The notes below the pieces were generated by a model, which saw nothing but the letters and a program-made list of their open reading frames with translations, ran no database searches and was not told where the DNA came from. Made by a program: the position numbers and the translations under genes. Of a DNA stretch of 64,000 nucleotides, positions 1 through 64,000 are shown piece by piece (the stretch's first letter is position 1; each line of letters begins with the position of its first letter). The DNA is from an uncultured Alphaproteobacteria bacterium (lineage in GTDB: Bacteria; Pseudomonadota; Alphaproteobacteria; Rs-D84), in the NCBI GenBank assembly GCA_944389555.1, contig CALXMU010000004.1, positions 78,042 to 142,041 on the forward strand. Reading direction: 5' to 3'.

Positions 1-1553
1 ATGAATCTGGTTTACCAAGCGTTGATGTACGAAGCGTACTGACTTGCTGCAGTGACGGTTTGTGTGCAAAATGTTATGGTATGGACTTATCCCGTCAGGC
101 GTTGGTTCACGTTGGTGAATCCGTAGGTGTTATTGCGGGGCAGTCTATTGGTGAACCTGGTACTCAGTTGACGTTACGTACCTTCCACATCGGTGGTGTT
201 GCGTCTGGTGGGGCGGAAAGCCATTATATTGAAGTTCCTGTTGCTGGTACAATTAAACTGAACGGTGTGAATACAATTAAAAATTCTGCCGGACGTATAG
301 TTGTTCTGTCTCGTAACGGTGAATTGTCAGTGGTTGATGATAAGGGGGCAAAATTATTTACAACTAAATTGCCATACGCAGCGATGATGATTGTAAACGA
401 TGGTGATAAGGTTGAAAAAGGCGCTAAAGTTGCAGAATGGGATCCATATGCAAACACCATAATCGCCGAAAAAGACGGTATCGTTCAATTCCAAGACTTG
501 ATTGAAAACGTATCCTATCAAGAAGAAGTTGATTCTACGACAGGTATCGTTTCACGTAAAGTTATAAACTGGAAAGCGAATACGAAGAAAGCTTTGAACC
601 CTGCAATCACTTTGGTAGATGATAAGGGGCAGGTAATTTCTTTGGGTGGTAAAAAGATTGCCGAATACTTATTGCCTATGTATTCAATATTGAACGTATC
701 CAATGGTGCAACTGTTGCAGCTGGTGACGTTTTGGCAAGAATTCCTGTACAGACGAAGCGTACAGGTGATATTACCGGTGGTCTGCCGCGAGTAAATGAA
801 TTATTAGAAGTTCGTCGTCCATCTAATCCTGCTTTGTTGGCAGAGGTTGACGGTACGATTGAATTAGAAGACGCAAAGTCAAAGATAATAATTCGTATTA
901 TGCCCGATGACGGAACCGCACCTGTTGAATATGCGGTACCAAAAGGAACTAACCTGTTGGTACGCAGCGGTGACGTTGTAAGAAAGGCGGACAAACTGGT
1001 TGACGGTGATCCTGTGCCACAAGATATTTTACGTATCTTGGGACAGAAAGCATTGGCTACGTTTATGGTTGAACAGATTCAGCAAGTTTATCGCTTGCAG
1101 GGTGTGTCAATTAACGACAAGCATATTGAAATTCTGATACGTGAAATGACCCGTCGAGTTGAAATCACGAATCCTGGTGATACTGGTTTCTTGATGGGGC
1201 AGGTAGTTGACCGCGTCGATTTCGAAGAAGAGAATGCTCGCGTTATTCGTGACGGTGGTAAACCGGCGGAAGCCTCGCAGGTATTGGTTGGTTTAACACG
1301 CGCGTCTTTGACAAGCCGTTCGTTCATATCCAATGCTTCGTTCCAACAGACGACGAAGGTTTTGGTGGATGCGGCTATCAGCGGTGCAACGGATAAGTTG
1401 GTTGGTATAAACGAAAACTTAATCGTTGGTCGTTTGATACCTGTCGGTACTGGTGCATATGTACGTCGCGTTCGTGAAATCGCTAAGGAAGAAGAAAAAG
1501 CTGAAAAGCTGGCACGTGAAGGTTCTTCACAGCAGCAGTTGCTAGACATATAA
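1..1553 (+). CDS. rpoC: RNA polymerase subunit beta' (C-terminal part)
   Basis: This is the C-terminal third of the largest catalytic subunit of RNA polymerase. The frame is open from base 3, so the gene begins upstream of the window. The second zinc-site cysteines come first (LTCCSDGLCAKC). The trigger-helix block follows (GQSIGEPGTQLTLRTFH), then a long insert and the second trigger helix (TGDITGGLPRVNELLE). An insert at this place is the SI3-type insertion of proteobacterial RpoC. The spacing between the first cysteine and the CxxC pair is five residues, one fewer than the usual C-x6-CxxC. The next gene is not rpsL, so the common rpoBC-str order is broken here. Confidence 0.98.
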   Translation, partial: ESGLPSVDVRSVLTCCSDGLCAKCYGMDLSRQALVHVGESVGVIAGQSIGEPGTQLTLRTFHIGGVASGGAESHYIEVPVAGTIKLNGVNTIKNSAGRIVVLSRNGELSVVDDKGAKLFTTKLPYAAMMIVNDGDKVEKGAKVAEWDPYANTIIAEKDGIVQFQDLIENVSYQEEVDSTTGIVSRKVINWKANTKKALNPAITLVDDKGQVISLGGKKIAEYLLPMYSILNVSNGATVAAGDVLARIPVQTKRTGDITGGLPRVNELLEVRRPSNPALLAEVDGTIELEDAKSKIIIRIMPDDGTAPVEYAVPKGTNLLVRSGDVVRKADKLVDGDPVPQDILRILGQKALATFMVEQIQQVYRLQGVSINDKHIEILIREMTRRVEITNPGDTGFLMGQVVDRVDFEEENARVIRDGGKPAEASQVLVGLTRASLTSRSFISNASFQQTTKVLVDAAISGATDKLVGINENLIVGRLIPVGTGAYVRRVREIAKEEEKAEKLAREGSSQQQLLDI

Positions 1554-1572
1554 TTCACGTGTAAAGGACAAC

Positions 1573-1602
1573 CGCCCGGTGTTGCTTATGCCGCACCGGG
1601 CG
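1573..1602 (+). terminator. Perfect 9-bp GC stem-loop after rpoC
   Basis: CGCCCGGTG and CACCGGGCG form a perfect 9-bp stem around a 12-nt loop, starting 20 bases after the rpoC stop. No T-run follows, unlike most terminators in this window. It may be a T-less terminator, a processing site or an attenuator before the next gene. Confidence 0.5.
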
Positions 1603-1613
1603 TAGATATGTAA

Positions 1614-2012
1614 ATGACAGAAATACCAGCTATTTTTTGTGATATAGACGGCGTTGTGAATAAAAAATTTGCAATCGCTAATTATGACCGTTTCGGTGAA
1701 CCAAATGATAATATGATACGCGTACTTGAAACGCTGGGACGCGATTTTACAATTGTATTTATCACGGGGCGTTGGGCAATCGGTCAAGAAAAAGTAGAAC
1801 AGCATATTCATAATATGTTACCAAATATAAAAAAACGTGTGTTCTGTAAACCTCATGATTATCCGGGAACAACTGCGGAATATAAATTGGCAACAGTTAT
1901 TGAACTAGAAAAGCAGGGGTATAAATTTTATATGGGGTTGGATGACCATAGTGCTGTAATCGGTTTATTACATAACCATGGCATGTTCGTTGCGAGAGTT
2001 ATATCGGATTAA
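1614..2012 (+). CDS. Small HAD-like hydrolase
   Basis: This 132-residue protein shows the four HAD-superfamily motifs in order: D10-x-D12-G (motif I, nucleophile and general acid), T51-G-R (motif II), K91 (motif III) and D110-D111 (motif IV, magnesium). HAD enzymes of this size without a cap usually hydrolyse phosphate from nucleotides, nucleic-acid ends or small metabolites; the substrate cannot be read here. The start has no clear Shine-Dalgarno sequence and lies just after the rpoC stem-loop, so expression may depend on read-through. The next gene, rpmF, has its own promoter. Confidence 0.75.
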   Translation: MTEIPAIFCDIDGVVNKKFAIANYDRFGEPNDNMIRVLETLGRDFTIVFITGRWAIGQEKVEQHIHNMLPNIKKRVFCKPHDYPGTTAEYKLATVIELEKQGYKFYMGLDDHSAVIGLLHNHGMFVARVISD

Positions 2013-2020
2013 AGTTTTCC

Positions 2021-2048
2021 TTGCAAATGCATAAGATTTTAATAAAAT
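2021..2048 (+). promoter_or_regulatory. rpmF promoter
   Basis: TTGCAA (2021-2026), a 16-bp spacer and TAAAAT (2043-2048), about 28 bases before the rpmF start. The tRNA-Arg gene at 12425 has the same pair of hexamers with the same spacing. Confidence 0.6.
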
Positions 2049-2076
2049 ACTAAACTGTAAATAAAAGGATAAGAAA

Positions 2077-2226
2077 ATGGCAACGCCAAAAAGTAAAACA
2101 AGTAAAGCACGTTCAGCACAGCGTCGTTCTCATGACGCGTTATCAGTAATGCCTTGCACAGTATGCAAGACGTGCGGTGAAAAAAAACGCCCGCATCACG
2201 TATGCCCGGCGTGCGGTGCGAAATAA
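2077..2226 (+). CDS. rpmF: 50S ribosomal protein L32
   Basis: This 49-residue protein of the large ribosomal subunit has the L32 pattern: a basic N-terminus (MATPKSKTSKARSAQRR), then a zinc-binding half with C27 and C30 or C33 paired with C43 and C46. The sequence KKRPHHVCPACG is characteristic. The start follows AAAGGAT at a normal distance. A terminator follows, then plsX; rpmF-plsX is a classic bacterial order, often continued by fabH, which here lies 9 kb away on the other strand. Confidence 0.95.
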   Translation: MATPKSKTSKARSAQRRSHDALSVMPCTVCKTCGEKKRPHHVCPACGAK

Positions 2227-2241
2227 TATACGCAAAGGATT

Positions 2242-2290
2242 AAAAGCAGAATAGGGCGCGAATAATATACTGTGCCTTTCTGCTTTTTTT
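2242..2290 (+). terminator. Terminator between rpmF and plsX
   Basis: AAAAGCAGAA (2242-2251) pairs with TTCTGCTTTT (2278-2287), with an inner GGC/GCC segment, and the descending arm runs into a T-tract. It ends only ten bases before the plsX start, so it could attenuate plsX. Confidence 0.75.
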
Positions 2291-2299
2291 AATATTACC

Positions 2300-3364
2300 A
2301 TGTCAGCAGAAAAGAAAATCATAGCAATAGATGCAATGGGCGGTGATAAAGGCCCAAATGCCGTTCTTGGCGGTATGAATCAGTTCTTGTATCAAAATGG
2401 TGAAGATAAAGTATTCTTTCGTTTGTTCGGTAAAGCAACTGTGTTGAACCCTTTGTTGGCAAAATATCCGCGTGTGGCGCGTAATTGCGAATTGATTGAT
2501 GCACCAGGCGTTATAAAAGGTACTGATAAAGTTCGTGACGTTATACGTCATTCTCAAGATACTTCTATGTATATGGCGATAAAAGATGTAAGAGAAGGTA
2601 ATTCTGCGGCTGTAATTAGTGCTGGTAATACAGGGATTTTAATGTCTTTATCAAAGTTGGCGTTAAAAACTATTGATGGTATTTCAAGACCTGCAATTAC
2701 AACTATGTTACCGTCTGGGGGTGGTGATTCTCGTGTGGTTGTGCTGGACTTGGGCGCAAATGTTCAGTGCAGTGAACGAGATTTATTTGATTTTTCTATC
2801 TTGGGCAGTGTTTATGCCGAAGTCATTGGTAAGATGTCAAGACCTAAAGTTGGTGTTCTTAATATCGGTGAAGAAGAGACAAAAGGTAACGAGGCTTTAC
2901 AAAGATTAAATAAATTGTTGTCTGAGCATAAGGATGAGTTACCTTACGAATACATTGGTTTCGTTGAGGGAAATGATATCGGTGGCGGTAATGTTCAAGT
3001 CGTTGTTACGGATGGTTTTACAGGTAACATCGTTTTAAAGACCGTCGAAGGTACGGCAAAATTGATAAAACGTGTATTAGTAGACAATTTAAAGAAATCT
3101 ATATTAGCAATTATTGGTGCGTTCTTTTTGGTTCACGTTTTTAAGCGCTTAAAAAATAAAATTGACCCTCGTTCTTATGCTGGGGCTACGTTCTTAGGAT
3201 TAAAAGGTTTCGCGGTAAAAACACACGGAAATAGCGATGCTTTGGCGTTTGCGAATTCTATTAAATATGCTGCGGACTTAACCGGTGCAAATCTAAATGA
3301 TGTTATTGCTGCGCGCGTAGCAACGGTTTCAAAGATTCACGAAGAAATTACAAATCAAGAATAA
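2300..3364 (+). CDS. plsX: Phosphate acyltransferase PlsX
   Basis: PlsX converts acyl-ACP and phosphate to acyl-phosphate, the acyl donor for phospholipid synthesis, and works peripherally at the membrane. The 354 residues match the usual length. The N-terminal signature DAMGGDKGP (residues 11-19), the mid-protein block EGNDIGGGNVQVVVTDGFTG and the C-terminal YAGATFLGLKGFAVKTHG are family hallmarks. The start has no Shine-Dalgarno sequence because the terminator T-tract lies immediately upstream, so initiation may be leaderless or coupled to attenuation. The next gene is convergent. Confidence 0.95.
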   Translation: MSAEKKIIAIDAMGGDKGPNAVLGGMNQFLYQNGEDKVFFRLFGKATVLNPLLAKYPRVARNCELIDAPGVIKGTDKVRDVIRHSQDTSMYMAIKDVREGNSAAVISAGNTGILMSLSKLALKTIDGISRPAITTMLPSGGGDSRVVVLDLGANVQCSERDLFDFSILGSVYAEVIGKMSRPKVGVLNIGEEETKGNEALQRLNKLLSEHKDELPYEYIGFVEGNDIGGGNVQVVVTDGFTGNIVLKTVEGTAKLIKRVLVDNLKKSILAIIGAFFLVHVFKRLKNKIDPRSYAGATFLGLKGFAVKTHGNSDALAFANSIKYAADLTGANLNDVIAARVATVSKIHEEITNQE

Positions 3365-3391
3365 TCATATATTATGTGGTTTAAATAAAAG

Positions 3392-3419
3392 AATCACCGG
3401 CAATTACTTGCCGGTGATT
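3392..3419. terminator. Stem-loop between plsX and the opposing gene
   Basis: A perfect 12-bp stem, AATCACCGGCAA with TTGCCGGTGATT, around the loop TTAC. The flanks are A-rich on the left and T/C-rich on the right. It probably ends plsX transcription and possibly the opposing transcript. Confidence 0.75.
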
Positions 3420-3485
3420 TCTCCCTTCCTTCTGGTTCCCCAGAAACTGTGTGTTGCCCAATGGACCGCAAGTCCTGGCCGTACA

Positions 3486-3821
3486 TTAAGCGGCGCGTGC
3501 AACTTTTTCTGATTGGTTGTTGTCGGCAGAATCCATGATTTTCTTTGCTTCTGCAAAAACCATTTCTTTTACGCGAAGTGCCAACGATTTCGTTTCCAAT
3601 GTTTCTGCCGCAACGTCAAAGTTATCTGTGCGAATTTGTAATGAAACATATGCGCCAACCAAAGACGTTCTAGGCAGGTCTTCAATAGAGCGAGGGGCGT
3701 TATTATGACCAATTTGCAGTTCATCTGCTAAAGATATAATCTGGCGGTCTTCATTTACCCAAACGGTTGTCGTTAAAACTTGGTTCAGGGCAATCATAAT
3801 TTCTTTTATTGTTTTTGACAT
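3486..3821 (-). CDS. Conserved-looking small protein, unknown function
   Basis: I do not recognise this 111-residue protein. It is soluble-looking, with no signal peptide or membrane segment, and has a helix-rich C-terminal half (LALRVKEMVFAEAKKIMDSA). It has a very strong ribosome-binding site (AAAGGAGGGA) before ATG, so it is probably real and well expressed. Nine bases over that site (GGACCGCAA on the mRNA) are exactly complementary to a stretch in its own 3' untranslated region (3463-3471 on the + strand), which may matter for control. A phasin-like or nucleoid-associated role would be a guess. Confidence 0.65.
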   Translation of the reverse strand: MSKTIKEIMIALNQVLTTTVWVNEDRQIISLADELQIGHNNAPRSIEDLPRTSLVGAYVSLQIRTDNFDVAAETLETKSLALRVKEMVFAEAKKIMDSADNNQSEKVARAA

Positions 3822-4196
3822 TTTGCGGTCCCTCCTTTCGGGTTTTTATGAAAAACCAACCGATTTTTGTATGTACAGCAGTATTTACAAAAATCAAAAT
3901 TTAATTTTTCGTTAGATTTATATTTTTACCAGAATTCCGGTTTTTATGCGGTTTTCTGGGCTTTTAAACTCTTTTCTCCTTGTCTATACAAACATCTTAG
4001 AACAAAAACGAATCGCGCGTCAAGTACAAAATGTAAATATTTTTATTTTATTTATAATTCATTTGAATTTACTTATAAAACCATAAAATACCATAAAAAG
4101 ATTATAAAATGTCATTGACAACCATAAATCGGCGTGCTAAATTTTTTGTGAAGTCACGGAAAGGGGCGGGCAGATGCCCAAAGCAAGGACCTAAAA
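3822..4196. other. Divergent intergenic region before mraZ
   Basis: This AT-rich stretch holds the ribosome-binding site of the leftward gene and the promoter of mraZ. A short hairpin (GGGC-AGAT-GCCC) lies just before the mraZ Shine-Dalgarno sequence. An open frame at 3867-4118 has biased composition and no ribosome-binding site, and I do not regard it as a gene. Confidence 0.6.
4115..4143 (+). promoter_or_regulatory. mraZ promoter
   Basis: Consensus -35 TTGACA (4115-4120), a 17-bp spacer and -10 TAAATT (4138-4143). This predicts a leader of about 45 bases. I do not see a clean series of TGGG repeats, the known MraZ operator. Confidence 0.7.
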
Positions 4197-4643
4197 ATGT
4201 CATTGTTTCTCTCATCTTATGAAAATCGTTTGGATACCAAGGGGCGCATATCTGTACCTGCTTCTTTTCGGGCTTCGGTTTCTTCTGAAAAGTTTCCAGG
4301 CGTTGTTTTATACCGTTCTTTTACGCATAATTGCATAGAAGGGTTATCTATGTCGCGTATGGAGCAATTGGCGTCTGCAACCGATAAAATGGGCGTTTTT
4401 GATAGCGAATTAGATGACCTGTCTGCAATGTTGTTTGCTGATGCTCGTCCGTTGGCTTTTGATGTTACAGGGCGCATAGTTATACCGGCAGATTTGCTGA
4501 AGCATGCAGGTATAACAGATAAAGCGATATTCGTCGGACGTGGCAATAGTTTTCAAATCTGGAATCCAGAAGCGTTTCGTGCTGCACAAGATAAATCTTT
4601 GGATAATTTGCGTTCTTCACGTCCAAATTTAATACTTTCGTAG
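4197..4643 (+). CDS. mraZ: Transcriptional regulator MraZ
   Basis: MraZ is a ring-forming DNA-binding protein of the SpoVT/AbrB type that usually controls the division and cell-wall (dcw) gene cluster. The 148 residues carry both DxxxR signatures: DTKGRISVP from residue 13 and DVTGRIVIP from residue 89. The start follows CAAGGACC. Normally rsmH, ftsL and ftsI follow directly; here a strong terminator follows after 14 bases, so mraZ is alone with its own promoter. It would have to regulate the division genes in trans or has changed targets. Confidence 0.93.
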   Translation: MSLFLSSYENRLDTKGRISVPASFRASVSSEKFPGVVLYRSFTHNCIEGLSMSRMEQLASATDKMGVFDSELDDLSAMLFADARPLAFDVTGRIVIPADLLKHAGITDKAIFVGRGNSFQIWNPEAFRAAQDKSLDNLRSSRPNLILS

Positions 4644-4657
4644 GAATTTAGTTAAAT

Positions 4658-4684
4658 AAAAAAGCCTCTTTATGAGGCTTTTTT
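4658..4684. terminator. Bidirectional terminator
   Basis: An 11-bp stem, AAAAAAGCCTC with GAGGCTTTTTT, around TTTAT. It has A- and T-runs on both sides and can end both mraZ and the opposing 717-residue gene. Confidence 0.9.
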
Positions 4685-4702
4685 ATTGCGATAACTTTAT
4701 GA

Positions 4703-6856
4703 TTAGTTAGACATTATTTCTTTAATCCAGTCTTCTGCTGTTATAGAACCTGTATCTATTTGTCCAGTAACATCATTTACGCTCATACAAGTCTTTATAA
4801 TAGCGTCACAAGCTTTCATTGCTAACTTATTACTTGTTGCCATTCCTGATCCAGATGAGTTTTTGTCCGGGTCATAGTTATTTTGAGCCAGGCAAGAGGA
4901 AACGTCAATTATACAATTTTCTGCATAGTCAGCCAAGATGGTATCTTGTGAAGATTTTATTTGTATCAATGTTCTGTTCAAGAACTCTTTTATAACGTTA
5001 TTATTCGGAACGTATGTAGCATTTTGACCTGTTCCTTTATATGTAACGTCTTGACACTTATTTAGTACTGACATGCACATACCATAGTTTTTACTGCCGT
5101 CATTGTAACCAATTTTGTTTTGTAAAAACTCTGACATACTTGTTGATACTTTTGTAGGAACCGTTGTTGCTACCGTTTTTTCAATGTAATCGCTTAATGA
5201 ACCGCCAGCCCCCTCTTCGGAAGAAAGATCCCAGGCGTTCTTATTTGTATCGTAATCCCAAGTATCATATATTGCCGCGTTTTTGCTACCAGGAGCACCA
5301 GGAGTACTACCTATAACTATTTCACCGTTTACAATATATTTTCCGGTTGGGTCTAAGCAGTTTTCATAATCATCTCCGCATACAAAGTCGTCTTGCATAC
5401 AGTTATCTAATTCTGTTACGCAACCGCGTAAATCATACATGTTTTTCTGCTGTGCGACCAATAAACGCGCGCGTTGTAAAACGCTTTTTGCATTACGCAC
5501 AGTTGCGCTCATCTGATCGTTAGAATCTGTTAAAGCACGTTCGTATGCAATGCAAGCTTTATCTATTTCTAAATCATAAGAATTGGTAATAACGTTTATA
5601 TCAACGCCCTGAGCAGAGCAACTATTCAATACTGCTGCTTTACAACGTGCTGCTGCCGTTTTATATAACTGTTCACCGCGTTGGTTACTTATGCTGCTTG
5701 TATTATTGGACATTCCTAAGAATGAACTTAAATCAAAGCCTGTGCTATCAATCGAGAAGTCTAATAAACCAGACAAATCAAAGCTTAAAGAACTAGAAGA
5801 ACTTGATGCAGAACCAGGTTCTACTTCTACAATCATGTCTTTAATTTTGTCTAATGCGGACTTTAACTGGCTGGTATCAGACGTTGTTTGCATTTCTAAT
5901 TCTGCCTCTGTCTGAGTGAACAAAGATTCAACTTCGTCAGCGGTTAAACCAATGTATTGAATTTGTTGGGCAACGTCTTGTAAACTTTCTGTCGCTTTCT
6001 TTAAAGCATCTTCTGTTTCTGAATAGTTAGATAAGTTGGCACTACAACTGCAACGACCCTGATTGTCGTCTAAAACGTTACAGAAATTATCCATACAGGC
6101 CACATACTGTGCCTTACAATAATCCGTTAATTGTGCCAATTCATCAATAGATGTAGCAGATGTTGTCGTTTCTGAAGAAGATGTGGTCGTTGCTGTCACT
6201 GTTCCGGAGCCAACACGAATTGTCGGAACACGTGTCTTGACGTTTGCTGTATTGCTTACACCGACACGGCTTGAACTGCTAAGGTATAAAGGAGTGTTTA
6301 CAGTATCTGTTTGAACAATAGACGCGCGCGCCGTATTTGCAGAATTTGAACTAGAAGAATTACGCGTTGTCAAACCTGCTTGTGATGCCGCTGAATTGTT
6401 TGTGGCACGTACTGTCGTCGTCGGGCGACTTGCTACAGTATTTGTGGCTGTTGCGCGAGATGTATTGCTTGTACCTGTTGCTCTTGTGGCTGCAGTACGA
6501 GAAGTCGTCGTACTTGCCGCGCGAGAAGTTACAGTGCGCGCAGTAGTTGCGTTAGAAACATTACGAGAAGTTACATTACGAGAAGTCGACGTTGTTGAAG
6601 GTGCAACACGCGAAGACGCTGTGCGACCGGTTGCATTTCTTGGGCTTGCTGTATTTGTGGCCGGACTTACAGGAACAACAGCCTGTTCAGCTGGCGTTTC
6701 CGTATCGGTAACTTCAAGTTCTTCATTTACGAACTCTGCTTCCGGCATTTCGTCTGCGTATTGCGCCATCAATTCCTCGTAATAATATGCTGGTGCAATC
6801 TCAGCAAATGCAGGCAAAACCAACAATCCACTAAGTACGGCAATAAATCTTTTCAT
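4703..6856 (-). CDS. Large secreted Cys-containing protein with Thr/Ser/Arg-rich region
   Basis: I do not recognise a family for this 717-residue protein. A signal peptide (MKRFIAVLSGLLVLPAFA) is followed by an acidic stretch. A low-complexity region (about residues 70-190) is built from Thr, Ser, Ala, Asn and regularly spaced Arg, with repeated TSR and TxR units such as TSRNVTSRNVS. The rest is ordered-looking with paired cysteines, for example CKAQYVACMDNFC, GRCSCS and CVTELDNCMQDDFVCG. These suggest disulfides in the periplasm or at the surface. The gene starts after GAAGGGAAG. An envelope structural or adhesin role is possible but unproven. Confidence 0.7.
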   Translation of the reverse strand: MKRFIAVLSGLLVLPAFAEIAPAYYYEELMAQYADEMPEAEFVNEELEVTDTETPAEQAVVPVSPATNTASPRNATGRTASSRVAPSTTSTSRNVTSRNVSNATTARTVTSRAASTTTSRTAATRATGTSNTSRATATNTVASRPTTTVRATNNSAASQAGLTTRNSSSSNSANTARASIVQTDTVNTPLYLSSSSRVGVSNTANVKTRVPTIRVGSGTVTATTTSSSETTTSATSIDELAQLTDYCKAQYVACMDNFCNVLDDNQGRCSCSANLSNYSETEDALKKATESLQDVAQQIQYIGLTADEVESLFTQTEAELEMQTTSDTSQLKSALDKIKDMIVEVEPGSASSSSSSLSFDLSGLLDFSIDSTGFDLSSFLGMSNNTSSISNQRGEQLYKTAAARCKAAVLNSCSAQGVDINVITNSYDLEIDKACIAYERALTDSNDQMSATVRNAKSVLQRARLLVAQQKNMYDLRGCVTELDNCMQDDFVCGDDYENCLDPTGKYIVNGEIVIGSTPGAPGSKNAAIYDTWDYDTNKNAWDLSSEEGAGGSLSDYIEKTVATTVPTKVSTSMSEFLQNKIGYNDGSKNYGMCMSVLNKCQDVTYKGTGQNATYVPNNNVIKEFLNRTLIQIKSSQDTILADYAENCIIDVSSCLAQNNYDPDKNSSGSGMATSNKLAMKACDAIIKTCMSVNDVTGQIDTGSITAEDWIKEIMSN

Positions 6857-6986
6857 TCGAAATCTTCCCTTCTATTACATAGATTTTATCACATTCCATA
6901 AAATCGCGCAAACAAAAAATAGAATTTTTATATTGTTTTTATTGTTAAAAAGGTATTTTTTCGGATTATTAAATTTTTTAATGAAT

Positions 6987-7016
6987 TTGACTTACTTATA
7001 AAGTATGCTATATATT
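6987..7016 (+). promoter_or_regulatory. Possible promoter overlapping the PLD gene start
   Basis: TTGACT (6987-6992), an 18-bp spacer and TATATT (7011-7016). The predicted transcription start near 7023 lies downstream of the first ATG at 7005, so it argues for a later translation start. Confidence 0.45.
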
Positions 7017-8630
7017 GTTTCGCATGACAAAGGGTATATTAAATTGTCTATCTTAAAAAAGGTATCTTTGTTTATTTTTACATTACCGTTTATGGGCTGT
7101 ACTACAGTGCCAACTTCAACTGCGGACAGTCGGTTGGCAAATTATGTGCCAAAAGTAACACCGGCCGATTTTAATTATGATCCTATGTCTACACCGATTG
7201 CTCAATGTTATGCAAAAGAATTAAATAATAACCCGGAAATAAGTGGTGCTACATTGATTGAAGACGGTTTGTCCGCTTTCGTCATAAGAGCGGCGTTCGC
7301 ACGTATGGCAACAAAAACAATCGATTTACAAACTTACATCTACAGTAACGATTTTTCTTCCAAAGTCTTAATCGGTGAATTAAAGCGTGCTGCTGACCGC
7401 GGCGTTAAAATTAGAATTTTATTGGATGATTATGGTACGAAATCAGATATTGTTGATGTTATGCTGCTGAACCAACATCCTAATATTGAGGTCAAAGTTT
7501 TTAATCCAGTTGCTAATCGGGCAAGACTTTTATATTATCCGCAGTTCTTATTGGATTTTAATCGGTTAAATTCTCGTATGCATAATAAGTTATTCATCGT
7601 TGATAATGTCGCATATATAACGGGTGGGCGAAATGTCGGAAGTAATTATTTTTATCCAGAAACGGCGTCTAACTTTTCTGATACGGACGTTTTGTTTATA
7701 GGAAATATGACAAAGTATGCAACGGCTAGTTTTGATGAGTATTGGAATTATCATCTGGCGATACCGGCGTCGGTATTTCCAAAGGCTAAATCTCAAAGAG
7801 CCGTACGTAAATTAGAAAAGAAATTTGACGAGATAGAAAAAAAGAGTGCCGAAGCGATTAAAGAATATAATAAGATAATTTCTTTGGCTCAGCATGAATA
7901 TAAGCAGAAAAAATTTGATTTTAGTTGGGGACGTGGAAAGTTCTTGGCCGATCCGCCGTCTAAGGTAGAAATGACGATGGAAGAAAAAGAAAATTATCGC
8001 GGCGATATAGTTAAAGCATTGCAACATTTGTGGGACGAAACGACAGACTCTGTATATATGTCTGCAGCATATTTTGTACCGGGGCAGGGCGGTTTAGACC
8101 ATATGTTGCGCGAAGAGAAATCCGGCGTTCATATGACTGTGGTCACGAATTCTTTGGCGTCAACTAATGCCCCAACTGTATATGCTAAGTGGGAAAAGTA
8201 CAGAAAGCATCTGATAAAGTCTGGTGCAGACGTATATGAGTTTATGTTATCGGCGGAAAATTTGCGCGGTCAGCAGCACGATAGAGAAAGAAAACAATCC
8301 AGTTTTTCTGTTCTGCATAGTAAGACGATAGTTTTTGATGATGATATTTCTTGGATAGGAAGTTTTAACTTAGATCCTCGTAGTGCTTATTATAACACGG
8401 AAAATGTTGCCATTTTTGAAAGTAAAGAATTCGCGGACAAATTGCGTGAAATGATTCTTCAAGACGCAAAAACTTCTTGGCGCGTAACGTTGGAAGACGG
8501 GGAACCTGTCTGGACGGGAATGCGACCAGGTGATGAAAAGCCTCGTGTTTATCGACATAGTCCGGATACCTCTGTGTTCCGTAGAGCCTTTAAGATAATT
8601 ACTAATCTTGTGCCGGAAAAATTCGTCTAA
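7005..8630 (+). CDS. Phospholipase D-family lipoprotein (cardiolipin synthase-like)
   Basis: This protein belongs to the phospholipase D superfamily. It has two HxKxxxxD motifs, HNKLFIVD near residue 193 and HSKTIVFD near residue 437, each followed by the expected G-x-x-N or SFN region. In bacteria such proteins include ClsC-type cardiolipin synthases, the closest role I can suggest. The N-terminus has a hydrophobic segment ending in FMGC, a plausible lipobox, so it is probably a periplasm-facing lipoprotein. The ATG at 7005 gives 541 residues. A TTG at 7044 preceded by AAAGGG would give a normal-length signal peptide (MSILKKVSLF) and fits the promoter better. Confidence 0.88.
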   Translation: MLYIVSHDKGYIKLSILKKVSLFIFTLPFMGCTTVPTSTADSRLANYVPKVTPADFNYDPMSTPIAQCYAKELNNNPEISGATLIEDGLSAFVIRAAFARMATKTIDLQTYIYSNDFSSKVLIGELKRAADRGVKIRILLDDYGTKSDIVDVMLLNQHPNIEVKVFNPVANRARLLYYPQFLLDFNRLNSRMHNKLFIVDNVAYITGGRNVGSNYFYPETASNFSDTDVLFIGNMTKYATASFDEYWNYHLAIPASVFPKAKSQRAVRKLEKKFDEIEKKSAEAIKEYNKIISLAQHEYKQKKFDFSWGRGKFLADPPSKVEMTMEEKENYRGDIVKALQHLWDETTDSVYMSAAYFVPGQGGLDHMLREEKSGVHMTVVTNSLASTNAPTVYAKWEKYRKHLIKSGADVYEFMLSAENLRGQQHDRERKQSSFSVLHSKTIVFDDDISWIGSFNLDPRSAYYNTENVAIFESKEFADKLREMILQDAKTSWRVTLEDGEPVWTGMRPGDEKPRVYRHSPDTSVFRRAFKIITNLVPEKFV

Positions 8631-8638
8631 TATTATTG

Positions 8639-8666
8639 TTGACAAAAAATGCTTGTGTAGTACATT
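8639..8666 (+). promoter_or_regulatory. Promoter giving a leaderless radical-SAM mRNA
   Basis: TTGACA (8639-8644), a 16-bp spacer and TACATT (8661-8666). The expected start of transcription coincides with the ATG at 8673, and no Shine-Dalgarno sequence exists. Confidence 0.6.
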
Positions 8667-8672
8667 GTCTGC

Positions 8673-9845
8673 ATGGCAGACGAAGTAAGACTTTTAACCG
8701 AACGTGGTGATAAAAAGGCGAAAACGCCTTGGTTTAGAGAGATATATAATAATTTAGCAAATGGTTTTTCTAAACGTCGTTTTGTACAAAAATGGGATTT
8801 TGCCCCAGTCGATATAAGGCTTCGGTGTACGAATAAGTGTAACGAAAATTGTCGGCATTGTTTTGAATGTAGCGGGCCGTTACAGCCGTTAAATTATATA
8901 CCTGTCAAAGATGCCGGTTTTTATCTGAATTCTGTTTCAAAGAAATTCGATTCTGTATATATTACGGGTGGCGAATGGTCGTTGGTATATGATGCTGAAC
9001 CGCACTATATGTTGAAAATTTTTGATGCGTTTGACACTTCTAAAACAGATGTATATTGCATACAGACTAATTGCAGATGGGTATTTGGAGAAAATCGGAA
9101 TCAGATTTTTTCTGATTTATTAAAAATTCAAAATGCTTTGTCAAAGTCGGGTAAAGTACTAAGATTAAGTACGTCAGTTGATAGTTATCATTCGGCTCAT
9201 ATAGTTGATTGTGTAAAAGAACTTATTCGTACAATTGCATCAAACAAAAAATTTAATGCGACTAAGATCGTAATAATGTCAAGTCGGTCAGATGCCGGCA
9301 TGGTGCAAGAAAAAGTTATGCAACCAGAATTTTTTAAAAAGCACGGCATAAAATTAAAGATAGAACCTAAAAGTATATTTACCCCATATTTTCAGGTGTG
9401 TTATGCAAATGATGTAAGAGTTGTTGTTCATGAAGAAAATCCTGTTATGCGAATTGGCAGAGCATGTAAAAATAATTTTGGTTATAAAATATTTTACCCA
9501 TCTTTACAGTGTAAAGGTCTGACAGATGAAAGTTTATGCTTTGAACTATCTTTACAAGAAGACGGTATGATGAAGTGGCATAGTTTTTATGATTGGAACA
9601 TTATGACCCCATACAAAGATGAAAATGGCAATAATAAACCTATGTCGCAAATAAAGAATGAGTTGATTGAAAAAGCGTGGCGTAAGTTATTGCGTGAAAA
9701 TATGAAAGAATTTGCGTGGTCTTGTATTCCTTTATACGGTATGTGGCGCAGGTTAAAAAAATATAAAGAAATAAAAAGTTCGTTTGAAGAAAATAGTAAA
9801 AAAGTTGTTTTTCAGCTAGAAAGTGTAAAAGATTTTTCTAAGTAA
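8673..9845 (+). CDS. Radical SAM protein, unknown substrate
   Basis: This 390-residue protein has the radical-SAM iron-sulfur motif CxxxCxxC at C56, C60 and C63, with extra cysteines at 52 and 66 (RCTNKCNENCRHCFEC). A glycine-rich segment (VYITGGEW) fits the SAM-binding GGE motif. The C-terminal half has further scattered cysteines but no clear SPASM pattern, so the reaction is unknown. It has its own promoter, ends before a strong bidirectional terminator and has no obvious peptide precursor beside it. It starts without a Shine-Dalgarno sequence, probably from a leaderless mRNA. Confidence 0.8.
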   Translation: MADEVRLLTERGDKKAKTPWFREIYNNLANGFSKRRFVQKWDFAPVDIRLRCTNKCNENCRHCFECSGPLQPLNYIPVKDAGFYLNSVSKKFDSVYITGGEWSLVYDAEPHYMLKIFDAFDTSKTDVYCIQTNCRWVFGENRNQIFSDLLKIQNALSKSGKVLRLSTSVDSYHSAHIVDCVKELIRTIASNKKFNATKIVIMSSRSDAGMVQEKVMQPEFFKKHGIKLKIEPKSIFTPYFQVCYANDVRVVVHEENPVMRIGRACKNNFGYKIFYPSLQCKGLTDESLCFELSLQEDGMMKWHSFYDWNIMTPYKDENGNNKPMSQIKNELIEKAWRKLLRENMKEFAWSCIPLYGMWRRLKKYKEIKSSFEENSKKVVFQLESVKDFSK

Positions 9846-9878
9846 ATTATTTTTACGGTTTATCAGTATAAAAAAATT

Positions 9879-9909
9879 CCTTAGTGATATTATGACTATA
9901 TCACCAAGG
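9879..9909. terminator. Bidirectional terminator
   Basis: CCTTAGTGATAT pairs with ATATCACCAAGG with a single A-C mismatch. It is flanked by an A-run on the left and TATTTT on the right, and separates the convergent radical-SAM and guaC genes. Confidence 0.75.
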
Positions 9910-9929
9910 ATATTTTGTGCGCATAAGAT

Positions 9930-11015
9930 TTAATCTCCAAAAACAGTGTTTAATTGAGTATTTACGCGGTAGAAAGTTGTGCATTTTGAAACGTCTTTTA
10001 ATCGCCTTGCACCAATATAGGTCATATATGAACGTAACCCGCCTAGTATATCTTGATTCATCTTGTCGATAGAACCCTTCAATGGAACTTCAACAACCCG
10101 ACCTTCACTGGCGCGATATTTCGGCATACCGTGATAATGTTTGTTTTGAGCATATTCAGATGACATACCGTAAAATATTTTGAATTTTTTAATGGTTGTC
10201 ATTTGTTTGCCGGTTTCTGGATCAATTTCGTCGGTTAGGTATGTTTTTTCAATAATGTCACCGGCCGCTTCTTCACAACCTGCATAAAAGCCACCCATCA
10301 TGACGAAGTCCGCACCGGCACCAAAGGCTTTACATATATCACCTATATACACTACACCGCCGTCGCTGCATATCATACCGCCAATTCCGTGCGCGGTATC
10401 GGCACATTCAAATATGGTTGATAATTGCGGTCGACCAACACCGGTTATTCTGCGGGTAATGCATGCGCTGCCGCTGCCGATACCGCACTTTACAATATCT
10501 GCACCAGATAAAATTAAATCTTCTACTAGTTCTGCTGTAACCGCATTACCAACCATCAATAATATGTCAGGAAATTTTTCGCGCATTTTTATTATCAAAT
10601 CTTTTACACGTGGTATATATGCGTTCGGTACATCTATACAAATGTTCCGGCATTTGTCGGGGTATTTTGTTAAAATCGTTTCTATTTTTTCATAGTCTTC
10701 GTCACGTAAACCCATTGATAAAAATACATAATCACGACAGTCATTTTCTGTAATAAATTTTATTAAATCTTCAACAGGATAGTGCTTGTGCAGGCAGCAA
10801 AACATTTTGTTCTTCATCATATGTTTCGCTACTTCAAAAGTACCAACAGTTGCCATATTTGCTGATATGATACCTGTCCCAACGATTTTTCTTGGGCACC
10901 ATTTGAATTTATATTCACGAGTAATTTCAACTTCTGATCTAGAGTTTATAAAAGACCGTTTAGGCTTGACTAAGACATCTTTGAAATCTAATTCTGTTTG
11001 CTCGTATATTTTCAT
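9930..11015 (-). CDS. guaC: GMP reductase
   Basis: GMP reductase converts GMP to IMP and ammonia using NADPH and connects the guanine and adenine pools. The protein has 361 residues with the IMPDH/GMPR barrel features. The catalytic-loop region reads GIGSGSACITRRITGVGRPQ with the active cysteine, and phosphate-binding blocks are SDGGVVYIGD and MMGGFYAGCEEA. There is no CBS-domain insertion, which with the N-terminal sequence (LDFKDVLVKPKRS) separates it from IMP dehydrogenase. It starts after AAAGGATAGGAC and appears monocistronic. Confidence 0.93.
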   Translation of the reverse strand: MKIYEQTELDFKDVLVKPKRSFINSRSEVEITREYKFKWCPRKIVGTGIISANMATVGTFEVAKHMMKNKMFCCLHKHYPVEDLIKFITENDCRDYVFLSMGLRDEDYEKIETILTKYPDKCRNICIDVPNAYIPRVKDLIIKMREKFPDILLMVGNAVTAELVEDLILSGADIVKCGIGSGSACITRRITGVGRPQLSTIFECADTAHGIGGMICSDGGVVYIGDICKAFGAGADFVMMGGFYAGCEEAAGDIIEKTYLTDEIDPETGKQMTTIKKFKIFYGMSSEYAQNKHYHGMPKYRASEGRVVEVPLKGSIDKMNQDILGGLRSYMTYIGARRLKDVSKCTTFYRVNTQLNTVFGD

Positions 11016-11080
11016 GTCCTATCCTTTTATTTTACGTATAACGATTGTATAGCCCTAATTTTTATATTTCGCAATAAATA

Positions 11081-11108
11081 AAAAAAACCGGTATTTACCG
11101 GTTTTTTT
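11081..11108 (-). terminator. Terminator of the fabH-ihfA operon
   Basis: AAAAAAACCGGTA pairs with TACCGGTTTTTTT across a TT loop. It overlaps the ihfA stop codon by one base. Confidence 0.85.
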
Positions 11109-11395
11109 TATTGTTCGGCGACGCGTTTTCTAAATTCGTTGCTTGGGCGGAAAGAAGCCACGCGCCGTGCGGATATTACCGCCGGTTCACCAGTCTTTGG
11201 GTTGCGCCCCATACGCTGTGGTTTCGCTAGTATTTTGAAACTGCCGAAACCTGCAAATTTAACCTCTTCACCGTGAATCAGCGATTCGCTAATTTCTTCA
11301 AAAACAATATCTACTAATTTGAACGCGTCCGCAGTCGTCAGACCGAAACGTTCACGTAATCTGTTTGCAAAATCACTTCGTGTTATAGTTGCCAT
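11108..11395 (-). CDS. ihfA: Integration host factor subunit alpha
   Basis: This 95-residue DNA-bending protein of the HU/IHF family has the beta-arm signature GFGSFKILAKPQRMGRNPKTGE with the intercalating proline region. Its N-terminus MATITRSDFANRLRERFGL resembles IHF-alpha more than HU. It begins two bases after the fabH stop, so the genes are co-transcribed and probably translationally coupled. fabH followed by ihfA is a known alphaproteobacterial order, normally with plsX upstream; here plsX is elsewhere. Confidence 0.93.
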   Translation of the reverse strand: MATITRSDFANRLRERFGLTTADAFKLVDIVFEEISESLIHGEEVKFAGFGSFKILAKPQRMGRNPKTGEPAVISARRVASFRPSNEFRKRVAEQ

Positions 11396-11397
11396 TT

Positions 11398-12336
11398 TTA
11401 TACCCTAATCAACGCTGCACCCCACGTTAAACCACTTCCAAATGCGGGATACAGAACAAGTTGCCCTTTCTTTATTATATTATTATCAAACGCATATGAT
11501 AATGCAAGTACACCAGATGCGCCACTAGTATTTGCATGTTTATCAACTGTTACTAAAATTTTTTCTAATGGGAAACCAAGTCTTTCCGCACCGCTTTGAA
11601 TGATTCTTAAATTTGCCTGATGCGGAACAATCCAGTCAACGTTATCTGCGGTTATACCGGCGTGTTCCATTATATAATTTGCCGCTTCTGGCATTAAAGT
11701 AACTGCTTTCTTATAGGTTTCCGGACCGTTCATCATTATATGGTGGTCTGGTGTGCCGTATAACATTCCCATTTCTTTACCGTCTGACATAACGACGGTA
11801 TCTATTATACCAGAGTAACTAGACGTAGAATGCTCAAAGATTAGAGCGCCAGCGCCGTCACCGAATAATACGGCAGTACTACGATCGTTCCAGTCTATGA
11901 AGCGTGTCATTTTTTCTGCGCCGATAATCATTATTCGTTTATGTATACCAGCAGTAAAGAATGCCCGCGCGCAATGTAACGCATAAATATAACCTGTACA
12001 TGCACCGCGCACATCAAATGCAGGAGCATTACTTGTCGCGCCTAAACGACCCAGAACCTGAACACCGACTGATGGAAAGTCTAATTCAGGGGATGTCGTA
12101 GAAACAATCAACATATCAATATCGTTGATAGAAATATTAGCGTTTTCTAAAGCACGCTTAGCCGCGATTGTGGCCATGTCAACGACGGTTTCGTCGTCAC
12201 GAGCAAAGTGACGTTCGCGCATACCCGTACGTTGGACAATCCATTCGTCGGAAGTATCAACCATTTTTTCTAGGTCTTGGTTATTAACAATCCTTTCCGG
12301 AAGGTAAGACCCATATCCAATCAATCTGCTTCCCAT
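11398..12336 (-). CDS. fabH: 3-oxoacyl-ACP synthase III
   Basis: FabH condenses acetyl-CoA with malonyl-ACP to start fatty-acid synthesis. The catalytic triad is visible: Cys in DVRGACTGYIYAL, His in VPHQANLRI and Asn in KHANTSGASG. I place the start at 12336 (MGSRLIGYGSYLPE), after AAAGGAAAGG. The frame stays open to 12432, but that extension would run into the tRNA-Arg gene and adds 32 residues atypical of the family. The resulting 312 residues are normal for FabH. Confidence 0.95.
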   Translation of the reverse strand: MGSRLIGYGSYLPERIVNNQDLEKMVDTSDEWIVQRTGMRERHFARDDETVVDMATIAAKRALENANISINDIDMLIVSTTSPELDFPSVGVQVLGRLGATSNAPAFDVRGACTGYIYALHCARAFFTAGIHKRIMIIGAEKMTRFIDWNDRSTAVLFGDGAGALIFEHSTSSYSGIIDTVVMSDGKEMGMLYGTPDHHIMMNGPETYKKAVTLMPEAANYIMEHAGITADNVDWIVPHQANLRIIQSGAERLGFPLEKILVTVDKHANTSGASGVLALSYAFDNNIIKKGQLVLYPAFGSGLTWGAALIRV

Positions 12337-12386
12337 TTTAACCTTTCCTTTTTTTGCTCGGGTATTATACAAGTCGTGATTACAAC

Positions 12387-12414
12387 TTGCAATATTAAAA
12401 TCTGTGAATAAAAT
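12387..12414 (+). promoter_or_regulatory. tRNA-Arg promoter
   Basis: TTGCAA (12387-12392), a 16-bp spacer and TAAAAT (12409-12414), eleven bases before the tRNA. The hexamers and spacing are the same as at rpmF. Confidence 0.6.
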
Positions 12415-12424
12415 ATAGTTCGTT

Positions 12425-12500
12425 GTCCCCATAGTTCAACTGGATAGAATAGAGGTTTCCTAAACCTTTGATACAGGTTCGATTCCTGTTGGGGATACCA
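12425..12500 (+). tRNA. tRNA-Arg(CCT)
   Basis: A full cloverleaf of 76 bases. The acceptor GTCCCCA pairs with TGGGGAT, the D-arm is GTTC/GAAT, and the anticodon loop TTCCTAA carries CCT. The T-arm is ACAGG-TTCGATT-CCTGT, followed by discriminator A and an encoded CCA. It reads AGG codons. The next coding sequence starts 16 bases after the CCA. Confidence 0.95.
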
Positions 12501-12516
12501 TGTTAAGGTAGTAACC

Positions 12517-12846
12517 ATGAAAAATAAAGCCGTAAAAATAGGTATAATTGCAAGTGTTTTACCGCACTTATTTTGTTGCGTGTTGCCGATAGTTCTGTCT
12601 GTCGTCGGGCTTTTTGCGCCGGAATTTGCTCATGCAGAATTTATACCACATTGGTTTGAACCGTGGTTGTTTGTTTTTTCGTGTTTGATGTTATGTTTAT
12701 CTTGGTTTTTAGTTATCCGTGATTGCCGCTGTGATTGTGAACATTGTCATGGTGAACATAATCATAAAACGCAAAAAATTATTTTAGCGGTCATAACAAT
12801 CATATTTATTGTAAGCATAATATTGCATATTATGGCACATCATTAA
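12517..12846 (+). CDS. Small membrane protein with Cys/His-rich loop
   Basis: This 109-residue protein is predicted by eye to have three membrane helices. A vicinal cysteine pair sits in the first (PHLFCCVLP, C20-C21). Between the second and third lies a loop of alternating Cys and His (DCRCDCEHCHGEHNH, residues 69-83). The CC pair in a first helix recalls mercury-transport proteins of the MerC/MerT/MerF kind, and the loop looks like a metal site, so heavy-metal handling is a reasonable guess but not shown. It starts 16 bases after tRNA-Arg and probably shares its transcript, since no separate promoter is visible. Confidence 0.7.
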   Translation: MKNKAVKIGIIASVLPHLFCCVLPIVLSVVGLFAPEFAHAEFIPHWFEPWLFVFSCLMLCLSWFLVIRDCRCDCEHCHGEHNHKTQKIILAVITIIFIVSIILHIMAHH

Positions 12847-12855
12847 AATCGTAAT

Positions 12856-12881
12856 AAAAAACCGGCATTTGCCGGTTTTTT
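12856..12881. terminator. Bidirectional terminator
   Basis: An 11-bp stem, AAAAAACCGGC-type, with GCCGGTTTTT around the loop ATTT. It lies between convergent genes. Confidence 0.85.
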
Positions 12882-12882
12882 A

Positions 12883-14877
12883 TTACCAAATTTTCACGCG
12901 GTTTTCTGGCGCAATATATAATTCATCTTTTTCAGATATCTTGAATGCGTCATACCACGCATTGATATGAGGTAGTATTCCGTTTACGCGCCATTTACCG
13001 AGCGAGTGTTCATCCATTTTTGTTAGACGTAAAGCTTCTTCGTCGCGAATGTTTTGAGCCCATACGCCGGCGTATGCAATAAAGAATCTTTGATCCGCAG
13101 TCAGGTCGTTTACGTTTTCGCTTGGCTTAGCAAAGTTCTTATATGCGGTATAAGAAACTGTAATACCACCATAATCTGCTAAATTTTCACCAAGAGTAAA
13201 TTCACCGTTTGCATGTACTTCTGGTGTGATTTCAATTTTATTAAAGAAATCTTTCATAACGTCGGCACGTTTTGTAAAACCGTTAGCGTCTTCTTCTGTC
13301 CACCAATCGCGCAGATTGCCGTCTTTATCAAATTGACGACCCGTATCATCAAAACCGTGAGTCATTTCATGGCCGATTACGCTGCCAATGGCGCCATAAT
13401 TAAACGCATCGTCAGCTTCCATATCAAAGAAAGGATATTGTAATATTCCCGCGGGGAAGCAAACTTCATTTGTAGAAGGGTCATAGTATGCGTTTACTTC
13501 GTGTGCGTTCATATACCAAATAGTTGGATCTTGTTTCTGGTCGATTTTTTCAAGCCAGAACGCATCTTCAAATTTTGCAACTTTAACAACGTTTTCCCAT
13601 AAAGAATCATCTGCGCTTATGTCTAATTCAGAATAATCGCGCCATTTATCCGGATAACCGATTTTTGCTTTGAACGTATTTAATTTTGCCAGCGCTTGCT
13701 TTTTCGTTTCATCGGACATCCAAGTTAAGTTTTCTATTCTGATGCCCAAGGCGCGTTGTAAGTTCTTTACTAATTGTTGCATACGTTCTTTGGCGTCAGC
13801 CGAGAAATATTTGTCTACATATAAATGACCTATTTCTTCACCTAAAGATGAGTCTAGCAAAGCAACTGCACGTTTCCAACGAGGCTTTTGTTCCTTTTGT
13901 CCAGCCATTGTTCTGTTATAAAAATCAAAAGATATTTCATATGTATCGTCGTCCAGAACCGTATCTGCAGAACTTATTATACGGTATTTCAGATAATCTT
14001 TGATTAGGTCTAAATCTGTATCATTTATAATCGCGATTGATTCTGTGATGGCTTCTGGTTGATTGATATTTATATCTTTTGCAGCAGACGCACCGCGAGC
14101 GTTTAGATAAGTATCCCAATCAAAGCCAGAAAATTTTTCTTTTACTTCTGTAACTGTCATTTTGTGATAGTTAGCGTTTGGGTCACGTAACTTTTCTTTC
14201 GGATAAAAAGACTTTGCCATACGTTCTTCTAACGCGTATAGTTTGCCTGCATCAATAGAAAGACCAAAGTTTTTCGTTTGTTTCGCAATGAATTCTTTAT
14301 ACTTTTTTCGAATTTCGACAGACTTTTCATCTTCGTCAAAATAATAATCTCTTGATAAACCAAGTCCTCCTTGCCCGATGTTGTATAAATAGTATTCACT
14401 GTTCTTTTCATCCAACGCAACGCCATCGGACCAGAAAGCCGACGAAAAGTGGTGCATTTTACCAAGATAATTCGGCAATTCAGATTTTGATTTTATTGCG
14501 TCTATTTCATCTAAATACGGTTTAACTGGTGCAGTTTTATCTGAATTTAGTTTCTTTTCATTCATTGCAACCGAGTATAAAGTTCCGATTTTACCTGTAT
14601 CTGTTTCTGCAATTTCCCGAACGCGTTGCAGGTTTGTGTCGTGTAAGATTTCAAATGCACCATATCGGGTATAATCATCAGGAATTGTATGAGTTTTTCT
14701 CCATCCTAGCGTAGCGTAATCAAAAAAGTTATCGCCCGGACGAATTGATGTGTCCATGTTTTCTGCTTTAATTCCTGTCGTCATAATTTGCTCCTTTGAA
14801 CTTGTAATAAAATAAGCCGTTATAAGTGCAATTGCAACTGCAATAATTCCTATAATGTTTAAAATTTTATGTCGCAT
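12883..14877 (-). CDS. M13-family zinc metallopeptidase (PepO/neprilysin type)
   Basis: This 664-residue endopeptidase carries the gluzincin zinc site HEMTH near residue 500, within VIGHEMTHGFDDTGRQFD. The third ligand lies in ENLADYGG near residue 564. The substrate-binding Asn-Ala-Tyr-Tyr block (VNAYYDPSTNEVCFPAGIL) is also present. M13 enzymes cut short peptides. A single N-terminal hydrophobic segment (IIGIIAVAIALITAYFI) suggests membrane anchoring with a periplasmic catalytic domain. It follows hemW by five bases with GAGG in front, so the two form an operon without an obvious functional link. Confidence 0.93.
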   Translation of the reverse strand: MRHKILNIIGIIAVAIALITAYFITSSKEQIMTTGIKAENMDTSIRPGDNFFDYATLGWRKTHTIPDDYTRYGAFEILHDTNLQRVREIAETDTGKIGTLYSVAMNEKKLNSDKTAPVKPYLDEIDAIKSKSELPNYLGKMHHFSSAFWSDGVALDEKNSEYYLYNIGQGGLGLSRDYYFDEDEKSVEIRKKYKEFIAKQTKNFGLSIDAGKLYALEERMAKSFYPKEKLRDPNANYHKMTVTEVKEKFSGFDWDTYLNARGASAAKDININQPEAITESIAIINDTDLDLIKDYLKYRIISSADTVLDDDTYEISFDFYNRTMAGQKEQKPRWKRAVALLDSSLGEEIGHLYVDKYFSADAKERMQQLVKNLQRALGIRIENLTWMSDETKKQALAKLNTFKAKIGYPDKWRDYSELDISADDSLWENVVKVAKFEDAFWLEKIDQKQDPTIWYMNAHEVNAYYDPSTNEVCFPAGILQYPFFDMEADDAFNYGAIGSVIGHEMTHGFDDTGRQFDKDGNLRDWWTEEDANGFTKRADVMKDFFNKIEITPEVHANGEFTLGENLADYGGITVSYTAYKNFAKPSENVNDLTADQRFFIAYAGVWAQNIRDEEALRLTKMDEHSLGKWRVNGILPHINAWYDAFKISEKDELYIAPENRVKIW

Positions 14878-14882
14878 TTTAA

Positions 14883-15941
14883 CTACCTCACTAAATTTAA
14901 TATCAATTCATCCAAAAGCAACATACCTTGTTTCGTAGCAGCAATCCGGTTGTCTGACGTCCTTTGCAAAAGTTCGGGGTTGTCTTGAACGTATTTCATA
15001 TTTATTATTTTTTCTATATCGCTGTCAAGATAAACACCGCGTACTTGTCGCAAGCCCGTTATTATGCGTTCTTCTGCGCGAACCGTGTCGGATAATTTAT
15101 CAAATTTTTCCCAATTACCAAATTGTTCATACCATATGTTATCAATCAGAACTCTACCGGCGGCACCTTTGCCGATGCCGATATATGGTGCGCCGTCCCA
15201 TACGTTTTGATTATGCCTGCATTCATTTCCAGCCTTTGCATAATTTGAAACTTCATATCTAGGCAATTTCAAACTTTCATCAATTGCATTATACATGTCC
15301 GCCATCTCTTCGTTAGACGGCATATTTAATGTCTTCTTTCCAAATGGGGTATCAGGTTCTATTGTTAACTCATACATAGAGCAATGTTGTAAACCTAAAT
15401 TATTTATGTCGTTGCAGGTATTTATAATGTCGTTTATTGTTTCGTCAGGCAGACCGTATATAAAATCAGCAGAAACACGAACGTTTTTTGCTTGCGCTGT
15501 GTCAATCAAGTTTATTGCTGTTTTTGCGTCGTGTCGCCTGCCTAGAAATTTTAACTTCTTATCGTCTAGTGATTGTACACCGATAGATATTCGATTTACG
15601 CCCGCATATATAAAATCGGAAAGTTTTTTTTCATCAAGTGTTCCAGGATTAGATTCCAAAGTTACTTCGCAGTTTTTATCAATATTGAAATTAGAATTTA
15701 TGTTAGATATTATTTTTTCAAATATTTTAACTGGCATCAAAGAAGGTGTGCCACCACCAAAAAATATTGTCGGTATAGATATTCGTCCTAGCTTTTCTGA
15801 CCAATAACGTATTTCTTTTATTATATTATCGGAATAAAATTCCCAATCAGGATTTTTGCACGCAGCAGAAAAGAAAGCGCAGTAATTGCACTTTGACATA
15901 CAAAAAGGCACATGAATATAGATGTTATGAGCTAATATCAT
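14883..15941 (-). CDS. hemW: HemW-like radical SAM protein
   Basis: The N-terminus IYIHVPFCMSKCNYCAFFS holds the radical-SAM cysteines C14, C18 and C21, spaced C-x3-C-x2-C. FFGGGTPSLM, ESNPGT, ISIGVQSLDD and RRHD follow, which is the HemN/HemW pattern. The 352-residue length and the lack of the longer HemN N-terminal part favour HemW, a heme chaperone, over coproporphyrinogen dehydrogenase. This family is often misannotated as HemN. The start has only a weak ribosome-binding site. Confidence 0.9.
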   Translation of the reverse strand: MILAHNIYIHVPFCMSKCNYCAFFSAACKNPDWEFYSDNIIKEIRYWSEKLGRISIPTIFFGGGTPSLMPVKIFEKIISNINSNFNIDKNCEVTLESNPGTLDEKKLSDFIYAGVNRISIGVQSLDDKKLKFLGRRHDAKTAINLIDTAQAKNVRVSADFIYGLPDETINDIINTCNDINNLGLQHCSMYELTIEPDTPFGKKTLNMPSNEEMADMYNAIDESLKLPRYEVSNYAKAGNECRHNQNVWDGAPYIGIGKGAAGRVLIDNIWYEQFGNWEKFDKLSDTVRAEERIITGLRQVRGVYLDSDIEKIINMKYVQDNPELLQRTSDNRIAATKQGMLLLDELILNLVR

Positions 15942-16028
15942 ATTGGCATTTTATACGAAAGTGTTTAGAAATCCAGTATTTGATTATTTGCGTAAAAAAA
16001 GTGCTTTTCATAGAAATGATTTTTATGT

Positions 16029-16034
16029 TACAAT
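16029..16034 (+). promoter_or_regulatory. -10 box before the barrel-mltB operon
   Basis: TACAAT preceded by TATGT, 19 bases before the start codon. No good -35 is visible at 17 bp. Confidence 0.35.
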
Positions 16035-16052
16035 AAGTTTAACAATGTAGGT

Positions 16053-17528
16053 ATGAACACAGGAAGGTTATCATTTTTATGCGGAATTCTGGTTCCCCTT
16101 GCGTCCTTTGCGTCGAACGAGGGGGTACCTTCGTATTATCAAACTAATAATGCGATGAATGCGAACCAGTCTGCATATGGTCAATATGCCAGTCAAGGTT
16201 ATACTAAATATGTTGGTCAATCTGGCAGTAAGCAAATTGTCGGCAGTCAATCATATTCTTATCAAGTACCGCGTCCTGTTGTAAATACGAATGCTGGTGC
16301 AATGACTGTAAATGGTATTGCTGTACCAAATGAAGATAAGACTAACGTATATGTAACATACGCGCGAAAGTTTGCTGATTTTGAGTTTAAGACGGGTGTA
16401 AATTCGGTCCTGGAATGGGATGATATGGTATTTAATGAAATCGGCGTTGGTATTCAGCACGATTTTAGCGTACGTAATTTTGATATGTTTGCATATGGTG
16501 AATACAGCATGGGTTTTATGTCTCATGGTGGTATGTCTATGGATTATGATTTGGAACCATATGATGCATCAAAACAATACGAGGGTATATTTACGATTTC
16601 TGTTGGAGATCAGACGGGGCGTACAAATCATTTTAAGTTAGGTATCGGGGCGCGTCATGTATGGGATATTGCTGGATGGAAGTTATCACCGTCTTTTGGA
16701 TACGAGATATTTAACCATAATTTGGAAATGTCGGATCACTACTATCCAAATCCTGGGATTTTCTTGCCGTTGATGACAAGTAATGGTGATTATGTTTTCG
16801 GTGACTTAGAAGGTAACTATTATTCTGTTCCGATAAATATGGAGGCCCCAGACGATTGGTATCAGGTTTGTATGTCACCAGAAGATATAAAATTGGTTCA
16901 GACGTCTAATTCAGGCGGAATTTTGGGTTTAGGTACAAGTTTAGTAACGGGTGATTATGACCCTGATATGGGATATATACCATGGGGGGTAGATTCTGGT
17001 GAGTGCGTAATCATCGGTGGTGATGGACCAGTCATCGTTGAGGGGACTACGCATATATATAATACGACGTGGTCTGGTTTTTACGTTGGTTTGGAAATTG
17101 AAAAGCAGATGACTTTGGCGGATAAATTACGTTTTTATTTCCAAGTTGGTTTGCCGAAGTATTCTTCAGAAGGGACGTGGCCAAATCGTACGGATTGGCA
17201 GCAGAATCCAAGTTTTATCGATGAAGGCAGTAACGGTTCTTATTCTTACGCAGCAGAAATGGAATATAATTATAGAATATCTGACCGTATGCAATTGGCG
17301 ATAAAAGTAGATACAGATTTATTCTATGTGGGTAATATCGGTGGTGAATTATATCTAGCGGAATATACTCAATGGTTAGTGGATGAAAACGGTTATTATA
17401 TTCTAGATGATAACGGGTTACCAATTTTGGAGACGGTTCCTGCACAAACTGTATATGTTAGCGATCAATTAGATCATGCAACATGGCAATCGTTTGGTCT
17501 ACATATTGGTCTGAAATACTCATTTTAA
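16053..17528 (+). CDS. Outer-membrane beta-barrel protein
   Basis: This 491-residue protein starts with a signal peptide (MNTGRLSFLCGILVPLASFAS). A Tyr/Gln/Ser-rich linker follows, then alternating amphipathic strands ending in a terminal phenylalanine (HIGLKYSF), the usual signal for outer-membrane insertion. I do not recognise the family. Repeated aromatic-rich strands (FDMFAYGEYSMGF, FYVGLEIEKQM, YSYAAEMEYNY) support a barrel. The gene precedes mltB by a few bases, so it is co-expressed with a wall-cleaving enzyme. Confidence 0.75.
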   Translation: MNTGRLSFLCGILVPLASFASNEGVPSYYQTNNAMNANQSAYGQYASQGYTKYVGQSGSKQIVGSQSYSYQVPRPVVNTNAGAMTVNGIAVPNEDKTNVYVTYARKFADFEFKTGVNSVLEWDDMVFNEIGVGIQHDFSVRNFDMFAYGEYSMGFMSHGGMSMDYDLEPYDASKQYEGIFTISVGDQTGRTNHFKLGIGARHVWDIAGWKLSPSFGYEIFNHNLEMSDHYYPNPGIFLPLMTSNGDYVFGDLEGNYYSVPINMEAPDDWYQVCMSPEDIKLVQTSNSGGILGLGTSLVTGDYDPDMGYIPWGVDSGECVIIGGDGPVIVEGTTHIYNTTWSGFYVGLEIEKQMTLADKLRFYFQVGLPKYSSEGTWPNRTDWQQNPSFIDEGSNGSYSYAAEMEYNYRISDRMQLAIKVDTDLFYVGNIGGELYLAEYTQWLVDENGYYILDDNGLPILETVPAQTVYVSDQLDHATWQSFGLHIGLKYSF

Positions 17529-17540
17529 GGGGTGCGTATC

Positions 17541-18659
17541 ATGATGAAACGTTATTTTGTCGCACGCCTTATGGGCGTTGCGATGGTGGTTATTTTGTCG
17601 GCATCTGCGTACGCGGACTCTGGTACGTTTAATGTAGATAGATGGTATCAGGTTTTAGATGATATTCGTACGCGTGCGGTTGCACAGAATATATCTCAAG
17701 AAACTATTGATGCTACGTTAAAGTATCCTGCTTTTATACCTGCTATTGTGAAAAGCGACAGAAACCAAGCAGAATTTAAGTTGACGCTGGACGGTTATTT
17801 GGCGCGTATGGTGAATTCTAAACGTATAGAAGAGGGTAAGAAAATGCGTGAAACTTACCCGACTTTATTATCTAGGGTAGAAGCAAAATATGGTGTTCAA
17901 CCCCACGTTATTTTGGCTTTCTGGGGAATGGAGTCTAATTATGGTTCTTATCGTGCGGCTCATAAATTGACTGATGCTTTTCTGACTTTGATATATGAAG
18001 GGCGGCGGGAAACGTTTTTTAGTAATCAATTATTGGCGTTGATGAAAGTTGCCGATGATAACAGTTTGGATATAAACGACATACATGGTAGTTGGGCGGG
18101 TGCTATGGGGCATTTCCAATTTATACCTACGACTTTGCAACAATATGGCGCAGACGGTAATGGCGACGGTAAAATAGACATAATTCATAGCGTGGGTGAC
18201 GCAATGTTTAGTGCCGGTAATTATTTACATAAGTTAGGTTGGAACCCGAACGAAAAAATAGTTCGCAGGGTAATATTACCGGCAAACTTTGATATATCTT
18301 TATTAGACGGCACGATACGGAAACCATTAGTTGAATGGGCTGCTATGGGGGTTATGAATTTAGACGGGACTCAGATAGCAGTGGTTGATATGACGGCTGG
18401 TTTGGTTGCGGATGTAAAACTTATTCAAGAACAACGCGCAGCTGCAGTGGCAGCTGCGGCAGCGGCAGCTGCGAATGCGGCGAATGTAAGCAATTCTGGC
18501 GGCGTAATAGATCCTAATGCAATTGATACAGACGTGGCGCCGCAACCTGTAATATATGCTTATCTGACATATCCTAATTTTTACCGCATAAAAAAGTGGA
18601 ATAATTCAAACTGGTATGCGATTGCTATAGCAACCTTGGCAGATGAATTAAAGCAATAA
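17541..18659 (+). CDS. MltB-family lytic murein transglycosylase
   Basis: MltB-type (GH103) enzymes cleave peptidoglycan strands to anhydro-muropeptides. The catalytic glutamate sits in FWGMESNYGSY, and SWAGAMGHFQFIPTT and DGNGDGKIDI are typical of the fold. A signal peptide ending in ASAYA without a lipobox suggests a soluble periplasmic form. I choose the ATG at 17541 because AAGGGG lies eight bases before it; the frame also has a GTG at 17532. An Ala-rich tract (AAAVAAAAAAAANAAN) interrupts the C-terminal part, an unusual low-complexity insertion in the catalytic region. Confidence 0.88.
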   Translation: MMKRYFVARLMGVAMVVILSASAYADSGTFNVDRWYQVLDDIRTRAVAQNISQETIDATLKYPAFIPAIVKSDRNQAEFKLTLDGYLARMVNSKRIEEGKKMRETYPTLLSRVEAKYGVQPHVILAFWGMESNYGSYRAAHKLTDAFLTLIYEGRRETFFSNQLLALMKVADDNSLDINDIHGSWAGAMGHFQFIPTTLQQYGADGNGDGKIDIIHSVGDAMFSAGNYLHKLGWNPNEKIVRRVILPANFDISLLDGTIRKPLVEWAAMGVMNLDGTQIAVVDMTAGLVADVKLIQEQRAAAVAAAAAAAANAANVSNSGGVIDPNAIDTDVAPQPVIYAYLTYPNFYRIKKWNNSNWYAIAIATLADELKQ

Positions 18660-18728
18660 AAATAATTGAAAATAGCGGACTACTCTGGTATTCTTTTCAT
18701 ATATTAAATTATATAAAAGGTATATTTT

Positions 18729-19688
18729 ATGGCTATAAAAGTCCGCGATTATGAAGTTCGTTTAACTCGTAATAAAGAAGAACGTCGTCAGGTTCGTCAG
18801 TTGCGTTATGACGTTTTCGTTGAAGAAGAAGGGGCTTCCGCTACGGAAGAGCAAAGAAATCTGCGTGAAGAATATGATTCTTTTGATAGATATGCAGATT
18901 ATTTGGCTGTATTTCATAACGGTAAAATAGTCGGAACGTATCGTATAATTGATAGAAATGCCGCCGAAAAAATGGGCAGTTTTTATACAGAATTAGAATT
19001 TAATATTTCGAAAATAAAGAAGTATAACGGTAATATAGCAGAAATGTCACGTGCTTGCGTTGATAAAGCGTATCGTGATAATGCGTTAGTTATGAGAATG
19101 TTGTGGGCGGGGCTTGGTGAATATATAGTTAGACGTAAAATTGCTGTATTATTCGGCGTTGCGTCTTGGGTAGGGACGAAGTCTGTTGAATCTGCTCAGG
19201 CTATATCGTATTTGTATTATAATCATTTAACGCCTTTGAAATTACGCGCAACAGTTTTATCTGAAAATTTTGCAGAAGGTGTAAATCCTAAACTATCAAG
19301 AATGAATATATTACCGCGCGAATTTATTGATGAAGTAGATGCTCGGCATCAGATGACGCCGTTGATAAAGGGGTATTTAAGATTAGGGGCAACTTTTGGT
19401 AAAGGCGTTTTCATTGATAAAGCATTTAATTCATATGACGTATTCGTTATGGTTCAGACGAAAAATATTGACGCTGCTTATCAGAAACACTTCTTAGGAC
19501 GTGAAAATGCGTTGGGTGATTTAGAGGAAAAAGACGGTGCCTTAAAAACTATGGGTAAAATGATGTTATTACCTGTAACAGGGTCATTCAAAATGCTGCG
19601 CGCGTTCTTTGAGTTCTTATTACGTGAAGATGCGGTCGATGCAGAATATATTGAAGACGCAAAAGACGAGAACGAGGAACAGGAATAA
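18729..19688 (+). CDS. olsB: Ornithine N-alpha-acyltransferase OlsB
   Basis: OlsB adds a 3-hydroxyacyl chain from ACP to the alpha-amino group of ornithine, the first step of ornithine-lipid synthesis. The 319 residues show the GNAT-like OlsB/hemolysin-type pattern: RQLRYDVFVEE near residue 25, then VGTYRII and the block AEMSRACVDKAYRD. The C-terminus is extended beyond the usual length and acidic (EDAKDENEEQE). The stop overlaps the olsA start by one base (TAATG), so the two are translationally coupled, which supports the assignment. Related N-acyl amino acid synthases remain an alternative. Confidence 0.85.
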   Translation: MAIKVRDYEVRLTRNKEERRQVRQLRYDVFVEEEGASATEEQRNLREEYDSFDRYADYLAVFHNGKIVGTYRIIDRNAAEKMGSFYTELEFNISKIKKYNGNIAEMSRACVDKAYRDNALVMRMLWAGLGEYIVRRKIAVLFGVASWVGTKSVESAQAISYLYYNHLTPLKLRATVLSENFAEGVNPKLSRMNILPREFIDEVDARHQMTPLIKGYLRLGATFGKGVFIDKAFNSYDVFVMVQTKNIDAAYQKHFLGRENALGDLEEKDGALKTMGKMMLLPVTGSFKMLRAFFEFLLREDAVDAEYIEDAKDENEEQE

Positions 19689-20515
19689 TGGGACGGGTAA
19701 GACGGCAGAACTTTTTTAATACGACTGGTGCCGCAATAAAGTTTATAACTTTCTGGGTTATGGTTGTAATTCAATTGCCGATAATTTTATTGTTACCAAA
19801 GGGTAAAATATCTGTATGGTATATGGGCGTATTTATGCGAATATTGTTGGTATTGGCGGGAATAAAAATTCGCGTACACGGAAAAATTTCATCACATAGA
19901 CCGTTACTTGTAATTTCTAACCATATTTCTATTTTTGAAATTGCAACATTTCCTGTTGCGTTTGGGGGAAGTTTCATCGCAAAGAAAGAAATGGAAGCTT
20001 GGCCGTTAGTTGGTTGGGTCGCACGTAAATTCGGTGTAATTTTCGTTGATCGTAGACCTTCTCATGCTATCGAAGCGTTAAAATTAGTTCAAGAAACAGT
20101 TTCTCATGTTACTTACCCAATGTTTCTTTTCCCAGAAGGTACCACAACAAATGGTTCTTATGTAAAACCGTTTAAAAGTACGTTGTTTAATTTCGTTGAA
20201 AATTCCGACGTTTTGGTTCAACCAATGGTAATGCACTATCGTTATCGTGACGGCGATGTCATCAATGATGAGGATTTAGCAGAACATTTCGGTTATTTTG
20301 CTAACGAGAAGCAAGACATGGGACCGTTATGTTCTCGGGAACGAAGCGCATTCGGGCAAGTTTTTCATATAATGATGTTGGGTGGTTTTATGGTGGAATT
20401 GACTGTTTTACCGCCTCCGCCCCTGGCGGGTATGGATAGAAAGCAGATTGCGGAAACGCTGCAGAAAATTGTTTCCGATAAATATATGGAATTAAAAAAT
20501 AAAAAAGCGAAATAA
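19688..20515 (+). CDS. olsA: Lyso-ornithine lipid O-acyltransferase (PlsC family)
   Basis: OlsA esterifies the 3-hydroxyl group of lyso-ornithine lipid. The 275 residues have a membrane-associated N-terminus (FWVMVVIQLPIILLL), motif I NHISIFE, FIAKKEM, VFVDRR, and motif III FPEGTTTNG. Motif I has Glu in place of the usual Asp (HX4D), a substitution seen in some PlsC relatives. Coupling to olsB points to ornithine lipid; the protein could also work as a general 1-acylglycerol-3-phosphate acyltransferase. Confidence 0.8.
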   Translation: MGRVRRQNFFNTTGAAIKFITFWVMVVIQLPIILLLPKGKISVWYMGVFMRILLVLAGIKIRVHGKISSHRPLLVISNHISIFEIATFPVAFGGSFIAKKEMEAWPLVGWVARKFGVIFVDRRPSHAIEALKLVQETVSHVTYPMFLFPEGTTTNGSYVKPFKSTLFNFVENSDVLVQPMVMHYRYRDGDVINDEDLAEHFGYFANEKQDMGPLCSRERSAFGQVFHIMMLGGFMVELTVLPPPPLAGMDRKQIAETLQKIVSDKYMELKNKKAK

Positions 20516-20529
20516 AAAGAGATTTTATT

Positions 20530-21966
20530 ATGAAAACGGCAATAACTCCGACAAGAGCGGAAAATTTTAGTGAGTGGTATCAGAATTTAATTACAGCGGC
20601 GGATTTAGCGGAAAACGCACCTGTTCGTGGATGTATGACTATAAAACCGTACGGTTGGGCGATATGGGAACTGATGCGCGACGAATTGGATAAACGTATT
20701 AAAGCACAGGGGGTACAAAACGCACAATTTCCTTTATTGATACCAATCAACTTCTTTAATAAAGAAGCGGAACATGTGGCGGGTTTCGCGAAAGAAGCGG
20801 CAGTTGTTACGCATTATAGATTAAAAGCAATTGATGGTGTATTACAGCCAGACCCAGATTCAAAATTGACGGAACCTTATATCATTCGTCCTACGTCTGA
20901 AACTATTATCGGTGACGCTATGTCGCGGTGGGTTCAATCATATCGTGATTTACCGTTGAAATTAAATCAGTGGGTAAACGTTATGCGCTGGGAAATGAGA
21001 CCTCGCTTATTCTTGCGCACGTCCGAATTCTATTGGCAGGAGGGGCATAATGCGTTTGCTACCCATGAAGAAGCAAATGCGGACGCCCGTAAAATGCATA
21101 AAGTATACGGTGATTATATGCGGGAAGTGTTATCAATATCTTCTATAATGGGCGAGAAAACACCAGAAGAACGATTTGCTGGTGCCGACCATACTTATAC
21201 ACTTGAACATATTATGCAAGACGGTAAAGCTTTACAGGCTGGAACTTCTCATGATTTAGGGCAACACTTTTCAAAATCGTTCGGTATTCAATATTTAGGT
21301 ACGGACGGGCAATTAAAGCATGCTTGGACAACGTCTTGGGGTGTTTCTACTCGTATGATGGGCAGTTTGTTTATGACGCATTCTGATGATGACGGGTTGG
21401 TCTTACCACCGGCCGTCGCACCGTATCAGGTCGTAATAATACCAATTACGCGTGATGAAAACGCTGATGCTTTGAATGCATATTCCGAAAAGTTAGGCGA
21501 GCAGTTACGTGACGCAGGCGTTCGCGTTTTAGTTGATACGTCAGATATGCGTGCACCGGATAAGATGTGGAAGTGGATTAAACGGGGCGTTCCATTACGC
21601 GTTGAAATAGGTGCACGTGAAATGGAAGAAAATACAGTAACGATAACGCGTCGTGATTTGGGTAAGGCATCAAAACGCACAATCAGCGATTCAGAATTAT
21701 TGAGTGAAGTAAAAAATATATTGAAACAAATTCAACAAGATATGTACGATGCCGTCGTTGAACGCAACAAGACTATGATACATGACGTTGCAGATTTGAA
21801 CGAATTAAAGGTTGCGTTAGAAAACGGCAGGATAGGATTTTTCCGTATTAAAAACGAGCAAACGCAAAATGAAGAGTTTGATGGTTTGATGGAAAAGTAT
21901 AAGATATCTCGCAGATGTTTAGACGATAATAATCCTGAATATGTTTATGTAGCAAAGTCTTATTAA
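20530..21966 (+). CDS. proS: Prolyl-tRNA synthetase, short archaeal/eukaryal type
   Basis: Charges tRNA-Pro with proline. At 478 residues it lacks the large editing insertion of the usual bacterial enzyme and matches the archaeal/eukaryal-type ProRS found in a minority of bacteria. Visible class II features are GCMTIKPYGWAIWE (motif 1 area), IIRPTSETII, RWEMRPRLFLRTSEFYWQEGH (motif 2 area; given in pieces, key residues R and E) and GTSHDLGQHF. The C-terminus ends in a Tyr typical of this type. It starts after AAAGAGA, 14 bases after olsA, and has its own terminator. Confidence 0.93.
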   Translation: MKTAITPTRAENFSEWYQNLITAADLAENAPVRGCMTIKPYGWAIWELMRDELDKRIKAQGVQNAQFPLLIPINFFNKEAEHVAGFAKEAAVVTHYRLKAIDGVLQPDPDSKLTEPYIIRPTSETIIGDAMSRWVQSYRDLPLKLNQWVNVMRWEMRPRLFLRTSEFYWQEGHNAFATHEEANADARKMHKVYGDYMREVLSISSIMGEKTPEERFAGADHTYTLEHIMQDGKALQAGTSHDLGQHFSKSFGIQYLGTDGQLKHAWTTSWGVSTRMMGSLFMTHSDDDGLVLPPAVAPYQVVIIPITRDENADALNAYSEKLGEQLRDAGVRVLVDTSDMRAPDKMWKWIKRGVPLRVEIGAREMEENTVTITRRDLGKASKRTISDSELLSEVKNILKQIQQDMYDAVVERNKTMIHDVADLNELKVALENGRIGFFRIKNEQTQNEEFDGLMEKYKISRRCLDDNNPEYVYVAKSY

Positions 21967-21992
21967 AAAATCGCCCGTATGGGCGATTTTTT
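21965..21992 (+). terminator. proS terminator
   Basis: AAAAAATCGCCC pairs with GGGCGATTTTTT around GTAT, a perfect 12-bp stem. Confidence 0.92.
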
Positions 21993-21993
21993 A

Positions 21994-22002
21994 TGGTATA
22001 AT
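21994..22002 (+). promoter_or_regulatory. Extended -10 promoter of ldh
   Basis: TGGTATAAT: a perfect TATAAT (21997-22002) with an upstream TG. The -35 position falls inside the proS terminator, so recognition probably relies on the extended -10. Confidence 0.6.
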
Positions 22003-22031
22003 ATTTGTGAATATAAAAAGGGAAAGAGAAT

Positions 22032-22964
22032 ATGAAAATAGCGATTATAGGTGTTGGTACCGTCGGTTCTGCAGTTGCAACGGCTGTTAAAAATACTGGT
22101 TGCGTTCACGAAATAGTTTTGTTTGATAGAGACGGCATTCGCGCACGTGCGGCGGCTGAAGATTTAGGGCACGCTGCAAGTTTTGGTTTTGACGTCAAAA
22201 TCAGTGCTGTAAATAATTATCGTGGTATTCGGGGAAGTGACATTGTAATCATAGCGGCCGGGGCCAATCAAAAACCCAGTGAAACGCGCATGGATTTATT
22301 GAATAAAAACGCGGATGTTATTAAAGATATAATTCCGCGTGTAATGGTCAATGTTGACGCAAAAAACGTAAAAATAATAATTCTGACTAATCCTTTAGAC
22401 GTTATGGTTATGTTAGCCACGAAATTATCTAAATTACCGGCAGCACGCGTAATCGGTACAGGAACTATGTTAGACACGGCGCGCTTGCGCACGATATTAT
22501 CAAGGCAACTTGATGTTTCAACGCAATCTATAAACGCCTATGTAATAGGGGAACACGGTGACAGCAGCGTCGTTGATTGGACTGCCGCAACTGTTGGGGC
22601 ACTATCGCTGGATGATTTCTGCAAGCAGATGAAAATATCTTTGCCGGAAACAACGCGAAATACGATTGCTCATCGGGTACGCAATGCGGCATATGAAATA
22701 ATTCGCGGTCGAGGCGCAACTTGGGACGGTATAGGTGCAGCCGCCGCAGATTTATTACGTTGTATAATAAATGATGAACATAGAATACTTACTGTCAGCA
22801 CTGTTACTGGCACAGGAAATGATATGTTGGCAATGTCTTTGCCTCGTATAGTCGGTGCAAATGGCGTTACTGCAACGTTACGTCCAAAACTTTCTGCGAC
22901 TGAATCCAGCGCTTTGCGCCGTAGCGGTAAAATCATAAGAAAGCATTATGATGAAATAATCTAG
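22032..22964 (+). CDS. ldh: L-lactate dehydrogenase
   Basis: Reduces pyruvate to L-lactate and regenerates NAD+, a fermentative role. The Rossmann motif GVGTVGSAVA is at the N-terminus. The substrate-specificity loop reads AGANQKPSETRMDL with Gln at residue 80; lactate dehydrogenases have Gln there, malate dehydrogenases Arg. The catalytic R86, substrate arginine in GTMLDTARLR and catalytic His in GEHGDS are all present. The 310 residues are normal. The start follows AAAGGGAAAGAG. Confidence 0.9.
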   Translation: MKIAIIGVGTVGSAVATAVKNTGCVHEIVLFDRDGIRARAAAEDLGHAASFGFDVKISAVNNYRGIRGSDIVIIAAGANQKPSETRMDLLNKNADVIKDIIPRVMVNVDAKNVKIIILTNPLDVMVMLATKLSKLPAARVIGTGTMLDTARLRTILSRQLDVSTQSINAYVIGEHGDSSVVDWTAATVGALSLDDFCKQMKISLPETTRNTIAHRVRNAAYEIIRGRGATWDGIGAAAADLLRCIINDEHRILTVSTVTGTGNDMLAMSLPRIVGANGVTATLRPKLSATESSALRRSGKIIRKHYDEII

Positions 22965-22965
22965 T

Positions 22966-22985
22966 TCGGATAACAATCCGATTTA
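22966..22985 (+). terminator. Weak stem-loop after ldh
   Basis: TCGGAT-AACA-ATCCGA followed by TTTAT. The six-base stem is short, so termination here is uncertain. Confidence 0.4.
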
Positions 22986-22991
22986 TAAGGT

Positions 22992-23028
22992 AACGCCCCC
23001 CGTGCTATAATCTTAGGACAGGGGCGTT
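22992..23028 (+). promoter_or_regulatory. Inverted repeat around a -10 box
   Basis: AACGCCCC (22992-22999) and GGGGCGTT (23021-23028) flank an extended -10 box TGCTATAAT (TATAAT at 23006-23011). The right arm lies just before the GNAT start codon. This could be an operator or a transcript hairpin masking the ribosome-binding site. Confidence 0.45.
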
Positions 23029-23033
23029 TAAAT

Positions 23034-23336
23034 ATGGCTGATAAAGAAATAACTTATGATATTTTTCCAAACGGTCAAGGTTTCTATGCAAATTGTGACG
23101 GTCATCATGTTGGTGAAATAACTTTCGTTCGTATAGGTAGTGATAAAATAATAATTGATCATACAGATGTTTCAGAACAGTATAGAAACGCAAAAATAGG
23201 TTTAAATTTAGTTCGGTGTGCCGCTGATTTGGCTCGCAGTCAAAAACGTAAAGTAATAACTATGTGCCCTTTTGCATCTGCTATGTTCAGCCGCTATCCA
23301 GAATTTGACGACGTTAGGTTTTTACATACGCGTTAG
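23034..23336 (+). CDS. Small GNAT-like N-acetyltransferase
   Basis: A 100-residue protein of the compact YjdJ-like GNAT group. The pattern is IIDHTDVSEQYRNAKIGLNL, where the acetyl-CoA loop is degenerate (R-x-A-K-I-G instead of the canonical R/Q-x-x-G-x-G/A). ITMCPFASAMFSRYPEFDDV follows. The substrate is unknown for this group. The gene lies just after an inverted repeat and promoter-like sequence, and has the weak ribosome-binding site AGGGGC-type within that repeat. Confidence 0.75.
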   Translation: MADKEITYDIFPNGQGFYANCDGHHVGEITFVRIGSDKIIIDHTDVSEQYRNAKIGLNLVRCAADLARSQKRKVITMCPFASAMFSRYPEFDDVRFLHTR

Positions 23337-23404
23337 TTTGATTTTCTTACTTGAACAAAATTTCATTTTCTACTAGCATTTTTCTCAATAGCAGAGGGAA
23401 AAAT

Positions 23405-24796
23405 ATGTCACGTAAATTACGCATTTGGTTGATTTTTTTAATCTTTTTAAACGGGTATGTCAGTCTGTCTTTTGAATTGGTTGTATTGCGTCAATTATCT
23501 TTCTGGGTAGGGTCTAGCGCGGTAATTACTAGCATAATTATGGGAATATTTTTGGGCTTTATGTCGTTGGGATATTTCTTAGGCTCGTCAGAAAGGGTGC
23601 AAAATAAAAATATCAGGACAATATTAGGGACAAGTTTCATCGTTATCGCGTTGTTTGCGTTCTTTGCGTCTAGTTTCCCGTTGGTTTCTGAATACTTCGT
23701 TCGTTTATACCGTTGGGGAATAACGTCAAGTGTGTTACAGACATTCATTTATTCGTTTTTATTGTTATCAATAGGCCCCTTTTTATTCGGTTTTAATACG
23801 ACTTTATTATCAAGAATGTTGCATAAATATAACACTAATTACACCGGTAATATTATGGCGTGGGATACAATCGGTTCTGTATTAGGTTCTTTGCTAACAA
23901 CCCTGATTTTGATGCCTTTTATAGGAGTAAATTATACGGTAATATTGATTGTTTCTTTGGCTGTCTTTGCGGCTGTTGTTACAAGACCAAGATGGTGGGT
24001 AATTTTACTGGGGGTATTAGTTCTTATACCAACTCTTATTGTAAACAGTGATTATGTGCAGCGCAGTAGATTCGGTATATTAGTAAATAACGCGAACTCA
24101 ACCATATCTGTGGCACAATACCAAGACGGTTTACGCATTTTATATATGAATGGCTTACCGATGTCTACGTATAATCCGAATAATGGAATGAACGCAGAAT
24201 ATATAGATTATCTAAATCAGCACTTTATATACAACATGCCGACGGACAGTAAGAAAAAAATTTTAGTCTTAGGTGCCGGTGGTTTTACGGCTGGTTTAAA
24301 TGATACGTATAATGAATATACTTTTGTTGATATAGAACATACCTTAAAAGAAATATCAGAAAAATATTTTCTTGGTAAACCATTGACGCCGAATAAAAAA
24401 TTCATAGTGCAGGATGCCAGCCAATATTTGAAAAATAGTAAAGAAAAATATGATATGATTTTACTGGATGTGTATTCTAATTCTTTTCAAATACCAGAAG
24501 GTTTCATTACGGCAGAATTTATGCAGCGGGTTAAATCGCACGTCGCACCAAATGGTATATTGGTTATGAATATTGTATCAAGTCAATCTTTCCAAGATAA
24601 ATATTCTCAGGTTTTTGATAATACATTTCATACGGTTTTTCCTCAGAATTCACAAAGACAAGTCATAGGTTATGCAAATCCGTGGGATAATAACGATGTA
24701 GCGAATGTCTTGTATGTTTGGTATAACCGAGACGGAGACGATAGAATTTATACTATAAATCAAACACCTGTGATATATGATAGGTATATAAAATAA
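23405..24796 (+). CDS. Membrane-bound spermidine synthase-like protein
   Basis: The N-terminal half (about residues 1-215) has several membrane helices. The C-terminal half resembles the spermidine-synthase methyltransferase-like fold: ILVLGAGGFTAG (nucleotide loop), FVDIEH, VQDASQYL and DMILLDVYSN. Such fusions are common in bacteria; whether they make polyamines is unclear because the active-site set is often incomplete. I use the ATG at 23405 after AGAGGGAAA, giving 463 residues; a TTG at 23351 would add 18 atypical residues. Confidence 0.8.
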   Translation: MSRKLRIWLIFLIFLNGYVSLSFELVVLRQLSFWVGSSAVITSIIMGIFLGFMSLGYFLGSSERVQNKNIRTILGTSFIVIALFAFFASSFPLVSEYFVRLYRWGITSSVLQTFIYSFLLLSIGPFLFGFNTTLLSRMLHKYNTNYTGNIMAWDTIGSVLGSLLTTLILMPFIGVNYTVILIVSLAVFAAVVTRPRWWVILLGVLVLIPTLIVNSDYVQRSRFGILVNNANSTISVAQYQDGLRILYMNGLPMSTYNPNNGMNAEYIDYLNQHFIYNMPTDSKKKILVLGAGGFTAGLNDTYNEYTFVDIEHTLKEISEKYFLGKPLTPNKKFIVQDASQYLKNSKEKYDMILLDVYSNSFQIPEGFITAEFMQRVKSHVAPNGILVMNIVSSQSFQDKYSQVFDNTFHTVFPQNSQRQVIGYANPWDNNDVANVLYVWYNRDGDDRIYTINQTPVIYDRYIK

Positions 24797-24818
24797 AAGG
24801 GGGCATTTGCCCCTTTTT
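24795..24818. terminator. Bidirectional terminator
   Basis: AAAAGGGGGC pairs with GCCCCTTTTT around ATTT with one bulged G. It lies between convergent genes and overlaps the sodB stop. Confidence 0.8.
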
Positions 24819-25404
24819 ATTGATTCATATTTTCTAAAACAAACTTCCAATTTACAAGATGTTTTAAGAAGGCCTCTATAAAATCTGCCCGACGATTTTG
24901 ATAGTCTAGGTAATAAGCATGTTCCCAAACGTCCAAAGCCATTATAGGTACGATATTATGAGCAATAGGGGTATCTGCATTTGCGGTTGTCAAAATTTTT
25001 ATAGTGCCGTTATCTTGTACTAACCAAGTCCATCCGCTACCAAATAAACCCGCAGCAGCAGATTTGAATTCTGTGACGAGTTTTTCTTTGTCTCCGAAAG
25101 CTTTAGATATTACTTCTGGTATGTTACCGCCTCCATTTGGAGATAGACATCTAAAAAAGAAATTGTGGTTAAAGACTTGTGCCGCGTTATTAAAAATTTT
25201 TTTTGCGTCTTGGGCAGCAGCGGATTTTATTATTATTTCGTCTAAAGGCATTGCTTCGTATTCTGTGCCAACTATCAAATCATTTAAGTTTTTAATATAG
25301 GTTGCCAGATGTTTACCGTGATGACATTGTAAAGTTTCTTCAGACATATACGGCATTAACGCTTTTTCTGAGAACTGTAACGGGAATTGGGTAAGTGAAA
25401 ACAT
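24817..25404 (-). CDS. sodB: Superoxide dismutase, Fe/Mn family
   Basis: Detoxifies superoxide. Metal ligands are visible: a His in the N-terminal HHGKHLATY, a His in FNHNFFF, and Asp and His in the signature DVWEHAYYLDY. The absence of a signal peptide means a cytoplasmic enzyme. The sequence around GSGWTWLV and the FeSOD-like length (195 residues) favour iron. I use the second ATG (25404) because AGAGG sits six bases before it, while the first ATG touches the Shine-Dalgarno sequence. Confidence 0.93.
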   Translation of the reverse strand: MFSLTQFPLQFSEKALMPYMSEETLQCHHGKHLATYIKNLNDLIVGTEYEAMPLDEIIIKSAAAQDAKKIFNNAAQVFNHNFFFRCLSPNGGGNIPEVISKAFGDKEKLVTEFKSAAAGLFGSGWTWLVQDNGTIKILTTANADTPIAHNIVPIMALDVWEHAYYLDYQNRRADFIEAFLKHLVNWKFVLENMNQ

Positions 25405-25497
25405 TTTCATCCTCTTATATGTGTTGCATAAGAATTCTGCATTTAGTCATTATTAAAAACAACAGAAAAAAATTCCGGTTTAATAGTTAAAAATGGC

Positions 25498-25526
25498 TTG
25501 CACCATTGCAATCAGATTTTTATAAT
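25498..25526 (+). promoter_or_regulatory. Promoter of the thioredoxin-like gene
   Basis: TTGCAC (25498-25503), a 17-bp spacer and TATAAT (25521-25526). Transcription from about 25533 fixes the start codon at 25551. Confidence 0.75.
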
Positions 25527-25550
25527 CCAAATCAAGACAAAGGAGAAATT

Positions 25551-26138
25551 ATGAAAAAGTTATCAATTCTTTCGGCATTGGCAGGTTTGTTATTTTGTGG
25601 CGCAGCGTCTGCTGCAGATATAACGCTGTATTATTCACCATATTGCCCACATTGTCATCATGCGCGCGACTTTTTCGTAAATAAGATGATTTATGAATAT
25701 CCGAATTTGCGTGTTGTTCAAATAAACGTTATGGAAGAACCTAATTTACCTGCTTTTCAAGAGGCATTGAAAAAGTGCGAATATGAAAGTGGTGGTGTTC
25801 CTGTAATTGTTGTCGGGGATAAGTGCTTTCAGGGTTATGCAGAGGTGATGGATCAAGAATTACGTGATGCTGTAGAGGTAGATTTATCTGATGAAGAGAA
25901 GAAAGTGGCAGCGGAAAATAAGAAAGAACTAGAAGCAAATCCAGAAGATTTCCGTGCAAAGCATGCAGACCGTCAAAAAGCGATAACGGAGTATAACGCG
26001 GCTGTAGAAGCGGCGGCAGAAAAAATTGCAGCGGAAAAAAAAAGTGAAAAAACTTCGTCAATTTATTTCTATGTACTGCTGATTGCTTTGGTTGCCGCTT
26101 TGGGTTTTGTATTGGTAAGAAAGGACAAAAAGAAATAA
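25551..26138 (+). CDS. Membrane-anchored thioredoxin/glutaredoxin-fold protein
   Basis: This 195-residue protein has a signal peptide (to about residue 21) and a thioredoxin-fold domain with the redox motif CPHC at residues 32-35 in YYSPYCPHCHHARDFF. The cis-proline segment is GGVPVIVVG. A charged helical region follows, then one C-terminal membrane helix (FYVLLIALVAALGFVLV) with a basic tail. The topology places the redox domain in the periplasm. The fold is closer to glutaredoxin than DsbA, and the partner is unknown. The start follows AAAGGAGAAATT. Confidence 0.8.
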   Translation: MKKLSILSALAGLLFCGAASAADITLYYSPYCPHCHHARDFFVNKMIYEYPNLRVVQINVMEEPNLPAFQEALKKCEYESGGVPVIVVGDKCFQGYAEVMDQELRDAVEVDLSDEEKKVAAENKKELEANPEDFRAKHADRQKAITEYNAAVEAAAEKIAAEKKSEKTSSIYFYVLLIALVAALGFVLVRKDKKK

Positions 26139-26178
26139 AAAGTATCTTTAACCGTTAAACCTACGTTGGGATTTAGAT

Positions 26179-26994
26179 ATGTTTGATTTAACTACTTTGG
26201 ATTATATTTATGTGGGCGTCATAGTGGCGTCCACTGTATGGGCAAGTATCCGTGGTGGTATTTTTGAAACGGTTGCAACTCTGTCTTGGGTAATTGCGGC
26301 TTTTGCGGCGCGTTTTATCTCACCTATGTTAGATAAACTTTTACAAAGTTGGTTTGATTTATCTGCTTCGACGGTCGGTACATTAGTTGCTTCTTATTTC
26401 ATTGTATTCTTTGTAATATTGATGCTGATAGGTTTCTTTAATCAACGTTTACGTGAAAAAATTCAAAATAGTATAATGAAAGTAACTGACCGTACGCTTG
26501 GAATAATTTTCGGTATTATTCGTGGTGTTGTGGTGATGGGATTGGTTTATTGGGCGGCTTTGTGGTATTATTCTGATGCTCCGCGTCCTGCGGCGTGGGT
26601 TGAAAACGCTCGGACTCGTCCGATTATGCAATTGACGGCTGTAAAATTAGATGATTGGTTTTTCCCGGGACCTGGCAGTAAGTTATTGGCACGTGATATG
26701 ACCGGAAGTCAGGCGAATCAAGAATTGCTAGATAATTTGATAAACCCCGCTATATTGGATGCTAAAAAAGCAGAAACTGGTGAAAACGTAGACGAACCAG
26801 CAGAAACGGGTTATAAGTCATCCGAAAGGTCAGCATTAGAAAAACAATTATTGCAGATAGAAAATGCTGCTCGTGCAGAAGAAGCGCGCGCTGCCGAAGA
26901 AGAAACTGATACTGTCCAAGACGTTTCTGTGGAAGAAGAAGTGACAATTTCTCCTGAATACGGCAGTGAAGACGCACCTGTTACGTCTGACTAA
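26179..26994 (+). CDS. cvpA: CvpA family membrane protein
   Basis: CvpA-family inner-membrane proteins have four helices. Here they are VGVIVASTVWASIRGGIFE, TLSWVIAAFAARFI, VASYFIVFFVILMLIGFF and IIRGVVVMGLVYWAALW. The typical block DRTLGIIFGIIRGV is present. An acidic, Glu/Ala-rich tail (about residues 200-271) follows. CvpA is linked to colicin V export and envelope homeostasis in E. coli, where it sits before purF; here it follows the thioredoxin-like gene and has its own terminator. Confidence 0.85.
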   Translation: MFDLTTLDYIYVGVIVASTVWASIRGGIFETVATLSWVIAAFAARFISPMLDKLLQSWFDLSASTVGTLVASYFIVFFVILMLIGFFNQRLREKIQNSIMKVTDRTLGIIFGIIRGVVVMGLVYWAALWYYSDAPRPAAWVENARTRPIMQLTAVKLDDWFFPGPGSKLLARDMTGSQANQELLDNLINPAILDAKKAETGENVDEPAETGYKSSERSALEKQLLQIENAARAEEARAAEEETDTVQDVSVEEEVTISPEYGSEDAPVTSD

Positions 26995-27021
26995 TATTTA
27001 TATTCATTTAATATGAAATAC

Positions 27022-27046
27022 CCCGTTGCTTTTGCGACGGGTTTTT
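27022..27046 (+). terminator. cvpA terminator
   Basis: CCCGTTGC pairs with GCGACGGG around TTTT, followed by five T. Confidence 0.85.
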
Positions 27047-27101
27047 GTTCCTGCTGATTTTCTCTGCTGTTTTATTCAAAATAGTAAACAGGAGAGTAAA
27101 A

Positions 27102-27854
27102 ATGAAAAAAATAATTTTTATTTTAGGAACTACGTTAATTGTTCCTTTGTCAGCCTTTGCAGATAGTGCGATTAAAGGTGTAAACCCGGCAGATAACGTA
27201 ACGAAGATGGAACTATTACCAAGTTTGAACGTTATGGATATAAACGGTAAACCATCTGTTACTACGTTAGGGTTAAAGTATGATAAAGAGTTATATAAAA
27301 TTTTTGGTATAAATTTTGAATTACCTTTAAGCCATTTTTCCGGTTATGGTATATCTGATGCTGGTATCGGGGATTTAAGATTACGAGGGCGTGCCCAATA
27401 TCGGTTTGGCAGAAATGTTATAATCGGTGCTACAGAATTCGTTTTACCGACAGCGACTTCAGATACTCTTGGTACGCGTCAATATACGTTTGATCCGACG
27501 TTGGCATATGTTTATGCGTTCAGCGCAAATTTCTTTACAGCATTGGTAGGTAAGCAATTTATCTCTTTATATAATTTAGATGAAGAAAAGTATCAAGATA
27601 CCAATCAAACACAAATTCGTATGTTGATGGGGTATTTGTCGAACAATGGTTGGTGGGCGGCTCTTGATCCACAGGTATGGATAAATAATGAAGACGGTCG
27701 CGTAGAATACTTGGTAGAAGGCGAGGTCGGTACCATGTTAAATAGAACGACAGGAGTCTGGACCAGAATCGGTAAAAGACTTGGTGGTGATTGGCACCGA
27801 AATGATTGGTCTGTTCTGCTTGGTATAAGATTTATTCCTGGACAGAAAGATTGA
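27102..27854 (+). CDS. Outer-membrane beta-barrel, transporter-like
   Basis: A 250-residue protein with a signal peptide ending in SAFA. Its pattern is similar to barrel proteins annotated as MetA-pathway or phenol-degradation transporters: LRLRGRAQYRFG, ATEFVLPTATSD and FDPTLAYVYAFS. It does not end in phenylalanine but in IRFIPGQKD. The start at 27102 follows ACAGGAGAG; an upstream in-frame ATG at 27045 lies in the cvpA terminator and is rejected. An AAGGAG site leads into the next gene 24 bases later, so the pair is probably an operon. Confidence 0.7.
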   Translation: MKKIIFILGTTLIVPLSAFADSAIKGVNPADNVTKMELLPSLNVMDINGKPSVTTLGLKYDKELYKIFGINFELPLSHFSGYGISDAGIGDLRLRGRAQYRFGRNVIIGATEFVLPTATSDTLGTRQYTFDPTLAYVYAFSANFFTALVGKQFISLYNLDEEKYQDTNQTQIRMLMGYLSNNGWWAALDPQVWINNEDGRVEYLVEGEVGTMLNRTTGVWTRIGKRLGGDWHRNDWSVLLGIRFIPGQKD

Positions 27855-27878
27855 TAAACAAAAAAAAAGGAGAGAGAA

Positions 27879-28415
27879 ATGTTCTTAAAATCAAAAATCT
27901 GTTTAACCATTGTTTCGTTATATGAAATTTTGGCGGTTATTTTATTACAAAGTCAGCGCGTTTGTGATGCTATGTTTGGTGTGTCATTTTGCGACGCGCA
28001 TGTATTCAAATATTTCATTATGTGCTTTGCCGTTCCGATGGTAGTATTTCTGATAGTTATGTGGATTATGGAAATAATAGATAGGGTTCGCCATCGTCAT
28101 ACGTTGTTTTATAAAGCAACGCATGCAATGAAGAATATAGTTACTAACGTAAAAGATAAAGTTTCAGAAAATGTATCTGCTGGTGACTTAGAGAAACTGA
28201 TAACAGCAGCGTTAATGGTAGGGTTAAAGCGCTATGCGGATAAAAGCCCGCACGCTCGTAAGGTATTAGACGAGATGAATAAAGTTGACGTTGACTATGA
28301 TGAATATGATGATGACGAAGAAGATGAAGCTGATGATGAAGACTACGAAGAAGAAATACGTTCTTATAGAAGACAGAAGAACAAGAAGGCTAAAAATAAT
28401 AGAAAAAGAAAATAG
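27879..28415 (+). CDS. Two-helix membrane protein with charged tail
   Basis: I do not recognise this 178-residue protein. Two hydrophobic segments (CLTIVSLYEILAVILL and YFIMCFAVPMVVFLIVMWI) are followed by a soluble part. The C-terminus is sharply divided into an Asp/Glu run (DYDEYDDDEEDEADDEDYEE) and a Lys/Arg run (QKNKKAKNNRKRK). It has a strong AAAGGAGAGAG ribosome-binding site. The charged tail may bind a partner or nucleic acid, but nothing in the context says which. Confidence 0.65.
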   Translation: MFLKSKICLTIVSLYEILAVILLQSQRVCDAMFGVSFCDAHVFKYFIMCFAVPMVVFLIVMWIMEIIDRVRHRHTLFYKATHAMKNIVTNVKDKVSENVSAGDLEKLITAALMVGLKRYADKSPHARKVLDEMNKVDVDYDEYDDDEEDEADDEDYEEEIRSYRRQKNKKAKNNRKRK

Positions 28416-28430
28416 AAATAATTGAAAAGG

Positions 28431-28456
28431 AAAAGACGGTCAAAAGACCGTCTTTT
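28431..28456. terminator. Bidirectional terminator
   Basis: AAAAGACGGTC pairs with GACCGTCTTTT around AAAA. It lies between the 178-residue gene and the opposing tRNA-Thr. Confidence 0.92.
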
Positions 28457-28462
28457 TTATTC

Positions 28463-28538
28463 TGGTGCCAGTTGTCGGACTTGAACCAACGACCCTCTGA
28501 TTACAAATCAGATGCTCTACCAGCTGAGCTAAACTGGC
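28463..28538 (-). tRNA. tRNA-Thr(TGT)
   Basis: 76 bases. The acceptor starts GCCAGTT and pairs with AACTGGC, the anticodon loop TTTGTAA holds TGT, and CCA is encoded. It reads ACA. Confidence 0.95.
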
Positions 28539-28548
28539 AATGTGCTTT

Positions 28549-28577
28549 ACTATACCTTGTCCGTTTAATAATTTCAA
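28549..28577 (-). promoter_or_regulatory. tRNA-Thr promoter
   Basis: On the minus strand TTGAAA (28577-28572), a 17-bp spacer and TATAGT (28554-28549), ten bases before the tRNA. Confidence 0.7.
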
Positions 28578-28635
28578 GTCTAAAAATTCATAAAATGCTT
28601 GCATTATTAAAATAACTGTAAAAAATATAATCATT

Positions 28636-29880
28636 ATGAAGAAAATACCTGAATTATTGGCCCCAGCTGGTACCCTGGACGCTTTCAAAACCGCCATTCT
28701 ATATGGTGCAGATGCTATTTATGCGGGTTTACCCGGGTTTTCTATGCGGGCAAGAGCAAAAATTACAACCGAAGAAGTTAAAAAAGGAATAGATTTGGCT
28801 CATGCCGCAGGAAAAAAAGTTTATTTAGCCTTTAATTTATTCGCGCATGAACGCGATTTCGCAAATATGTCTCGGGTTAGTGAAACAATAGAATACCTAA
28901 AACCAGACGCGCTGATTATTTCTGACCCAGGCGTAATGCTGTGGGTTAGAGAGCATCATCCAGATATGCCGATACATATATCAACGCAGGCTAATATTTG
29001 TTCCGCAGATTCTGTTAAATTTTGGCAACAAGCCGGTGCTAAATTGTGCGTTCTTGCGCGAGAAGTATCACATGATGAATTCAAAATAATTCGTGAAAAA
29101 TGCCCAGATGTCGGACTGGAAATTTTCGTTCATGGTGCAATGTGTATGAGTTATTCTGGTCGGTGCTTGCTGTCTAATTTTATAACGGGACGTCCGGCTA
29201 ATCGTGGCGCGTGCGCACAATTATGTCGGTGGAAATACGACGTAATTTTACGGGAATGTGAATCTGGTATAGAAATGCCGATAGAAGAAGATGAACGCGG
29301 CGCATATATCATGAATTCAAAAGATTTGTGTCTGATGCCTCGGCTACGCGAAGTAATAGAGGCCTCACCGAATTCTTTGAAGATAGAAGGGCGTAACCGT
29401 AGTGAATATTATGTAGGTAGCGTCGTACATGCCTATCGTTGCGCCCTTGATGCTTATGCGAAAGATCCAGAAAATTTCGACCCAAGCCCGTTTATGGCAG
29501 AATTAAATCGTTTGGAAACTCGTGGCTATACAACGGCTTTCTTTGACGGTAATCTTGGACCAGAAGCACATAATTATGAAACAACTCGTTCGTCATCAGA
29601 TTGGCACGCGGCTGGGGTTATAACCGAAGTAGATGCTGAAAAGATTACACTGGAATTAAGAAATGAAATAAAAACTGGTGATGAAATAAAATTTATTATG
29701 CCGGGCGTTAATGAGGAAGTATCTGTCATATTGCAGCATGTAATAAATGCAAAGAACGGAGAATTTCAACCAAAAATGTCTGCAGGGCAACATAATAGTT
29801 TAGTAATTCCTTTTGCTTGGTTTAAGGACGATGTAACGAAAAACTTTGTCCCGTATATTTTGGCATATAAACATAAATAA
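28636..29880 (+). CDS. U32-family protein (TrhP/YegQ-like)
   Basis: U32 'peptidase' family proteins of this kind take part in prephenate-dependent hydroxylation of uridine in tRNA (TrhP) or in rRNA (RlhA). The pattern is clear: ELLAPAGTLDAFKTAILYGA at the start, then IHISTQANI and EIFVHGAMCMSYSGRCLLSN. The cysteine cluster RGACAQLCRWKY and SLKIEGRNRSEYYV follow. The cysteines probably hold an iron-sulfur cluster. The 414-residue length and C-terminal beta domain fit the TrhP group better than RlhA. Confidence 0.88.
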   Translation: MKKIPELLAPAGTLDAFKTAILYGADAIYAGLPGFSMRARAKITTEEVKKGIDLAHAAGKKVYLAFNLFAHERDFANMSRVSETIEYLKPDALIISDPGVMLWVREHHPDMPIHISTQANICSADSVKFWQQAGAKLCVLAREVSHDEFKIIREKCPDVGLEIFVHGAMCMSYSGRCLLSNFITGRPANRGACAQLCRWKYDVILRECESGIEMPIEEDERGAYIMNSKDLCLMPRLREVIEASPNSLKIEGRNRSEYYVGSVVHAYRCALDAYAKDPENFDPSPFMAELNRLETRGYTTAFFDGNLGPEAHNYETTRSSSDWHAAGVITEVDAEKITLELRNEIKTGDEIKFIMPGVNEEVSVILQHVINAKNGEFQPKMSAGQHNSLVIPFAWFKDDVTKNFVPYILAYKHK

Positions 29881-29903
29881 AAATCCCCAAACAGGGGATT
29901 TTT
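29879..29903. terminator. Bidirectional terminator
   Basis: AAAAATCCCC pairs with GGGGATTTTT around AAACA. It separates convergent genes. Confidence 0.9.
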
Positions 29904-29905
29904 AT

Positions 29906-30454
29906 TTAGGCCGCAGCGCCTTTTTCGCGGTTTCTCGCTTTTAACATAATCAGCATCTGCATTTTTTGCGCAGCCACTTTGAAGTCGGTTGGTTGCGCAT
30001 TTTGCGTTTTTTTATTGTCTTGTGTCGGTTGTGAGTACGTTTTAATTATATCACCTAACGCATTCAGTGCAGCGGTTGTATTCTGCGCAGCACGCTGAGC
30101 CCATTTTTGTTTTTGCTCAGGCGTTGCCTGTAATACGTCGTCGCGGTGTTTACTGGTCATTATAACTTGTGCCCATTTCGCTTTATGAGATGCAAATATT
30201 TGGCGTAGGTATAAAGCCGCGTTGTTATTTCCTTTTTTGCTTTCAACGAATTGTTTTATTTGTTGTAAAGACACGTACCACGCTTCACCAAGAGTTTTTC
30301 CACGTAGCCAATTTGTGTATGTAAGGTTGAAAAAAAGCTGAAAATAAGATTCAGATATTTTTTTCTTATCTGCGTCCGATAATTGCTTTTCTTGTGTTGG
30401 TTGTAAATTTTCGCCGGCAATTATTCGCATGTTAGTTTCAAAAGCGTCTGACAT
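29906..30454 (-). CDS. Soluble helical protein, unknown function
   Basis: I do not recognise this 182-residue protein. It is rich in Gln, Lys, Ala and Asn and looks mostly helical, without a signal peptide or membrane segment. Notable stretches are YFQLFFNLTYTNWLRG, AWYVSLQQIKQFVES and an Ala/Met-rich basic end (MLIMLKARNREKGAAA). A strong AAGGAG precedes the ATG. It is alone between a terminator and the divergent barrel gene. Confidence 0.65.
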   Translation of the reverse strand: MSDAFETNMRIIAGENLQPTQEKQLSDADKKKISESYFQLFFNLTYTNWLRGKTLGEAWYVSLQQIKQFVESKKGNNNAALYLRQIFASHKAKWAQVIMTSKHRDDVLQATPEQKQKWAQRAAQNTTAALNALGDIIKTYSQPTQDNKKTQNAQPTDFKVAAQKMQMLIMLKARNREKGAAA

Positions 30455-30558
30455 GATGCGCTCCTTATTATAAAAATCCCTTGTTCATATTGATATAGTT
30501 CATATAAGTATACTTTTCAAGTTTTTTGTCAAAGTTAAATTTGTTTTGACTTTATTCT

Positions 30559-30564
30559 TATAAT
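30559..30564 (+). promoter_or_regulatory. -10 box of the barrel gene at 30688
   Basis: A perfect TATAAT. No consensus -35 lies at 16-18 bp; TTGTCA and TTGACT occur nearby at the wrong spacing. The predicted leader is about 115 bases and contains a duplicated motif. Confidence 0.45.
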
Positions 30565-30603
30565 GTAGCACCCTAAAAGTGTTCGTATCAGAACAACGCG
30601 CTA

Positions 30604-30654
30604 TTGCCAATAATGGGTGGTGCGGATGCGAACCGCAGTCTTGCCAATAATGGG
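30604..30654 (+). repeat. Direct repeat in the 5' leader of a barrel gene
   Basis: TTGCCAATAATGGG occurs at 30604-30617 and again at 30641-30654. Between the copies is a small hairpin (TGCGG...CCGCA). The repeat lies downstream of the -10 box and upstream of the ribosome-binding site. Confidence 0.8.
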
Positions 30655-30687
30655 GGCTGTGAGATTTCATCGAAAAACAAGGAGTAA

Positions 30688-31704
30688 ATGATGAAAAAAA
30701 GTTTGAAATTAGCGGTTGCAGCGTCAGTATTGGCGACACCTGCGATGGCGGCTAATTTGGAAAATCCGTTATATTTACCAACTGCTGGTGAATTTTATTC
30801 AAAAACGGGTGGCGGCGTTATGTATAAAGTTACAGACGATACGGACGCGAATAAGTTAAAAGGTCACGCTGGGGCAACAGAATTCCCGATTTGGCGTGTA
30901 AGCGAAGAATTAGGTATCGGTATCACAGATAGCATTGCTTTACGTGGTTCCTTTGCATATACTCAGGCGGATGATATTGACCGCAAGGGTTTGAATCATG
31001 GTCGTTTGGGCTTGATTTGGCGTCCAATTGAAACGATGGATAATATCGTTTTGGACATCTATGCAGATGCACATCTTGGTGGCGTAAATAAAATGCGTGG
31101 TGCTTATACATTGGATAAAGGCTTTAAGTATGACAATTATTCCAACGGTCGCTGGGGCGCAGACGTTGGTGTACGCTTTGGTAAGACTTGGAGTAAATTG
31201 ACAACAAGTGCCTTTGTTGAAGTATTGAAGACGTTTGGAAACGATAATAATGTAATTGACGTTTCTGCTTTGAGTATAATGGGGCAACCTGCTTCCATTG
31301 CTGGTATACCAGATGAAATTTCAGTTAACTTAAAATCGACAACAGAAATCAATTTTGGGTTGAATGCTTTTTATCAGTTGACTGATCGTTGGTCTTTCGG
31401 TGGTGGTTTTAAGTATAATCATCATGCAGATAATGGCGTAAAGAGTTTGTCAACGGATATAAATTATAACCCTATGTTTGAAGCTGTTGCAAAACCATAC
31501 GTTGAAAATTTAATTGATAGCTTATCTGACATGAACGACGGTTTCGATGAATATATCGTTTCTTTGGCTGTTGCAAATCAGTTGACAGACACGGTTCAGG
31601 TTGCGTTGTACGGTGAATATACATTTGATACTGCGCATGCGAATTCTCAGAACGGTTCTGATGTAAAGGCAGAATTGGGCGTTCGCTTGAACTTACAGTT
31701 CTAA
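30688..31704 (+). CDS. Outer-membrane beta-barrel protein
   Basis: A 338-residue protein with a signal peptide (MKKSLKLAVAASVLATPAMA) and a predicted barrel ending in GVRLNLQF. Strands alternate polar and non-polar residues, for example SIALRGSFAYTQ, NIVLDIYADAHLG and VALYGEYTF. The family is not recognised. Two adjacent ATG codons follow AAGGAG; the second (30691) has the better spacing. The long leader with a repeated 14-mer suggests post-transcriptional or repressor control. Its C-terminal NLQF resembles RLQF of the next barrel. Confidence 0.8.
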   Translation: MMKKSLKLAVAASVLATPAMAANLENPLYLPTAGEFYSKTGGGVMYKVTDDTDANKLKGHAGATEFPIWRVSEELGIGITDSIALRGSFAYTQADDIDRKGLNHGRLGLIWRPIETMDNIVLDIYADAHLGGVNKMRGAYTLDKGFKYDNYSNGRWGADVGVRFGKTWSKLTTSAFVEVLKTFGNDNNVIDVSALSIMGQPASIAGIPDEISVNLKSTTEINFGLNAFYQLTDRWSFGGGFKYNHHADNGVKSLSTDINYNPMFEAVAKPYVENLIDSLSDMNDGFDEYIVSLAVANQLTDTVQVALYGEYTFDTAHANSQNGSDVKAELGVRLNLQF

Positions 31705-31735
31705 AACACAAAAGTAAATTTAACATATATTGGAC

Positions 31736-31764
31736 AAAATACCTCGTCAATGACGGGGTATTTT
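31736..31764 (+). terminator. Barrel-gene terminator
   Basis: AAAATACCTCGTC pairs with GACGGGGTATTTT (one G-T pair) around AAT, followed by T. Confidence 0.88.
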
Positions 31765-31814
31765 TTAATTGTGGTAATTTTTACTAAATACTTTTTTCTA
31801 AGTGATTTTTATGA

Positions 31815-31820
31815 TATAAT
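31815..31820 (+). promoter_or_regulatory. -10 box of the barrel gene at 31846
   Basis: Perfect TATAAT preceded by TGA; only a T-rich stretch at the -35 position. Confidence 0.45.
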
Positions 31821-31845
31821 AGGTTAAAAGGAAAATGGAAAGAGA

Positions 31846-32937
31846 ATGAAAAAAGTCGGCTTTTTCGCGGCATTGACTGGCGTTTTGTTCGGCGCGTCCA
31901 ACGTCTTTGGGGCCAATATTTATCCTGCGTACAATGGGTATCAGGGTACTAATGCTGCAGGACAAGTCGTTTTATTACCAACAACTAGTGGTACTGTTGT
32001 ACAGACAAATAATCCGAATGCCGCCAGCGCAACTCGTGTAACTGGTGCTTTGCCTCGGGTTGGTTCAAATGTAACGACTCCTTCGTCAACCGTTGCGGGT
32101 CGTCAATATTATCAACCTTCTGATTTTGATAGATTGGCTGACAGTGGTTTGTACGTCGGTTTGGCTGTCGGTTACTCTGCCAGTGTTAGCGGTTCTATGC
32201 TGTCAGATTATATGGATGAAGATAAAGGACAATTCGTTCCTGGGGCTTTCCAAGAGGCAGATTTTGATACCGATACGGTCATACCATTGCAGTTATCAGT
32301 TGGTGCATCAATAAATAACGATTTGCGGGTGGATTTTTCTTATCTTCGTTACACGGGTATTGCATACCCAAGCATGGTTAAATCGTCAGACGGTATCGGC
32401 GGATATGTTGATGCAGTAGTTGACGGTGGCGCAATTACTTCAAATGTTACCATGCTGAATATGTATTATAATATTGATTCTTATACTGGGTATTTGGCGG
32501 GCGGAATGTTGCGTCCATACATTGGTGCCGGTGTTGGTATTGCGTTGAATACTATTTCTGATTATGTAGTTTACGATAATACGTTTTATTCTGAAATGTT
32601 ACCAGATATGGCGGGACCAGGTGATATAACTGGTGTTTCGGACGTTTACGCATATCATAATGGTGGTACGTCTGAACAACTTGCGTTTATGTTTGAAGGT
32701 GGTTTGACTACGGAAATGGACGGCGGAATTAAAATAGATTTCTTCGTAAGATATATGAATGTAGGTCAGGTTAGAACGTCGGGTAGTATAATCTTGTCAC
32801 AGACAGAATGGTTCGGTGACGGTGCTGGCAGTGAATATCCTTCTGACTATGATAGCGTATATCACTATACGAATTGGTATGAAAGCGGAAGATTAAGCAC
32901 TATAGATATTGGCGCGAGATTAAGATTACAGTTCTAA
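31846..32937 (+). CDS. Outer-membrane beta-barrel protein
   Basis: A 363-residue protein with a signal peptide (MKKVGFFAALTGVLFGASNVFG), then a Thr/Asn/Val-rich linker of about 70 residues before the barrel. The barrel opens with SGLYVGLAVGYSAS, contains the long strands DLRVDFSYLRYTG and LRPYIGAGVGIAL, and ends in IGARLRLQF. This layout resembles opacity-type or Msp-like surface antigens of alphaproteobacteria, but I cannot name the family. The linker-plus-barrel design is shared with the protein at 16053. The start follows GGAAAGAG. Confidence 0.8.
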   Translation: MKKVGFFAALTGVLFGASNVFGANIYPAYNGYQGTNAAGQVVLLPTTSGTVVQTNNPNAASATRVTGALPRVGSNVTTPSSTVAGRQYYQPSDFDRLADSGLYVGLAVGYSASVSGSMLSDYMDEDKGQFVPGAFQEADFDTDTVIPLQLSVGASINNDLRVDFSYLRYTGIAYPSMVKSSDGIGGYVDAVVDGGAITSNVTMLNMYYNIDSYTGYLAGGMLRPYIGAGVGIALNTISDYVVYDNTFYSEMLPDMAGPGDITGVSDVYAYHNGGTSEQLAFMFEGGLTTEMDGGIKIDFFVRYMNVGQVRTSGSIILSQTEWFGDGAGSEYPSDYDSVYHYTNWYESGRLSTIDIGARLRLQF

Positions 32938-32989
32938 TACATTTGTTCGTGTTGGGGTTTTAGGTGTCGTGAAGGCGGGACAGAAGTCA

Positions 32990-34678
32990 ATGAAAACAAA
33001 TCGTTCAATCATTCATTATTCTTTATTAGCGGCGTTGGTGGTTATGACGCCTTTTTGTTCAGAAGCGGCATTGCGCGTTGGAAATTATTCTCGTGGTTAT
33101 AATAGTAATTATCAGCAGAATATGCAAAACGTTATCAATGCTGCGCCGGCACCCGTGATAACGACGCCATCAACAGATACAGAAAATAATTTACCTGTAA
33201 AAGTGGTAGATGAAGAACTTGCAAAAGAGATTGCTAGTGGTGCAACAGATACCCCTGTTGCTTTTAATCAACTTGAACAATGTTCCATGATTTATCCTAA
33301 CGGTGAATTTGCATGGGATAATCCTACGTTGGGGGCAGGAGCAGGTGGGGCCGATACCTGCGTGGCTGTGGTTGAGTTGCGGGGTTATCAGGCTGGATTG
33401 GACGGTTCTGATTTAGTTTTGGCTCGTGCTACATTGGCGGCAGGTGATTCTATGAAGTGTAACATTGAATCTTTCCCAGAAGCCACTATGGTGGTAAGCG
33501 CGGTTGAGAATTTTACTTTCCCAGCAGATGCGGCACCAACTATGGACGATGTCATAAAGCAAATGAACCAAGAACAGAAGAAAAATGCCGGGTTAAAAAT
33601 TGCTGCTGCTGCGATAATAGGTGGTATCGGTGGTAATATGGCAGGTTCAAACGATCCCGGTAACGACAGTTTATTAGGAACAAGTGATAGTAAGATAAAA
33701 AGTACCGTTATCGGAGCTTTGGGGGGTGGAGCTATCGGGGCAGGAAATGCATATGCTGGAAAAGTCGCAGGAGATGTTATTCTATCTGCTAGTGTAAATG
33801 CGGCTGCTGGCGGTTTAGTTGGTAATATGGCCGGTGTCGGTAATTCTGTTCTGCGCATTGAAAAATGTACACTACCAGAGGGCAAAGAGACAACTTGTTT
33901 ATGGGGCGCCTTGGCAACAACAAAGACATTAGATAGTGGGAAAACTGCTTTTTATAATATAGATACAGACGAAACTTACGTATGCGATTCTAATTTTAGT
34001 AATTGTGAAACAGAAAATTTGGTGTCTATAAAACTAGACGCGTATCCAGATTCGGATATAGAACAGGTAACTGCCGAACAGTTTGAAGCGATAAGTTCTA
34101 ATCCGGCAAATCAGTATTATTATTTGAATAATAACGGTGTCATTAGTATGGTATCGGCGACTGGTGGCGTAGAAGGTGTAGACGGCAGTAAGGGAATTTT
34201 CGCAAAGATAAAAGAGGCTGCTACCATAGAACGTCAGATTCCTGCGATGATTGAAATGAGGGACAAGACATTCGGTATGACGCAATCTGATTGGCGTGAA
34301 TGGAAAAGTGCCAATAGTGGTGGTCAAACAATTTACGGTCGTTCAACCAGCGGAACAGCATACGTTTTGCCAGAAACCACAATAGCAGATATTCAGAACT
34401 TTTATCCTATGATGGTAAACGCAGAAGACGGTAGTTTGATTGATTTTGGTAATAAAGCGCGTTTAAAGAGTACATTGATAGGTGCCGGCGTTGGTGGTGC
34501 TTTGGGTGGCCTGGCTGGTTATCAGGGGGCGCAATTAGACGTTCAAAATCGTTGGGTTGCTGCGGTACGCGAATATGAGGACTCTTTAACAAAAGTTTAC
34601 TGTGCAACAGGTAACAGATATTTAAGTGAATATAATGATACTGTTTTCATCCCAAAGATGACGATAGCAAGTGAATAA
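32990..34678 (+). CDS. Secreted glycine-zipper protein, unknown function
   Basis: This protein of about 562 residues has an N-terminal signal sequence (SLLAALVVMTPFCSEA) and at least three glycine-zipper blocks. They are IAAAAIIGGIGGNMAGS and VIGALGGGAIGAGNAYAG in the middle, and LIGAGVGGALGGLAGYQG near the end. Glycine zippers occur in proteins that insert into or pack on membranes. Several cysteines (QCSMIYP, KCTLPEGKETTC, YVCDSNFSNC) suggest disulfides. I prefer the ATG at 32990; a GTG at 32969 would add seven residues. It is close behind a barrel gene, possibly as an operon. Confidence 0.7.
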   Translation: MKTNRSIIHYSLLAALVVMTPFCSEAALRVGNYSRGYNSNYQQNMQNVINAAPAPVITTPSTDTENNLPVKVVDEELAKEIASGATDTPVAFNQLEQCSMIYPNGEFAWDNPTLGAGAGGADTCVAVVELRGYQAGLDGSDLVLARATLAAGDSMKCNIESFPEATMVVSAVENFTFPADAAPTMDDVIKQMNQEQKKNAGLKIAAAAIIGGIGGNMAGSNDPGNDSLLGTSDSKIKSTVIGALGGGAIGAGNAYAGKVAGDVILSASVNAAAGGLVGNMAGVGNSVLRIEKCTLPEGKETTCLWGALATTKTLDSGKTAFYNIDTDETYVCDSNFSNCETENLVSIKLDAYPDSDIEQVTAEQFEAISSNPANQYYYLNNNGVISMVSATGGVEGVDGSKGIFAKIKEAATIERQIPAMIEMRDKTFGMTQSDWREWKSANSGGQTIYGRSTSGTAYVLPETTIADIQNFYPMMVNAEDGSLIDFGNKARLKSTLIGAGVGGALGGLAGYQGAQLDVQNRWVAAVREYEDSLTKVYCATGNRYLSEYNDTVFIPKMTIASE

Positions 34679-34679
34679 A

Positions 34680-34703
34680 AAAAACGCCCTTTTGGGCGTT
34701 TTT
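34680..34703. terminator. Bidirectional terminator
   Basis: AAAACGCCC pairs with GGGCGTTTT around TTTT. It serves the glycine-zipper gene and glyS. Confidence 0.9.
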
Positions 34704-36072
34704 ATTTTTCGTTTTTGGTTATTATTTCCATGACTTTCTTAGGTACATCTGCAATAGCAACGCGTTCTTGAGCCATAGAATCACGATAACGTAATGTGAC
34801 AGTGTTATCTTCTAATGATTGGTGGTCAACTGTTATGCAAACAGGAGTACCTATTTCATCATGACGACGGTAATTCTTTCCGATATTACCAGAGTTTTCT
34901 AATTCTATTCGTCCAATGTTTAATTTACGTAAATCATTCTCAATATTATTCGCAATTGTAACAAGTTCTGGAACGTTACGTGCCAATGGAATAACTGCTG
35001 CTTTTACTGGTGCTAGTGCTGGTTTTAATTTCAATACAACGCGAGATTTACCATCTGGTAATTGTTCTTCGGTATAAGCATCTAACATCACCGCTAACAT
35101 AGCGCGGTTTACACCCATTGCAGTTTCTATTACAAAAGGTATAAAACTTTCACCTGTTTGTGGGTCACTGTACGCAAGTTTTACTGTGCTGTCTTTATTT
35201 TCCATCACGTTCGCTTGAATCTTGAATTCGTTTTGAGATTTAGTATGAGAACCTAAATCAAAATCTTGACGATTATGAATACCTTCTACTTCATCAAAAC
35301 CATCTGGAAATTCGTATTCAATATCACCAGCCGCTTTTGCATAATGTGCAAGTTTTTCGTGCGGTGTGAAACGTAATTTTTCTGCTGGGATACCTAGTGT
35401 ATCAATCCACCATGCCATACGCGTCTTTTTCCACATTTCAAAATATTTTTCATCTTCGGCTGGGTTTACAAAATATTGCATTTCTGCCTGTTCAAATTCA
35501 CGCATGCGGAATACGAACCCACGTGGGGAAATTTCATTACGAAAAGCCTTACCTATTTGGGCGATTCCAAACGGTAGTTTGTGCGGGCAAGCGTCCATAA
35601 CGTTTTTGAAATTCACATAAGTTGTCGTGGCTGTTTCCGGACGTAAATAAGCATTTATTGCGCCATCTGCCGTGGCACCAATGGACAATCCCATCATCAA
35701 CTGATATGCGCGTGGTTCGGTAATGTCTGTGCTGCCACAGTTATCGCATTTCGTCGGGTCTTTCATTTTATCCTGACGCATACGGGCACCACACTTTTTA
35801 CATTCTACCAACGGGTCAGAAAAACTGCCTTCATGTCCAGAATATTTCCACATCAAGCGGTTGCTGATAAGAGCAGCATCTAAACCTTCAATGTCGTTAC
35901 GAGAATATATCATCGCGTTCCACCACGCGTTACGTATGTTTTTCATCAACTCTACGCCGTAAGGACCGTAATCATATGCACCGCCTAAACCACCATAAAT
36001 TTCAGAACCCGTGAAAATAAAACCGCGACGCTTACATAATGCGACGATATCATTTACTGTTTTTGCTGGCAT
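34702..36072 (-). CDS. glyS: Glycyl-tRNA synthetase, homodimeric type
   Basis: Charges tRNA-Gly. This single 456-residue chain is the archaeal/eukaryal-like alpha2 enzyme, not the two-gene GlyQ/GlyS tetramer found in most proteobacteria. The N-terminal block RGFIFTGSEIYGGLGGAYDY, motif 2 FRNEISPRGFVFRMREFEQ and the C-terminal anticodon-binding region (GTPVCITVDHQSLEDNTVTL) are typical. A small zinc-finger insertion is present (CKKCGARM and CDNCG). The start follows TTAGGGG. It is monocistronic. Confidence 0.94.
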   Translation of the reverse strand: MPAKTVNDIVALCKRRGFIFTGSEIYGGLGGAYDYGPYGVELMKNIRNAWWNAMIYSRNDIEGLDAALISNRLMWKYSGHEGSFSDPLVECKKCGARMRQDKMKDPTKCDNCGSTDITEPRAYQLMMGLSIGATADGAINAYLRPETATTTYVNFKNVMDACPHKLPFGIAQIGKAFRNEISPRGFVFRMREFEQAEMQYFVNPAEDEKYFEMWKKTRMAWWIDTLGIPAEKLRFTPHEKLAHYAKAAGDIEYEFPDGFDEVEGIHNRQDFDLGSHTKSQNEFKIQANVMENKDSTVKLAYSDPQTGESFIPFVIETAMGVNRAMLAVMLDAYTEEQLPDGKSRVVLKLKPALAPVKAAVIPLARNVPELVTIANNIENDLRKLNIGRIELENSGNIGKNYRRHDEIGTPVCITVDHQSLEDNTVTLRYRDSMAQERVAIADVPKKVMEIITKNEK

Positions 36073-36140
36073 TTTTAACCCCTAATTTTTATCGACTTAT
36101 TGTTATACAGAATTTGTGCGTTTGCAACTGTTTTAAGAAT

Positions 36141-36168
36141 AAAAAAAGGGGCTGTACCCCCTTTTTTT
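36141..36168 (-). terminator. Terminator of the BI-1/ferredoxin genes
   Basis: AAAAAAAGGGG pairs with CCCCCTTTTTTT around CTGTA with one extra C. Read on the minus strand it ends in a T-run. Confidence 0.8.
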
Positions 36169-36182
36169 ATATTTATTGTTTT

Positions 36183-36365
36183 TTATTTAGCGTCTGGGGC
36201 AATTGCTGCAACCGGGCAAACTGCTGCGCACGTGCCGCAAGACATACATTTCGCAGGGTCTATAACGCATTTACCGTCTGCCCCCGTAGATATTGCCATA
36301 ACTGGGCATGCCCCCATGCATGTGTGGCAACCTATACATTTTGCAGGATCTATTTTATAAGCCAT
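36183..36365 (-). CDS. 2[4Fe-4S] ferredoxin, clostridial type
   Basis: This 60-residue electron carrier has two full cluster-binding sets: C-IGC-HTC-MGAC-P at residues 10-21 and C-MSC-GTC-AAVC-P further on. Each is CxxCxxCxxxCP. Such low-potential ferredoxins feed anaerobic enzymes and radical-SAM proteins. It starts after CGGAG, 20 bases after the BI-1 gene, so the two may share a transcript. Confidence 0.95.
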   Translation of the reverse strand: MAYKIDPAKCIGCHTCMGACPVMAISTGADGKCVIDPAKCMSCGTCAAVCPVAAIAPDAK

Positions 36366-36385
36366 TTTATACTCCGTTTTTATTT

Positions 36386-37126
36386 TTAATTTCTGTTCAG
36401 TAAACTCAACAGATATTGGAACATTGCGATAAAGGATATATACAGATGTAACGCTCCTAATACCGCTAATTGGTTCTTTTGGTTTTCGTCTCCCAAGACC
36501 GCGTATGCACGTTTTAACGTTTGCATATCATATGCGGTAAACAAAGCGAATATCAATACGCCGATGAAGCAAACAATTGTACCAAACGTTCCACCCAGTA
36601 GTGCAGGCCATATAAATGACGCCAGACCAACTAAGATTAAACCTATCATACCGATAAATAAGAATATGCCCATGAAAGATAAGTCTTTAACTGTCTTGTA
36701 CCCGAACAGCGCCATGCAGGCAAACATAAGGGCAGCAATTACAAACGCGGATAGTATTGTGTATGGATTGCTTGTAACTGCAATCAGTAATAAAGGAGTC
36801 ATTACTACGCCGGTCAAAATGGCATATAGCAATAACAGCAATATACCTGTTGACGGTTTGAAACTAAACGCACGAACCTGCGCCCATATTGCTAAAGCCA
36901 GACCGCCGAAAAGCAATATGTAATAAAAAGCTGATAACCCTGTTTCAGTAAACAGCATTGCCCATAAAGGCGTTGCCATCGTTACAAAAGAAGCCAGTGC
37001 TGTAACGCCCACAGCCCCGAACATCAACGCAAAAATACGTTTTAAGTATAATTCAATACCGCCCGCTTTTACACGTTTAGGTTCTGTAGGTGCTTTTGTT
37101 TTTAACGCAATATTTTTTATTGCCAT
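36386..37126 (-). CDS. Bax inhibitor-1 (BI-1/YbhL) family membrane protein
   Basis: A 246-residue protein with seven hydrophobic helices and the family's C-terminal pattern TAYDMQTLKRAY followed by LGALHLYISFIAMFQYLLSLL. Bacterial members such as YetJ act as pH-sensitive calcium leaks, while YccA and YbhL modulate the FtsH protease. Which role applies here is not visible. The N-terminus is basic and cytoplasmic. It starts after AAGGAG and precedes the ferredoxin gene. Confidence 0.9.
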   Translation of the reverse strand: MAIKNIALKTKAPTEPKRVKAGGIELYLKRIFALMFGAVGVTALASFVTMATPLWAMLFTETGLSAFYYILLFGGLALAIWAQVRAFSFKPSTGILLLLLYAILTGVVMTPLLLIAVTSNPYTILSAFVIAALMFACMALFGYKTVKDLSFMGIFLFIGMIGLILVGLASFIWPALLGGTFGTIVCFIGVLIFALFTAYDMQTLKRAYAVLGDENQKNQLAVLGALHLYISFIAMFQYLLSLLNRN

Positions 37127-37207
37127 TTTTTTCTCCTTGTTAGTTACTGCATTATATAATACAATCCTTGGCGTAATTCAAGTCATATCATTTTTAAGCG
37201 AGGAAGC

Positions 37208-38035
37208 ATGGCTATTGTAATAAATCCGATTTCACCCGTAGCATTTTCAATTTTTGGTTTGGATATACGTTGGTATGCGCTGGCATATGTTGCGGCGTTT
37301 GTCATAGGTTACTTTATGTTGCGTCATTTTACCCGCGATAAGAATAGCCAAATACAATTGAATAAAAAACAATTGGATGATTTGTTGACTGCGATAATTC
37401 TTGGGGTAATTTTGGGTGGGCGATTGGGTTATGTATTGTTTTATAATTTACCGTTCTTTTTGGCTCATCCGTTGGAAATATTTGCAGTATGGCATGGTGG
37501 AATGAGCTTTCATGGCGGTTTAATCGGCGTAATTGTTGCAACGTTTATATTCGCTTGGAATCAAAATAAAAGCGGTGAACTAAGAGGGGGGACATACAAC
37601 ACAGCGTTTAAACTATTAGATATAATGGCTGTAGTTGCACCGATAGGTTTGTTCTTCGGTAGAATAGCCAATTTTATAAATATGGAAGTAATGGGGCGCG
37701 TAACGGATGTTCCGTGGGCTGTCGTGTTTGTTGGGCATCCTGATTTACCAAGGCATCCAAGCCCGTTATATGAGGCTTCAATGGAGGGTATATTATTATT
37801 CGTAATAATGTATTGTTTATACCGTTTTACTAATTTACGAAAGTATGCCGGGGCTTTGGGCGGAATATTGGGCATGGTTTACGCTTTGTTTAGAATACTC
37901 TGTGAACAGTTTCGTGCGCCAGATGTACAGATAGGTTTTTTGACCAGTTGGGGATTGACAATGGGGCAATTGCTGTCTGTTATAATGTTCTTAGCCGGTG
38001 CGGTAATATTTAGTATTGCAATCAAAAAAAAATAA
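37208..38035 (+). CDS. lgt: Prolipoprotein diacylglyceryl transferase
   Basis: Lgt transfers diacylglycerol from phosphatidylglycerol to the lipobox cysteine of prolipoproteins. The 275 residues form a multi-helix membrane protein with the signatures WHGGMSFHGGLIG, where the His is essential, and GRIANFINMEVMGR. The conserved PSPLYEA and late CEQFRAPD with its Arg are also present. The window also encodes lipoprotein substrates such as LptE and the LptM-like protein. It starts after GAGGAAGC. Confidence 0.95.
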   Translation: MAIVINPISPVAFSIFGLDIRWYALAYVAAFVIGYFMLRHFTRDKNSQIQLNKKQLDDLLTAIILGVILGGRLGYVLFYNLPFFLAHPLEIFAVWHGGMSFHGGLIGVIVATFIFAWNQNKSGELRGGTYNTAFKLLDIMAVVAPIGLFFGRIANFINMEVMGRVTDVPWAVVFVGHPDLPRHPSPLYEASMEGILLFVIMYCLYRFTNLRKYAGALGGILGMVYALFRILCEQFRAPDVQIGFLTSWGLTMGQLLSVIMFLAGAVIFSIAIKKK

Positions 38036-38061
38036 TATAAAATAATCGGGGTAAAGTTTTA

Positions 38062-38151
38062 GGATGGGTGGCAGAGCGGTCGAATGCGGCGGTCTTGAAA
38101 ACCGTTGTGGGGGCAACTCCACCGGGGGTTCGAATCCCTCCCCATCCGCCA
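38062..38151 (+). tRNA. tRNA-Ser(TGA)
   Basis: 90 bases with a long variable arm. The acceptor GGATGGG pairs with CCCATCC, the anticodon loop CTTGAAA holds TGA, the variable stem is TGTGGGGGCAACTCCACC-like, and the end is GCCA. It reads UCA codons and lies between lgt and valS. Confidence 0.95.
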
Positions 38152-38201
38152 GAAATTACTGGTCTTGTTTTTAATTTTTTTGTTTGTTTAAGGAAATAGC
38201 T

Positions 38202-40796
38202 ATGTTTGATTATAAGTCCGATAAAAAGCTAGACGATAAATTGGTTTTCTCTGATATCGAAAATAGATGTATGCAATATTGGGAGAAAAACGCGATATAT
38301 GCATATAATAAGGATGCGTCGCGGGACGATACGTATGTCGTTGATACACCGCCTCCGACCGTTTCCGGTTCTCTGCATATCGGACATATTATGAGTTATA
38401 CGCAGACTGATATAACTGTTCGTTGGCAAAGAATGAATGGTAAGGCTATTTTCTTCCCGATTGGTTGGGATGACAACGGTTTACCGACAGAACGTAGAGT
38501 TCAGAATTACTATGGTATCGCGTGTGATATAAATTTACCTTATGACACGAACTTTGTGCCAGAACATGTTGAAGACGTAAAGGACTTAAAGCATGTTTCT
38601 CGTAAGAATTTCGTTGAGGCTTGTAACATTTTAACGCAGAAAGACGAAGAAGTTTTTGAGGGTATTTTCCGTAGAATTGGACATTCTTATGACTGGAATT
38701 TGAAATATTCTACAATTTCACCGATAGCGATAAAGACTTCACAGAAATCATTCTTAGATTTGGTAGAAAAGGGGTATTGCAAGTGTGTTGAAGCCCCAAC
38801 GATGTGGGACATAGATTTTCAATCTGCTATTGCACAGGCTGAAATAGAAGACCGTGAAATTCCAGGTTTCTTCCATGATATAAAGTTTGGAATTGAAGGT
38901 TCTGATGGTGACTTTATTAAAATTGCTACAACACGCCCAGAATTTTTACCGGCTTGTATTGCTGTGGTCGCAAATCCAGACGATGAAAGATATAAACCTT
39001 ATTTCGGAAAAACGGCGATAGTGCCTTTGTTTAAAATCCCAGTACCGATTATTGCGTCTGAACATGCAGATAAAGATAAAGGTACTGGTATAATGATGGT
39101 CTGCACTTTCGGTGACGCGGCCGACGTTGCGTGGTGGAAGCAGTCTGGTTTGCCGATAAAGCAAATAATAGGTAAAGACGGTTGTATAATACCGTTGGAA
39201 TATGGGCAGGGTAATTTCATTAGTTTAGACATAAAAGCCGCCAAACGATATTATGATGAAATTGCTGGTTTGCCGATTAAAAAGGCGCGTGCGAAAATAG
39301 TAGAATTTTTGCGTGAAAGCGGGGATTTGATGGACGAGCCCAGACCGCTTGTACACCCTGTAAAATTCTATGAAAAGGGTGAAAGGCCGTTAGAATTTGT
39401 ATCTTCTAGACAATGGTTTATTGATATATTGCGTATAAAGCAAGAGTTGATAGAACAGGGGCGCAAGATTAAATGGGTTCCGCAGCATATGCAATCTCGT
39501 TATGAGGCGTGGGTAAACGGATTAAATCAAGATTGGTGTATTTCACGTCAGCGCTTTTTCGGTGTACCATTTCCGGTATGGTATAAAATAAACGAACGCG
39601 GTATCGTTGATTATAATCAACCTATATATCCAGAAGAATCTCAATTGCCAGTTGACCCTATGATAGATGTTCCTGCTGGGTATACAGAAAGTCAGCGCGG
39701 GCAGCCGGGTGGATTTATCGGTGAAAAGGATATTATGGATACGTGGGCAACGTCATCTTTGACGCCTCAGATAGCGATGGCGGTTGCACCGGCGGGGCAT
39801 CATATTTCTTTGCCGTTTGATGTCAGACCGCAGGCGCATGATATCATAAGAACATGGGCATTTTATACGATTATGAAAGCGTATGCTTCAGAGGGTGAAA
39901 TTCCTTGGTATGAAGCGCACATAAGTGGTTTCGTTCTTGACCCCGATCGTAAGAAGATGAGTAAGTCAAAGGGTAACGTAACAACTCCGTTAAACTTGAT
40001 AGAAAAATATTCTTCGGACGCGGTTCGTTATTGGGCCGGTCGTGCAAGACTTGGTATTGACGCAATGTTCGAAGAAAAAATTATGGACCAGGGAAAGAAG
40101 TTATGCACAAAGTATTTCAATGCGTCTAAATTTGTGTTTAATATAGTTTCTCAAAGCGGAATTGATGTAACCGCTGACTATAAAAGCAATATCACGAACG
40201 AGTTGGATAAATCGTGGGTCAGTAAAATTGTGGCATGCATAAAAACTGCTCGTAAATCGTTTGAAAATAATGATTATACGGGGGCTTTGGATGCGACGGA
40301 ACGCTTATTCTGGGATTTTTGCGATAATTACCTAGAAATAGTAAAAGGTCGTGCGTATGGCGAAGATTCTAAATCTGCAGTTTCTACGTTAATGTTAACC
40401 ATTGATTTGTTCTGTAAGTTATTTGCACCGTTCTTGGTATTTATAACAGAGGAAATATATCAATCTCGTCCATGGGGAAGACAGGGGTCTGTCCACAGTG
40501 AGCGCTTCCCAGACGATAAAGATTATGATGGTTTTGATTCTATGAATTTATATAACACGGTTGTAAGTGTTGTGGAATCTGTTAGAAAGGCTAAGGCAGA
40601 AAATAAACTTTCTGTAAAGGCACCGGTTTCGTTGATGAAAATAGCAGGTGATAAAAAATCTGTGGAATATGTGAAAACCGCTCAATCGGACGTCAAAAAC
40701 GTTTTGAACGTCACTGCACCAGAGATAGAATATATTATTGAAGATTCTGCTGGTGTAAGATTGGAAACTGTAGAATTTGAACAGGTGGCAAAATAA
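38202..40796 (+). CDS. valS: Valyl-tRNA synthetase, archaeal/rickettsial type
   Basis: Charges tRNA-Val. This class I enzyme has the GSLHIGHI motif near the N-terminus, the KMSKS motif as RKKMSKSKGN near residue 588 and a central editing domain. The sequence style (MSYTQTDITVRWQRMNGK, FPIGWDDNGLPTERRVQNYY) matches the archaeal-like ValRS known from Rickettsiales, and the C-terminal coiled coil of ordinary bacterial ValRS is not apparent. I use the ATG at 38202 after AAGGAAA, giving 864 residues; an in-frame TTG at 38184 is less likely. Confidence 0.93.
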   Translation: MFDYKSDKKLDDKLVFSDIENRCMQYWEKNAIYAYNKDASRDDTYVVDTPPPTVSGSLHIGHIMSYTQTDITVRWQRMNGKAIFFPIGWDDNGLPTERRVQNYYGIACDINLPYDTNFVPEHVEDVKDLKHVSRKNFVEACNILTQKDEEVFEGIFRRIGHSYDWNLKYSTISPIAIKTSQKSFLDLVEKGYCKCVEAPTMWDIDFQSAIAQAEIEDREIPGFFHDIKFGIEGSDGDFIKIATTRPEFLPACIAVVANPDDERYKPYFGKTAIVPLFKIPVPIIASEHADKDKGTGIMMVCTFGDAADVAWWKQSGLPIKQIIGKDGCIIPLEYGQGNFISLDIKAAKRYYDEIAGLPIKKARAKIVEFLRESGDLMDEPRPLVHPVKFYEKGERPLEFVSSRQWFIDILRIKQELIEQGRKIKWVPQHMQSRYEAWVNGLNQDWCISRQRFFGVPFPVWYKINERGIVDYNQPIYPEESQLPVDPMIDVPAGYTESQRGQPGGFIGEKDIMDTWATSSLTPQIAMAVAPAGHHISLPFDVRPQAHDIIRTWAFYTIMKAYASEGEIPWYEAHISGFVLDPDRKKMSKSKGNVTTPLNLIEKYSSDAVRYWAGRARLGIDAMFEEKIMDQGKKLCTKYFNASKFVFNIVSQSGIDVTADYKSNITNELDKSWVSKIVACIKTARKSFENNDYTGALDATERLFWDFCDNYLEIVKGRAYGEDSKSAVSTLMLTIDLFCKLFAPFLVFITEEIYQSRPWGRQGSVHSERFPDDKDYDGFDSMNLYNTVVSVVESVRKAKAENKLSVKAPVSLMKIAGDKKSVEYVKTAQSDVKNVLNVTAPEIEYIIEDSAGVRLETVEFEQVAK

Positions 40797-40811
40797 TATG
40801 TTTAGATGAAT

Positions 40812-40833
40812 AAAAACGCTTTCGGGCGTTTTT
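40812..40833 (+). terminator. valS terminator
   Basis: AAAAACGC pairs with GCGTTTTT around CTTTCGG-type bases, followed by ATTTTTT. Confidence 0.82.
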
Positions 40834-40853
40834 ATTTTTTGTGTAGCAATTTT

Positions 40854-40882
40854 TTGACATTTTTTTTATTATAAAATATAAT
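40854..40882 (+). promoter_or_regulatory. Full-consensus promoter of the glycosyltransferase operon
   Basis: TTGACA (40854-40859), exactly 17 bp, TATAAT (40877-40882): a perfect sigma-70 consensus, 31 bases before the first start codon. Confidence 0.88.
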
Positions 40883-40913
40883 TCAGGAATAATAACCTAA
40901 AAAGGATTTTTTC

Positions 40914-41948
40914 GTGCCGAAAGTATCTATAATAGTTCCATGTTATAACATAGAACCTTGGTTAGGTCGGTGTATGGATAATCTTGTTGGACAAACGTTA
41001 AATGACATAGAAATACTATGTATTGATGATAAGTCTACAGATGACACGCTAAAATTATTAAAGCAATATGCGAAAAAAGACGAACGAATAAAGATAATTT
41101 CTCATAAGAAAAATATGGGGGTTGCTGCGGCTCGTAACGATGGTTTGCGTATTGCGACTGGTCAATACATTGGTTTTGTGGACCCAGATGATTTTGTTGA
41201 TAAAGATTTTTATGAAAAATTATATAACAAGGCAATTGAGACAGAGGCTGACGTCGTTAAAGGGGGCGTAGTAATTGTTGATTTGCAGACTGGTAAAAAG
41301 ACAGTAAAGAAAGATAAAATTAAACATGTTTCAGAGTTTTCGGAAGAATTTTGGTCTGCTATATATCGACGTGATTTTCTTGAACACAACGATATAAAGT
41401 TTAATAAGAATTTAATTATCGGTGAAGATACTCTGTTTTTAACGGAGGTTTGCCTAAAAGTTGAAAAGATAAGTTTTGTTACAGATACTTATTATAATTA
41501 TTTTTATCAGCGTCCGGGTTCTTTAGATTCGCGCGTTTTATCACATAGACAGGCAGAGTCTATTTACGAATCCGTTTTAATGAGATTGCAGTTATTAGAT
41601 AAATCGTCTTTGCACAAGAAGGATTTAGACTCATTTTTTGATAGACATATTATGTCTCAAATAATTTATAATATATTCAAAAATTTTGAACAGGAAATAG
41701 ATCGTCGCAAATTGTTTGAAATGTTGGTTATGATTCATAAAAAATATGGAATGAAAAAAGTATTAGTACATAGATTTCGTAAGGCAAGATTCAATTTTAT
41801 TAGAAAAGAGGATTATCGCTCATTTGTAAACTTTTCTAGCAAAAGATTTTATTTATTTAACTTTTTGCCCATAGTACTTATAGAGTATCGCGGAAAGAAA
41901 ACGTACATAAAATTATTTGATATCATTCCGATAATAAAAATTAAATGA
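40914..41948 (+). CDS. Family 2 glycosyltransferase
   Basis: This 344-residue GT-A fold enzyme transfers sugars from nucleotide donors, probably in LPS or capsule assembly. The N-terminal domain shows VSIIVPCYNIEPWLGRC, the first acidic pair CIDDKSTDDT, and the metal-binding region GFVDPDDFVD. The start is GTG at 40914 after AAAAAGGA. It is the first gene of a three-gene operon, and the base composition appears more AT-rich than the flanking housekeeping genes, as is common for surface-sugar loci. Confidence 0.9.
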   Translation: MPKVSIIVPCYNIEPWLGRCMDNLVGQTLNDIEILCIDDKSTDDTLKLLKQYAKKDERIKIISHKKNMGVAAARNDGLRIATGQYIGFVDPDDFVDKDFYEKLYNKAIETEADVVKGGVVIVDLQTGKKTVKKDKIKHVSEFSEEFWSAIYRRDFLEHNDIKFNKNLIIGEDTLFLTEVCLKVEKISFVTDTYYNYFYQRPGSLDSRVLSHRQAESIYESVLMRLQLLDKSSLHKKDLDSFFDRHIMSQIIYNIFKNFEQEIDRRKLFEMLVMIHKKYGMKKVLVHRFRKARFNFIRKEDYRSFVNFSSKRFYLFNFLPIVLIEYRGKKTYIKLFDIIPIIKIK

Positions 41949-41966
41949 TTTTTCAAGGATTTGAAT

Positions 41967-42830
41967 ATGGGAAAAATAAGAAATCTTTATAAGAATATAA
42001 AATATTTATTAAGGAATAGGCTGGAAAGGCAAGATTTCTTAAGATTATCTTATGAAGATGTTTTGGAAAATTGTTTGTATTATATGCCTAATACGGATGT
42101 CCCAAGACCTGATATGTACGATGTTTCAGAAACATTAAAATTATTAGTAGATACAGATTTAAGTATTGCGCGTTATGGTGACGGTGAACTTATGATAATT
42201 GAAGGGAAGAATATTCCTTTCCAGGAATATGACGACGAATTAGCGCAACGATTAGAAGATATTTTTAAGAAATACAATGACAATTTATTGGTTGGTATCC
42301 CATACGTGTATTTTTATGCTAAATATGACGCGTTATTAAATGATTCAGAAAAATCATATAGATGTTATTCAATACCAAAACTGAGACGTAATTTATTAAG
42401 TTATATAGATTTATCAACTAAGTATTGCAGCGCAGAAATTTCAACTTTGATATCCGGCTCTGACGAATTGTATAAAAGTTTTAGACGAATTTGGCAAGAT
42501 AAGAAAATAGCGGTTGTTACATGTAAATCTGTATGGGATGGTGTTAAATATAATATATTTGATAACGCAAAAGAAATACAAAATATATGGGTTTCAAATA
42601 AACATGCTTGGGCGGAAAATGACAGGGTGCTGTCAGAGGTTCAAAAATTATCTAAAGATACTCTTGTGATACTTATGTGTGGCCCTGCGGCAACGGTTTG
42701 GGCGGACGATTTATCTAAGTTAGGATATAGGGCATTAGACATCGGTCATGTATTGAAAGGGTATGATTTTTATATGAAAGCGCTTCCTCAGACAGCAGAA
42801 AACGTAAATAAATTTTATGCACCAGATTGA
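41967..42830 (+). CDS. GT-D fold glycosyltransferase (DUF1792-like)
   Basis: This 287-residue protein resembles the GT-D fold transferases first described in streptococcal adhesin glycosylation. The key motif is SIARYGDGELMII with the metal-binding DxE, followed by LVGIPYVYF, an AVVTCKS strand and VILMCGPAATVWADDL. Donor and acceptor are unknown. The ATG at 41967 follows CAAGGA by seven bases. It lies between two other glycosyltransferases and shares their promoter. Confidence 0.82.
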   Translation: MGKIRNLYKNIKYLLRNRLERQDFLRLSYEDVLENCLYYMPNTDVPRPDMYDVSETLKLLVDTDLSIARYGDGELMIIEGKNIPFQEYDDELAQRLEDIFKKYNDNLLVGIPYVYFYAKYDALLNDSEKSYRCYSIPKLRRNLLSYIDLSTKYCSAEISTLISGSDELYKSFRRIWQDKKIAVVTCKSVWDGVKYNIFDNAKEIQNIWVSNKHAWAENDRVLSEVQKLSKDTLVILMCGPAATVWADDLSKLGYRALDIGHVLKGYDFYMKALPQTAENVNKFYAPD

Positions 42831-42854
42831 TAAATTTATCTCTAGAGGATTTTT

Positions 42855-43973
42855 ATGTCTAAAACAAAAATTTTATTTTGTATGCACCACATAGTTATGG
42901 GGGGGCTTGAAAAGGTATTATGTCAATATCTACTAGAACTAAAAAAAGATAAAGATATTGATTTGTGTGTTATATCCAAGCAGAAAGTTACAGATAATTA
43001 CTTTATAAATTTTTTTAAGCATAATGATATAAAGCTTATTGATGGTATATGGTATGAGCCACCAAAAGTTCATTTTTATTTATTTAAAAAGTTAGTAAAA
43101 ATATATGCTCGTTTTAGAAATATGTTTTTTATTCGTCATTTGTACGGTTATGATGTTTATATAGATTTTGCTAATTTTTCATATAATAAAGAGTTTCAGA
43201 AACTGAAATCAAATAAACCCAAAATTGCGTGGTGCCACGGCGGGATAAATTTTTTTGATAATTATATTCGCCATAAAGAAAGATTACAAATTTATGATAA
43301 AATAGTTTGTTTGTCGGAAAGTTTTAGATGTGACTTCATAAGGAAATACCAATTTTTAGCAAATAAGATTGTTTGTATTTATAATCCGATAGATTTTGAA
43401 TTTGTACAAAATGGTTCTAAAAAACAATTTTATAAAACTAACGATAAATATTTTGTTGCTGTACAAAGGATTGATTGTGACAAAAGCGTTGAGACGATAA
43501 TAGATGCATTTAGTAAATTTTCTGAACGGTATAAAGATATTAAACTATACGTTGTTGGAGACGGACCGTTAAAAAATGATTTAATGAATAGAGCAAATAG
43601 CAATAGTAATATAATATTTACGGGGCAACTTGATGACGCTTATTTTATCATCAAAAAATCTTTGGGACTAATTTTGTCTTCTACGAAAAAGGTTGGAGAG
43701 GGATTTGGTCAGGTATTATTAGAGGCTCAGGCTTTAGGTGTGTTAGCGATATCTTCTGATGTCAAGTCTGGCCCGGCAGAAATATTATTAAATGGTAAGG
43801 CGGGATATTTATTTGATGCCGAAAACTCTGATAGTCTATGCGAAGTTTTAGAATATATAATAAATCATATAAAAGAAAATGAAAAAAAGATAAAAATTGC
43901 GACAGAAAATTTGTATAGGTTTGATGTAAAGAATTGTGTAAATAAATTAAAGATTTTAATCAACGAATTATAA
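42855..43973 (+). CDS. Family 4 glycosyltransferase
   Basis: This 372-residue GT-B enzyme has an N-terminal acceptor domain beginning FCMHHIVMGGLEKVL. The C-terminal nucleotide-sugar domain contains VAVQRIDCDKSVETIIDAF, LYVVGDGPLKNDL, IIFTGQLDD, and the retaining-enzyme signature EGFGQVLLEAQALG. It is the last gene of the operon, with GAGGATTTTT before the ATG and a strong terminator after. It probably extends a surface glycan together with the two preceding enzymes. Confidence 0.9.
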   Translation: MSKTKILFCMHHIVMGGLEKVLCQYLLELKKDKDIDLCVISKQKVTDNYFINFFKHNDIKLIDGIWYEPPKVHFYLFKKLVKIYARFRNMFFIRHLYGYDVYIDFANFSYNKEFQKLKSNKPKIAWCHGGINFFDNYIRHKERLQIYDKIVCLSESFRCDFIRKYQFLANKIVCIYNPIDFEFVQNGSKKQFYKTNDKYFVAVQRIDCDKSVETIIDAFSKFSERYKDIKLYVVGDGPLKNDLMNRANSNSNIIFTGQLDDAYFIIKKSLGLILSSTKKVGEGFGQVLLEAQALGVLAISSDVKSGPAEILLNGKAGYLFDAENSDSLCEVLEYIINHIKENEKKIKIATENLYRFDVKNCVNKLKILINEL

Positions 43974-43976
43974 AAT

Positions 43977-44002
43977 AAAAATGCCCGTTTCGGGCATTTT
44001 TT
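43977..44002. terminator. Bidirectional terminator
   Basis: AAAAATGCCCG pairs with CGGGCATTTTT around TTT. It lies between convergent genes. Confidence 0.92.
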
Positions 44003-44017
44003 ATCTTTGGTTGATTT

Positions 44018-44788
44018 TTAGAATAAATAACGCGCACCAACTTTTAATTCGTGGGCATATACAAATTCTTCTTCAACCGTAGAAGAGTTGAATCTATAAC
44101 CGACATCTAACGCCCAGTTTTCATTAAAGTTGTATGTTGCACCTAAACCGACCTGCCATTCAAACTCTGTCAAAGTATCGTCTGCAACTGTCATTCCTCC
44201 TAATGGAAGTTTTTGTAGTATTGCAGATGCTACAGGATTTTGCATCAAGCCGGCAATTACAGCGTCATCAATATCCATTTCAACAGTTGCCTTTTGGGCA
44301 TATGTACCAAAACCTATACCTGCGCCAACGTATGGTGTCCATTTTGAACCAGATATTGCAAAGTCATAATAGAAATTTGCCATATATGAATTATGACGAA
44401 CAGATGTAGAGGTTTCTATTGCTGCAGGAATAACTATAGGTCCCATTTCTATGATGTTCCCGTTGAAGATTTCATAATCGTCTTCGGAAGCACTGCGGAT
44501 GGCAACTTCTAATTCACCGCGAACATTACCATATTTAATACCCGCTGTGATTTCACCGGCAAAAGCCATGTCAAAATCCATGTCGCTGCCAGCGTTTGCG
44601 ATAAAAGCATTACCAAAAGTTGAAGGATCCATATGGTTGATTGCGTTTTTATCAAATTTTACACGTTTCGCAGTTGTTCCTGCTTTATCAAGAACCAGAC
44701 CTAAACCAACATATGGGGTAATTTCTGCTGCGAATGCCGATGGGGCAAACATTGCGGCGGCCATAAATAGTGCTAATTTCTTTTTCAT
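44018..44788 (-). CDS. Outer-membrane beta-barrel (OmpA/Opa-like porin fold)
   Basis: A 256-residue protein with a signal peptide (MKKKLALFMAAAMFAPSAFA) and a small barrel. It begins EITPYVGLGLVLD, contains SYMANFYYDFAISGSKWTPY and YVGAGIGFGTYA, and ends NWALDVGYRFNSS and ELKVGARYLF. This is the layout of the opacity/OmpA-like eight-strand family common in alphaproteobacteria. A strong AAGGAG precedes the start. Its leader holds the palindrome TAGGTT-AAAA-AACCTA (about 44809-44824), a possible operator or hairpin. Confidence 0.85.
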   Translation of the reverse strand: MKKKLALFMAAAMFAPSAFAAEITPYVGLGLVLDKAGTTAKRVKFDKNAINHMDPSTFGNAFIANAGSDMDFDMAFAGEITAGIKYGNVRGELEVAIRSASEDDYEIFNGNIIEMGPIVIPAAIETSTSVRHNSYMANFYYDFAISGSKWTPYVGAGIGFGTYAQKATVEMDIDDAVIAGLMQNPVASAILQKLPLGGMTVADDTLTEFEWQVGLGATYNFNENWALDVGYRFNSSTVEEEFVYAHELKVGARYLF

Positions 44789-44879
44789 TGTTTCTCCTTA
44801 CAATATGTTCTAGGTTAAAAAACCTATAAGACCTATATAAAAGCTACTCCATATCATTTTTTAAGTCAATCAAAAAACA

Positions 44880-44902
44880 TAAAAAAACCGGCAAATGCCG
44901 GT
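44880..44902 (-). terminator. Terminator of the nrdD operon
   Basis: On the minus strand ACCGGCA-TT-TGCCGGT runs into seven T, directly after nrdG. Confidence 0.88.
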
Positions 44903-44906
44903 AAGT

Positions 44907-45614
44907 TTAATTTGATTCGCGCCACGTAACGACATCAAATAATGCGTTAATAGTATTTCGCAGGTTATCATCATTAAAAAACTGACCGCGTTGTTCTGGC
45001 GTCGTGTTGTGTGTCGAATCCTCAAAGTGAGGAACGTACTTCTGAACTGCGAACTTTTTTACACCGCGCGAGTGTAAATCATTAGCAATTTCTAGTAAAT
45101 CAAGTTTGGTTATAAATCTTGGATCGCAAGTTATACGAACTTCAAAATCTTTACCAGTTTCTAACCAGGCATCTAAACTTCGTATCATATGATCGTGAGC
45201 AATATTTTGACCGACAAGTTCAGGATATTTCGGACGCGTGGCTTTATAGTCTAAACCTATCCAATCAACTACATCTGCTGCCCGTTTTAACGTTTCTGGG
45301 TAAAAACCGTTTGTATGTAATCCGACGGCAAAACCTAAATCTTTAACGCGACGCATGAAATTGATGACAGCATCGCCTTGCATAAGCGCTTCGCCACCAG
45401 AAAAAACGACGGCCTCTAATTTACCAACCCGCGATTTTAACCAATCAAATACTTTTTCTGGGTCGTATTCACCGTCATGTACGTTTAACAGATGAGGATT
45501 AGAACAATATGCACAACGTAACGGGCAACCAACTAAGAAAAGTACCGCGGCTAATTTACCTGGATAGTCAATTGTTGTGAATGAAACTAATCCCCCAATC
45601 TGAATTTCTCTCAT
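44907..45614 (-). CDS. nrdG: Anaerobic ribonucleotide reductase activating protein
   Basis: NrdG is the radical-SAM activase that abstracts hydrogen from the glycyl-radical glycine of class III ribonucleotide reductase. The cluster motif is C30-PLR-C34-AY-C37, followed by the SAM motif FSGGEALM. The 235 residues match the longer NrdG type with a C-terminal TIM-like part. The start is three bases after the stop of the small glycyl-radical gene, with only a weak ribosome-binding site, so translation is probably coupled to that gene. This arrangement would make activase and radical peptide together. Confidence 0.92.
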   Translation of the reverse strand: MREIQIGGLVSFTTIDYPGKLAAVLFLVGCPLRCAYCSNPHLLNVHDGEYDPEKVFDWLKSRVGKLEAVVFSGGEALMQGDAVINFMRRVKDLGFAVGLHTNGFYPETLKRAADVVDWIGLDYKATRPKYPELVGQNIAHDHMIRSLDAWLETGKDFEVRITCDPRFITKLDLLEIANDLHSRGVKKFAVQKYVPHFEDSTHNTTPEQRGQFFNDDNLRNTINALFDVVTWRESN

Positions 45615-45617
45615 AAC

Positions 45618-45803
45618 TTATGCAGCTTTCTTCATCAATTCACAATGTCTTTGACCTGCTGTCAAACTGTTTGCTTCCGTGAAAGTCTTTCTTTCGCAGA
45701 ATTCAGAATATTTTCCGATGTTAAAATTTGATACCGGTCTGATGAAACCCATAGAACGTGAAAATACTTCGCATGGTGTTCTTTGTGCTGTTTCTGCTGT
45801 CAT
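45618..45803 (-). CDS. nrdD: Stand-alone glycyl-radical domain of anaerobic ribonucleotide reductase
   Basis: This 61-residue protein matches the extreme C-terminus of class III ribonucleotide reductases: CEVFSRSMGFIRPVSNFNIG followed by KYSEFCERKTF. The family equivalent is an S/T-R-x-x-G-Y/F-x-R-P-V block in which the glycine (here G19) carries the radical. It has its own start after a strong GGGAGG site nine bases upstream. It lies in the same frame as the upstream nrdD body, separated by 42 bases and two in-frame TAA codons (45848-45846 and 45830-45828). The domain must join NrdD as a separate subunit. A GrcA-like repair role is an alternative, but the NrdD body lacks its own radical site. 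Confidence 0.88.
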   Translation of the reverse strand: MTAETAQRTPCEVFSRSMGFIRPVSNFNIGKYSEFCERKTFTEANSLTAGQRHCELMKKAA

Positions 45804-45845
45804 AATGTTTTTCCTCCCTTTCTGTTTTTATTTTTGAAACTGGTT

Positions 45846-47885
45846 TTATTCCTGTTTTTCTGCGTTTTGGTTTGCAGCAATTTCTGCGTCGCACTTCGGG
45901 CAGAATTCATGACGCCCTGGTATATAACCATGTTTCGGACATATAGAAAATGTCGGCGTCAGCGTCATATATGGAATCTTGTAGTTTTCAAATATCGTTC
46001 GTACGATTTTCTGTGCCGCCTCTCCACTAGACACAGGTTCACCCATGTATAGGTGCAGCATCGTACCGCCGGTATATTTGCGCTGTAGCTCTTCCTGATG
46101 TTCCAAAGCGACGAACGGGTCATCGGTATAGTTTACAGGCAGTTGCGTAGAATTAGTATAATATGGTGCTTCTTTAGTTCCTGCTGTAATGATATCTGGG
46201 AAGTTCTTAACGTCTGTCTTTGCAAAACGATAAGAACAACCTTCCGCAGGTGTGGCCTCCAAATTATATAAGTTACCAGTTTGTTCCTGGAATGTGGCTA
46301 AATTCTCTCTGATAAAGTCCATTAAATCCAGAACTAACTTTTTACCAAAAGGTGTGGCGATATTTTCTTTGCCGTTCGTAAAGTTTAGAACCATTTCATT
46401 TGCACCGTTCACACCAATTGTGGAAAAATGATGATCCCAATTGCCAAGGTAACGGCGGGTAAATGGATACAACCCACGTTCCATATTCTTAGAAATTATG
46501 CGACGTTTGATTTCCAGTGCGTCACGCCCCAGGTCTAATAGACGTTTTAGTTCGCGAAACAGACCTTCACGATCGCCCTTATGCGTATAACCTAAACGAG
46601 CCAAATTTATCGTTATAACACCGATAGAACCTGTTTTTTCCGCCGAACCGAACAACCCGCCACCGCGTTTTAATAACTCGCGTACATCCAGACGAAGACG
46701 GCAGCACATAGAACGTACATCAGTCGGGTTCAAATCAGAATTTAAGAAGTTTTGGAAGTTGGGTATACCGTACTTAGCCGCTAAATCAAATAACGGTTTT
46801 ACATTAGGATGATCCCAAGGAAAATCGTTAGTTATATTATATGTCGGAATTGGGAAAGTAAACGGTCGACCTTGTGCGTCACCTTCTGTCATTACTTCCA
46901 AGAATGCTTTATTTATTATATCCATTTCGGCTTGTAAATCGCCGTATGTAAAGTCAACTTGCTTTTTCCCGACAAAAGGGTGTTGATTTTTTAAGTCTTC
47001 TGGGCAAGTCCAGTCAAACGTAAAGTTTATGAACGGCGTTTGCGTACCCCAGCGGCATGGAACCGCGCAATTAAATATCAATGTTTGCATTGCGTTTTTC
47101 ACGTCCGCATAAGATAAGTTATCAACGCGAACATAAGGAGCCAAATATGTGTCTACTGATGAGAAAGCCTGTGCGCCAGCAAATTCGTTTTGTAGCGTAC
47201 CAAGGAAGTTTACCATATGGGATATAGCAGTTGCCATGTGTTTGGCGGGTTCGCATTGCAAATATCCTGGTACCCCGTTAAAACCCTCATATAATAATTC
47301 ACGCAAAGACCAACCGGCGCAGTAACCAGTCAACCAACCAAGGTCGTGTATGTGAATGGACGCGTTTTTATGAGCCTCTGCAATTTCTTTCGGGTATAAG
47401 TTTAACCAATATTCTGCCGTTACTCGTTCGCTGGTACGTAGAATCAAACCACCGATGGAATAACCAACGTTCGCGTTTTCTTTTATACGCCAATTAGAAC
47501 CACCGACATAACCTTCTATGACTTCAACAGCATCAACATAAGAGTCGCGAATTTCGGTTCTTTTTTGACGATATATTATGTAAGATTCGGCTGTTTTATA
47601 AGCTTTTGCATCCATTAAAGATTCTATAACGGCTTCTTGAACGTCTTCAACATTTGGGTTTTTATCTATAAATTTCGCTTCTAGTTTATTTAACGCGTTT
47701 TGAGTGATTTCTACTATTTTTTCATCCGATATTTCATGAGTCACCGCAACCGCTTTTTTTATCGCGTCAAAAATTTTTTTCGAATCAAACGGAACCGATT
47801 CCCCAGAACGCTTTTGTACGATTTTCAATCTGGTTGTAAGTGTCGGAATAATCTGCATTTTATTATCGTTTTCTGGCGTAGACAT
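45846..47885 (-). CDS. nrdD: Anaerobic ribonucleoside-triphosphate reductase, body lacking the glycyl-radical site
   Basis: Class III ribonucleotide reductase makes deoxynucleotides without oxygen. The 679 residues start with an ATP-cone (about 15-105: KIVQKRSGESVPFDSKKIFD). The catalytic barrel follows, with MCCRLRLDVREL and GSIGVITINLARLGY. The protein ends with the zinc-site segment SICPKHGYIPGRHEFCPKC and a short charged tail (NQNAEKQE). A normal NrdD continues from here into the glycyl-radical loop, which is missing and encoded by the next gene. The start follows CGGAG, and transcription begins at a promoter overlapped by NrdR-like boxes. Confidence 0.93.
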   Translation of the reverse strand: MSTPENDNKMQIIPTLTTRLKIVQKRSGESVPFDSKKIFDAIKKAVAVTHEISDEKIVEITQNALNKLEAKFIDKNPNVEDVQEAVIESLMDAKAYKTAESYIIYRQKRTEIRDSYVDAVEVIEGYVGGSNWRIKENANVGYSIGGLILRTSERVTAEYWLNLYPKEIAEAHKNASIHIHDLGWLTGYCAGWSLRELLYEGFNGVPGYLQCEPAKHMATAISHMVNFLGTLQNEFAGAQAFSSVDTYLAPYVRVDNLSYADVKNAMQTLIFNCAVPCRWGTQTPFINFTFDWTCPEDLKNQHPFVGKKQVDFTYGDLQAEMDIINKAFLEVMTEGDAQGRPFTFPIPTYNITNDFPWDHPNVKPLFDLAAKYGIPNFQNFLNSDLNPTDVRSMCCRLRLDVRELLKRGGGLFGSAEKTGSIGVITINLARLGYTHKGDREGLFRELKRLLDLGRDALEIKRRIISKNMERGLYPFTRRYLGNWDHHFSTIGVNGANEMVLNFTNGKENIATPFGKKLVLDLMDFIRENLATFQEQTGNLYNLEATPAEGCSYRFAKTDVKNFPDIITAGTKEAPYYTNSTQLPVNYTDDPFVALEHQEELQRKYTGGTMLHLYMGEPVSSGEAAQKIVRTIFENYKIPYMTLTPTFSICPKHGYIPGRHEFCPKCDAEIAANQNAEKQE

Positions 47886-47907
47886 TTTTACACTCCGAAT
47901 ATTAAAA

Positions 47908-47956
47908 ACACAATATATAGTAGTTGTTTTTGCTATTTGATAACAATATATAGTAT
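47908..47956 (-). promoter_or_regulatory. Pair of NrdR-like boxes
   Basis: Box 1 (47908-47923) and box 2 (47941-47956) share the exact core CAATATATAGTA. They match the known NrdR consensus ACACwATATATwGTGT in most positions. Their offset is 33 bp, about three helical turns, as is usual for NrdR pairs. Box 2 overlaps the -10 element and box 1 lies in the leader. Confidence 0.82.
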
Positions 47957-47973
47957 AAGGCTGTTTGAGGCAA
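47945..47973 (-). promoter_or_regulatory. nrdD promoter
   Basis: On the minus strand TTGCCT (47973-47968), a 17-bp spacer and TATATT (47950-47945). Confidence 0.6.
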
Positions 47974-48347
47974 TATATAAAAATGAAAAAATTTTTTATT
48001 TTTTGCTTTACTTTTTGAAATGAGGCTTTTTCGGGGCATTCAGGGGTATGCGATTCATGCTAAATAGGCACAAAATGCTATTTTGTATTAAAAAAATGTT
48101 TTCTGAAGGTTGGGAATTGATTCGGTTTTTTATATAAAACCACAAAATATAGATGTTTTTTACGAATCAAAAACTATATGTTGACAAATTTTTTCTAAAA
48201 AAGGCTTTTGGGGAGGTGCTTTTTACGTGCGCTTTTTTATTAGGGGCCGAAATATTATAGGTTGTTATTCCTGCAAAAAAATGTGTATAGTATTTTTATA
48301 TAGTCGCAGTTATGGTGATTGTGATCTAACAAAAAGAGTAAAACATA

Positions 48348-49943
48348 ATGATAAAAAACATCTATGATATGTTACATCAAGTATGCGCTCAGAACAAAGA
48401 TCGTATTTTCTTTGTCAGGCAAAATGAAACATATGCTGAATTGTTAAAGAAAGTGAAGCAACGTGCGGTACTGTTGGCGAAAAAGTTCGGTATTAAACAG
48501 GGGGATACGGTTGCTATTTTATCTGGTAATACGCCGGAATTTATTCGTTCATACTTTGCGATTACGTCTCAGGGGGCGCGCGTTTTGATGTTGGATACAG
48601 GGTTATCTACGGCGGAACACCTGAACATGATAAAAAGAACAAAGTGTAAATTGGTTCTGGCACAGCATGATAAGTTCATAGAGGGCGGACCAAAAATGTA
48701 TGACATTGAGTCCATAGATGATACAGATGCGCGCGAATTCGTTGCCGCACCGGTTGACCGTAATGAAATTGCAATGTTGTCTTTTACGTCTGGGTCTACA
48801 GGAAATCCTAAGGTAGTTGGGCTTACGCATGATAACATAATATCGTTGGGTGATGGGGCCTTGTTTTATAAATCTGTGATTTTACCGGGGTATACTTTTT
48901 ATGGCTTTTTACCGCTATATCATATATATGGGGTTGTGATAAATATTATTGCACCTTTGGTTTTGCGCGGTAAGTTGTTATTGCAGCCCGTTTTGAATCC
49001 GCGTGAATTTTTAAATGATTTTCAAAAATACAAACCTGAAGTTATACCGGCGGTGCCAAGAATATGGGAGACTTTTTATAAAAGAATCATTGACGCCGCG
49101 AAAGAAAAGCATGTTTATACGTTAATGCGTATAGTCGTTTCTATGCGTAAAGTTTTACGTGCAATTGGTTTGGGGGTAATCGTAGATAAAGTAACGAAAC
49201 CCGTGCATAATTTGTTCGGCGGTAACACAAAAGTTCTTGTTTCAGCAGGGGCAACGTTGAAACCGACAATTCGTAAGTTCTTTGAAAGTTTAGGTTTCGT
49301 CGTCGGCGATTGTTATGGTTTAACTGAAACCACGGGACCGGCAAACTTTAATTTTGCATTCCGTAAACCAGATGGTTCCATGCACTATGCGGGTCCATTG
49401 CCTGGTAATGAAATAGAAATTCATAACCCAGATAAGCACGGTATAGGAGAAATATGGGTGCGCGGTAACTTGGTTATGCCTGGCTACGTTGATAATGACG
49501 AAGCAAATGCCGCTGCGTTTGAAAATGGTTGGTTCAAAACAGGTGATCTTGGAAAGTTGGATAAGTATGGTCGTCTGATTGTAAAAGGGCGAAAAAAGCA
49601 AGTAATAGTTTTGGATAGCGGTAAAAATGTATATCCAGATGAACTTGAAGACCTATATATGCAGAATAAAGAGATATTAGCAGCGGCTGTATTTGAATAC
49701 GTAATAAAGGGTAAAACTGTTCCTTTTGCGGTATTTCAAGTTGAACCTGGTACAAGTATGGCAAAAGTGGCGACGTTATTAAAAGCGTCTAATTTAAAAA
49801 TAGCACCTTATAAATGGGTTCGTCATTTCGCCATAACAGAAGAAGAGTTGCCACAGACATCTGCACGAAAGATTAAACACTTTGCTGTTCGAGAAATGCT
49901 GGACCAAGGTGCTTTTTCTGTCGTTGCATCTGCAGCTCAATAA
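48348..49943 (+). CDS. AMP-dependent acyl-CoA/ACP ligase
   Basis: This 531-residue ANL-superfamily enzyme activates a carboxylic acid through an acyl-adenylate. The phosphate loop LSFTSGSTGNPK is near residue 150. The adenine motif is YGLTETTGP, the hinge FKTGDLGKLDKYGRL, and the C-terminal catalytic lysine region VKGRKKQVIVLDSGKNVYP. The sequence resembles long-chain fatty acid ligases of the FadD15/AAE type. It has its own terminator and no beta-oxidation neighbours, so recycling of fatty acids into lipids is more likely than degradation. Confidence 0.88.
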   Translation: MIKNIYDMLHQVCAQNKDRIFFVRQNETYAELLKKVKQRAVLLAKKFGIKQGDTVAILSGNTPEFIRSYFAITSQGARVLMLDTGLSTAEHLNMIKRTKCKLVLAQHDKFIEGGPKMYDIESIDDTDAREFVAAPVDRNEIAMLSFTSGSTGNPKVVGLTHDNIISLGDGALFYKSVILPGYTFYGFLPLYHIYGVVINIIAPLVLRGKLLLQPVLNPREFLNDFQKYKPEVIPAVPRIWETFYKRIIDAAKEKHVYTLMRIVVSMRKVLRAIGLGVIVDKVTKPVHNLFGGNTKVLVSAGATLKPTIRKFFESLGFVVGDCYGLTETTGPANFNFAFRKPDGSMHYAGPLPGNEIEIHNPDKHGIGEIWVRGNLVMPGYVDNDEANAAAFENGWFKTGDLGKLDKYGRLIVKGRKKQVIVLDSGKNVYPDELEDLYMQNKEILAAAVFEYVIKGKTVPFAVFQVEPGTSMAKVATLLKASNLKIAPYKWVRHFAITEEELPQTSARKIKHFAVREMLDQGAFSVVASAAQ

Positions 49944-49968
49944 AATATGGGGCGAGGCCCCATATTTT
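49942..49968 (+). terminator. Acyl-ligase terminator
   Basis: AAAATATGGGGC pairs with GCCCCATATTTT around GAG, followed by further T. Confidence 0.92.
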
Positions 49969-49980
49969 TTAACCTGACTA

Positions 49981-50008
49981 TTGACAAAAATAATATATGT
50001 ATTATATT
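49981..50008 (+). promoter_or_regulatory. Promoter of the coiled-coil gene
   Basis: TTGACA (49981-49986), a 16-bp spacer and TATATT (50003-50008). Confidence 0.7.
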
Positions 50009-50029
50009 TATTTTGTGTAAGAGGAAAAA

Positions 50030-50581
50030 ATGAAGCGCAAAGCAAAAATAGAAGTTTTTGATGTTTTGAAGGGGCTGGTTGATAAACGAGTGCCCGGATT
50101 AAAGCAACAATTGTTGCGTGGGGTTGATGCGCGCCATAAAATCGTTTCCTTAGAATCTCGCATTGCCGATTTGCAGAAATATATAACGAATAATCGCTAT
50201 GATCGCGCAGAGGTCTTGGAAACAGAAGAAATGATTGCTCAATACGAGCAAGAAATAAAAGATTTAAAGACAGCTGCGGCAAAAAGTGATTTCGCGCACG
50301 GAGAATTAAATGCCTCTGTAAGGTTTTATCGTACGTATAAAACAGTAAAGAATCAGGCTAAGTTAGATGACTTGCGTTATGAGTATAATCTTTTAGACGA
50401 TAGGGCTGATAAATTAAATGATTTAATGTTTGGGTGCGAAATAAATATGAATGAAACAGAACGTTCGCCGGAAGTATATGAACAAGCCTTAGATGATATG
50501 AATCGTTATCATAATGAATATGTAGCGGTTATAAGCCGTATGAAACAGATAACCAAAGAGATACAAAGTTTGACCCGTTAA
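50030..50581 (+). CDS. Coiled-coil protein, unknown function
   Basis: This 183-residue soluble protein is almost wholly helical, with heptad-like stretches such as IVSLESRIADLQKYI, LETEEMIAQYEQEIKDL and YEYNLLDDRADKLNDLM. It has a basic start (MKRKAKIEVFDVLKGLV) and no signal peptide. The promoter is good and AAGAGGAAA precedes the ATG. It is transcribed alone. A structural or division-associated role is possible, but I do not recognise the family. Confidence 0.7.
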   Translation: MKRKAKIEVFDVLKGLVDKRVPGLKQQLLRGVDARHKIVSLESRIADLQKYITNNRYDRAEVLETEEMIAQYEQEIKDLKTAAAKSDFAHGELNASVRFYRTYKTVKNQAKLDDLRYEYNLLDDRADKLNDLMFGCEINMNETERSPEVYEQALDDMNRYHNEYVAVISRMKQITKEIQSLTR

Positions 50582-50584
50582 AAG

Positions 50585-50609
50585 AAAAGGCGCTATTTCA
50601 GCGTCTTTT
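50585..50609. terminator. Bidirectional terminator
   Basis: AAAAGGCGCT pairs with AGCGTCTTTT (one G-T pair) around ATTTC. It lies between convergent genes. Confidence 0.78.
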
Positions 50610-51850
50610 CATTTGCAAATTATGATATACGGTGGAATAGAGCGTTCCGAGTCAATTTCTTTATCTCCACAATCCATACAGTTAAACTTTCTATTTTGTG
50701 AATGATGTACGTCTAGAGGAATTGTGCGCCCATCAATTGCAGATACATTATTTGCATACGAATAAGAAGGGAAACCAAAATAAAAACCTTTATGAGAACC
50801 GCTACATTCTTTTACGTCACCAGGATAGCATGCAGGATTATTTATTTTAGAAGGGTCAGGTATGCATATTGTTTCACAAGTATCGTAATTAGTAACGGCA
50901 GTTTCGCAGTCTGTGCAAGATGACGACGGTACGCGAATTGTCGTGCCGACGGCACCGAATATTGCACCTTGTTTTAAGTTTTCACATTTTTTTGTGTCTT
51001 TTGTATTTGATGGGTCTGCCACGCATTCCCATTCCAGTGTTGTATAGTTTAATCTTGCGGTCATGCCTTCCGGACAAACTTTCTCTGGAAACGGGTTTAC
51101 GCATTCCCATACGCTGTCAACCAATACGGCAGTTTGCTGTTCCGCGCATAACGGTTTTTTTGATTCGTCTGCCACGCAGGTCAATAATTCTGAATCCCAT
51201 ATCATGTCCCCACCGCAATCTGTTTTCGTGTTATAACCGACACATTGCCAGCGACCAAATCTATATGTTTTTATCGTGCCTATCGGACAGATTATGTCTG
51301 TTTGAACCGGAGCAGTGAATATGGTGTCTTCGGTTGGAATTTCGTATTGAGTAAGATATACCAATTGACCGTTTTGTAACTCCATTTCGTCTGTAATTGC
51401 ATCTTGGACTATACGAGCACCAGATGTTCCGCCAAGCATGATTTTCCCGTCTATGAAAATCCCGAAAGTCCCAGCATCGGGAAAATAATTGTCTATTATT
51501 TCTAGCATATTATTATAGTTGCTTTCATCAAGAGATTTTGTTGCGGTAACTATATAAGTGTATTCTGGTTTTTTATTACGAACGATTTCACAACTGGTTA
51601 TACGCATGCTGCTGTTTAAGCATACGAACTGGCTTCGGATTTCGTTTTGTTCAATGCAAATATCTTGAAATTCTGTTCCTTTTATTTGAGCGTTATGTTG
51701 AGCCGATGCGCATTCTGCAATTGAGCGCAAATCAGACTGATTTATCGCATATTCTGTTTCTTGTTCTACTATGCGTTGACTTGGGCTGCTTATCATATAA
51801 AAACCAAGCATAAATATCGCAACCAAAATCATCATAAAAATATTCATCAT
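50609..51850 (-). CDS. Membrane-anchored Cys-rich protein with WxC repeats
   Basis: A 413-residue protein with one N-terminal membrane helix (MMNIFMMILVAIFMLGFYM) and a long extracytoplasmic part. The middle holds tandem cysteine units ending in W-x-C or a similar form: CPIGTIKTYRFGRWQCV, CGGDMIWDSELLTCV, CAEQQTAVLVDSVWECV and CPEGMTARLNYTTLEWECV. Further cysteine pairs follow (SCTDCETA, CMDCGD). The helix at the very N-terminus recalls pilin-like anchors, but no prepilin cleavage site is clear. The second ATG (51847) fits the AGAGGGA site better. Disulfide-linked surface or pilus-tip functions are plausible guesses. Confidence 0.7.
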   Translation of the reverse strand: MMNIFMMILVAIFMLGFYMISSPSQRIVEQETEYAINQSDLRSIAECASAQHNAQIKGTEFQDICIEQNEIRSQFVCLNSSMRITSCEIVRNKKPEYTYIVTATKSLDESNYNNMLEIIDNYFPDAGTFGIFIDGKIMLGGTSGARIVQDAITDEMELQNGQLVYLTQYEIPTEDTIFTAPVQTDIICPIGTIKTYRFGRWQCVGYNTKTDCGGDMIWDSELLTCVADESKKPLCAEQQTAVLVDSVWECVNPFPEKVCPEGMTARLNYTTLEWECVADPSNTKDTKKCENLKQGAIFGAVGTTIRVPSSSCTDCETAVTNYDTCETICIPDPSKINNPACYPGDVKECSGSHKGFYFGFPSYSYANNVSAIDGRTIPLDVHHSQNRKFNCMDCGDKEIDSERSIPPYIIICK

Positions 51851-51927
51851 TCCCTCTTGCGATTTATTAAAAGTCTAGGTAATATAAGGATAAAAAGCAA
51901 TAGGAAAAACAAAGCGCGTGATAAAAA

Positions 51928-52410
51928 ATGAAAAGATACATACCAGTTTTATTACTTTTGGCGTCCTGCGGTTTTCAACCGATGTATACAGAGCAAGATA
52001 CGGATATTTACGTTGCTCCGATTAGCGGAATAAATGGTATAGATTTACGCAATAGTTTGAACGCAAAATTTGGTGGGGTTCGTGATGCGAACGCGAAATA
52101 TACTTTGACTGTAGATTTAAGAGAGCCAAGAACGAAATACAAAGCGTTAGAACTTAGCGGTGACGCAACATGGCAAGAAATATCGTTGACGGCGCGTTAT
52201 ACTTTGACGGCAGATGGTAAGCGCATTGCAAGTGGCAGTGAAACTGCATCTGAATCGTATACGTTCGTTCGTTATTTGGTGGCGGCAAACGCTTCATATA
52301 ATAACGCGGTTCAAAACACGATACAGGTTTTATCGGAGAAGATCGGGACGAGAGTCATTGCTGAAACGTATAGGTATGAGCAGAAAAATAAAAGCAGTGA
52401 TACTAAGTAA
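51928..52410 (+). CDS. lptE: LPS-assembly lipoprotein LptE
   Basis: LptE plugs LptD in the outer membrane and helps insert LPS. The N-terminus is a short lipoprotein signal (MKRYIPVLLLLASCGFQPMY) with a lipobox LAS-C. The CGFxPxY sequence after the cysteine is a hallmark of LptE. The 160 residues fit the family. The stop overlaps the holA start by one base (TAATG), and lptE-holA adjacency is conserved in proteobacteria. Confidence 0.92.
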   Translation: MKRYIPVLLLLASCGFQPMYTEQDTDIYVAPISGINGIDLRNSLNAKFGGVRDANAKYTLTVDLREPRTKYKALELSGDATWQEISLTARYTLTADGKRIASGSETASESYTFVRYLVAANASYNNAVQNTIQVLSEKIGTRVIAETYRYEQKNKSSDTK

Positions 52411-53399
52411 TGAAATGGAAAGAAACGGATTTTAATGGCGGAATTGAACAGATTCGCGCAGTTTTAATTTATGGTCCAGATGCGGGCCAGGTTGATGAAC
52501 TGTGCGATCGTGCAACAGAGAAACTGGAAATAGAAAAGGATAATTTGTTTGCTCTGGATTCGGACGAATTGCGGGAAAAACAAGATGCTTTATTTGCAGA
52601 AAGTTGTAGCCCATCTATGTTTGGTGGGCGTAAAATGGTTATCATATCTAACGCTGGGGATAGCGATGCTTCCATCATTACTGATTTAGTAACGCATTCT
52701 GGTTTGTGTGCAACGGTTATTGTTACTGCCGGTGATTTGCGTTCTGGTGGTGGGTTACGTAGTTTTTTTGAATCTAGTGATATTGCCGCCGCGTTACCAT
52801 GTTATACAGATGATGCGCGTGCTTTGTCGGCGCTGATAAGACGCGAATTATCAGCAGAGGCGGGAATAGACCAAATTACACCGGATGCTATGGCTTATAT
52901 GACGTCGCATTTGGGGGGGGATCGCGGCATTACGCGTAGTTTTCTGAATAAGATTGCTTTGTACGTGTCTGATAAAAGAATCGTCGAATTAGAAGACGTT
53001 GAAAAATGCTTACCCGATACAGCGGCGGCCAATACAGATGATTTTTTGTATTCTTTGACGGCAGGGCACATTCAGCAAACTATGACTGCGCTGGACAGGT
53101 TGTTGTACGATAACGTTGATCCAAATATGTTAGTTCGTATGTTGAACATACATTTTAAGCGCTTGTTGACGGCGGTCGTTGAGGGGCAACTACCTCGACT
53201 ATTTTGGAAAGTTGCGGAAAAGTTTAATCAAGCTGTAAGAATATGGTCTGAGAATGAAATCGTTGCGGTGTTACAACGATTGAATGAATTGGAACAACAG
53301 ATACGTACGACGGGTATGCCGTCAGAAATATTGTTACGTGATTTTTCGTTAAAACTATCAATGCGCGCTGCGAAATTAGCAGTTAAAAGAAGGAAATAA
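52410..53399 (+). CDS. holA: DNA polymerase III subunit delta
   Basis: HolA is the clamp-loader delta subunit that opens the sliding clamp. The 329 residues start with an ATPase-like fold lacking a P-loop (AVLIYGPDAGQVDELCDRA). The clamp-contacting region is CSPSMFGGRKMVII, and the C-terminal collar domain includes ARALSALIRRELS and RMLNIHFKRLLTAV. Translation is coupled to lptE. map follows after two bases, so these form one operon. Confidence 0.9.
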   Translation: MKWKETDFNGGIEQIRAVLIYGPDAGQVDELCDRATEKLEIEKDNLFALDSDELREKQDALFAESCSPSMFGGRKMVIISNAGDSDASIITDLVTHSGLCATVIVTAGDLRSGGGLRSFFESSDIAAALPCYTDDARALSALIRRELSAEAGIDQITPDAMAYMTSHLGGDRGITRSFLNKIALYVSDKRIVELEDVEKCLPDTAAANTDDFLYSLTAGHIQQTMTALDRLLYDNVDPNMLVRMLNIHFKRLLTAVVEGQLPRLFWKVAEKFNQAVRIWSENEIVAVLQRLNELEQQIRTTGMPSEILLRDFSLKLSMRAAKLAVKRRK

Positions 53400-53401
53400 A
53401 G

Positions 53402-54166
53402 ATGTTGGCTTCTGTTTATGCACCGAAAGATTTTAAGCGTTTGCGAGTTGTTGGGGACTTAGTTGCGCGTTGTTTTGATTATATTACGCCATATATAAAG
53501 GCTGGTATATCAACTGGTGAAATAGATCGTATGGTTGCAGAATTTCTTCGTGAAAACGGTGCACGTTCTTCTGATTTGGGGTATCAGGGGTATCCTAAAA
53601 GCATATGTACATCAGTAAATGATGTGATTGTACATGGAATACCAAGTGATGATGTAATATTAAAAGACGGTGATATTGTAAACGTTGACTTAACGGCGGA
53701 ATATAAGGGTTTTCATGGAGATGCCTCAAGAATGTTTATGATAGGTAACGTTGCACCGCGCGCTCGTGAATTGGTTCAGACGTGTCAAGACGCATTAAAT
53801 GCAGCGATTGCAGTTTGTGCTCCGGGTGTGCCTTTATCTGAAATTGGTAAAACGATAGAAGCCGTTGTTACCCCACATGGTTTTTCTATATCGCGGGATT
53901 TCGTCGGACATGGAATAGGGAAGGTTATGCACGATGACCCACAGATTTATCATTTTTACGACAAGCATTGGGATAAAGTAAAAATGGTACCAGGTTTGGT
54001 ATTTACTATTGAACCTATGATAAATATGGGGCGTCCAGAATGTAAGATTGATGCAGACGGTTGGACAGCCAGAACGGTTGACGGTGGTTGGTCTGCGCAA
54101 TGGGAACATACATTGGGTATTACCGAAGACGGGGTAATAATTTTCACAGAAAAAATGGTATCGTAA
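53402..54166 (+). CDS. map: Methionine aminopeptidase type I
   Basis: Removes the initiator methionine from new proteins. The 254 residues show the metal ligands of the pita-bread fold. The Asp pair lies in VNVDLTAEYKGFHGDASRMF, a His in FVGHGIGKVMHDDPQIYHF, and Glu in FTIEPMINMG and SAQWEHTLGI. There is no N-terminal zinc-finger extension. The start follows AAGGAAATAAAG in the holA operon, with radC next. Confidence 0.96.
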   Translation: MLASVYAPKDFKRLRVVGDLVARCFDYITPYIKAGISTGEIDRMVAEFLRENGARSSDLGYQGYPKSICTSVNDVIVHGIPSDDVILKDGDIVNVDLTAEYKGFHGDASRMFMIGNVAPRARELVQTCQDALNAAIAVCAPGVPLSEIGKTIEAVVTPHGFSISRDFVGHGIGKVMHDDPQIYHFYDKHWDKVKMVPGLVFTIEPMINMGRPECKIDADGWTARTVDGGWSAQWEHTLGITEDGVIIFTEKMVS

Positions 54167-54182
54167 CTATTTGGGACGTATT

Positions 54183-54869
54183 GTGAAACCAGAAGAAAAA
54201 GATTTATCTTTCCGCAGCGGTCATCGCGAACGTTTACGTCAGAAATTCTTGGCAGATAAACTGACGGATTATGAGTTACTGGAATTATTGTTGAGTTTTG
54301 TTATTCCTCGCCGTGATGTCCGACCTTTGGCACGCGGTTTAATAGATAAATTCGGCAGCGTTTACCAAGTCATTACAGCACCAATTGATAGTTTAATTGA
54401 ATATAAAGGAATAGGTCGGAATACAGCGATTTTTATAAAAGCCATTCATAAAATTATGTTGGCAGGTTATAAATCTAATCTTGATAATGTTACGATATTT
54501 CATAATGAAAAGATTCTGACGAATTATTGTTTGTTATTGATGACCGGTAAAACGAAAGAAGAAATTCATATATTATATTTGGATGAAGATAGACGTTTAT
54601 TGGCGGATGACTTGCATAGCGTAGGAACGGTTGATTGGGCTGCGGCGTATCCGAGAGAAATATTAAAACGTGCGCTTGAATTAAACGCAAAGTCAATTGT
54701 TATGCTGCATAATCATCCGAAACCAAATACATCTTTTTCAACGGAAGATATAAAGTTGACCGAACAAGTTAGGGATTTATTAGCAAACGTTGATATAGAC
54801 GTACATGACCATTATGTAGTTTCTGGTGGAATAGTTTATTCTGCGCGAAATATGTTTTTATTAAAATAA
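54183..54869 (+). CDS. radC: RadC-family JAB/MPN domain protein
   Basis: RadC-family proteins have an N-terminal helix-hairpin-helix region, here LTDYELLELLLSFVIPRRDV and IEYKGIGRNTAIFI. The C-terminal JAB metalloprotease-like domain has HNHPKPNTSFSTED, the HxH-x7-S-x2-D motif. The true role is unclear despite the historical DNA-repair name. I choose GTG at 54183 because GGGA lies six bases upstream; a TTG at 54171 is the alternative. The last bases overlap the opposing gene by nine. Confidence 0.88.
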   Translation: MKPEEKDLSFRSGHRERLRQKFLADKLTDYELLELLLSFVIPRRDVRPLARGLIDKFGSVYQVITAPIDSLIEYKGIGRNTAIFIKAIHKIMLAGYKSNLDNVTIFHNEKILTNYCLLLMTGKTKEEIHILYLDEDRRLLADDLHSVGTVDWAAAYPREILKRALELNAKSIVMLHNHPKPNTSFSTEDIKLTEQVRDLLANVDIDVHDHYVVSGGIVYSARNMFLLK

Positions 54870-55487
54870 GTCTTTAACGTCACATATTACTTTCATCTGT
54901 GAAGATTCTATCGGCGTTAAATTGCCGTTATTAAAGACATAAATTGTTTTTGTTGCCATCGTTGGATTATCCCAAGAATCTTGCCAGTCGCGTGAAATTT
55001 TTATGACTCTAAATTCCGGTTTAAAATCAAACTGAAGTTTTTGTAAAGAGCATTCTGCACCTTCTGTCGTGCGAAAACCATCTGGTGTTATATCTACGAA
55101 TTCTCCACCCTTGTTTAATTCTATTTTATATTGATAATAAAAATGGCTGGTTCCGTTTTCGTTTTTTGTACGAGTAATTCTGTCGCGTCGACCGTCGCCG
55201 TCAATGTCAATATCAAATATATCGCGTTCGGATATACCGGAACCAAATTCATCAAGTTCGTATTGTTCAGAAAAGTTGGGCTCTTTAAGTCCATCTGAAA
55301 AAGCCCCTTCCTTGTTAATTGTGCCGGTTACTTGGGTTGTTGTGTCTGGTGATTGTACGCCGACGGTGCGGCCTAGTTTCGGTAAATTGCCCCCCGCCAA
55401 GATATAAATCAATGCAGCAATTATTAAAAACATAATTACTAATAAGATGTTAAAAGTTATGCTGCCTGATTGATTTTTGTTTTCCAT
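54861..55487 (-). CDS. Membrane-anchored protein with EF-hand-like loop
   Basis: A protein of about 208 residues with one N-terminal membrane helix (ITFNILLVIMFLIIAALIYIL). A periplasmic domain contains DIDIDGDGRRDRIT, an Asp-rich loop like the calcium loops of EF-hand or dockerin/FG-GAP repeats. The family is unknown. I use the ATG at 55487 after CGGAG; the frame also has an ATG at 55529 that would overlap the upstream gene. It is the last gene of a three-gene leftward block. Confidence 0.65.
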   Translation of the reverse strand: MENKNQSGSITFNILLVIMFLIIAALIYILAGGNLPKLGRTVGVQSPDTTTQVTGTINKEGAFSDGLKEPNFSEQYELDEFGSGISERDIFDIDIDGDGRRDRITRTKNENGTSHFYYQYKIELNKGGEFVDITPDGFRTTEGAECSLQKLQFDFKPEFRVIKISRDWQDSWDNPTMATKTIYVFNNGNLTPIESSQMKVICDVKDLF

Positions 55488-55498
55488 TTTTTCTCCGT

Positions 55499-56539
55499 TT
55501 AGTTTTGGACTACGCGCCCCGGTGTCCAACCTTCTATTTGACGTATTGCGTTTGCAACTCTGGATAATTCCGCATCAGTTAAACTACTCATTTGTCTGTT
55601 AATGGATAAGCCCGTTAAATCTTGTAATCTTCTATGGTATGCAGAAGTATCGTTTTCTATTGGCGGAGCATATCTGCTGATTGCACCTGCCACGGTCAGT
55701 CGATTGTAACTATCGCTACGTAATAATTGGCTGATTGCCTTCATACCTGTCTCTTCGTCTGGGAATACTGCGAACCCGCCGGCTTCACCGATAGCACCGG
55801 CGCGGCGCGCAAAATCGGAATATCGTATGTTGCCGGGATTCATGTTTCGCCATGCACGTGTACCGCCAGTCCTGCGGTATTTTGAACCATCTGAATTACT
55901 GTATATTACATCGCGAGATGATTCTTTTGCGCTTATTGGACGACCGGTTACACCCCTTTGGGCGTTTGTTTCTGTGGATGTAGATTGTGATTTTCGCGGT
56001 GTAGGGACGCTTGTGTTTGTGTCTGGTGTTACTGTTACTGTTTCTAGTTCTTCAGGAACATCTGGAGCCATCAAAGGTGCTTGAGAATAAGGTATTGTAT
56101 GCGGAGCACCGGAATCATAAATTTCAATGTTTTCGTATAGTTTGAATTCATCATATTTTGATAATTCTAAATTTCTTGCGTCTAGGATTTCGTTTACTTC
56201 TTCCATAGAAACTTTTATTGTTCTGCAACCCTTGGCAAACAAATCGTCGCCGTATATTAGATTTATAATAGGAATTACGGCGGATAAAGTCCCGAATATT
56301 ATGATTAAGTTTCGTAGGTTATTAAAATAATCACCTTTTACACCGCGTATCAAAGATATTGCCCAACCGAATAAGAAAACACCTGTTATGCATACGATAA
56401 CCAACCATGCATATTCTATGAATGTTTCAAAACTACGTAAAACACAGGATGGATCTTCTAGATATAAAAACGTCCCGTCAGTTCCCAAAATATGGAAACC
56501 AGAATTTTGTAACAATCTAAGAATTGTTTCTGTATTCAT
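55499..56539 (-). CDS. Two-helix membrane protein with C-terminal NPGN domain
   Basis: A 346-residue protein with two membrane helices (about 43-64 and 77-96). A Pro/Thr/Ser-rich linker (about 150-205) follows, then a domain (about 205-340) with RAWRNMNPGNIRYSDF, GAIGEAGGFAVFPDEETG and YAPPIENDTSAYHRRL. The R-N-x-N-P-G-N motif is known from phage P5-like structural proteins and putative wall hydrolases, so a peptidoglycan-associated role is plausible. No catalytic residue is proven. A close paralogue of the domain lies at 58134-58865. The two-helix front recalls small type IV secretion channel components, which is speculative. Confidence 0.7.
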   Translation of the reverse strand: MNTETILRLLQNSGFHILGTDGTFLYLEDPSCVLRSFETFIEYAWLVIVCITGVFLFGWAISLIRGVKGDYFNNLRNLIIIFGTLSAVIPIINLIYGDDLFAKGCRTIKVSMEEVNEILDARNLELSKYDEFKLYENIEIYDSGAPHTIPYSQAPLMAPDVPEELETVTVTPDTNTSVPTPRKSQSTSTETNAQRGVTGRPISAKESSRDVIYSNSDGSKYRRTGGTRAWRNMNPGNIRYSDFARRAGAIGEAGGFAVFPDEETGMKAISQLLRSDSYNRLTVAGAISRYAPPIENDTSAYHRRLQDLTGLSINRQMSSLTDAELSRVANAIRQIEGWTPGRVVQN

Positions 56540-56558
56540 CAGAACTCATATATTATAC

Positions 56559-57545
56559 CTATTTTTTCGAAGCAGCGTTTGTAAAGAAACCAGGAATTGC
56601 GAAATCGTCATCATTTGCTGCAATACCAGCCCAGCCAAATAAATCGCCCATTAAACCAGTTTCGTCGCGTTTAGCCTTTTTGAATGGTAAAATATTTTTT
56701 AACTTTCCTATTTTACTGTGATTTTCATTTTTAGGTAAATCAGGGATTTTATCTTGGTTTTCCGCAAATTCTGCGGCCAATTGTTCCAAAGTTGCGTCCG
56801 AATCATCGACCGTTGTATCAACAGGGATATCTTCGTCAGAATCTATTTCTTCTTCTATCGGTTCTTCAACTATGTCTTCGCGTAAAGGCGTCATACTTTC
56901 TAATAGTTGTTCCAATGTTTTTTCAATTGGTGCTTCTGGTGCTTCGTCTGTAATCATATCAGCAATTGCTGTATGTTGATCGCTAATTTCATCAGAAGCG
57001 GGGGCGTCAAATTCCGCGCTTATGTCAATATCAGAAACAACTTCTTCTTTTTCATCTGCGAACTGTGGGAGAGACTGCGGCTCATCAGATTTTGTGTCTT
57101 GAATTTCTTCATCGCTATCAGATGAATCTTTTTGTGCGGCCAGAATAGATAAAATAGGAATTATTTTTTTATCTTCTTCATTTTTTTCTTCGGCAGGTTG
57201 CGTTTCTGGCACATCTGTTTTTTCTTTTGAACGCGCCCGTACTTTTCGTGCTGTTGTTTTCTTTGTCGGTTTTTCTATTACTTCAGGTTGTAAAATTTCT
57301 GTTTCTTGTTCTGGTATTACGGGTTCTTGTTCTATGATTTCAGTTTCTTGTACAACATTTGTCTCAACGTTCTGGGTTTTTACAGTGTCGGTTGAGACCA
57401 GTGCGTCATCTTTATCAACTGGTACACCGAACATTATGGTGTCACTGCCAAGTCCCAAAGTAGACCGAACTTCTTCAAAAGCGGCACGAATATCGGCCAT
57501 ATCAAACACTTCATTACCGGAAATGTAAATGATTTTAGTTTTCAT
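56559..57545 (-). CDS. Acidic, mostly disordered protein
   Basis: A protein of about 328 residues. An ordered N-terminus (MKTKIIYISGNEVFDMADIR) is followed by a long Glu/Asp/Pro/Thr-rich stretch containing one basic patch (KPTKKTTARKVRARSKEK). A basic segment (KIGKLKNILPFKKAKR) lies near the C-terminus, ending in a small hydrophobic tail. I do not recognise a family. I use the ATG at 57545 because GGGGGA precedes it; the frame is open further upstream. It heads the leftward block of envelope-looking genes, 19 bases before the NPGN-domain gene. Confidence 0.65.
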   Translation of the reverse strand: MKTKIIYISGNEVFDMADIRAAFEEVRSTLGLGSDTIMFGVPVDKDDALVSTDTVKTQNVETNVVQETEIIEQEPVIPEQETEILQPEVIEKPTKKTTARKVRARSKEKTDVPETQPAEEKNEEDKKIIPILSILAAQKDSSDSDEEIQDTKSDEPQSLPQFADEKEEVVSDIDISAEFDAPASDEISDQHTAIADMITDEAPEAPIEKTLEQLLESMTPLREDIVEEPIEEEIDSDEDIPVDTTVDDSDATLEQLAAEFAENQDKIPDLPKNENHSKIGKLKNILPFKKAKRDETGLMGDLFGWAGIAANDDDFAIPGFFTNAASKK

Positions 57546-57627
57546 TGAAATAAATCCCCCACTAGATGCGAACATTATATCACATTTTGCTATTGAACGC
57601 ATGTAAAAAATATCTTAAACTGAAAAT

Positions 57628-57837
57628 ATGTCTGATATAAAACAACAAATTTTTCAGGAACTGAATTTGGTGGAAGAAGCGGCGGCCAGATTGCGGTCGG
57701 TGGCGGTAAACGCCGGTAAACAGACTGACTTAGAGGTCGCTATTTTAACCGAACAAGTAAAAAATTTGCGTGACAAGAACGAACGGGCAACTGATTTCAT
57801 AAACCAGACGATATCAATACTAAAGAAATTAAAATGA
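57628..57837 (+). CDS. Short coiled-coil protein upstream of ZapA (ZauP-like)
   Basis: A 69-residue helical protein (IFQELNLVEEAAARLRSVAV, TEQVKNLRDKNERATDFINQ) directly before zapA, overlapping it by four bases (ATGA). In Caulobacter the gene just upstream of zapA encodes ZauP, a coiled-coil partner that helps ZapA focus the Z-ring. Position, size and structure fit, although sequence alone cannot prove identity. No clear Shine-Dalgarno sequence precedes the ATG. Confidence 0.75.
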   Translation: MSDIKQQIFQELNLVEEAAARLRSVAVNAGKQTDLEVAILTEQVKNLRDKNERATDFINQTISILKKLK

Positions 57838-58109
57838 GCGTAGTATCTATACCTATTGTGAATAAGAATTACCCCATGGGTTGTGAAGACGGGCAGGAAG
57901 CGCGCCTGATAGAACTGGGTAAGATGGTGGATGCGCGGGCGCGTGAAATTTTGGATAAAATTGGACCGTTACCGGAAAATGCGCTTTTGGCGACGTTATG
58001 CATAGTTTTGGCAGATGAAGTACATAATAAACCTACGCCTAGTGTGACGGACGCGGATTTGAAGGAAATTTTGGCCAGAATTCGTGAGATAAAGAATAAA
58101 TTAAACTAA
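57834..58109 (+). CDS. zapA: Cell division protein ZapA
   Basis: ZapA cross-links FtsZ filaments in the Z-ring. The 91 residues have the pattern VSIPIVNKNYPMGCEDGQEA, LIELGKMVDARAREIL and ENALLATLCIVLADEVHN, ending in a C-terminal helix. Translation is coupled to the upstream coiled-coil gene, and a strong terminator follows. In many proteobacteria 6S RNA lies downstream of zapA; see the intergenic region at 58866. Confidence 0.88.
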   Translation: MSVVSIPIVNKNYPMGCEDGQEARLIELGKMVDARAREILDKIGPLPENALLATLCIVLADEVHNKPTPSVTDADLKEILARIREIKNKLN

Positions 58110-58135
58110 AAAAAACGCGCTTAGCGCGTTTTTTT
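58108..58135. terminator. Bidirectional terminator
   Basis: An A-run then ACGCGC pairs with GCGCGT and a T-run around TTA. It ends zapA and the opposing NPGN-domain gene. Confidence 0.9.
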
Positions 58136-58865
58136 ATAAGGTTTTTTCAAAAGATTTTTGAAGCATTTTATTTTGAACGGCAGCATATAGGTCTAATGAA
58201 TCTTTTGGGGTCGTGTTTATTTGGACTTTTGTTTCATGACCTGGTCGCCACCCTTCTACTATCCGGATCGCTTTTACTACTTTCGTAATCTGGTTATCGT
58301 CCAATTCCGATAGTTTTTTTGATATTGACAATCCGGTTATCTTTGATAAATATGCATTATAATTTGCCGTATCGTTTTCATGTGGTGGGGCGTATTTAGA
58401 AATTGCTTGTGATATTGTTAAATTTCTGTATTTGTCAGATTTCAACAAAGTACCTATTGCTTTCATACCTATTTCTTCGTTTGGAAATACCGCAAAACCA
58501 CCGGCTTCACCTATGGCGCCCTGAGCAATTGTAAAGTCAGAATAGCGTAGACAGCCCGGGTTGTTATTTCTCCATGCGCGCGTACCGCCACTGCGTCGAA
58601 AGCCGTTACCGTCTGCGCGTGTATAGACAACGTCATATCGTTGGGCTTTCGCGTTTATTGCGATTTCATCAACTAGTTTTATATCGTTTAGCGCGACAAT
58701 AGAGTCTTTATTAGATACTGTTGTCGGGATGTCGCGTACGTTAGAAATATTTTTTTCTTTTGGTTCTGATGTACTATAACTTTCATTAGAGCCCAAAGTG
58801 TGTGTGCCGATAAACAGCAGCGTTGCACTGGTTATAACATACGGAATTGTGCGCTTAAAACTCAT
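58134..58865 (-). CDS. Secreted NPGN-domain protein, paralogue of 55499-56539
   Basis: A 243-residue protein with one N-terminal hydrophobic segment (IPYVITSATLLFIGTHTL), probably a signal or anchor. A linker leads to a domain (about 77-210) nearly the same as in the 346-residue protein: RAWRNNNPGCLRYSDF, GAIGEAGGFAVFPNEEIG and YAPPHENDTANYNAYL. Here the motif reads NPGC instead of NPGN. It starts after AAAGGGAGG. Its leader contains ACCGGT-ACA-ACCGGT, a small hairpin, and the long structured region upstream. Confidence 0.72.
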   Translation of the reverse strand: MSFKRTIPYVITSATLLFIGTHTLGSNESYSTSEPKEKNISNVRDIPTTVSNKDSIVALNDIKLVDEIAINAKAQRYDVVYTRADGNGFRRSGGTRAWRNNNPGCLRYSDFTIAQGAIGEAGGFAVFPNEEIGMKAIGTLLKSDKYRNLTISQAISKYAPPHENDTANYNAYLSKITGLSISKKLSELDDNQITKVVKAIRIVEGWRPGHETKVQINTTPKDSLDLYAAVQNKMLQKSFEKTL

Positions 58866-59199
58866 TTTATACCTCCCTTTGCAATCAAAGCAACAGACCG
58901 GTTGTACCGGTTCGTTACGTTATGTTATTTTGTTTGTTTTGATTGGTTCGTTACCCTAGAGCATTTGGGTGACGTACATTCAGACGAAACGAAAAATCGT
59001 AACGCCCCGACTTACCACTTTTTGGCAGCCCGCCCCGTTACAGGGAACCAAAGTTTGTATATACATATATACTTAAAAAAATAAAATTCAAGTCAAAAAT
59101 AAAAAAAGTAGAAAAAATTTTTTTAGACGGTTTATTTCGGGCTAAGTAGCATTTTTTTCTGTTGTTATTTTTTTACAAATGTTTTAAATTTTTGTTGCT
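58866..59199. other. Structured intergenic region, candidate non-coding RNA
   Basis: A 334-base stretch without a coding frame between the NPGN gene and parC. Long-range pairing is visible: TTGGTTC (58943-58949) with GAACCAA (59044-59050), and ACCCT with AGGG inside it. CGTTAC/GTAACG form a further stem. GGTTCGTTAC occurs twice, at 58909-58918 and 58945-58954. GC content in 58940-59050 is higher than in the AT-rich flanks. On the minus strand TTGACT and TATATA precede the element. I cannot match it to a known RNA family. Confidence 0.5.
59162..59190 (+). promoter_or_regulatory. parC promoter with almost no leader
   Basis: TTGTTA (59162-59167), a 17-bp spacer and TAAATT (59185-59190). The start of transcription is expected within a few bases of the ATG at 59200, which has no Shine-Dalgarno sequence. 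Confidence 0.5.
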
Positions 59200-61431
59200 A
59201 TGAGTAAGGAAATAATTGAAAGAATTGATTCACAACAGTTATCGGACGCGCTGTCAGAGCGCTATTTGTCTTATGCTGTCAGCACGATTGTATCGCGTGC
59301 GTTACCAGATGTTAGAGATGGTTTGAAACCAGTCCATCGGCGTATTTTATATTCTATGTTACGGCAAAAATTGTCGCCATCTGCGGCGTTTCGTAAATGT
59401 GCGACAGTTGTCGGTGACGTTTTGGGGCATTATCATCCGCATGGTGACTCGTCTGTATATGATGCAATGGTTCGCTTGGCGCAGGATTTTTCTGTTCGCT
59501 ATCCGTTGATAGACGGTCAGGGAAACTTTGGTAATATTGACGGTGACCCGCAGGCGGCATACCGCTATACTGAATCTAAGATGACAGACGCTGCAATGCT
59601 GATTATGGAAGGCATTGATGAAGACAGCGTCGATATGATGCCGAATTTTGACGGTACAACTGTTGAACCTGTTGTTATGCCTGGTGCTTTCCCAAATTTG
59701 TTGGCAAATGGGGGTATGGGAATTGCCGTCGGTATGGCAACTAATATTCCAACCCATAACGTGGCAGAGGTTTGTGACGCGCTGAATTTAGTTGTGGATA
59801 CCCCGGAAGCGACGACAACGCAAATAATGAAAAAACTGGTTGGGCCAGACTTCCCGACGGGTGGCGTACTAATAGATTCTTTTGATACGATTGTAAAGAA
59901 TTATGATACTGGGCGCGGGGCGTTTCGTGTTCGCGCAAAATGGGAAATAGAAAAACTAGACCGTGGTGCAGAACAGGTTGTAATAACGGAAATTCCATAT
60001 GGTATTATAAAGTCAAAACTGGTTGAGCAGATTGCGAACTTAATTGACGCGAAGAAATTACCGTTGGTTGATGATATTTCTGATGAATCTACGACCGACG
60101 TTCGGATTGTTATTACGCCGAAAAGTCGCAATGTACCCGCTGATAAGATGATGGCGCATTTGTTTGCCATGACGGATTTAGAGTATCGGTTTAATATGAA
60201 CTTTAACGTGATTGATTCTCGTGGTGTTCCCAGAGTTATGGGGATAGGAGATGTATTGCGTGAATTCATTGCTCACCAGAAAAACGTTTTAGTTCGTCGG
60301 ACGAATTGGCGTTTAGGTAATATAGCGCGCCGTTTGGAAATTTTGGGTGGTTTGCTGATAGTTTATTTGAATTTAGACAGGGTTATCGAAATTATCAGAA
60401 ATGAAGACGACCCCAAAGCTGTATTGATGGCGGAATTTAAGCTGACGGAAGTTCAAGTTGAAGCCATATTAAATACTCGCTTACGTTCTTTGCGTAAGTT
60501 AGAAGAAATGGAAATTCGTCGAGAAGATGCCGCGTTGCTTGCGGAACAAAAGCAATTGCAGGAATTATTGGCAAGTCCAGAAATGCAGAATGAACAGTTA
60601 AAGGCTTGGTTTGCCGATATTAAAAAGCGTTATGATAAGAAAACTGCGCTTGGGCGTCGTCGCACGCAATGGTTGCCACAGACAGAAGAAATCGTCGTAA
60701 ATGCAGAAGAATTTATTGAAAAAGAACCTTTGACAGTAATTCTATCTTCTATGGGGTGGATACGTGCGGCAAAAGGTCATTTGGATTTGAATAATTTAGA
60801 TTTGAAATTCAAAGAAGGCGATGAATTATTATTTGCGTTTCATGCACAGTCTACGGACAAGGTAAATCTGTTTGCCAGTGGCGGAAAGATGTTTACTGTA
60901 AATGCAAGTGATTTACCATCGGCTCGCGGTTTCGGTGAGTCTGTTCGTATGACGGTAGACATCGGGGCTGACGAGAATATTGTTTCTGCTTTTGTGCTGG
61001 ATATGAATGCAAAATATTTATTAGTCGGGCGCCACGGAACAGGTTTCATAGTGTCCGGTGAGAACTGCCTGGCGCAAACTCGTACGGGAAAGCAGGTTAT
61101 GAACACAGAAGAAAGAAACCCTGCAATAATGTGCGTGCCTGTTACGGGTGACACAGTTGCCTTGTCTGGTTCTAATGATAAATTATTGATATTCCCAACC
61201 GCAGAAATACCTGAAATGACGCGCGGTAAGGGGGTAATATTACAGAAATATAATGCCGAAAGGACATATGTTTTGGACGTCATGTTCTTTAACGCGGCAG
61301 ATGGTTTCGGTTGGACAACTGGTCGCGGAACGACTAAATTAGATGATTGGTCGCCGTGGGCTGGGAAGAGGGCTTCCCAAGGGCGCACGATACCGGTTGG
61401 ATTTCCGCGTAGCGGTAAATTTGGTAAATAG
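59200..61431 (+). CDS. parC: DNA topoisomerase IV subunit A
   Basis: ParC cuts and rejoins DNA in the ParC2E2 complex that unlinks daughter chromosomes. The 743 residues open with [36 protein letters not shown], the quinolone region [17 protein letters not shown] and [16 protein letters not shown] follow, and the active tyrosine sits in AAYRYTE. The C-terminal domain is short and lacks the GyrA box, so ParC is favoured over GyrA. The serine matching ParC S80 is kept. Confidence 0.9.
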
Positions 61432-61455
61432 TTGAAATATTTAGTATGTAGAATA

Positions 61456-61486
61456 AAAAAGCAGCACCGAAATCGGTGCTGTTTTT
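61456..61486. terminator. Bidirectional terminator
   Basis: CAGCACCGA pairs with TCGGTGCTG around AA, flanked by A- and T-runs. It lies between parC and the opposing rpmG. Confidence 0.9.
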
Positions 61487-61504
61487 AAACTGATATTGTC
61501 ACGA

Positions 61505-61684
61505 TTAGTGTGACATTTTGCCTTCTGTCATAACGACGTGTTTACGCAGTTTTGGGTCATATTTACGGAATTTCATTTTTCCCGCTGTATTTTCTGACTT
61601 TGTGTTTTTAGTAGTTGTATAGTAATAGCCAGTTTCTTTGTTTTCTAGCTTTACAACTTCTTTACTGCCTTTCTTAGATGCCAT
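61505..61684 (-). CDS. rpmG: 50S ribosomal protein L33
   Basis: L33 is a small protein of the large ribosomal subunit. The 59 residues match the family: VVKLENKETGYYYTTTKNTK, then KMKFRKYDPKLRKHVVMTE, with no zinc cysteines, as in the alphaproteobacterial type. I use the ATG at 61684 (MASKKGSK) after AAAGGTTT; the open frame extends to 61714 but the extra ten residues are atypical. Confidence 0.93.
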   Translation of the reverse strand: MASKKGSKEVVKLENKETGYYYTTTKNTKSENTAGKMKFRKYDPKLRKHVVMTEGKMSH

Positions 61685-61770
61685 TTTATAAACCTTTTTT
61701 ATTACTGCGAGCAATTTTAGGTTAAAAATTACTGGAAATCAAGTAATTTTTATCATAATATATAATTCAC

Positions 61771-61868
61771 GCACTGATAAAGTGCAGTGTTGTACTTAAT
61801 GCGGGTATGGCGACTACGAAGCGAAGCGTAGTGCCGCCGTGTTAAAAAAACATAGTGTTGTACTTAAT

Positions 61869-61881
<13 letters not shown>
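61771..61881 (+). repeat. Duplicated 5' end of tRNA-Leu with palindromic insert
   Basis: A 28-base sequence at 61786-61813, comprising 15 bases of upstream DNA and the first 13 bases of tRNA-Leu, recurs exactly at 61854-61881, where the intact tRNA starts. The first copy runs straight into a hairpin: GGCGACTACG pairs with CGTAGT-CGCC, with a bulged GC. Another hairpin, GCACT-GATAA-AGTGC (61771-61785), precedes the first copy. Confidence 0.9.
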
Positions 61882-61953
<72 letters not shown>

Positions 61954-61968
61954 AAATTTCCGTAAATT

Positions 61969-62088
61969 TTAATATACTGGGTAGTTACGTGGAAATGACG
62001 GGTCTGGGCGTTGTAAGTCAGACTTTACGCCGCACGCTGCGATTGCAAATGTAGAAATGAATAAAATTCCTAAAATAATTTTTTTCAT
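61969..62088 (-). CDS. lptM: Tiny LptM-like lipoprotein
   Basis: A 39-residue lipoprotein: a signal peptide with lipobox (KKIILGILFISTFAIAAC, cysteine 19) followed by the short mature part CGVKSDLQRPDPSFP. The C-G-x-K-x-x-L-x-x-P pattern matches the LptM (YifL) family, small lipoproteins that help mature the LptD-LptE LPS translocon. The match is short, so confidence is moderate, but the lipobox, signal and excellent promoter argue it is a real gene. It converges on tRNA-Leu with 15 bases between. Confidence 0.72.
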   Translation of the reverse strand: MKKIILGILFISTFAIAACGVKSDLQRPDPSFPRNYPVY

Positions 62089-62094
62089 AAATCT

Positions 62095-62124
62095 ATTATA
62101 AACTTTTGTCTTGCTAGATGTCAA
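62095..62124 (-). promoter_or_regulatory. Promoter giving a leaderless lptM mRNA
   Basis: On the minus strand TTGACA (62124-62119), 18 bp and TATAAT (62100-62095). Only AGATTT separates the -10 from the ATG, so transcription should start at the A of the start codon. No Shine-Dalgarno sequence is possible. Confidence 0.75.
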
Positions 62125-62213
62125 ATTTTTAGGATTGGAATTCAGTCCTGTTTATTTATATGTGTATACCGTTCTAAAATTCGTATGTTCCATAAAATCA
62201 AAGGAGAGAGATT

Positions 62214-63986
62214 ATGTATCACAGTAATGGAAATTATGAAGCGTTTGCCAACCCTATGCCGCCAGCAGATGCCGGGAAAAAGTCGGCGTATATAGTTGGT
62301 GGTGGTTTGGCTGGTTTAGCCGCTGCAGTATTTATGATACGTGACGGTAAGATGAAAGGTAATAAAATTCATATATTTGAAGAATTGCCTTTGGCTGGGG
62401 GAAGCATGGATGGAATATTGAATCCGTCGCGTGGTTACATTATCCGCGGTGGACGAGAAATGGAAGCACATTTTGAGACTTTGTGGGATTTATTTCGCTC
62501 TATACCATCGTTAGAAAATCCTGACGTTTCAGTTTTAGATGAATTTTATTGGTTAAATAAAGCGGACCCTAGTTTTTCACATTGCCGCGCAATAGAAAAA
62601 CGTGGTAAGCGTATGAAAGATGACGGAAAATTAACTTTAACACCGACGGCAATTCGGGAATTGATAGACCTTGCATTGACGCCAGAAGAGAAACTACAAG
62701 ACGTTCAAATTGACCAGGTTTTCACAGAGGAATTCTTTGAATCTAATTTCTGGTTGTATTGGGCGACTATGTTTGCGTTTGAAAAATGGTCCAGTGCCAT
62801 GGAAATGCGGCGATATATTTTACGCTTTATCCACCATGTTGGTAAACTAGCAGATATGTCTGCGCTGAAGTTTACTAAATATAATCAATATGAATCTTTG
62901 ATAACGCCGCTGGTTCGTTGGTTAGAGGCGCATGGTGTAAAGTTTCATTTTGATACCACAATTACAAATGTAATTGTGGATTGTAAAGCAACGAAAAAGG
63001 TCGCAAAGAAAATAGAAATGATAAAATCTGGGCGTAAAAAAGAAATGGATTTAAGTCCAGATGATTTGGTGTTCATCACTAATGGTTCTATTACAGAAAG
63101 TACTACGTATGGTGATAACGAAACACCTGCTGATTCTCGTCATGAACTTGGTGCCAGTTGGCAGTTATGGAAAAATATGGCAAAGCAATGTAAAGAGTTC
63201 GGACGACCGGAAAAGTTCTGTGAGAACATACCGGCTGCGAACTGGGTTATGTCTGCGACTATAACTCTGACAGACGACACTGTGGTTCCATATATTGAAA
63301 AAATATGTAAAAAGAATCCGCATAGTGGTTCCATTGTTAGCAGCGGTCCCGTTACTATAAAAGATTCAAATTGGTTTTATGGGTTCAGTATTTCACGGCA
63401 ACCGCATTTTCGCAGTCAGAAATCAAACGAGATAATCGTTTGGACTTATGGTTTGTTATCTGATACCGAGGGTAATTATGTAAAGAAAAGAATTGCGGAT
63501 TGTACGGGGGCAGAACTATGTGCGGAATGGCTGTATCATATAGGGGTTCCAGAATCCCAGATAGAAGATATTGCACATAATCGTTCTAATACAGTTCCGT
63601 CTCATATGCCTTATATAACAACGTACTTTATGCCGCGTGCGCTGGGTGATAGACCGTTGGTCGTTCCAAAAGGTTCTGTAAATTTAGCTTTTATCGGTAA
63701 TTATGCGGAAACAGAACGCGATACAGTATTCACGACAGAGTATTCTGTTCGTACGGCAATGGAAGCGGTTTATACATTATTGAACATAGACCGTGGTGTT
63801 CCTGAGGTATTTGATTCATGCTTTGACGTTCGTATGTTGTTACAAAGTATATATTACTTAAACGACAGAAAGAAATTGCATGAGATAGATGTACCATGGG
63901 TTCTAAAACTATTAGAAAAGCAGGGGCTCAAAAAAGTAAAGGGTACGTATTTAGAAGAACTTTTGCGTGAAGCGAAGTTGGTATAA
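62214..63986 (+). CDS. ohyA: Oleate hydratase (MCRA family)
   Basis: An FAD-containing enzyme that adds water to the cis-9 double bond of oleate to give 10-hydroxystearate. The 590 residues start with the family's [11 protein letters not shown], then the FAD loop [14 protein letters not shown], and [27 protein letters not shown] and FRSIPS follow. Many gut bacteria use it to detoxify free unsaturated fatty acids. The start follows AAAGGAGAGAGA. Codon choice looks like its neighbours. The gene is complete. Confidence 0.94.
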
Positions 63987-64000
63987 AAAATAAAGCCACC

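Follow-up and report, generated by a model that had tools for sequence, protein, structure and literature searches.

An intact tRNA-Leu(UAG) gene is preceded, in the 64,000-nucleotide stretch of alphaproteobacterial DNA analysed here (the window), by a short hairpin unit that, as read from the sequence, lies between tRNA nucleotides 13 and 14. Two copies of nucleotides 1-13 flank it, and an uninterrupted tRNA gene is therefore left downstream; the insert itself is a conserved hairpin, its lower stem built with the GGCG of the tRNA copy. In the reading that we favour, to which we give about an even chance, this unit is a member of a family of gene-less mini-insertions, spread across the genus at tRNA-Leu genes, that copy the tRNA end and spare the gene. 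We place this reading ahead of a relic of gene duplication, and the relic ahead of a regulatory leader RNA. The unit, whose mobility we infer, has the look of a very small insert, mobile or self-duplicating, of a kind so far undescribed; a literature search, with most subscription journals outside its coverage, found no earlier description of such units.

The repeat and hairpin upstream of tRNA-Leu(UAG)

A repeat search of the window returned a single direct repeat of 28 nt, 100% identical and 68 bp apart (61786-61813 and 61854-61881), as the first-pass annotation had described; the span given there began at 61771, and the repeat, which is real, begins 15 bp further right at 61786. It consists of 15 bp of leader (first copy at 61786-61800, identical to 61854-61868) and nucleotides 1-13 of tRNA-Leu(UAG), and, given 4^28 possibilities, a chance origin of an exact 28-bp repeat so close by is not expected. 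The upstream copy of nucleotides 1-13 (P; 61801-61813, identical to 61869-61881) takes in the acceptor 5' strand, nucleotides 8-9 and the 5' strand of the D stem, and then continues directly as CTACGAAGCGAAGCGTAGTGCCGCC (61814-61838), so the break into a hairpin after 13 tRNA bases was correctly seen at first pass. This inserted core, CTACG(NAGCG)2NAGTGCCGCC, starts exactly after tRNA nucleotide 13 and forms a hairpin with the GGCG that precedes it (GGCGACTACGAAGCGAAGCGTAGTGCCGCC, 61809-61838); the hairpin, assigned by pattern and position, is conserved and covarying in the genus, and its lower 5' arm, GGCG, is part of P. A 30-nt linker (61839-61868), whose end is the second leader copy (61854-61868), leads to the tRNA gene with its CCA (61869-61953; ARAGORN; Rfam RF00005, 58.4 bits). 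All of these parts are on the plus strand.

The unit sits between the tRNA and a promoter-like region, TACTGGAAATCAAGTAATTTTTATCATAATATATAA (61730-61765, plus strand), which is divergent from rpmG and is kept in unit-bearing and unit-less relatives with the rpmG context. This region probably acts as the tRNA promoter; a consensus promoter scan of the window listed no plus-strand site at 61730-61765. Between the L33 gene and the tRNA there is also an imperfect palindrome with 23-nt arms (61714-61761, 83%), similar in relatives, that may be a divergent promoter pair. Upstream of the unit come the divergent L33 gene and then the gene for a topoisomerase subunit A, named ParC here. On the far side of the tRNA, a small lipoprotein-like ORF, MKKIILGILFISTFAIAACGVKSDLQRPDPSFPRNYPVY (61969-62088, minus strand), faces it and has a 12-of-12 promoter match upstream (62124-62095); in several relatives a similar gene precedes the tRNA and shares its strand. 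The gene for an MCRA-family protein, presumably oleate hydratase kin, adjoins the tRNA at 62214-63986. We found no recombinase with the unit: no gene fits inside it, and the named neighbours are parC, L33 and MCRA.

BLAST and pattern searches found no further copies of the unit in its own genome (G000; 882,323 bases in 5 contigs), the BLAST search also giving a 19-nt match with an E value of 1.2, and the pattern CTACGAAGCGAAGCGTAG occurs once in the window at up to 3 mismatches (0.02 expected). The first-pass annotation had proposed looking for other copies; its own genome holds just the one, and many relatives carry the duplication, so a unique hairpin with no duplication elsewhere is not the situation here.

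Units at tRNA-Leu genes across the genus

We take the host genus, one of gut bacteria with small genomes, to be Candidatus Enterousia because ParC is 85% identical to that of Candidatus Enterousia onthequi (L107). Enterousia belongs to the order Rs-D84 and has genomes of ~0.75-1.0 Mb, and the words tRNA, repeat and hairpin are absent from the main text of the paper that places it there (PMC12306168). With the unit as BLAST query, matches were obtained in several genomes of the same genus. The pattern GGCGACTN{4,34}TGCCGCC matched in 72 of 156 genus genomes, chance matches included, and a UAG-type tRNA-Leu in 135 of the 156. Our locus set was made of the pattern matches that showed the core, together with many tRNA-Leu(UAG) loci, coreless pattern matches being mostly left out. 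When loci alike in the tRNA and the last 60 bp were merged, 137 tRNA-Leu loci resulted (118 UAG and 19 AAG), a set without loci L097-L176 and nine extra-genus loci, in which L037, also extra-genus, stayed. The anticodon AAG, seen here at 19 merged genus loci (L199 and L215, for example), is unusual in bacterial tRNA-Leu.

A copy of the locus's own tRNA nucleotides 1-13, with at most 2 mismatches and no more than 400 bp upstream, was present at 35 of the 118 UAG loci and at 13 of the 19 AAG loci, the latter being no frequency because AAG loci were chosen for carrying units. A relaxed hairpin pattern, which missed one of the two units in L214, detected 64 units at 47 distinct tRNA-Leu loci (31 UAG, 16 AAG) in 43 genomes. 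Six of the 48 loci with the 13-nt copy do not fit the hairpin pattern; a related hairpin can still be read in L281, L311, L314 and L327, and L321 and L329 have a larger insert in its place with the 13-nt copy present. Most loci found by the 13-nt copy alone thus show the core, which is therefore mostly present even when it was not used for finding.

Written on the tRNA's strand, the unit is tRNA nucleotides 1-13, then CTACG(NAGCG)0-2NAGTGCCGCC, then a linker. The core, from GGCG to CGCC, is 30 nt long in 31 of the units and 20 nt long in 26; the remaining 7 have 21, 25, 31 or 33 nt. Unit length (n = 64) is 67-69 bp in 27, 41-59 in 25, 61-62 in 4 and longer, up to 122, in 8. Most of the 47 loci hold one unit (35), with two in 9, three in 1 and four in 2, in tandem; some arrays run to contig ends (L193/L194, L210/L211, L221/L222).

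The copied sequence is that of the local gene. P and the local tRNA agree exactly over nucleotides 1-8 at 39 of the 47 loci, covering 12 acceptor sequences; 10,000 permutations gave a mean of 9.3 such loci and a maximum of 19. At the other 8 loci P differs from the tRNA. The repeat reaches no more than 4 nt to the left of tRNA nucleotide 1 in 37 of 47 loci, the window being one of the ten exceptions at 15 nt. A target duplication of fixed length would accordingly fit those 37 loci but not the window. In the 21 loci with a linker of 28-31 nt, the last 13 linker nucleotides have a likeness of 0.54, compared with 0.37 for the 13 nt before the first P; the leader of a unit-less relative, G165, ends in similar sequence, so the linker end may be copied leader. 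The linkers of L069, L096 and L210 contain promoter-like sites that match at 10 of 12 positions. UAG and AAG units are weakly more alike within a genome than between genomes, a marginal result (p 0.048, 8 genomes), and the likeness is strong in G169.

The core keeps company with tRNA-Leu. Of the 70 distinct core matches in the genus loci collected, 61 are followed by a tRNA-Leu on the same strand and none has it in another arrangement; no tRNA-Leu is in reach of the other 9, of which 8 are near a contig end (L040, L193, L211, L216, L222) and 1 is at a masked stretch (L070). An order-wide pattern scan of 201 genomes gave 4 matches outside the genus (G035, G172, G185, G187), and no tRNA was found within about 1.5 kb of those in G035 and G172. 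When the 34 tRNA kinds other than Leu-tag and Leu-aag in the collected loci, mostly with one gene each, were searched for a copy of the 5' end upstream, only Leu-taa, which a real tRNA-Leu precedes, and 1 of 5 Ala-tgc genes (L105) were positive.

These counts bear on whether the unit is a REP-like or Rickettsia-type palindromic repeat that lies near a tRNA by accident, which we regard as very improbable. It is a palindrome with CTAC/GTAG in its stem and GCGNAGC loops, and the REP elements and REPINs moved by RAYT (PMC3733652) are likewise short palindromes with GTAG in the stem and tandem clusters. Many dispersed extragenic copies would be expected of such an element; the unit is not dispersed, has one copy in G000, sits at tRNA genes, and in none of the 70 core matches is clearly away from a tRNA-Leu. 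No RAYT goes with it: the Y1 family PF01797 occurs in 2 of 156 genus genomes and not in G000, as against 5 of the 14 control genomes. The GTAG, followed by TGCCGCC, is internal to the stem (61828-61831) and not at the palindrome end. With a single core in its own genome and hardly any Y1 transposase in the genus, the unit is not a REP. Rickettsia palindromic elements are likewise palindromic mini-inserts of small alphaproteobacterial genomes; they are dispersed and partly inside protein genes, whereas the unit is found at tRNA ends with a tRNA copy.

Presence of the unit changes between close relatives. The site is empty in G165, the nearest relative by ParC (96%), whose leader is equally long (36 nt by eye count). 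A ParC tree was built for 31 near genomes, of which 27 were scored for the UAG unit (12 with it, 15 without); G124 and G167, which have the larger insert, formed a group of their own, G168 and G136 were unscored, and G138, which has no unit, dropped out for want of an extracted open frame. The tree requires 9 changes (bootstrap 8-9), at least 5 of them forced by starred branches; shuffled labels gave a mean of 9.5 and were as low in 222 of 500. The 9 changes, together with the empty site in G165, indicate that presence changes quickly. Gain and loss fit the scattered presence alike and the tree does not separate them, and frequent loss of an old unit could be the source of the pattern. The first-pass suggestion of a mobile palindromic footprint or target duplication at a tRNA comes close to the reading favoured here, given the empty sites, the own-tRNA copy, the conserved covarying hairpin and the frequent presence changes; its dispersed, REP-type form is not supported, the core being unique in the genome and 61 of the 70 genus matches lying by a tRNA-Leu.

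Stem pairing and the folding of the leader

The 68-nt unit folds at -24.4 kcal/mol, compared with -15.8 ± 2.5 for shuffled sequences (z -3.4, 1/200); with the next 15 nt included, z is only -2.0 (11/200 shuffles). In an alignment of short units (23 rows), columns 17/21 change from C-G to U-A in 6 rows, and in one of long units (23 rows, from 27 distinct 30-nt units) columns 17/31 do so in 2; the pair is broken in neither alignment. A U.G pair is kept in 45 of the 46 aligned rows. Such compensatory stem changes are those of a structured hairpin, and because the rows are related, the 8 of 46 with the C-G to U-A change are not a count of independent events. RNAalifold pairs GGCG with CGCC and UAC with GUG, with an inner GC-GNA-GC, in the long form, to which alone it credits covariation; the short form has a different inner pair. 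The sequence d(GCGNAGC) makes stable mini-hairpins, and the unit core CGNAGCGNAGCGNAG likewise holds GC-GNA-GC with N free, the difference being that in the unit it is part of a larger stem with the U.G pair. Rfam searches of the window, 8 loci of the 3' class described below and 9 tRNA-Leu loci placed only tRNA above the gathering score, with weaker matches below the cut-off.

P can also pair with the arm that follows the hairpin (anti-P). With these two arms included, 20 alignment cells have both sides changed, compared with 9.6 after shuffling (0/500), the rows again being related. Across all 47 loci anti-P matches its own tRNA significantly (5.00 compared with 4.65 ± 0.08 permuted), a result driven by short-linker loci: where the linker is at most 25 nt (18 loci) the values are 6.22 and 5.50 ± 0.15 (0/10,000), and in the 29 longer-linker loci, including the window, the match is not significant (830/10,000). 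In L017, L081, L213 and L073 the real tRNA fits anti-P better than does the unit's own P. When the 47 leaders were folded with their tRNAs in ViennaRNA, the predicted partner of the 3' acceptor strand was P (mean 0.68) more than the tRNA's own 5' strand (0.18; 0.79 with a 15-nt leader alone); in the window the 3' acceptor strand was evenly divided between P and its own 5' strand (0.48 and 0.50). The first-pass annotation had raised a possible effect on transcription of the tRNA; these models, whose energies are a rough guide for a tRNA that folds co-transcriptionally, suggest a possible effect of the unit on tRNA folding.

Such pairings raise the question of a cis-acting leader RNA, in which P, anti-P and the real tRNA 5' end would pair in two ways, freeing or sequestering the tRNA 5' end, or in which RNase P would be offered a false 5' end. 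The C-G to U-A changes and the retained U.G pair suit RNA better than DNA, all 61 core matches with a tRNA-Leu in reach are on the tRNA's strand, and both the anti-P preference in short-linker loci and the predicted capture of the 3' acceptor strand by P are in keeping with this proposal. We nevertheless think it unlikely. Most loci are without the unit (the 13-nt copy is at 35 of 118 UAG loci, although at least 4 more, L017, L081, L212 and L287, carry a unit with a diverged copy), and frequent presence changes would be unusual for a needed regulator. The longer-linker loci, the window among them, give no significant anti-P match, in L069, L096 and L210 the promoter-like site falls between unit and tRNA, and the fold energies carry the uncertainty just noted. 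Mixed readings are also conceivable, in that a mobile unit may have turned leader.

Broken tRNA copies, 3'-end units and the insertion reading

The point at which the unit begins is broken in other ways too. At 12 of the 137 loci a downstream tRNA-Leu piece is present without its first 12 nt; the comparison began at tRNA nucleotide 13 by construction, and the loss of nucleotides 1-12 was judged by eye, in agreement with BLAST matches that start at nucleotides 10-13 (G014, G017, G083, G100, G113, G127, G141, G163, plus G164). None of the 12 keeps the GGCG before nucleotide 13. A GC-rich insert precedes the piece, itself largely kept, in 9 (L011, L205, L212, L281, L297, L303, L325, L342, L350), and AT-rich sequence does so in L007 and L296. 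In L321 and L329, upstream of an intact gene, tRNA nucleotides 1-12 are followed by an insert of ~85 nt and then by the tRNA from nucleotide 13, which L329 retains to about nucleotide 40. Inserts and broken pieces at the same place mark the D-loop point at nucleotides 12-14 as a repeated breakpoint. By eye, the 85-nt leader insert of G167/G124 (L321, L329) resembles a portion of the 3'-type unit that G000 has at tRNA-His (the ACGAGTGGTGAGCAGCA.. stretch; L239).

The broken copies could also be taken as traces of a tandem tRNA-Leu duplication, whose upstream copy was broken in the D loop by hairpin sequence and lost its 3' part, the likeness being kept by unequal crossing over and gene conversion, with neither mobility nor function. 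Broken second copies do exist, L329 retains tRNA sequence after its insert, and the repeat takes in the leader or more in the window, L019 and L210 (15, 22 and 42 nt). This relic leaves unexplained the same core at UAG and AAG loci in 43 genomes, as well as a parallel class at tRNA 3' ends, and its repeated origin at exactly nucleotide 13 wants a reason; we consider it improbable, if the first of the alternatives.

The core CGNAGCGNAGCGNAGYG has a match in 36 of 151 genus genomes, 5' units included. Sixteen non-unit loci with CGNAGCGNAGCGNAGYG were read, and a tRNA gene was found in 15 and none in L373; L368 is a broken tRNA-Leu, and the other 14, with L373 by its sequence, form the 3' class. 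Here the tRNA is followed by a terminator, about 120-170 bp with a GGTTCGGGACG..AAAGGGGCCC..GGGAATTACAATC-like stretch, and then a copy of the tRNA's last ~18 nt, with 0-2 mismatches in 9 of 14 and 3-4 in L369, L372, L377, L378 and L392. In G000, such 3'-end copies occur at tRNA-Tyr and tRNA-His, 2 of the 34 own tRNAs examined, with a different inner sequence at His (L233/L426, G000:C1:143812-144174, and L239); relatives have them in L365, L366, L369-L372, L374-L379, L391, L392 and L459, and over this wider list the structured stretch measures about 120-200 bp. The genes concerned are Tyr, His, Pro, Gly, Ser, Glu and Leu-caa, and the units are in tandem in L371 and L071. At tRNA-Tyr, the terminator of the empty site (G132) is like the outer one of G000, G133 and G140, so the unit seems to be the source of the inner one; in G041 the outermost terminator is unlike that at the empty site and does not simply fit this reading. 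Between the G041 tRNA-Tyr and a 3' unit at its far end lies an island of ~12.6 kb (L456, G041:C1:541200-554800) that encodes type I restriction HsdR, HsdM and HsdS, a YgjP-like metallopeptidase and a large serine recombinase. The 3' class supports the insertion reading, though it shares little but the core with the 5' class.

Mobile DNA in bacteria often lands in tRNA genes, mostly at the 3' end and as elements that have an integrase, and the ICEs, IMEs and phages found there, with the gene-less CIME remnants, are the comparison class for the unit. With these elements and islands it shares the tRNA target, the direct repeat of a tRNA end that flanks the insert, the intact, regenerated tRNA, tandem accretion and empty sites in relatives (G165; 15 of the 27 scored tree genomes); the 3' class adds the terminator that it seems to bring and the G041 island with its serine recombinase by a 3' unit. 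The unit differs from them in lying at the 5' end and D loop rather than the 3' end, in its size of 41-122 bp without integrase or cargo, and in a repeat that is nearly always the local tRNA.

We counted in favour of insertion the 64 units at 47 loci, the copy of the own tRNA, the empty site of G165, the scattered presence, the broken second copies, the 3' class and the promoter-like sites in linkers. Counted against it were the lack of a linked enzyme, Y1 in just 2 of 156 genomes, the absence of the exact patterns from viral contigs (three scans were empty, two with unit patterns and one with a 3'-class pattern, so phage carriage was not seen there), P differing in 8 of 47 loci, the weak within-genome likeness, the odd G041 terminator and the possibility of frequent loss. 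By the insertion reading, the unit would arrive through a mechanism in which the 5' end of the target itself is copied, either a staggered insertion that duplicates some 13 bp of the target or a recombinase-like integration in which the newcomer brings a new tRNA end and leader. Units would then multiply through recombination between the repeats, the same recombination could remove them cleanly, and the unit would be tolerated because the tRNA is regenerated; it may also tune the tRNA through its leader. A broader claim, that an active gene-less family inserts in tRNA genes, the 5' class at the D loop and the 3' class at the T loop, and carries a tRNA copy from the loop to the mature end, the host tRNA surviving each insertion, is in our view doubtful. 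Under this claim, certain species might also have a transcript that reads as a tRNA-Leu carrying a hairpin insert in the D arm and a second possible 5' end. Fragments of tRNA 5' and 3' ends have sizes like those of the copied pieces (nucleotides 1-13, and the last ~18 nt with CCA), and on that account such a fragment, and not DNA, could have served as the template.

If the insertion reading is right, gene-less units of some tens of bases that settle at the 5' end, copy the local tRNA and come and go between close species would amount to a novel way to inhabit a tRNA gene; a leucine tRNA would then have a variable array of hairpins in its leader.
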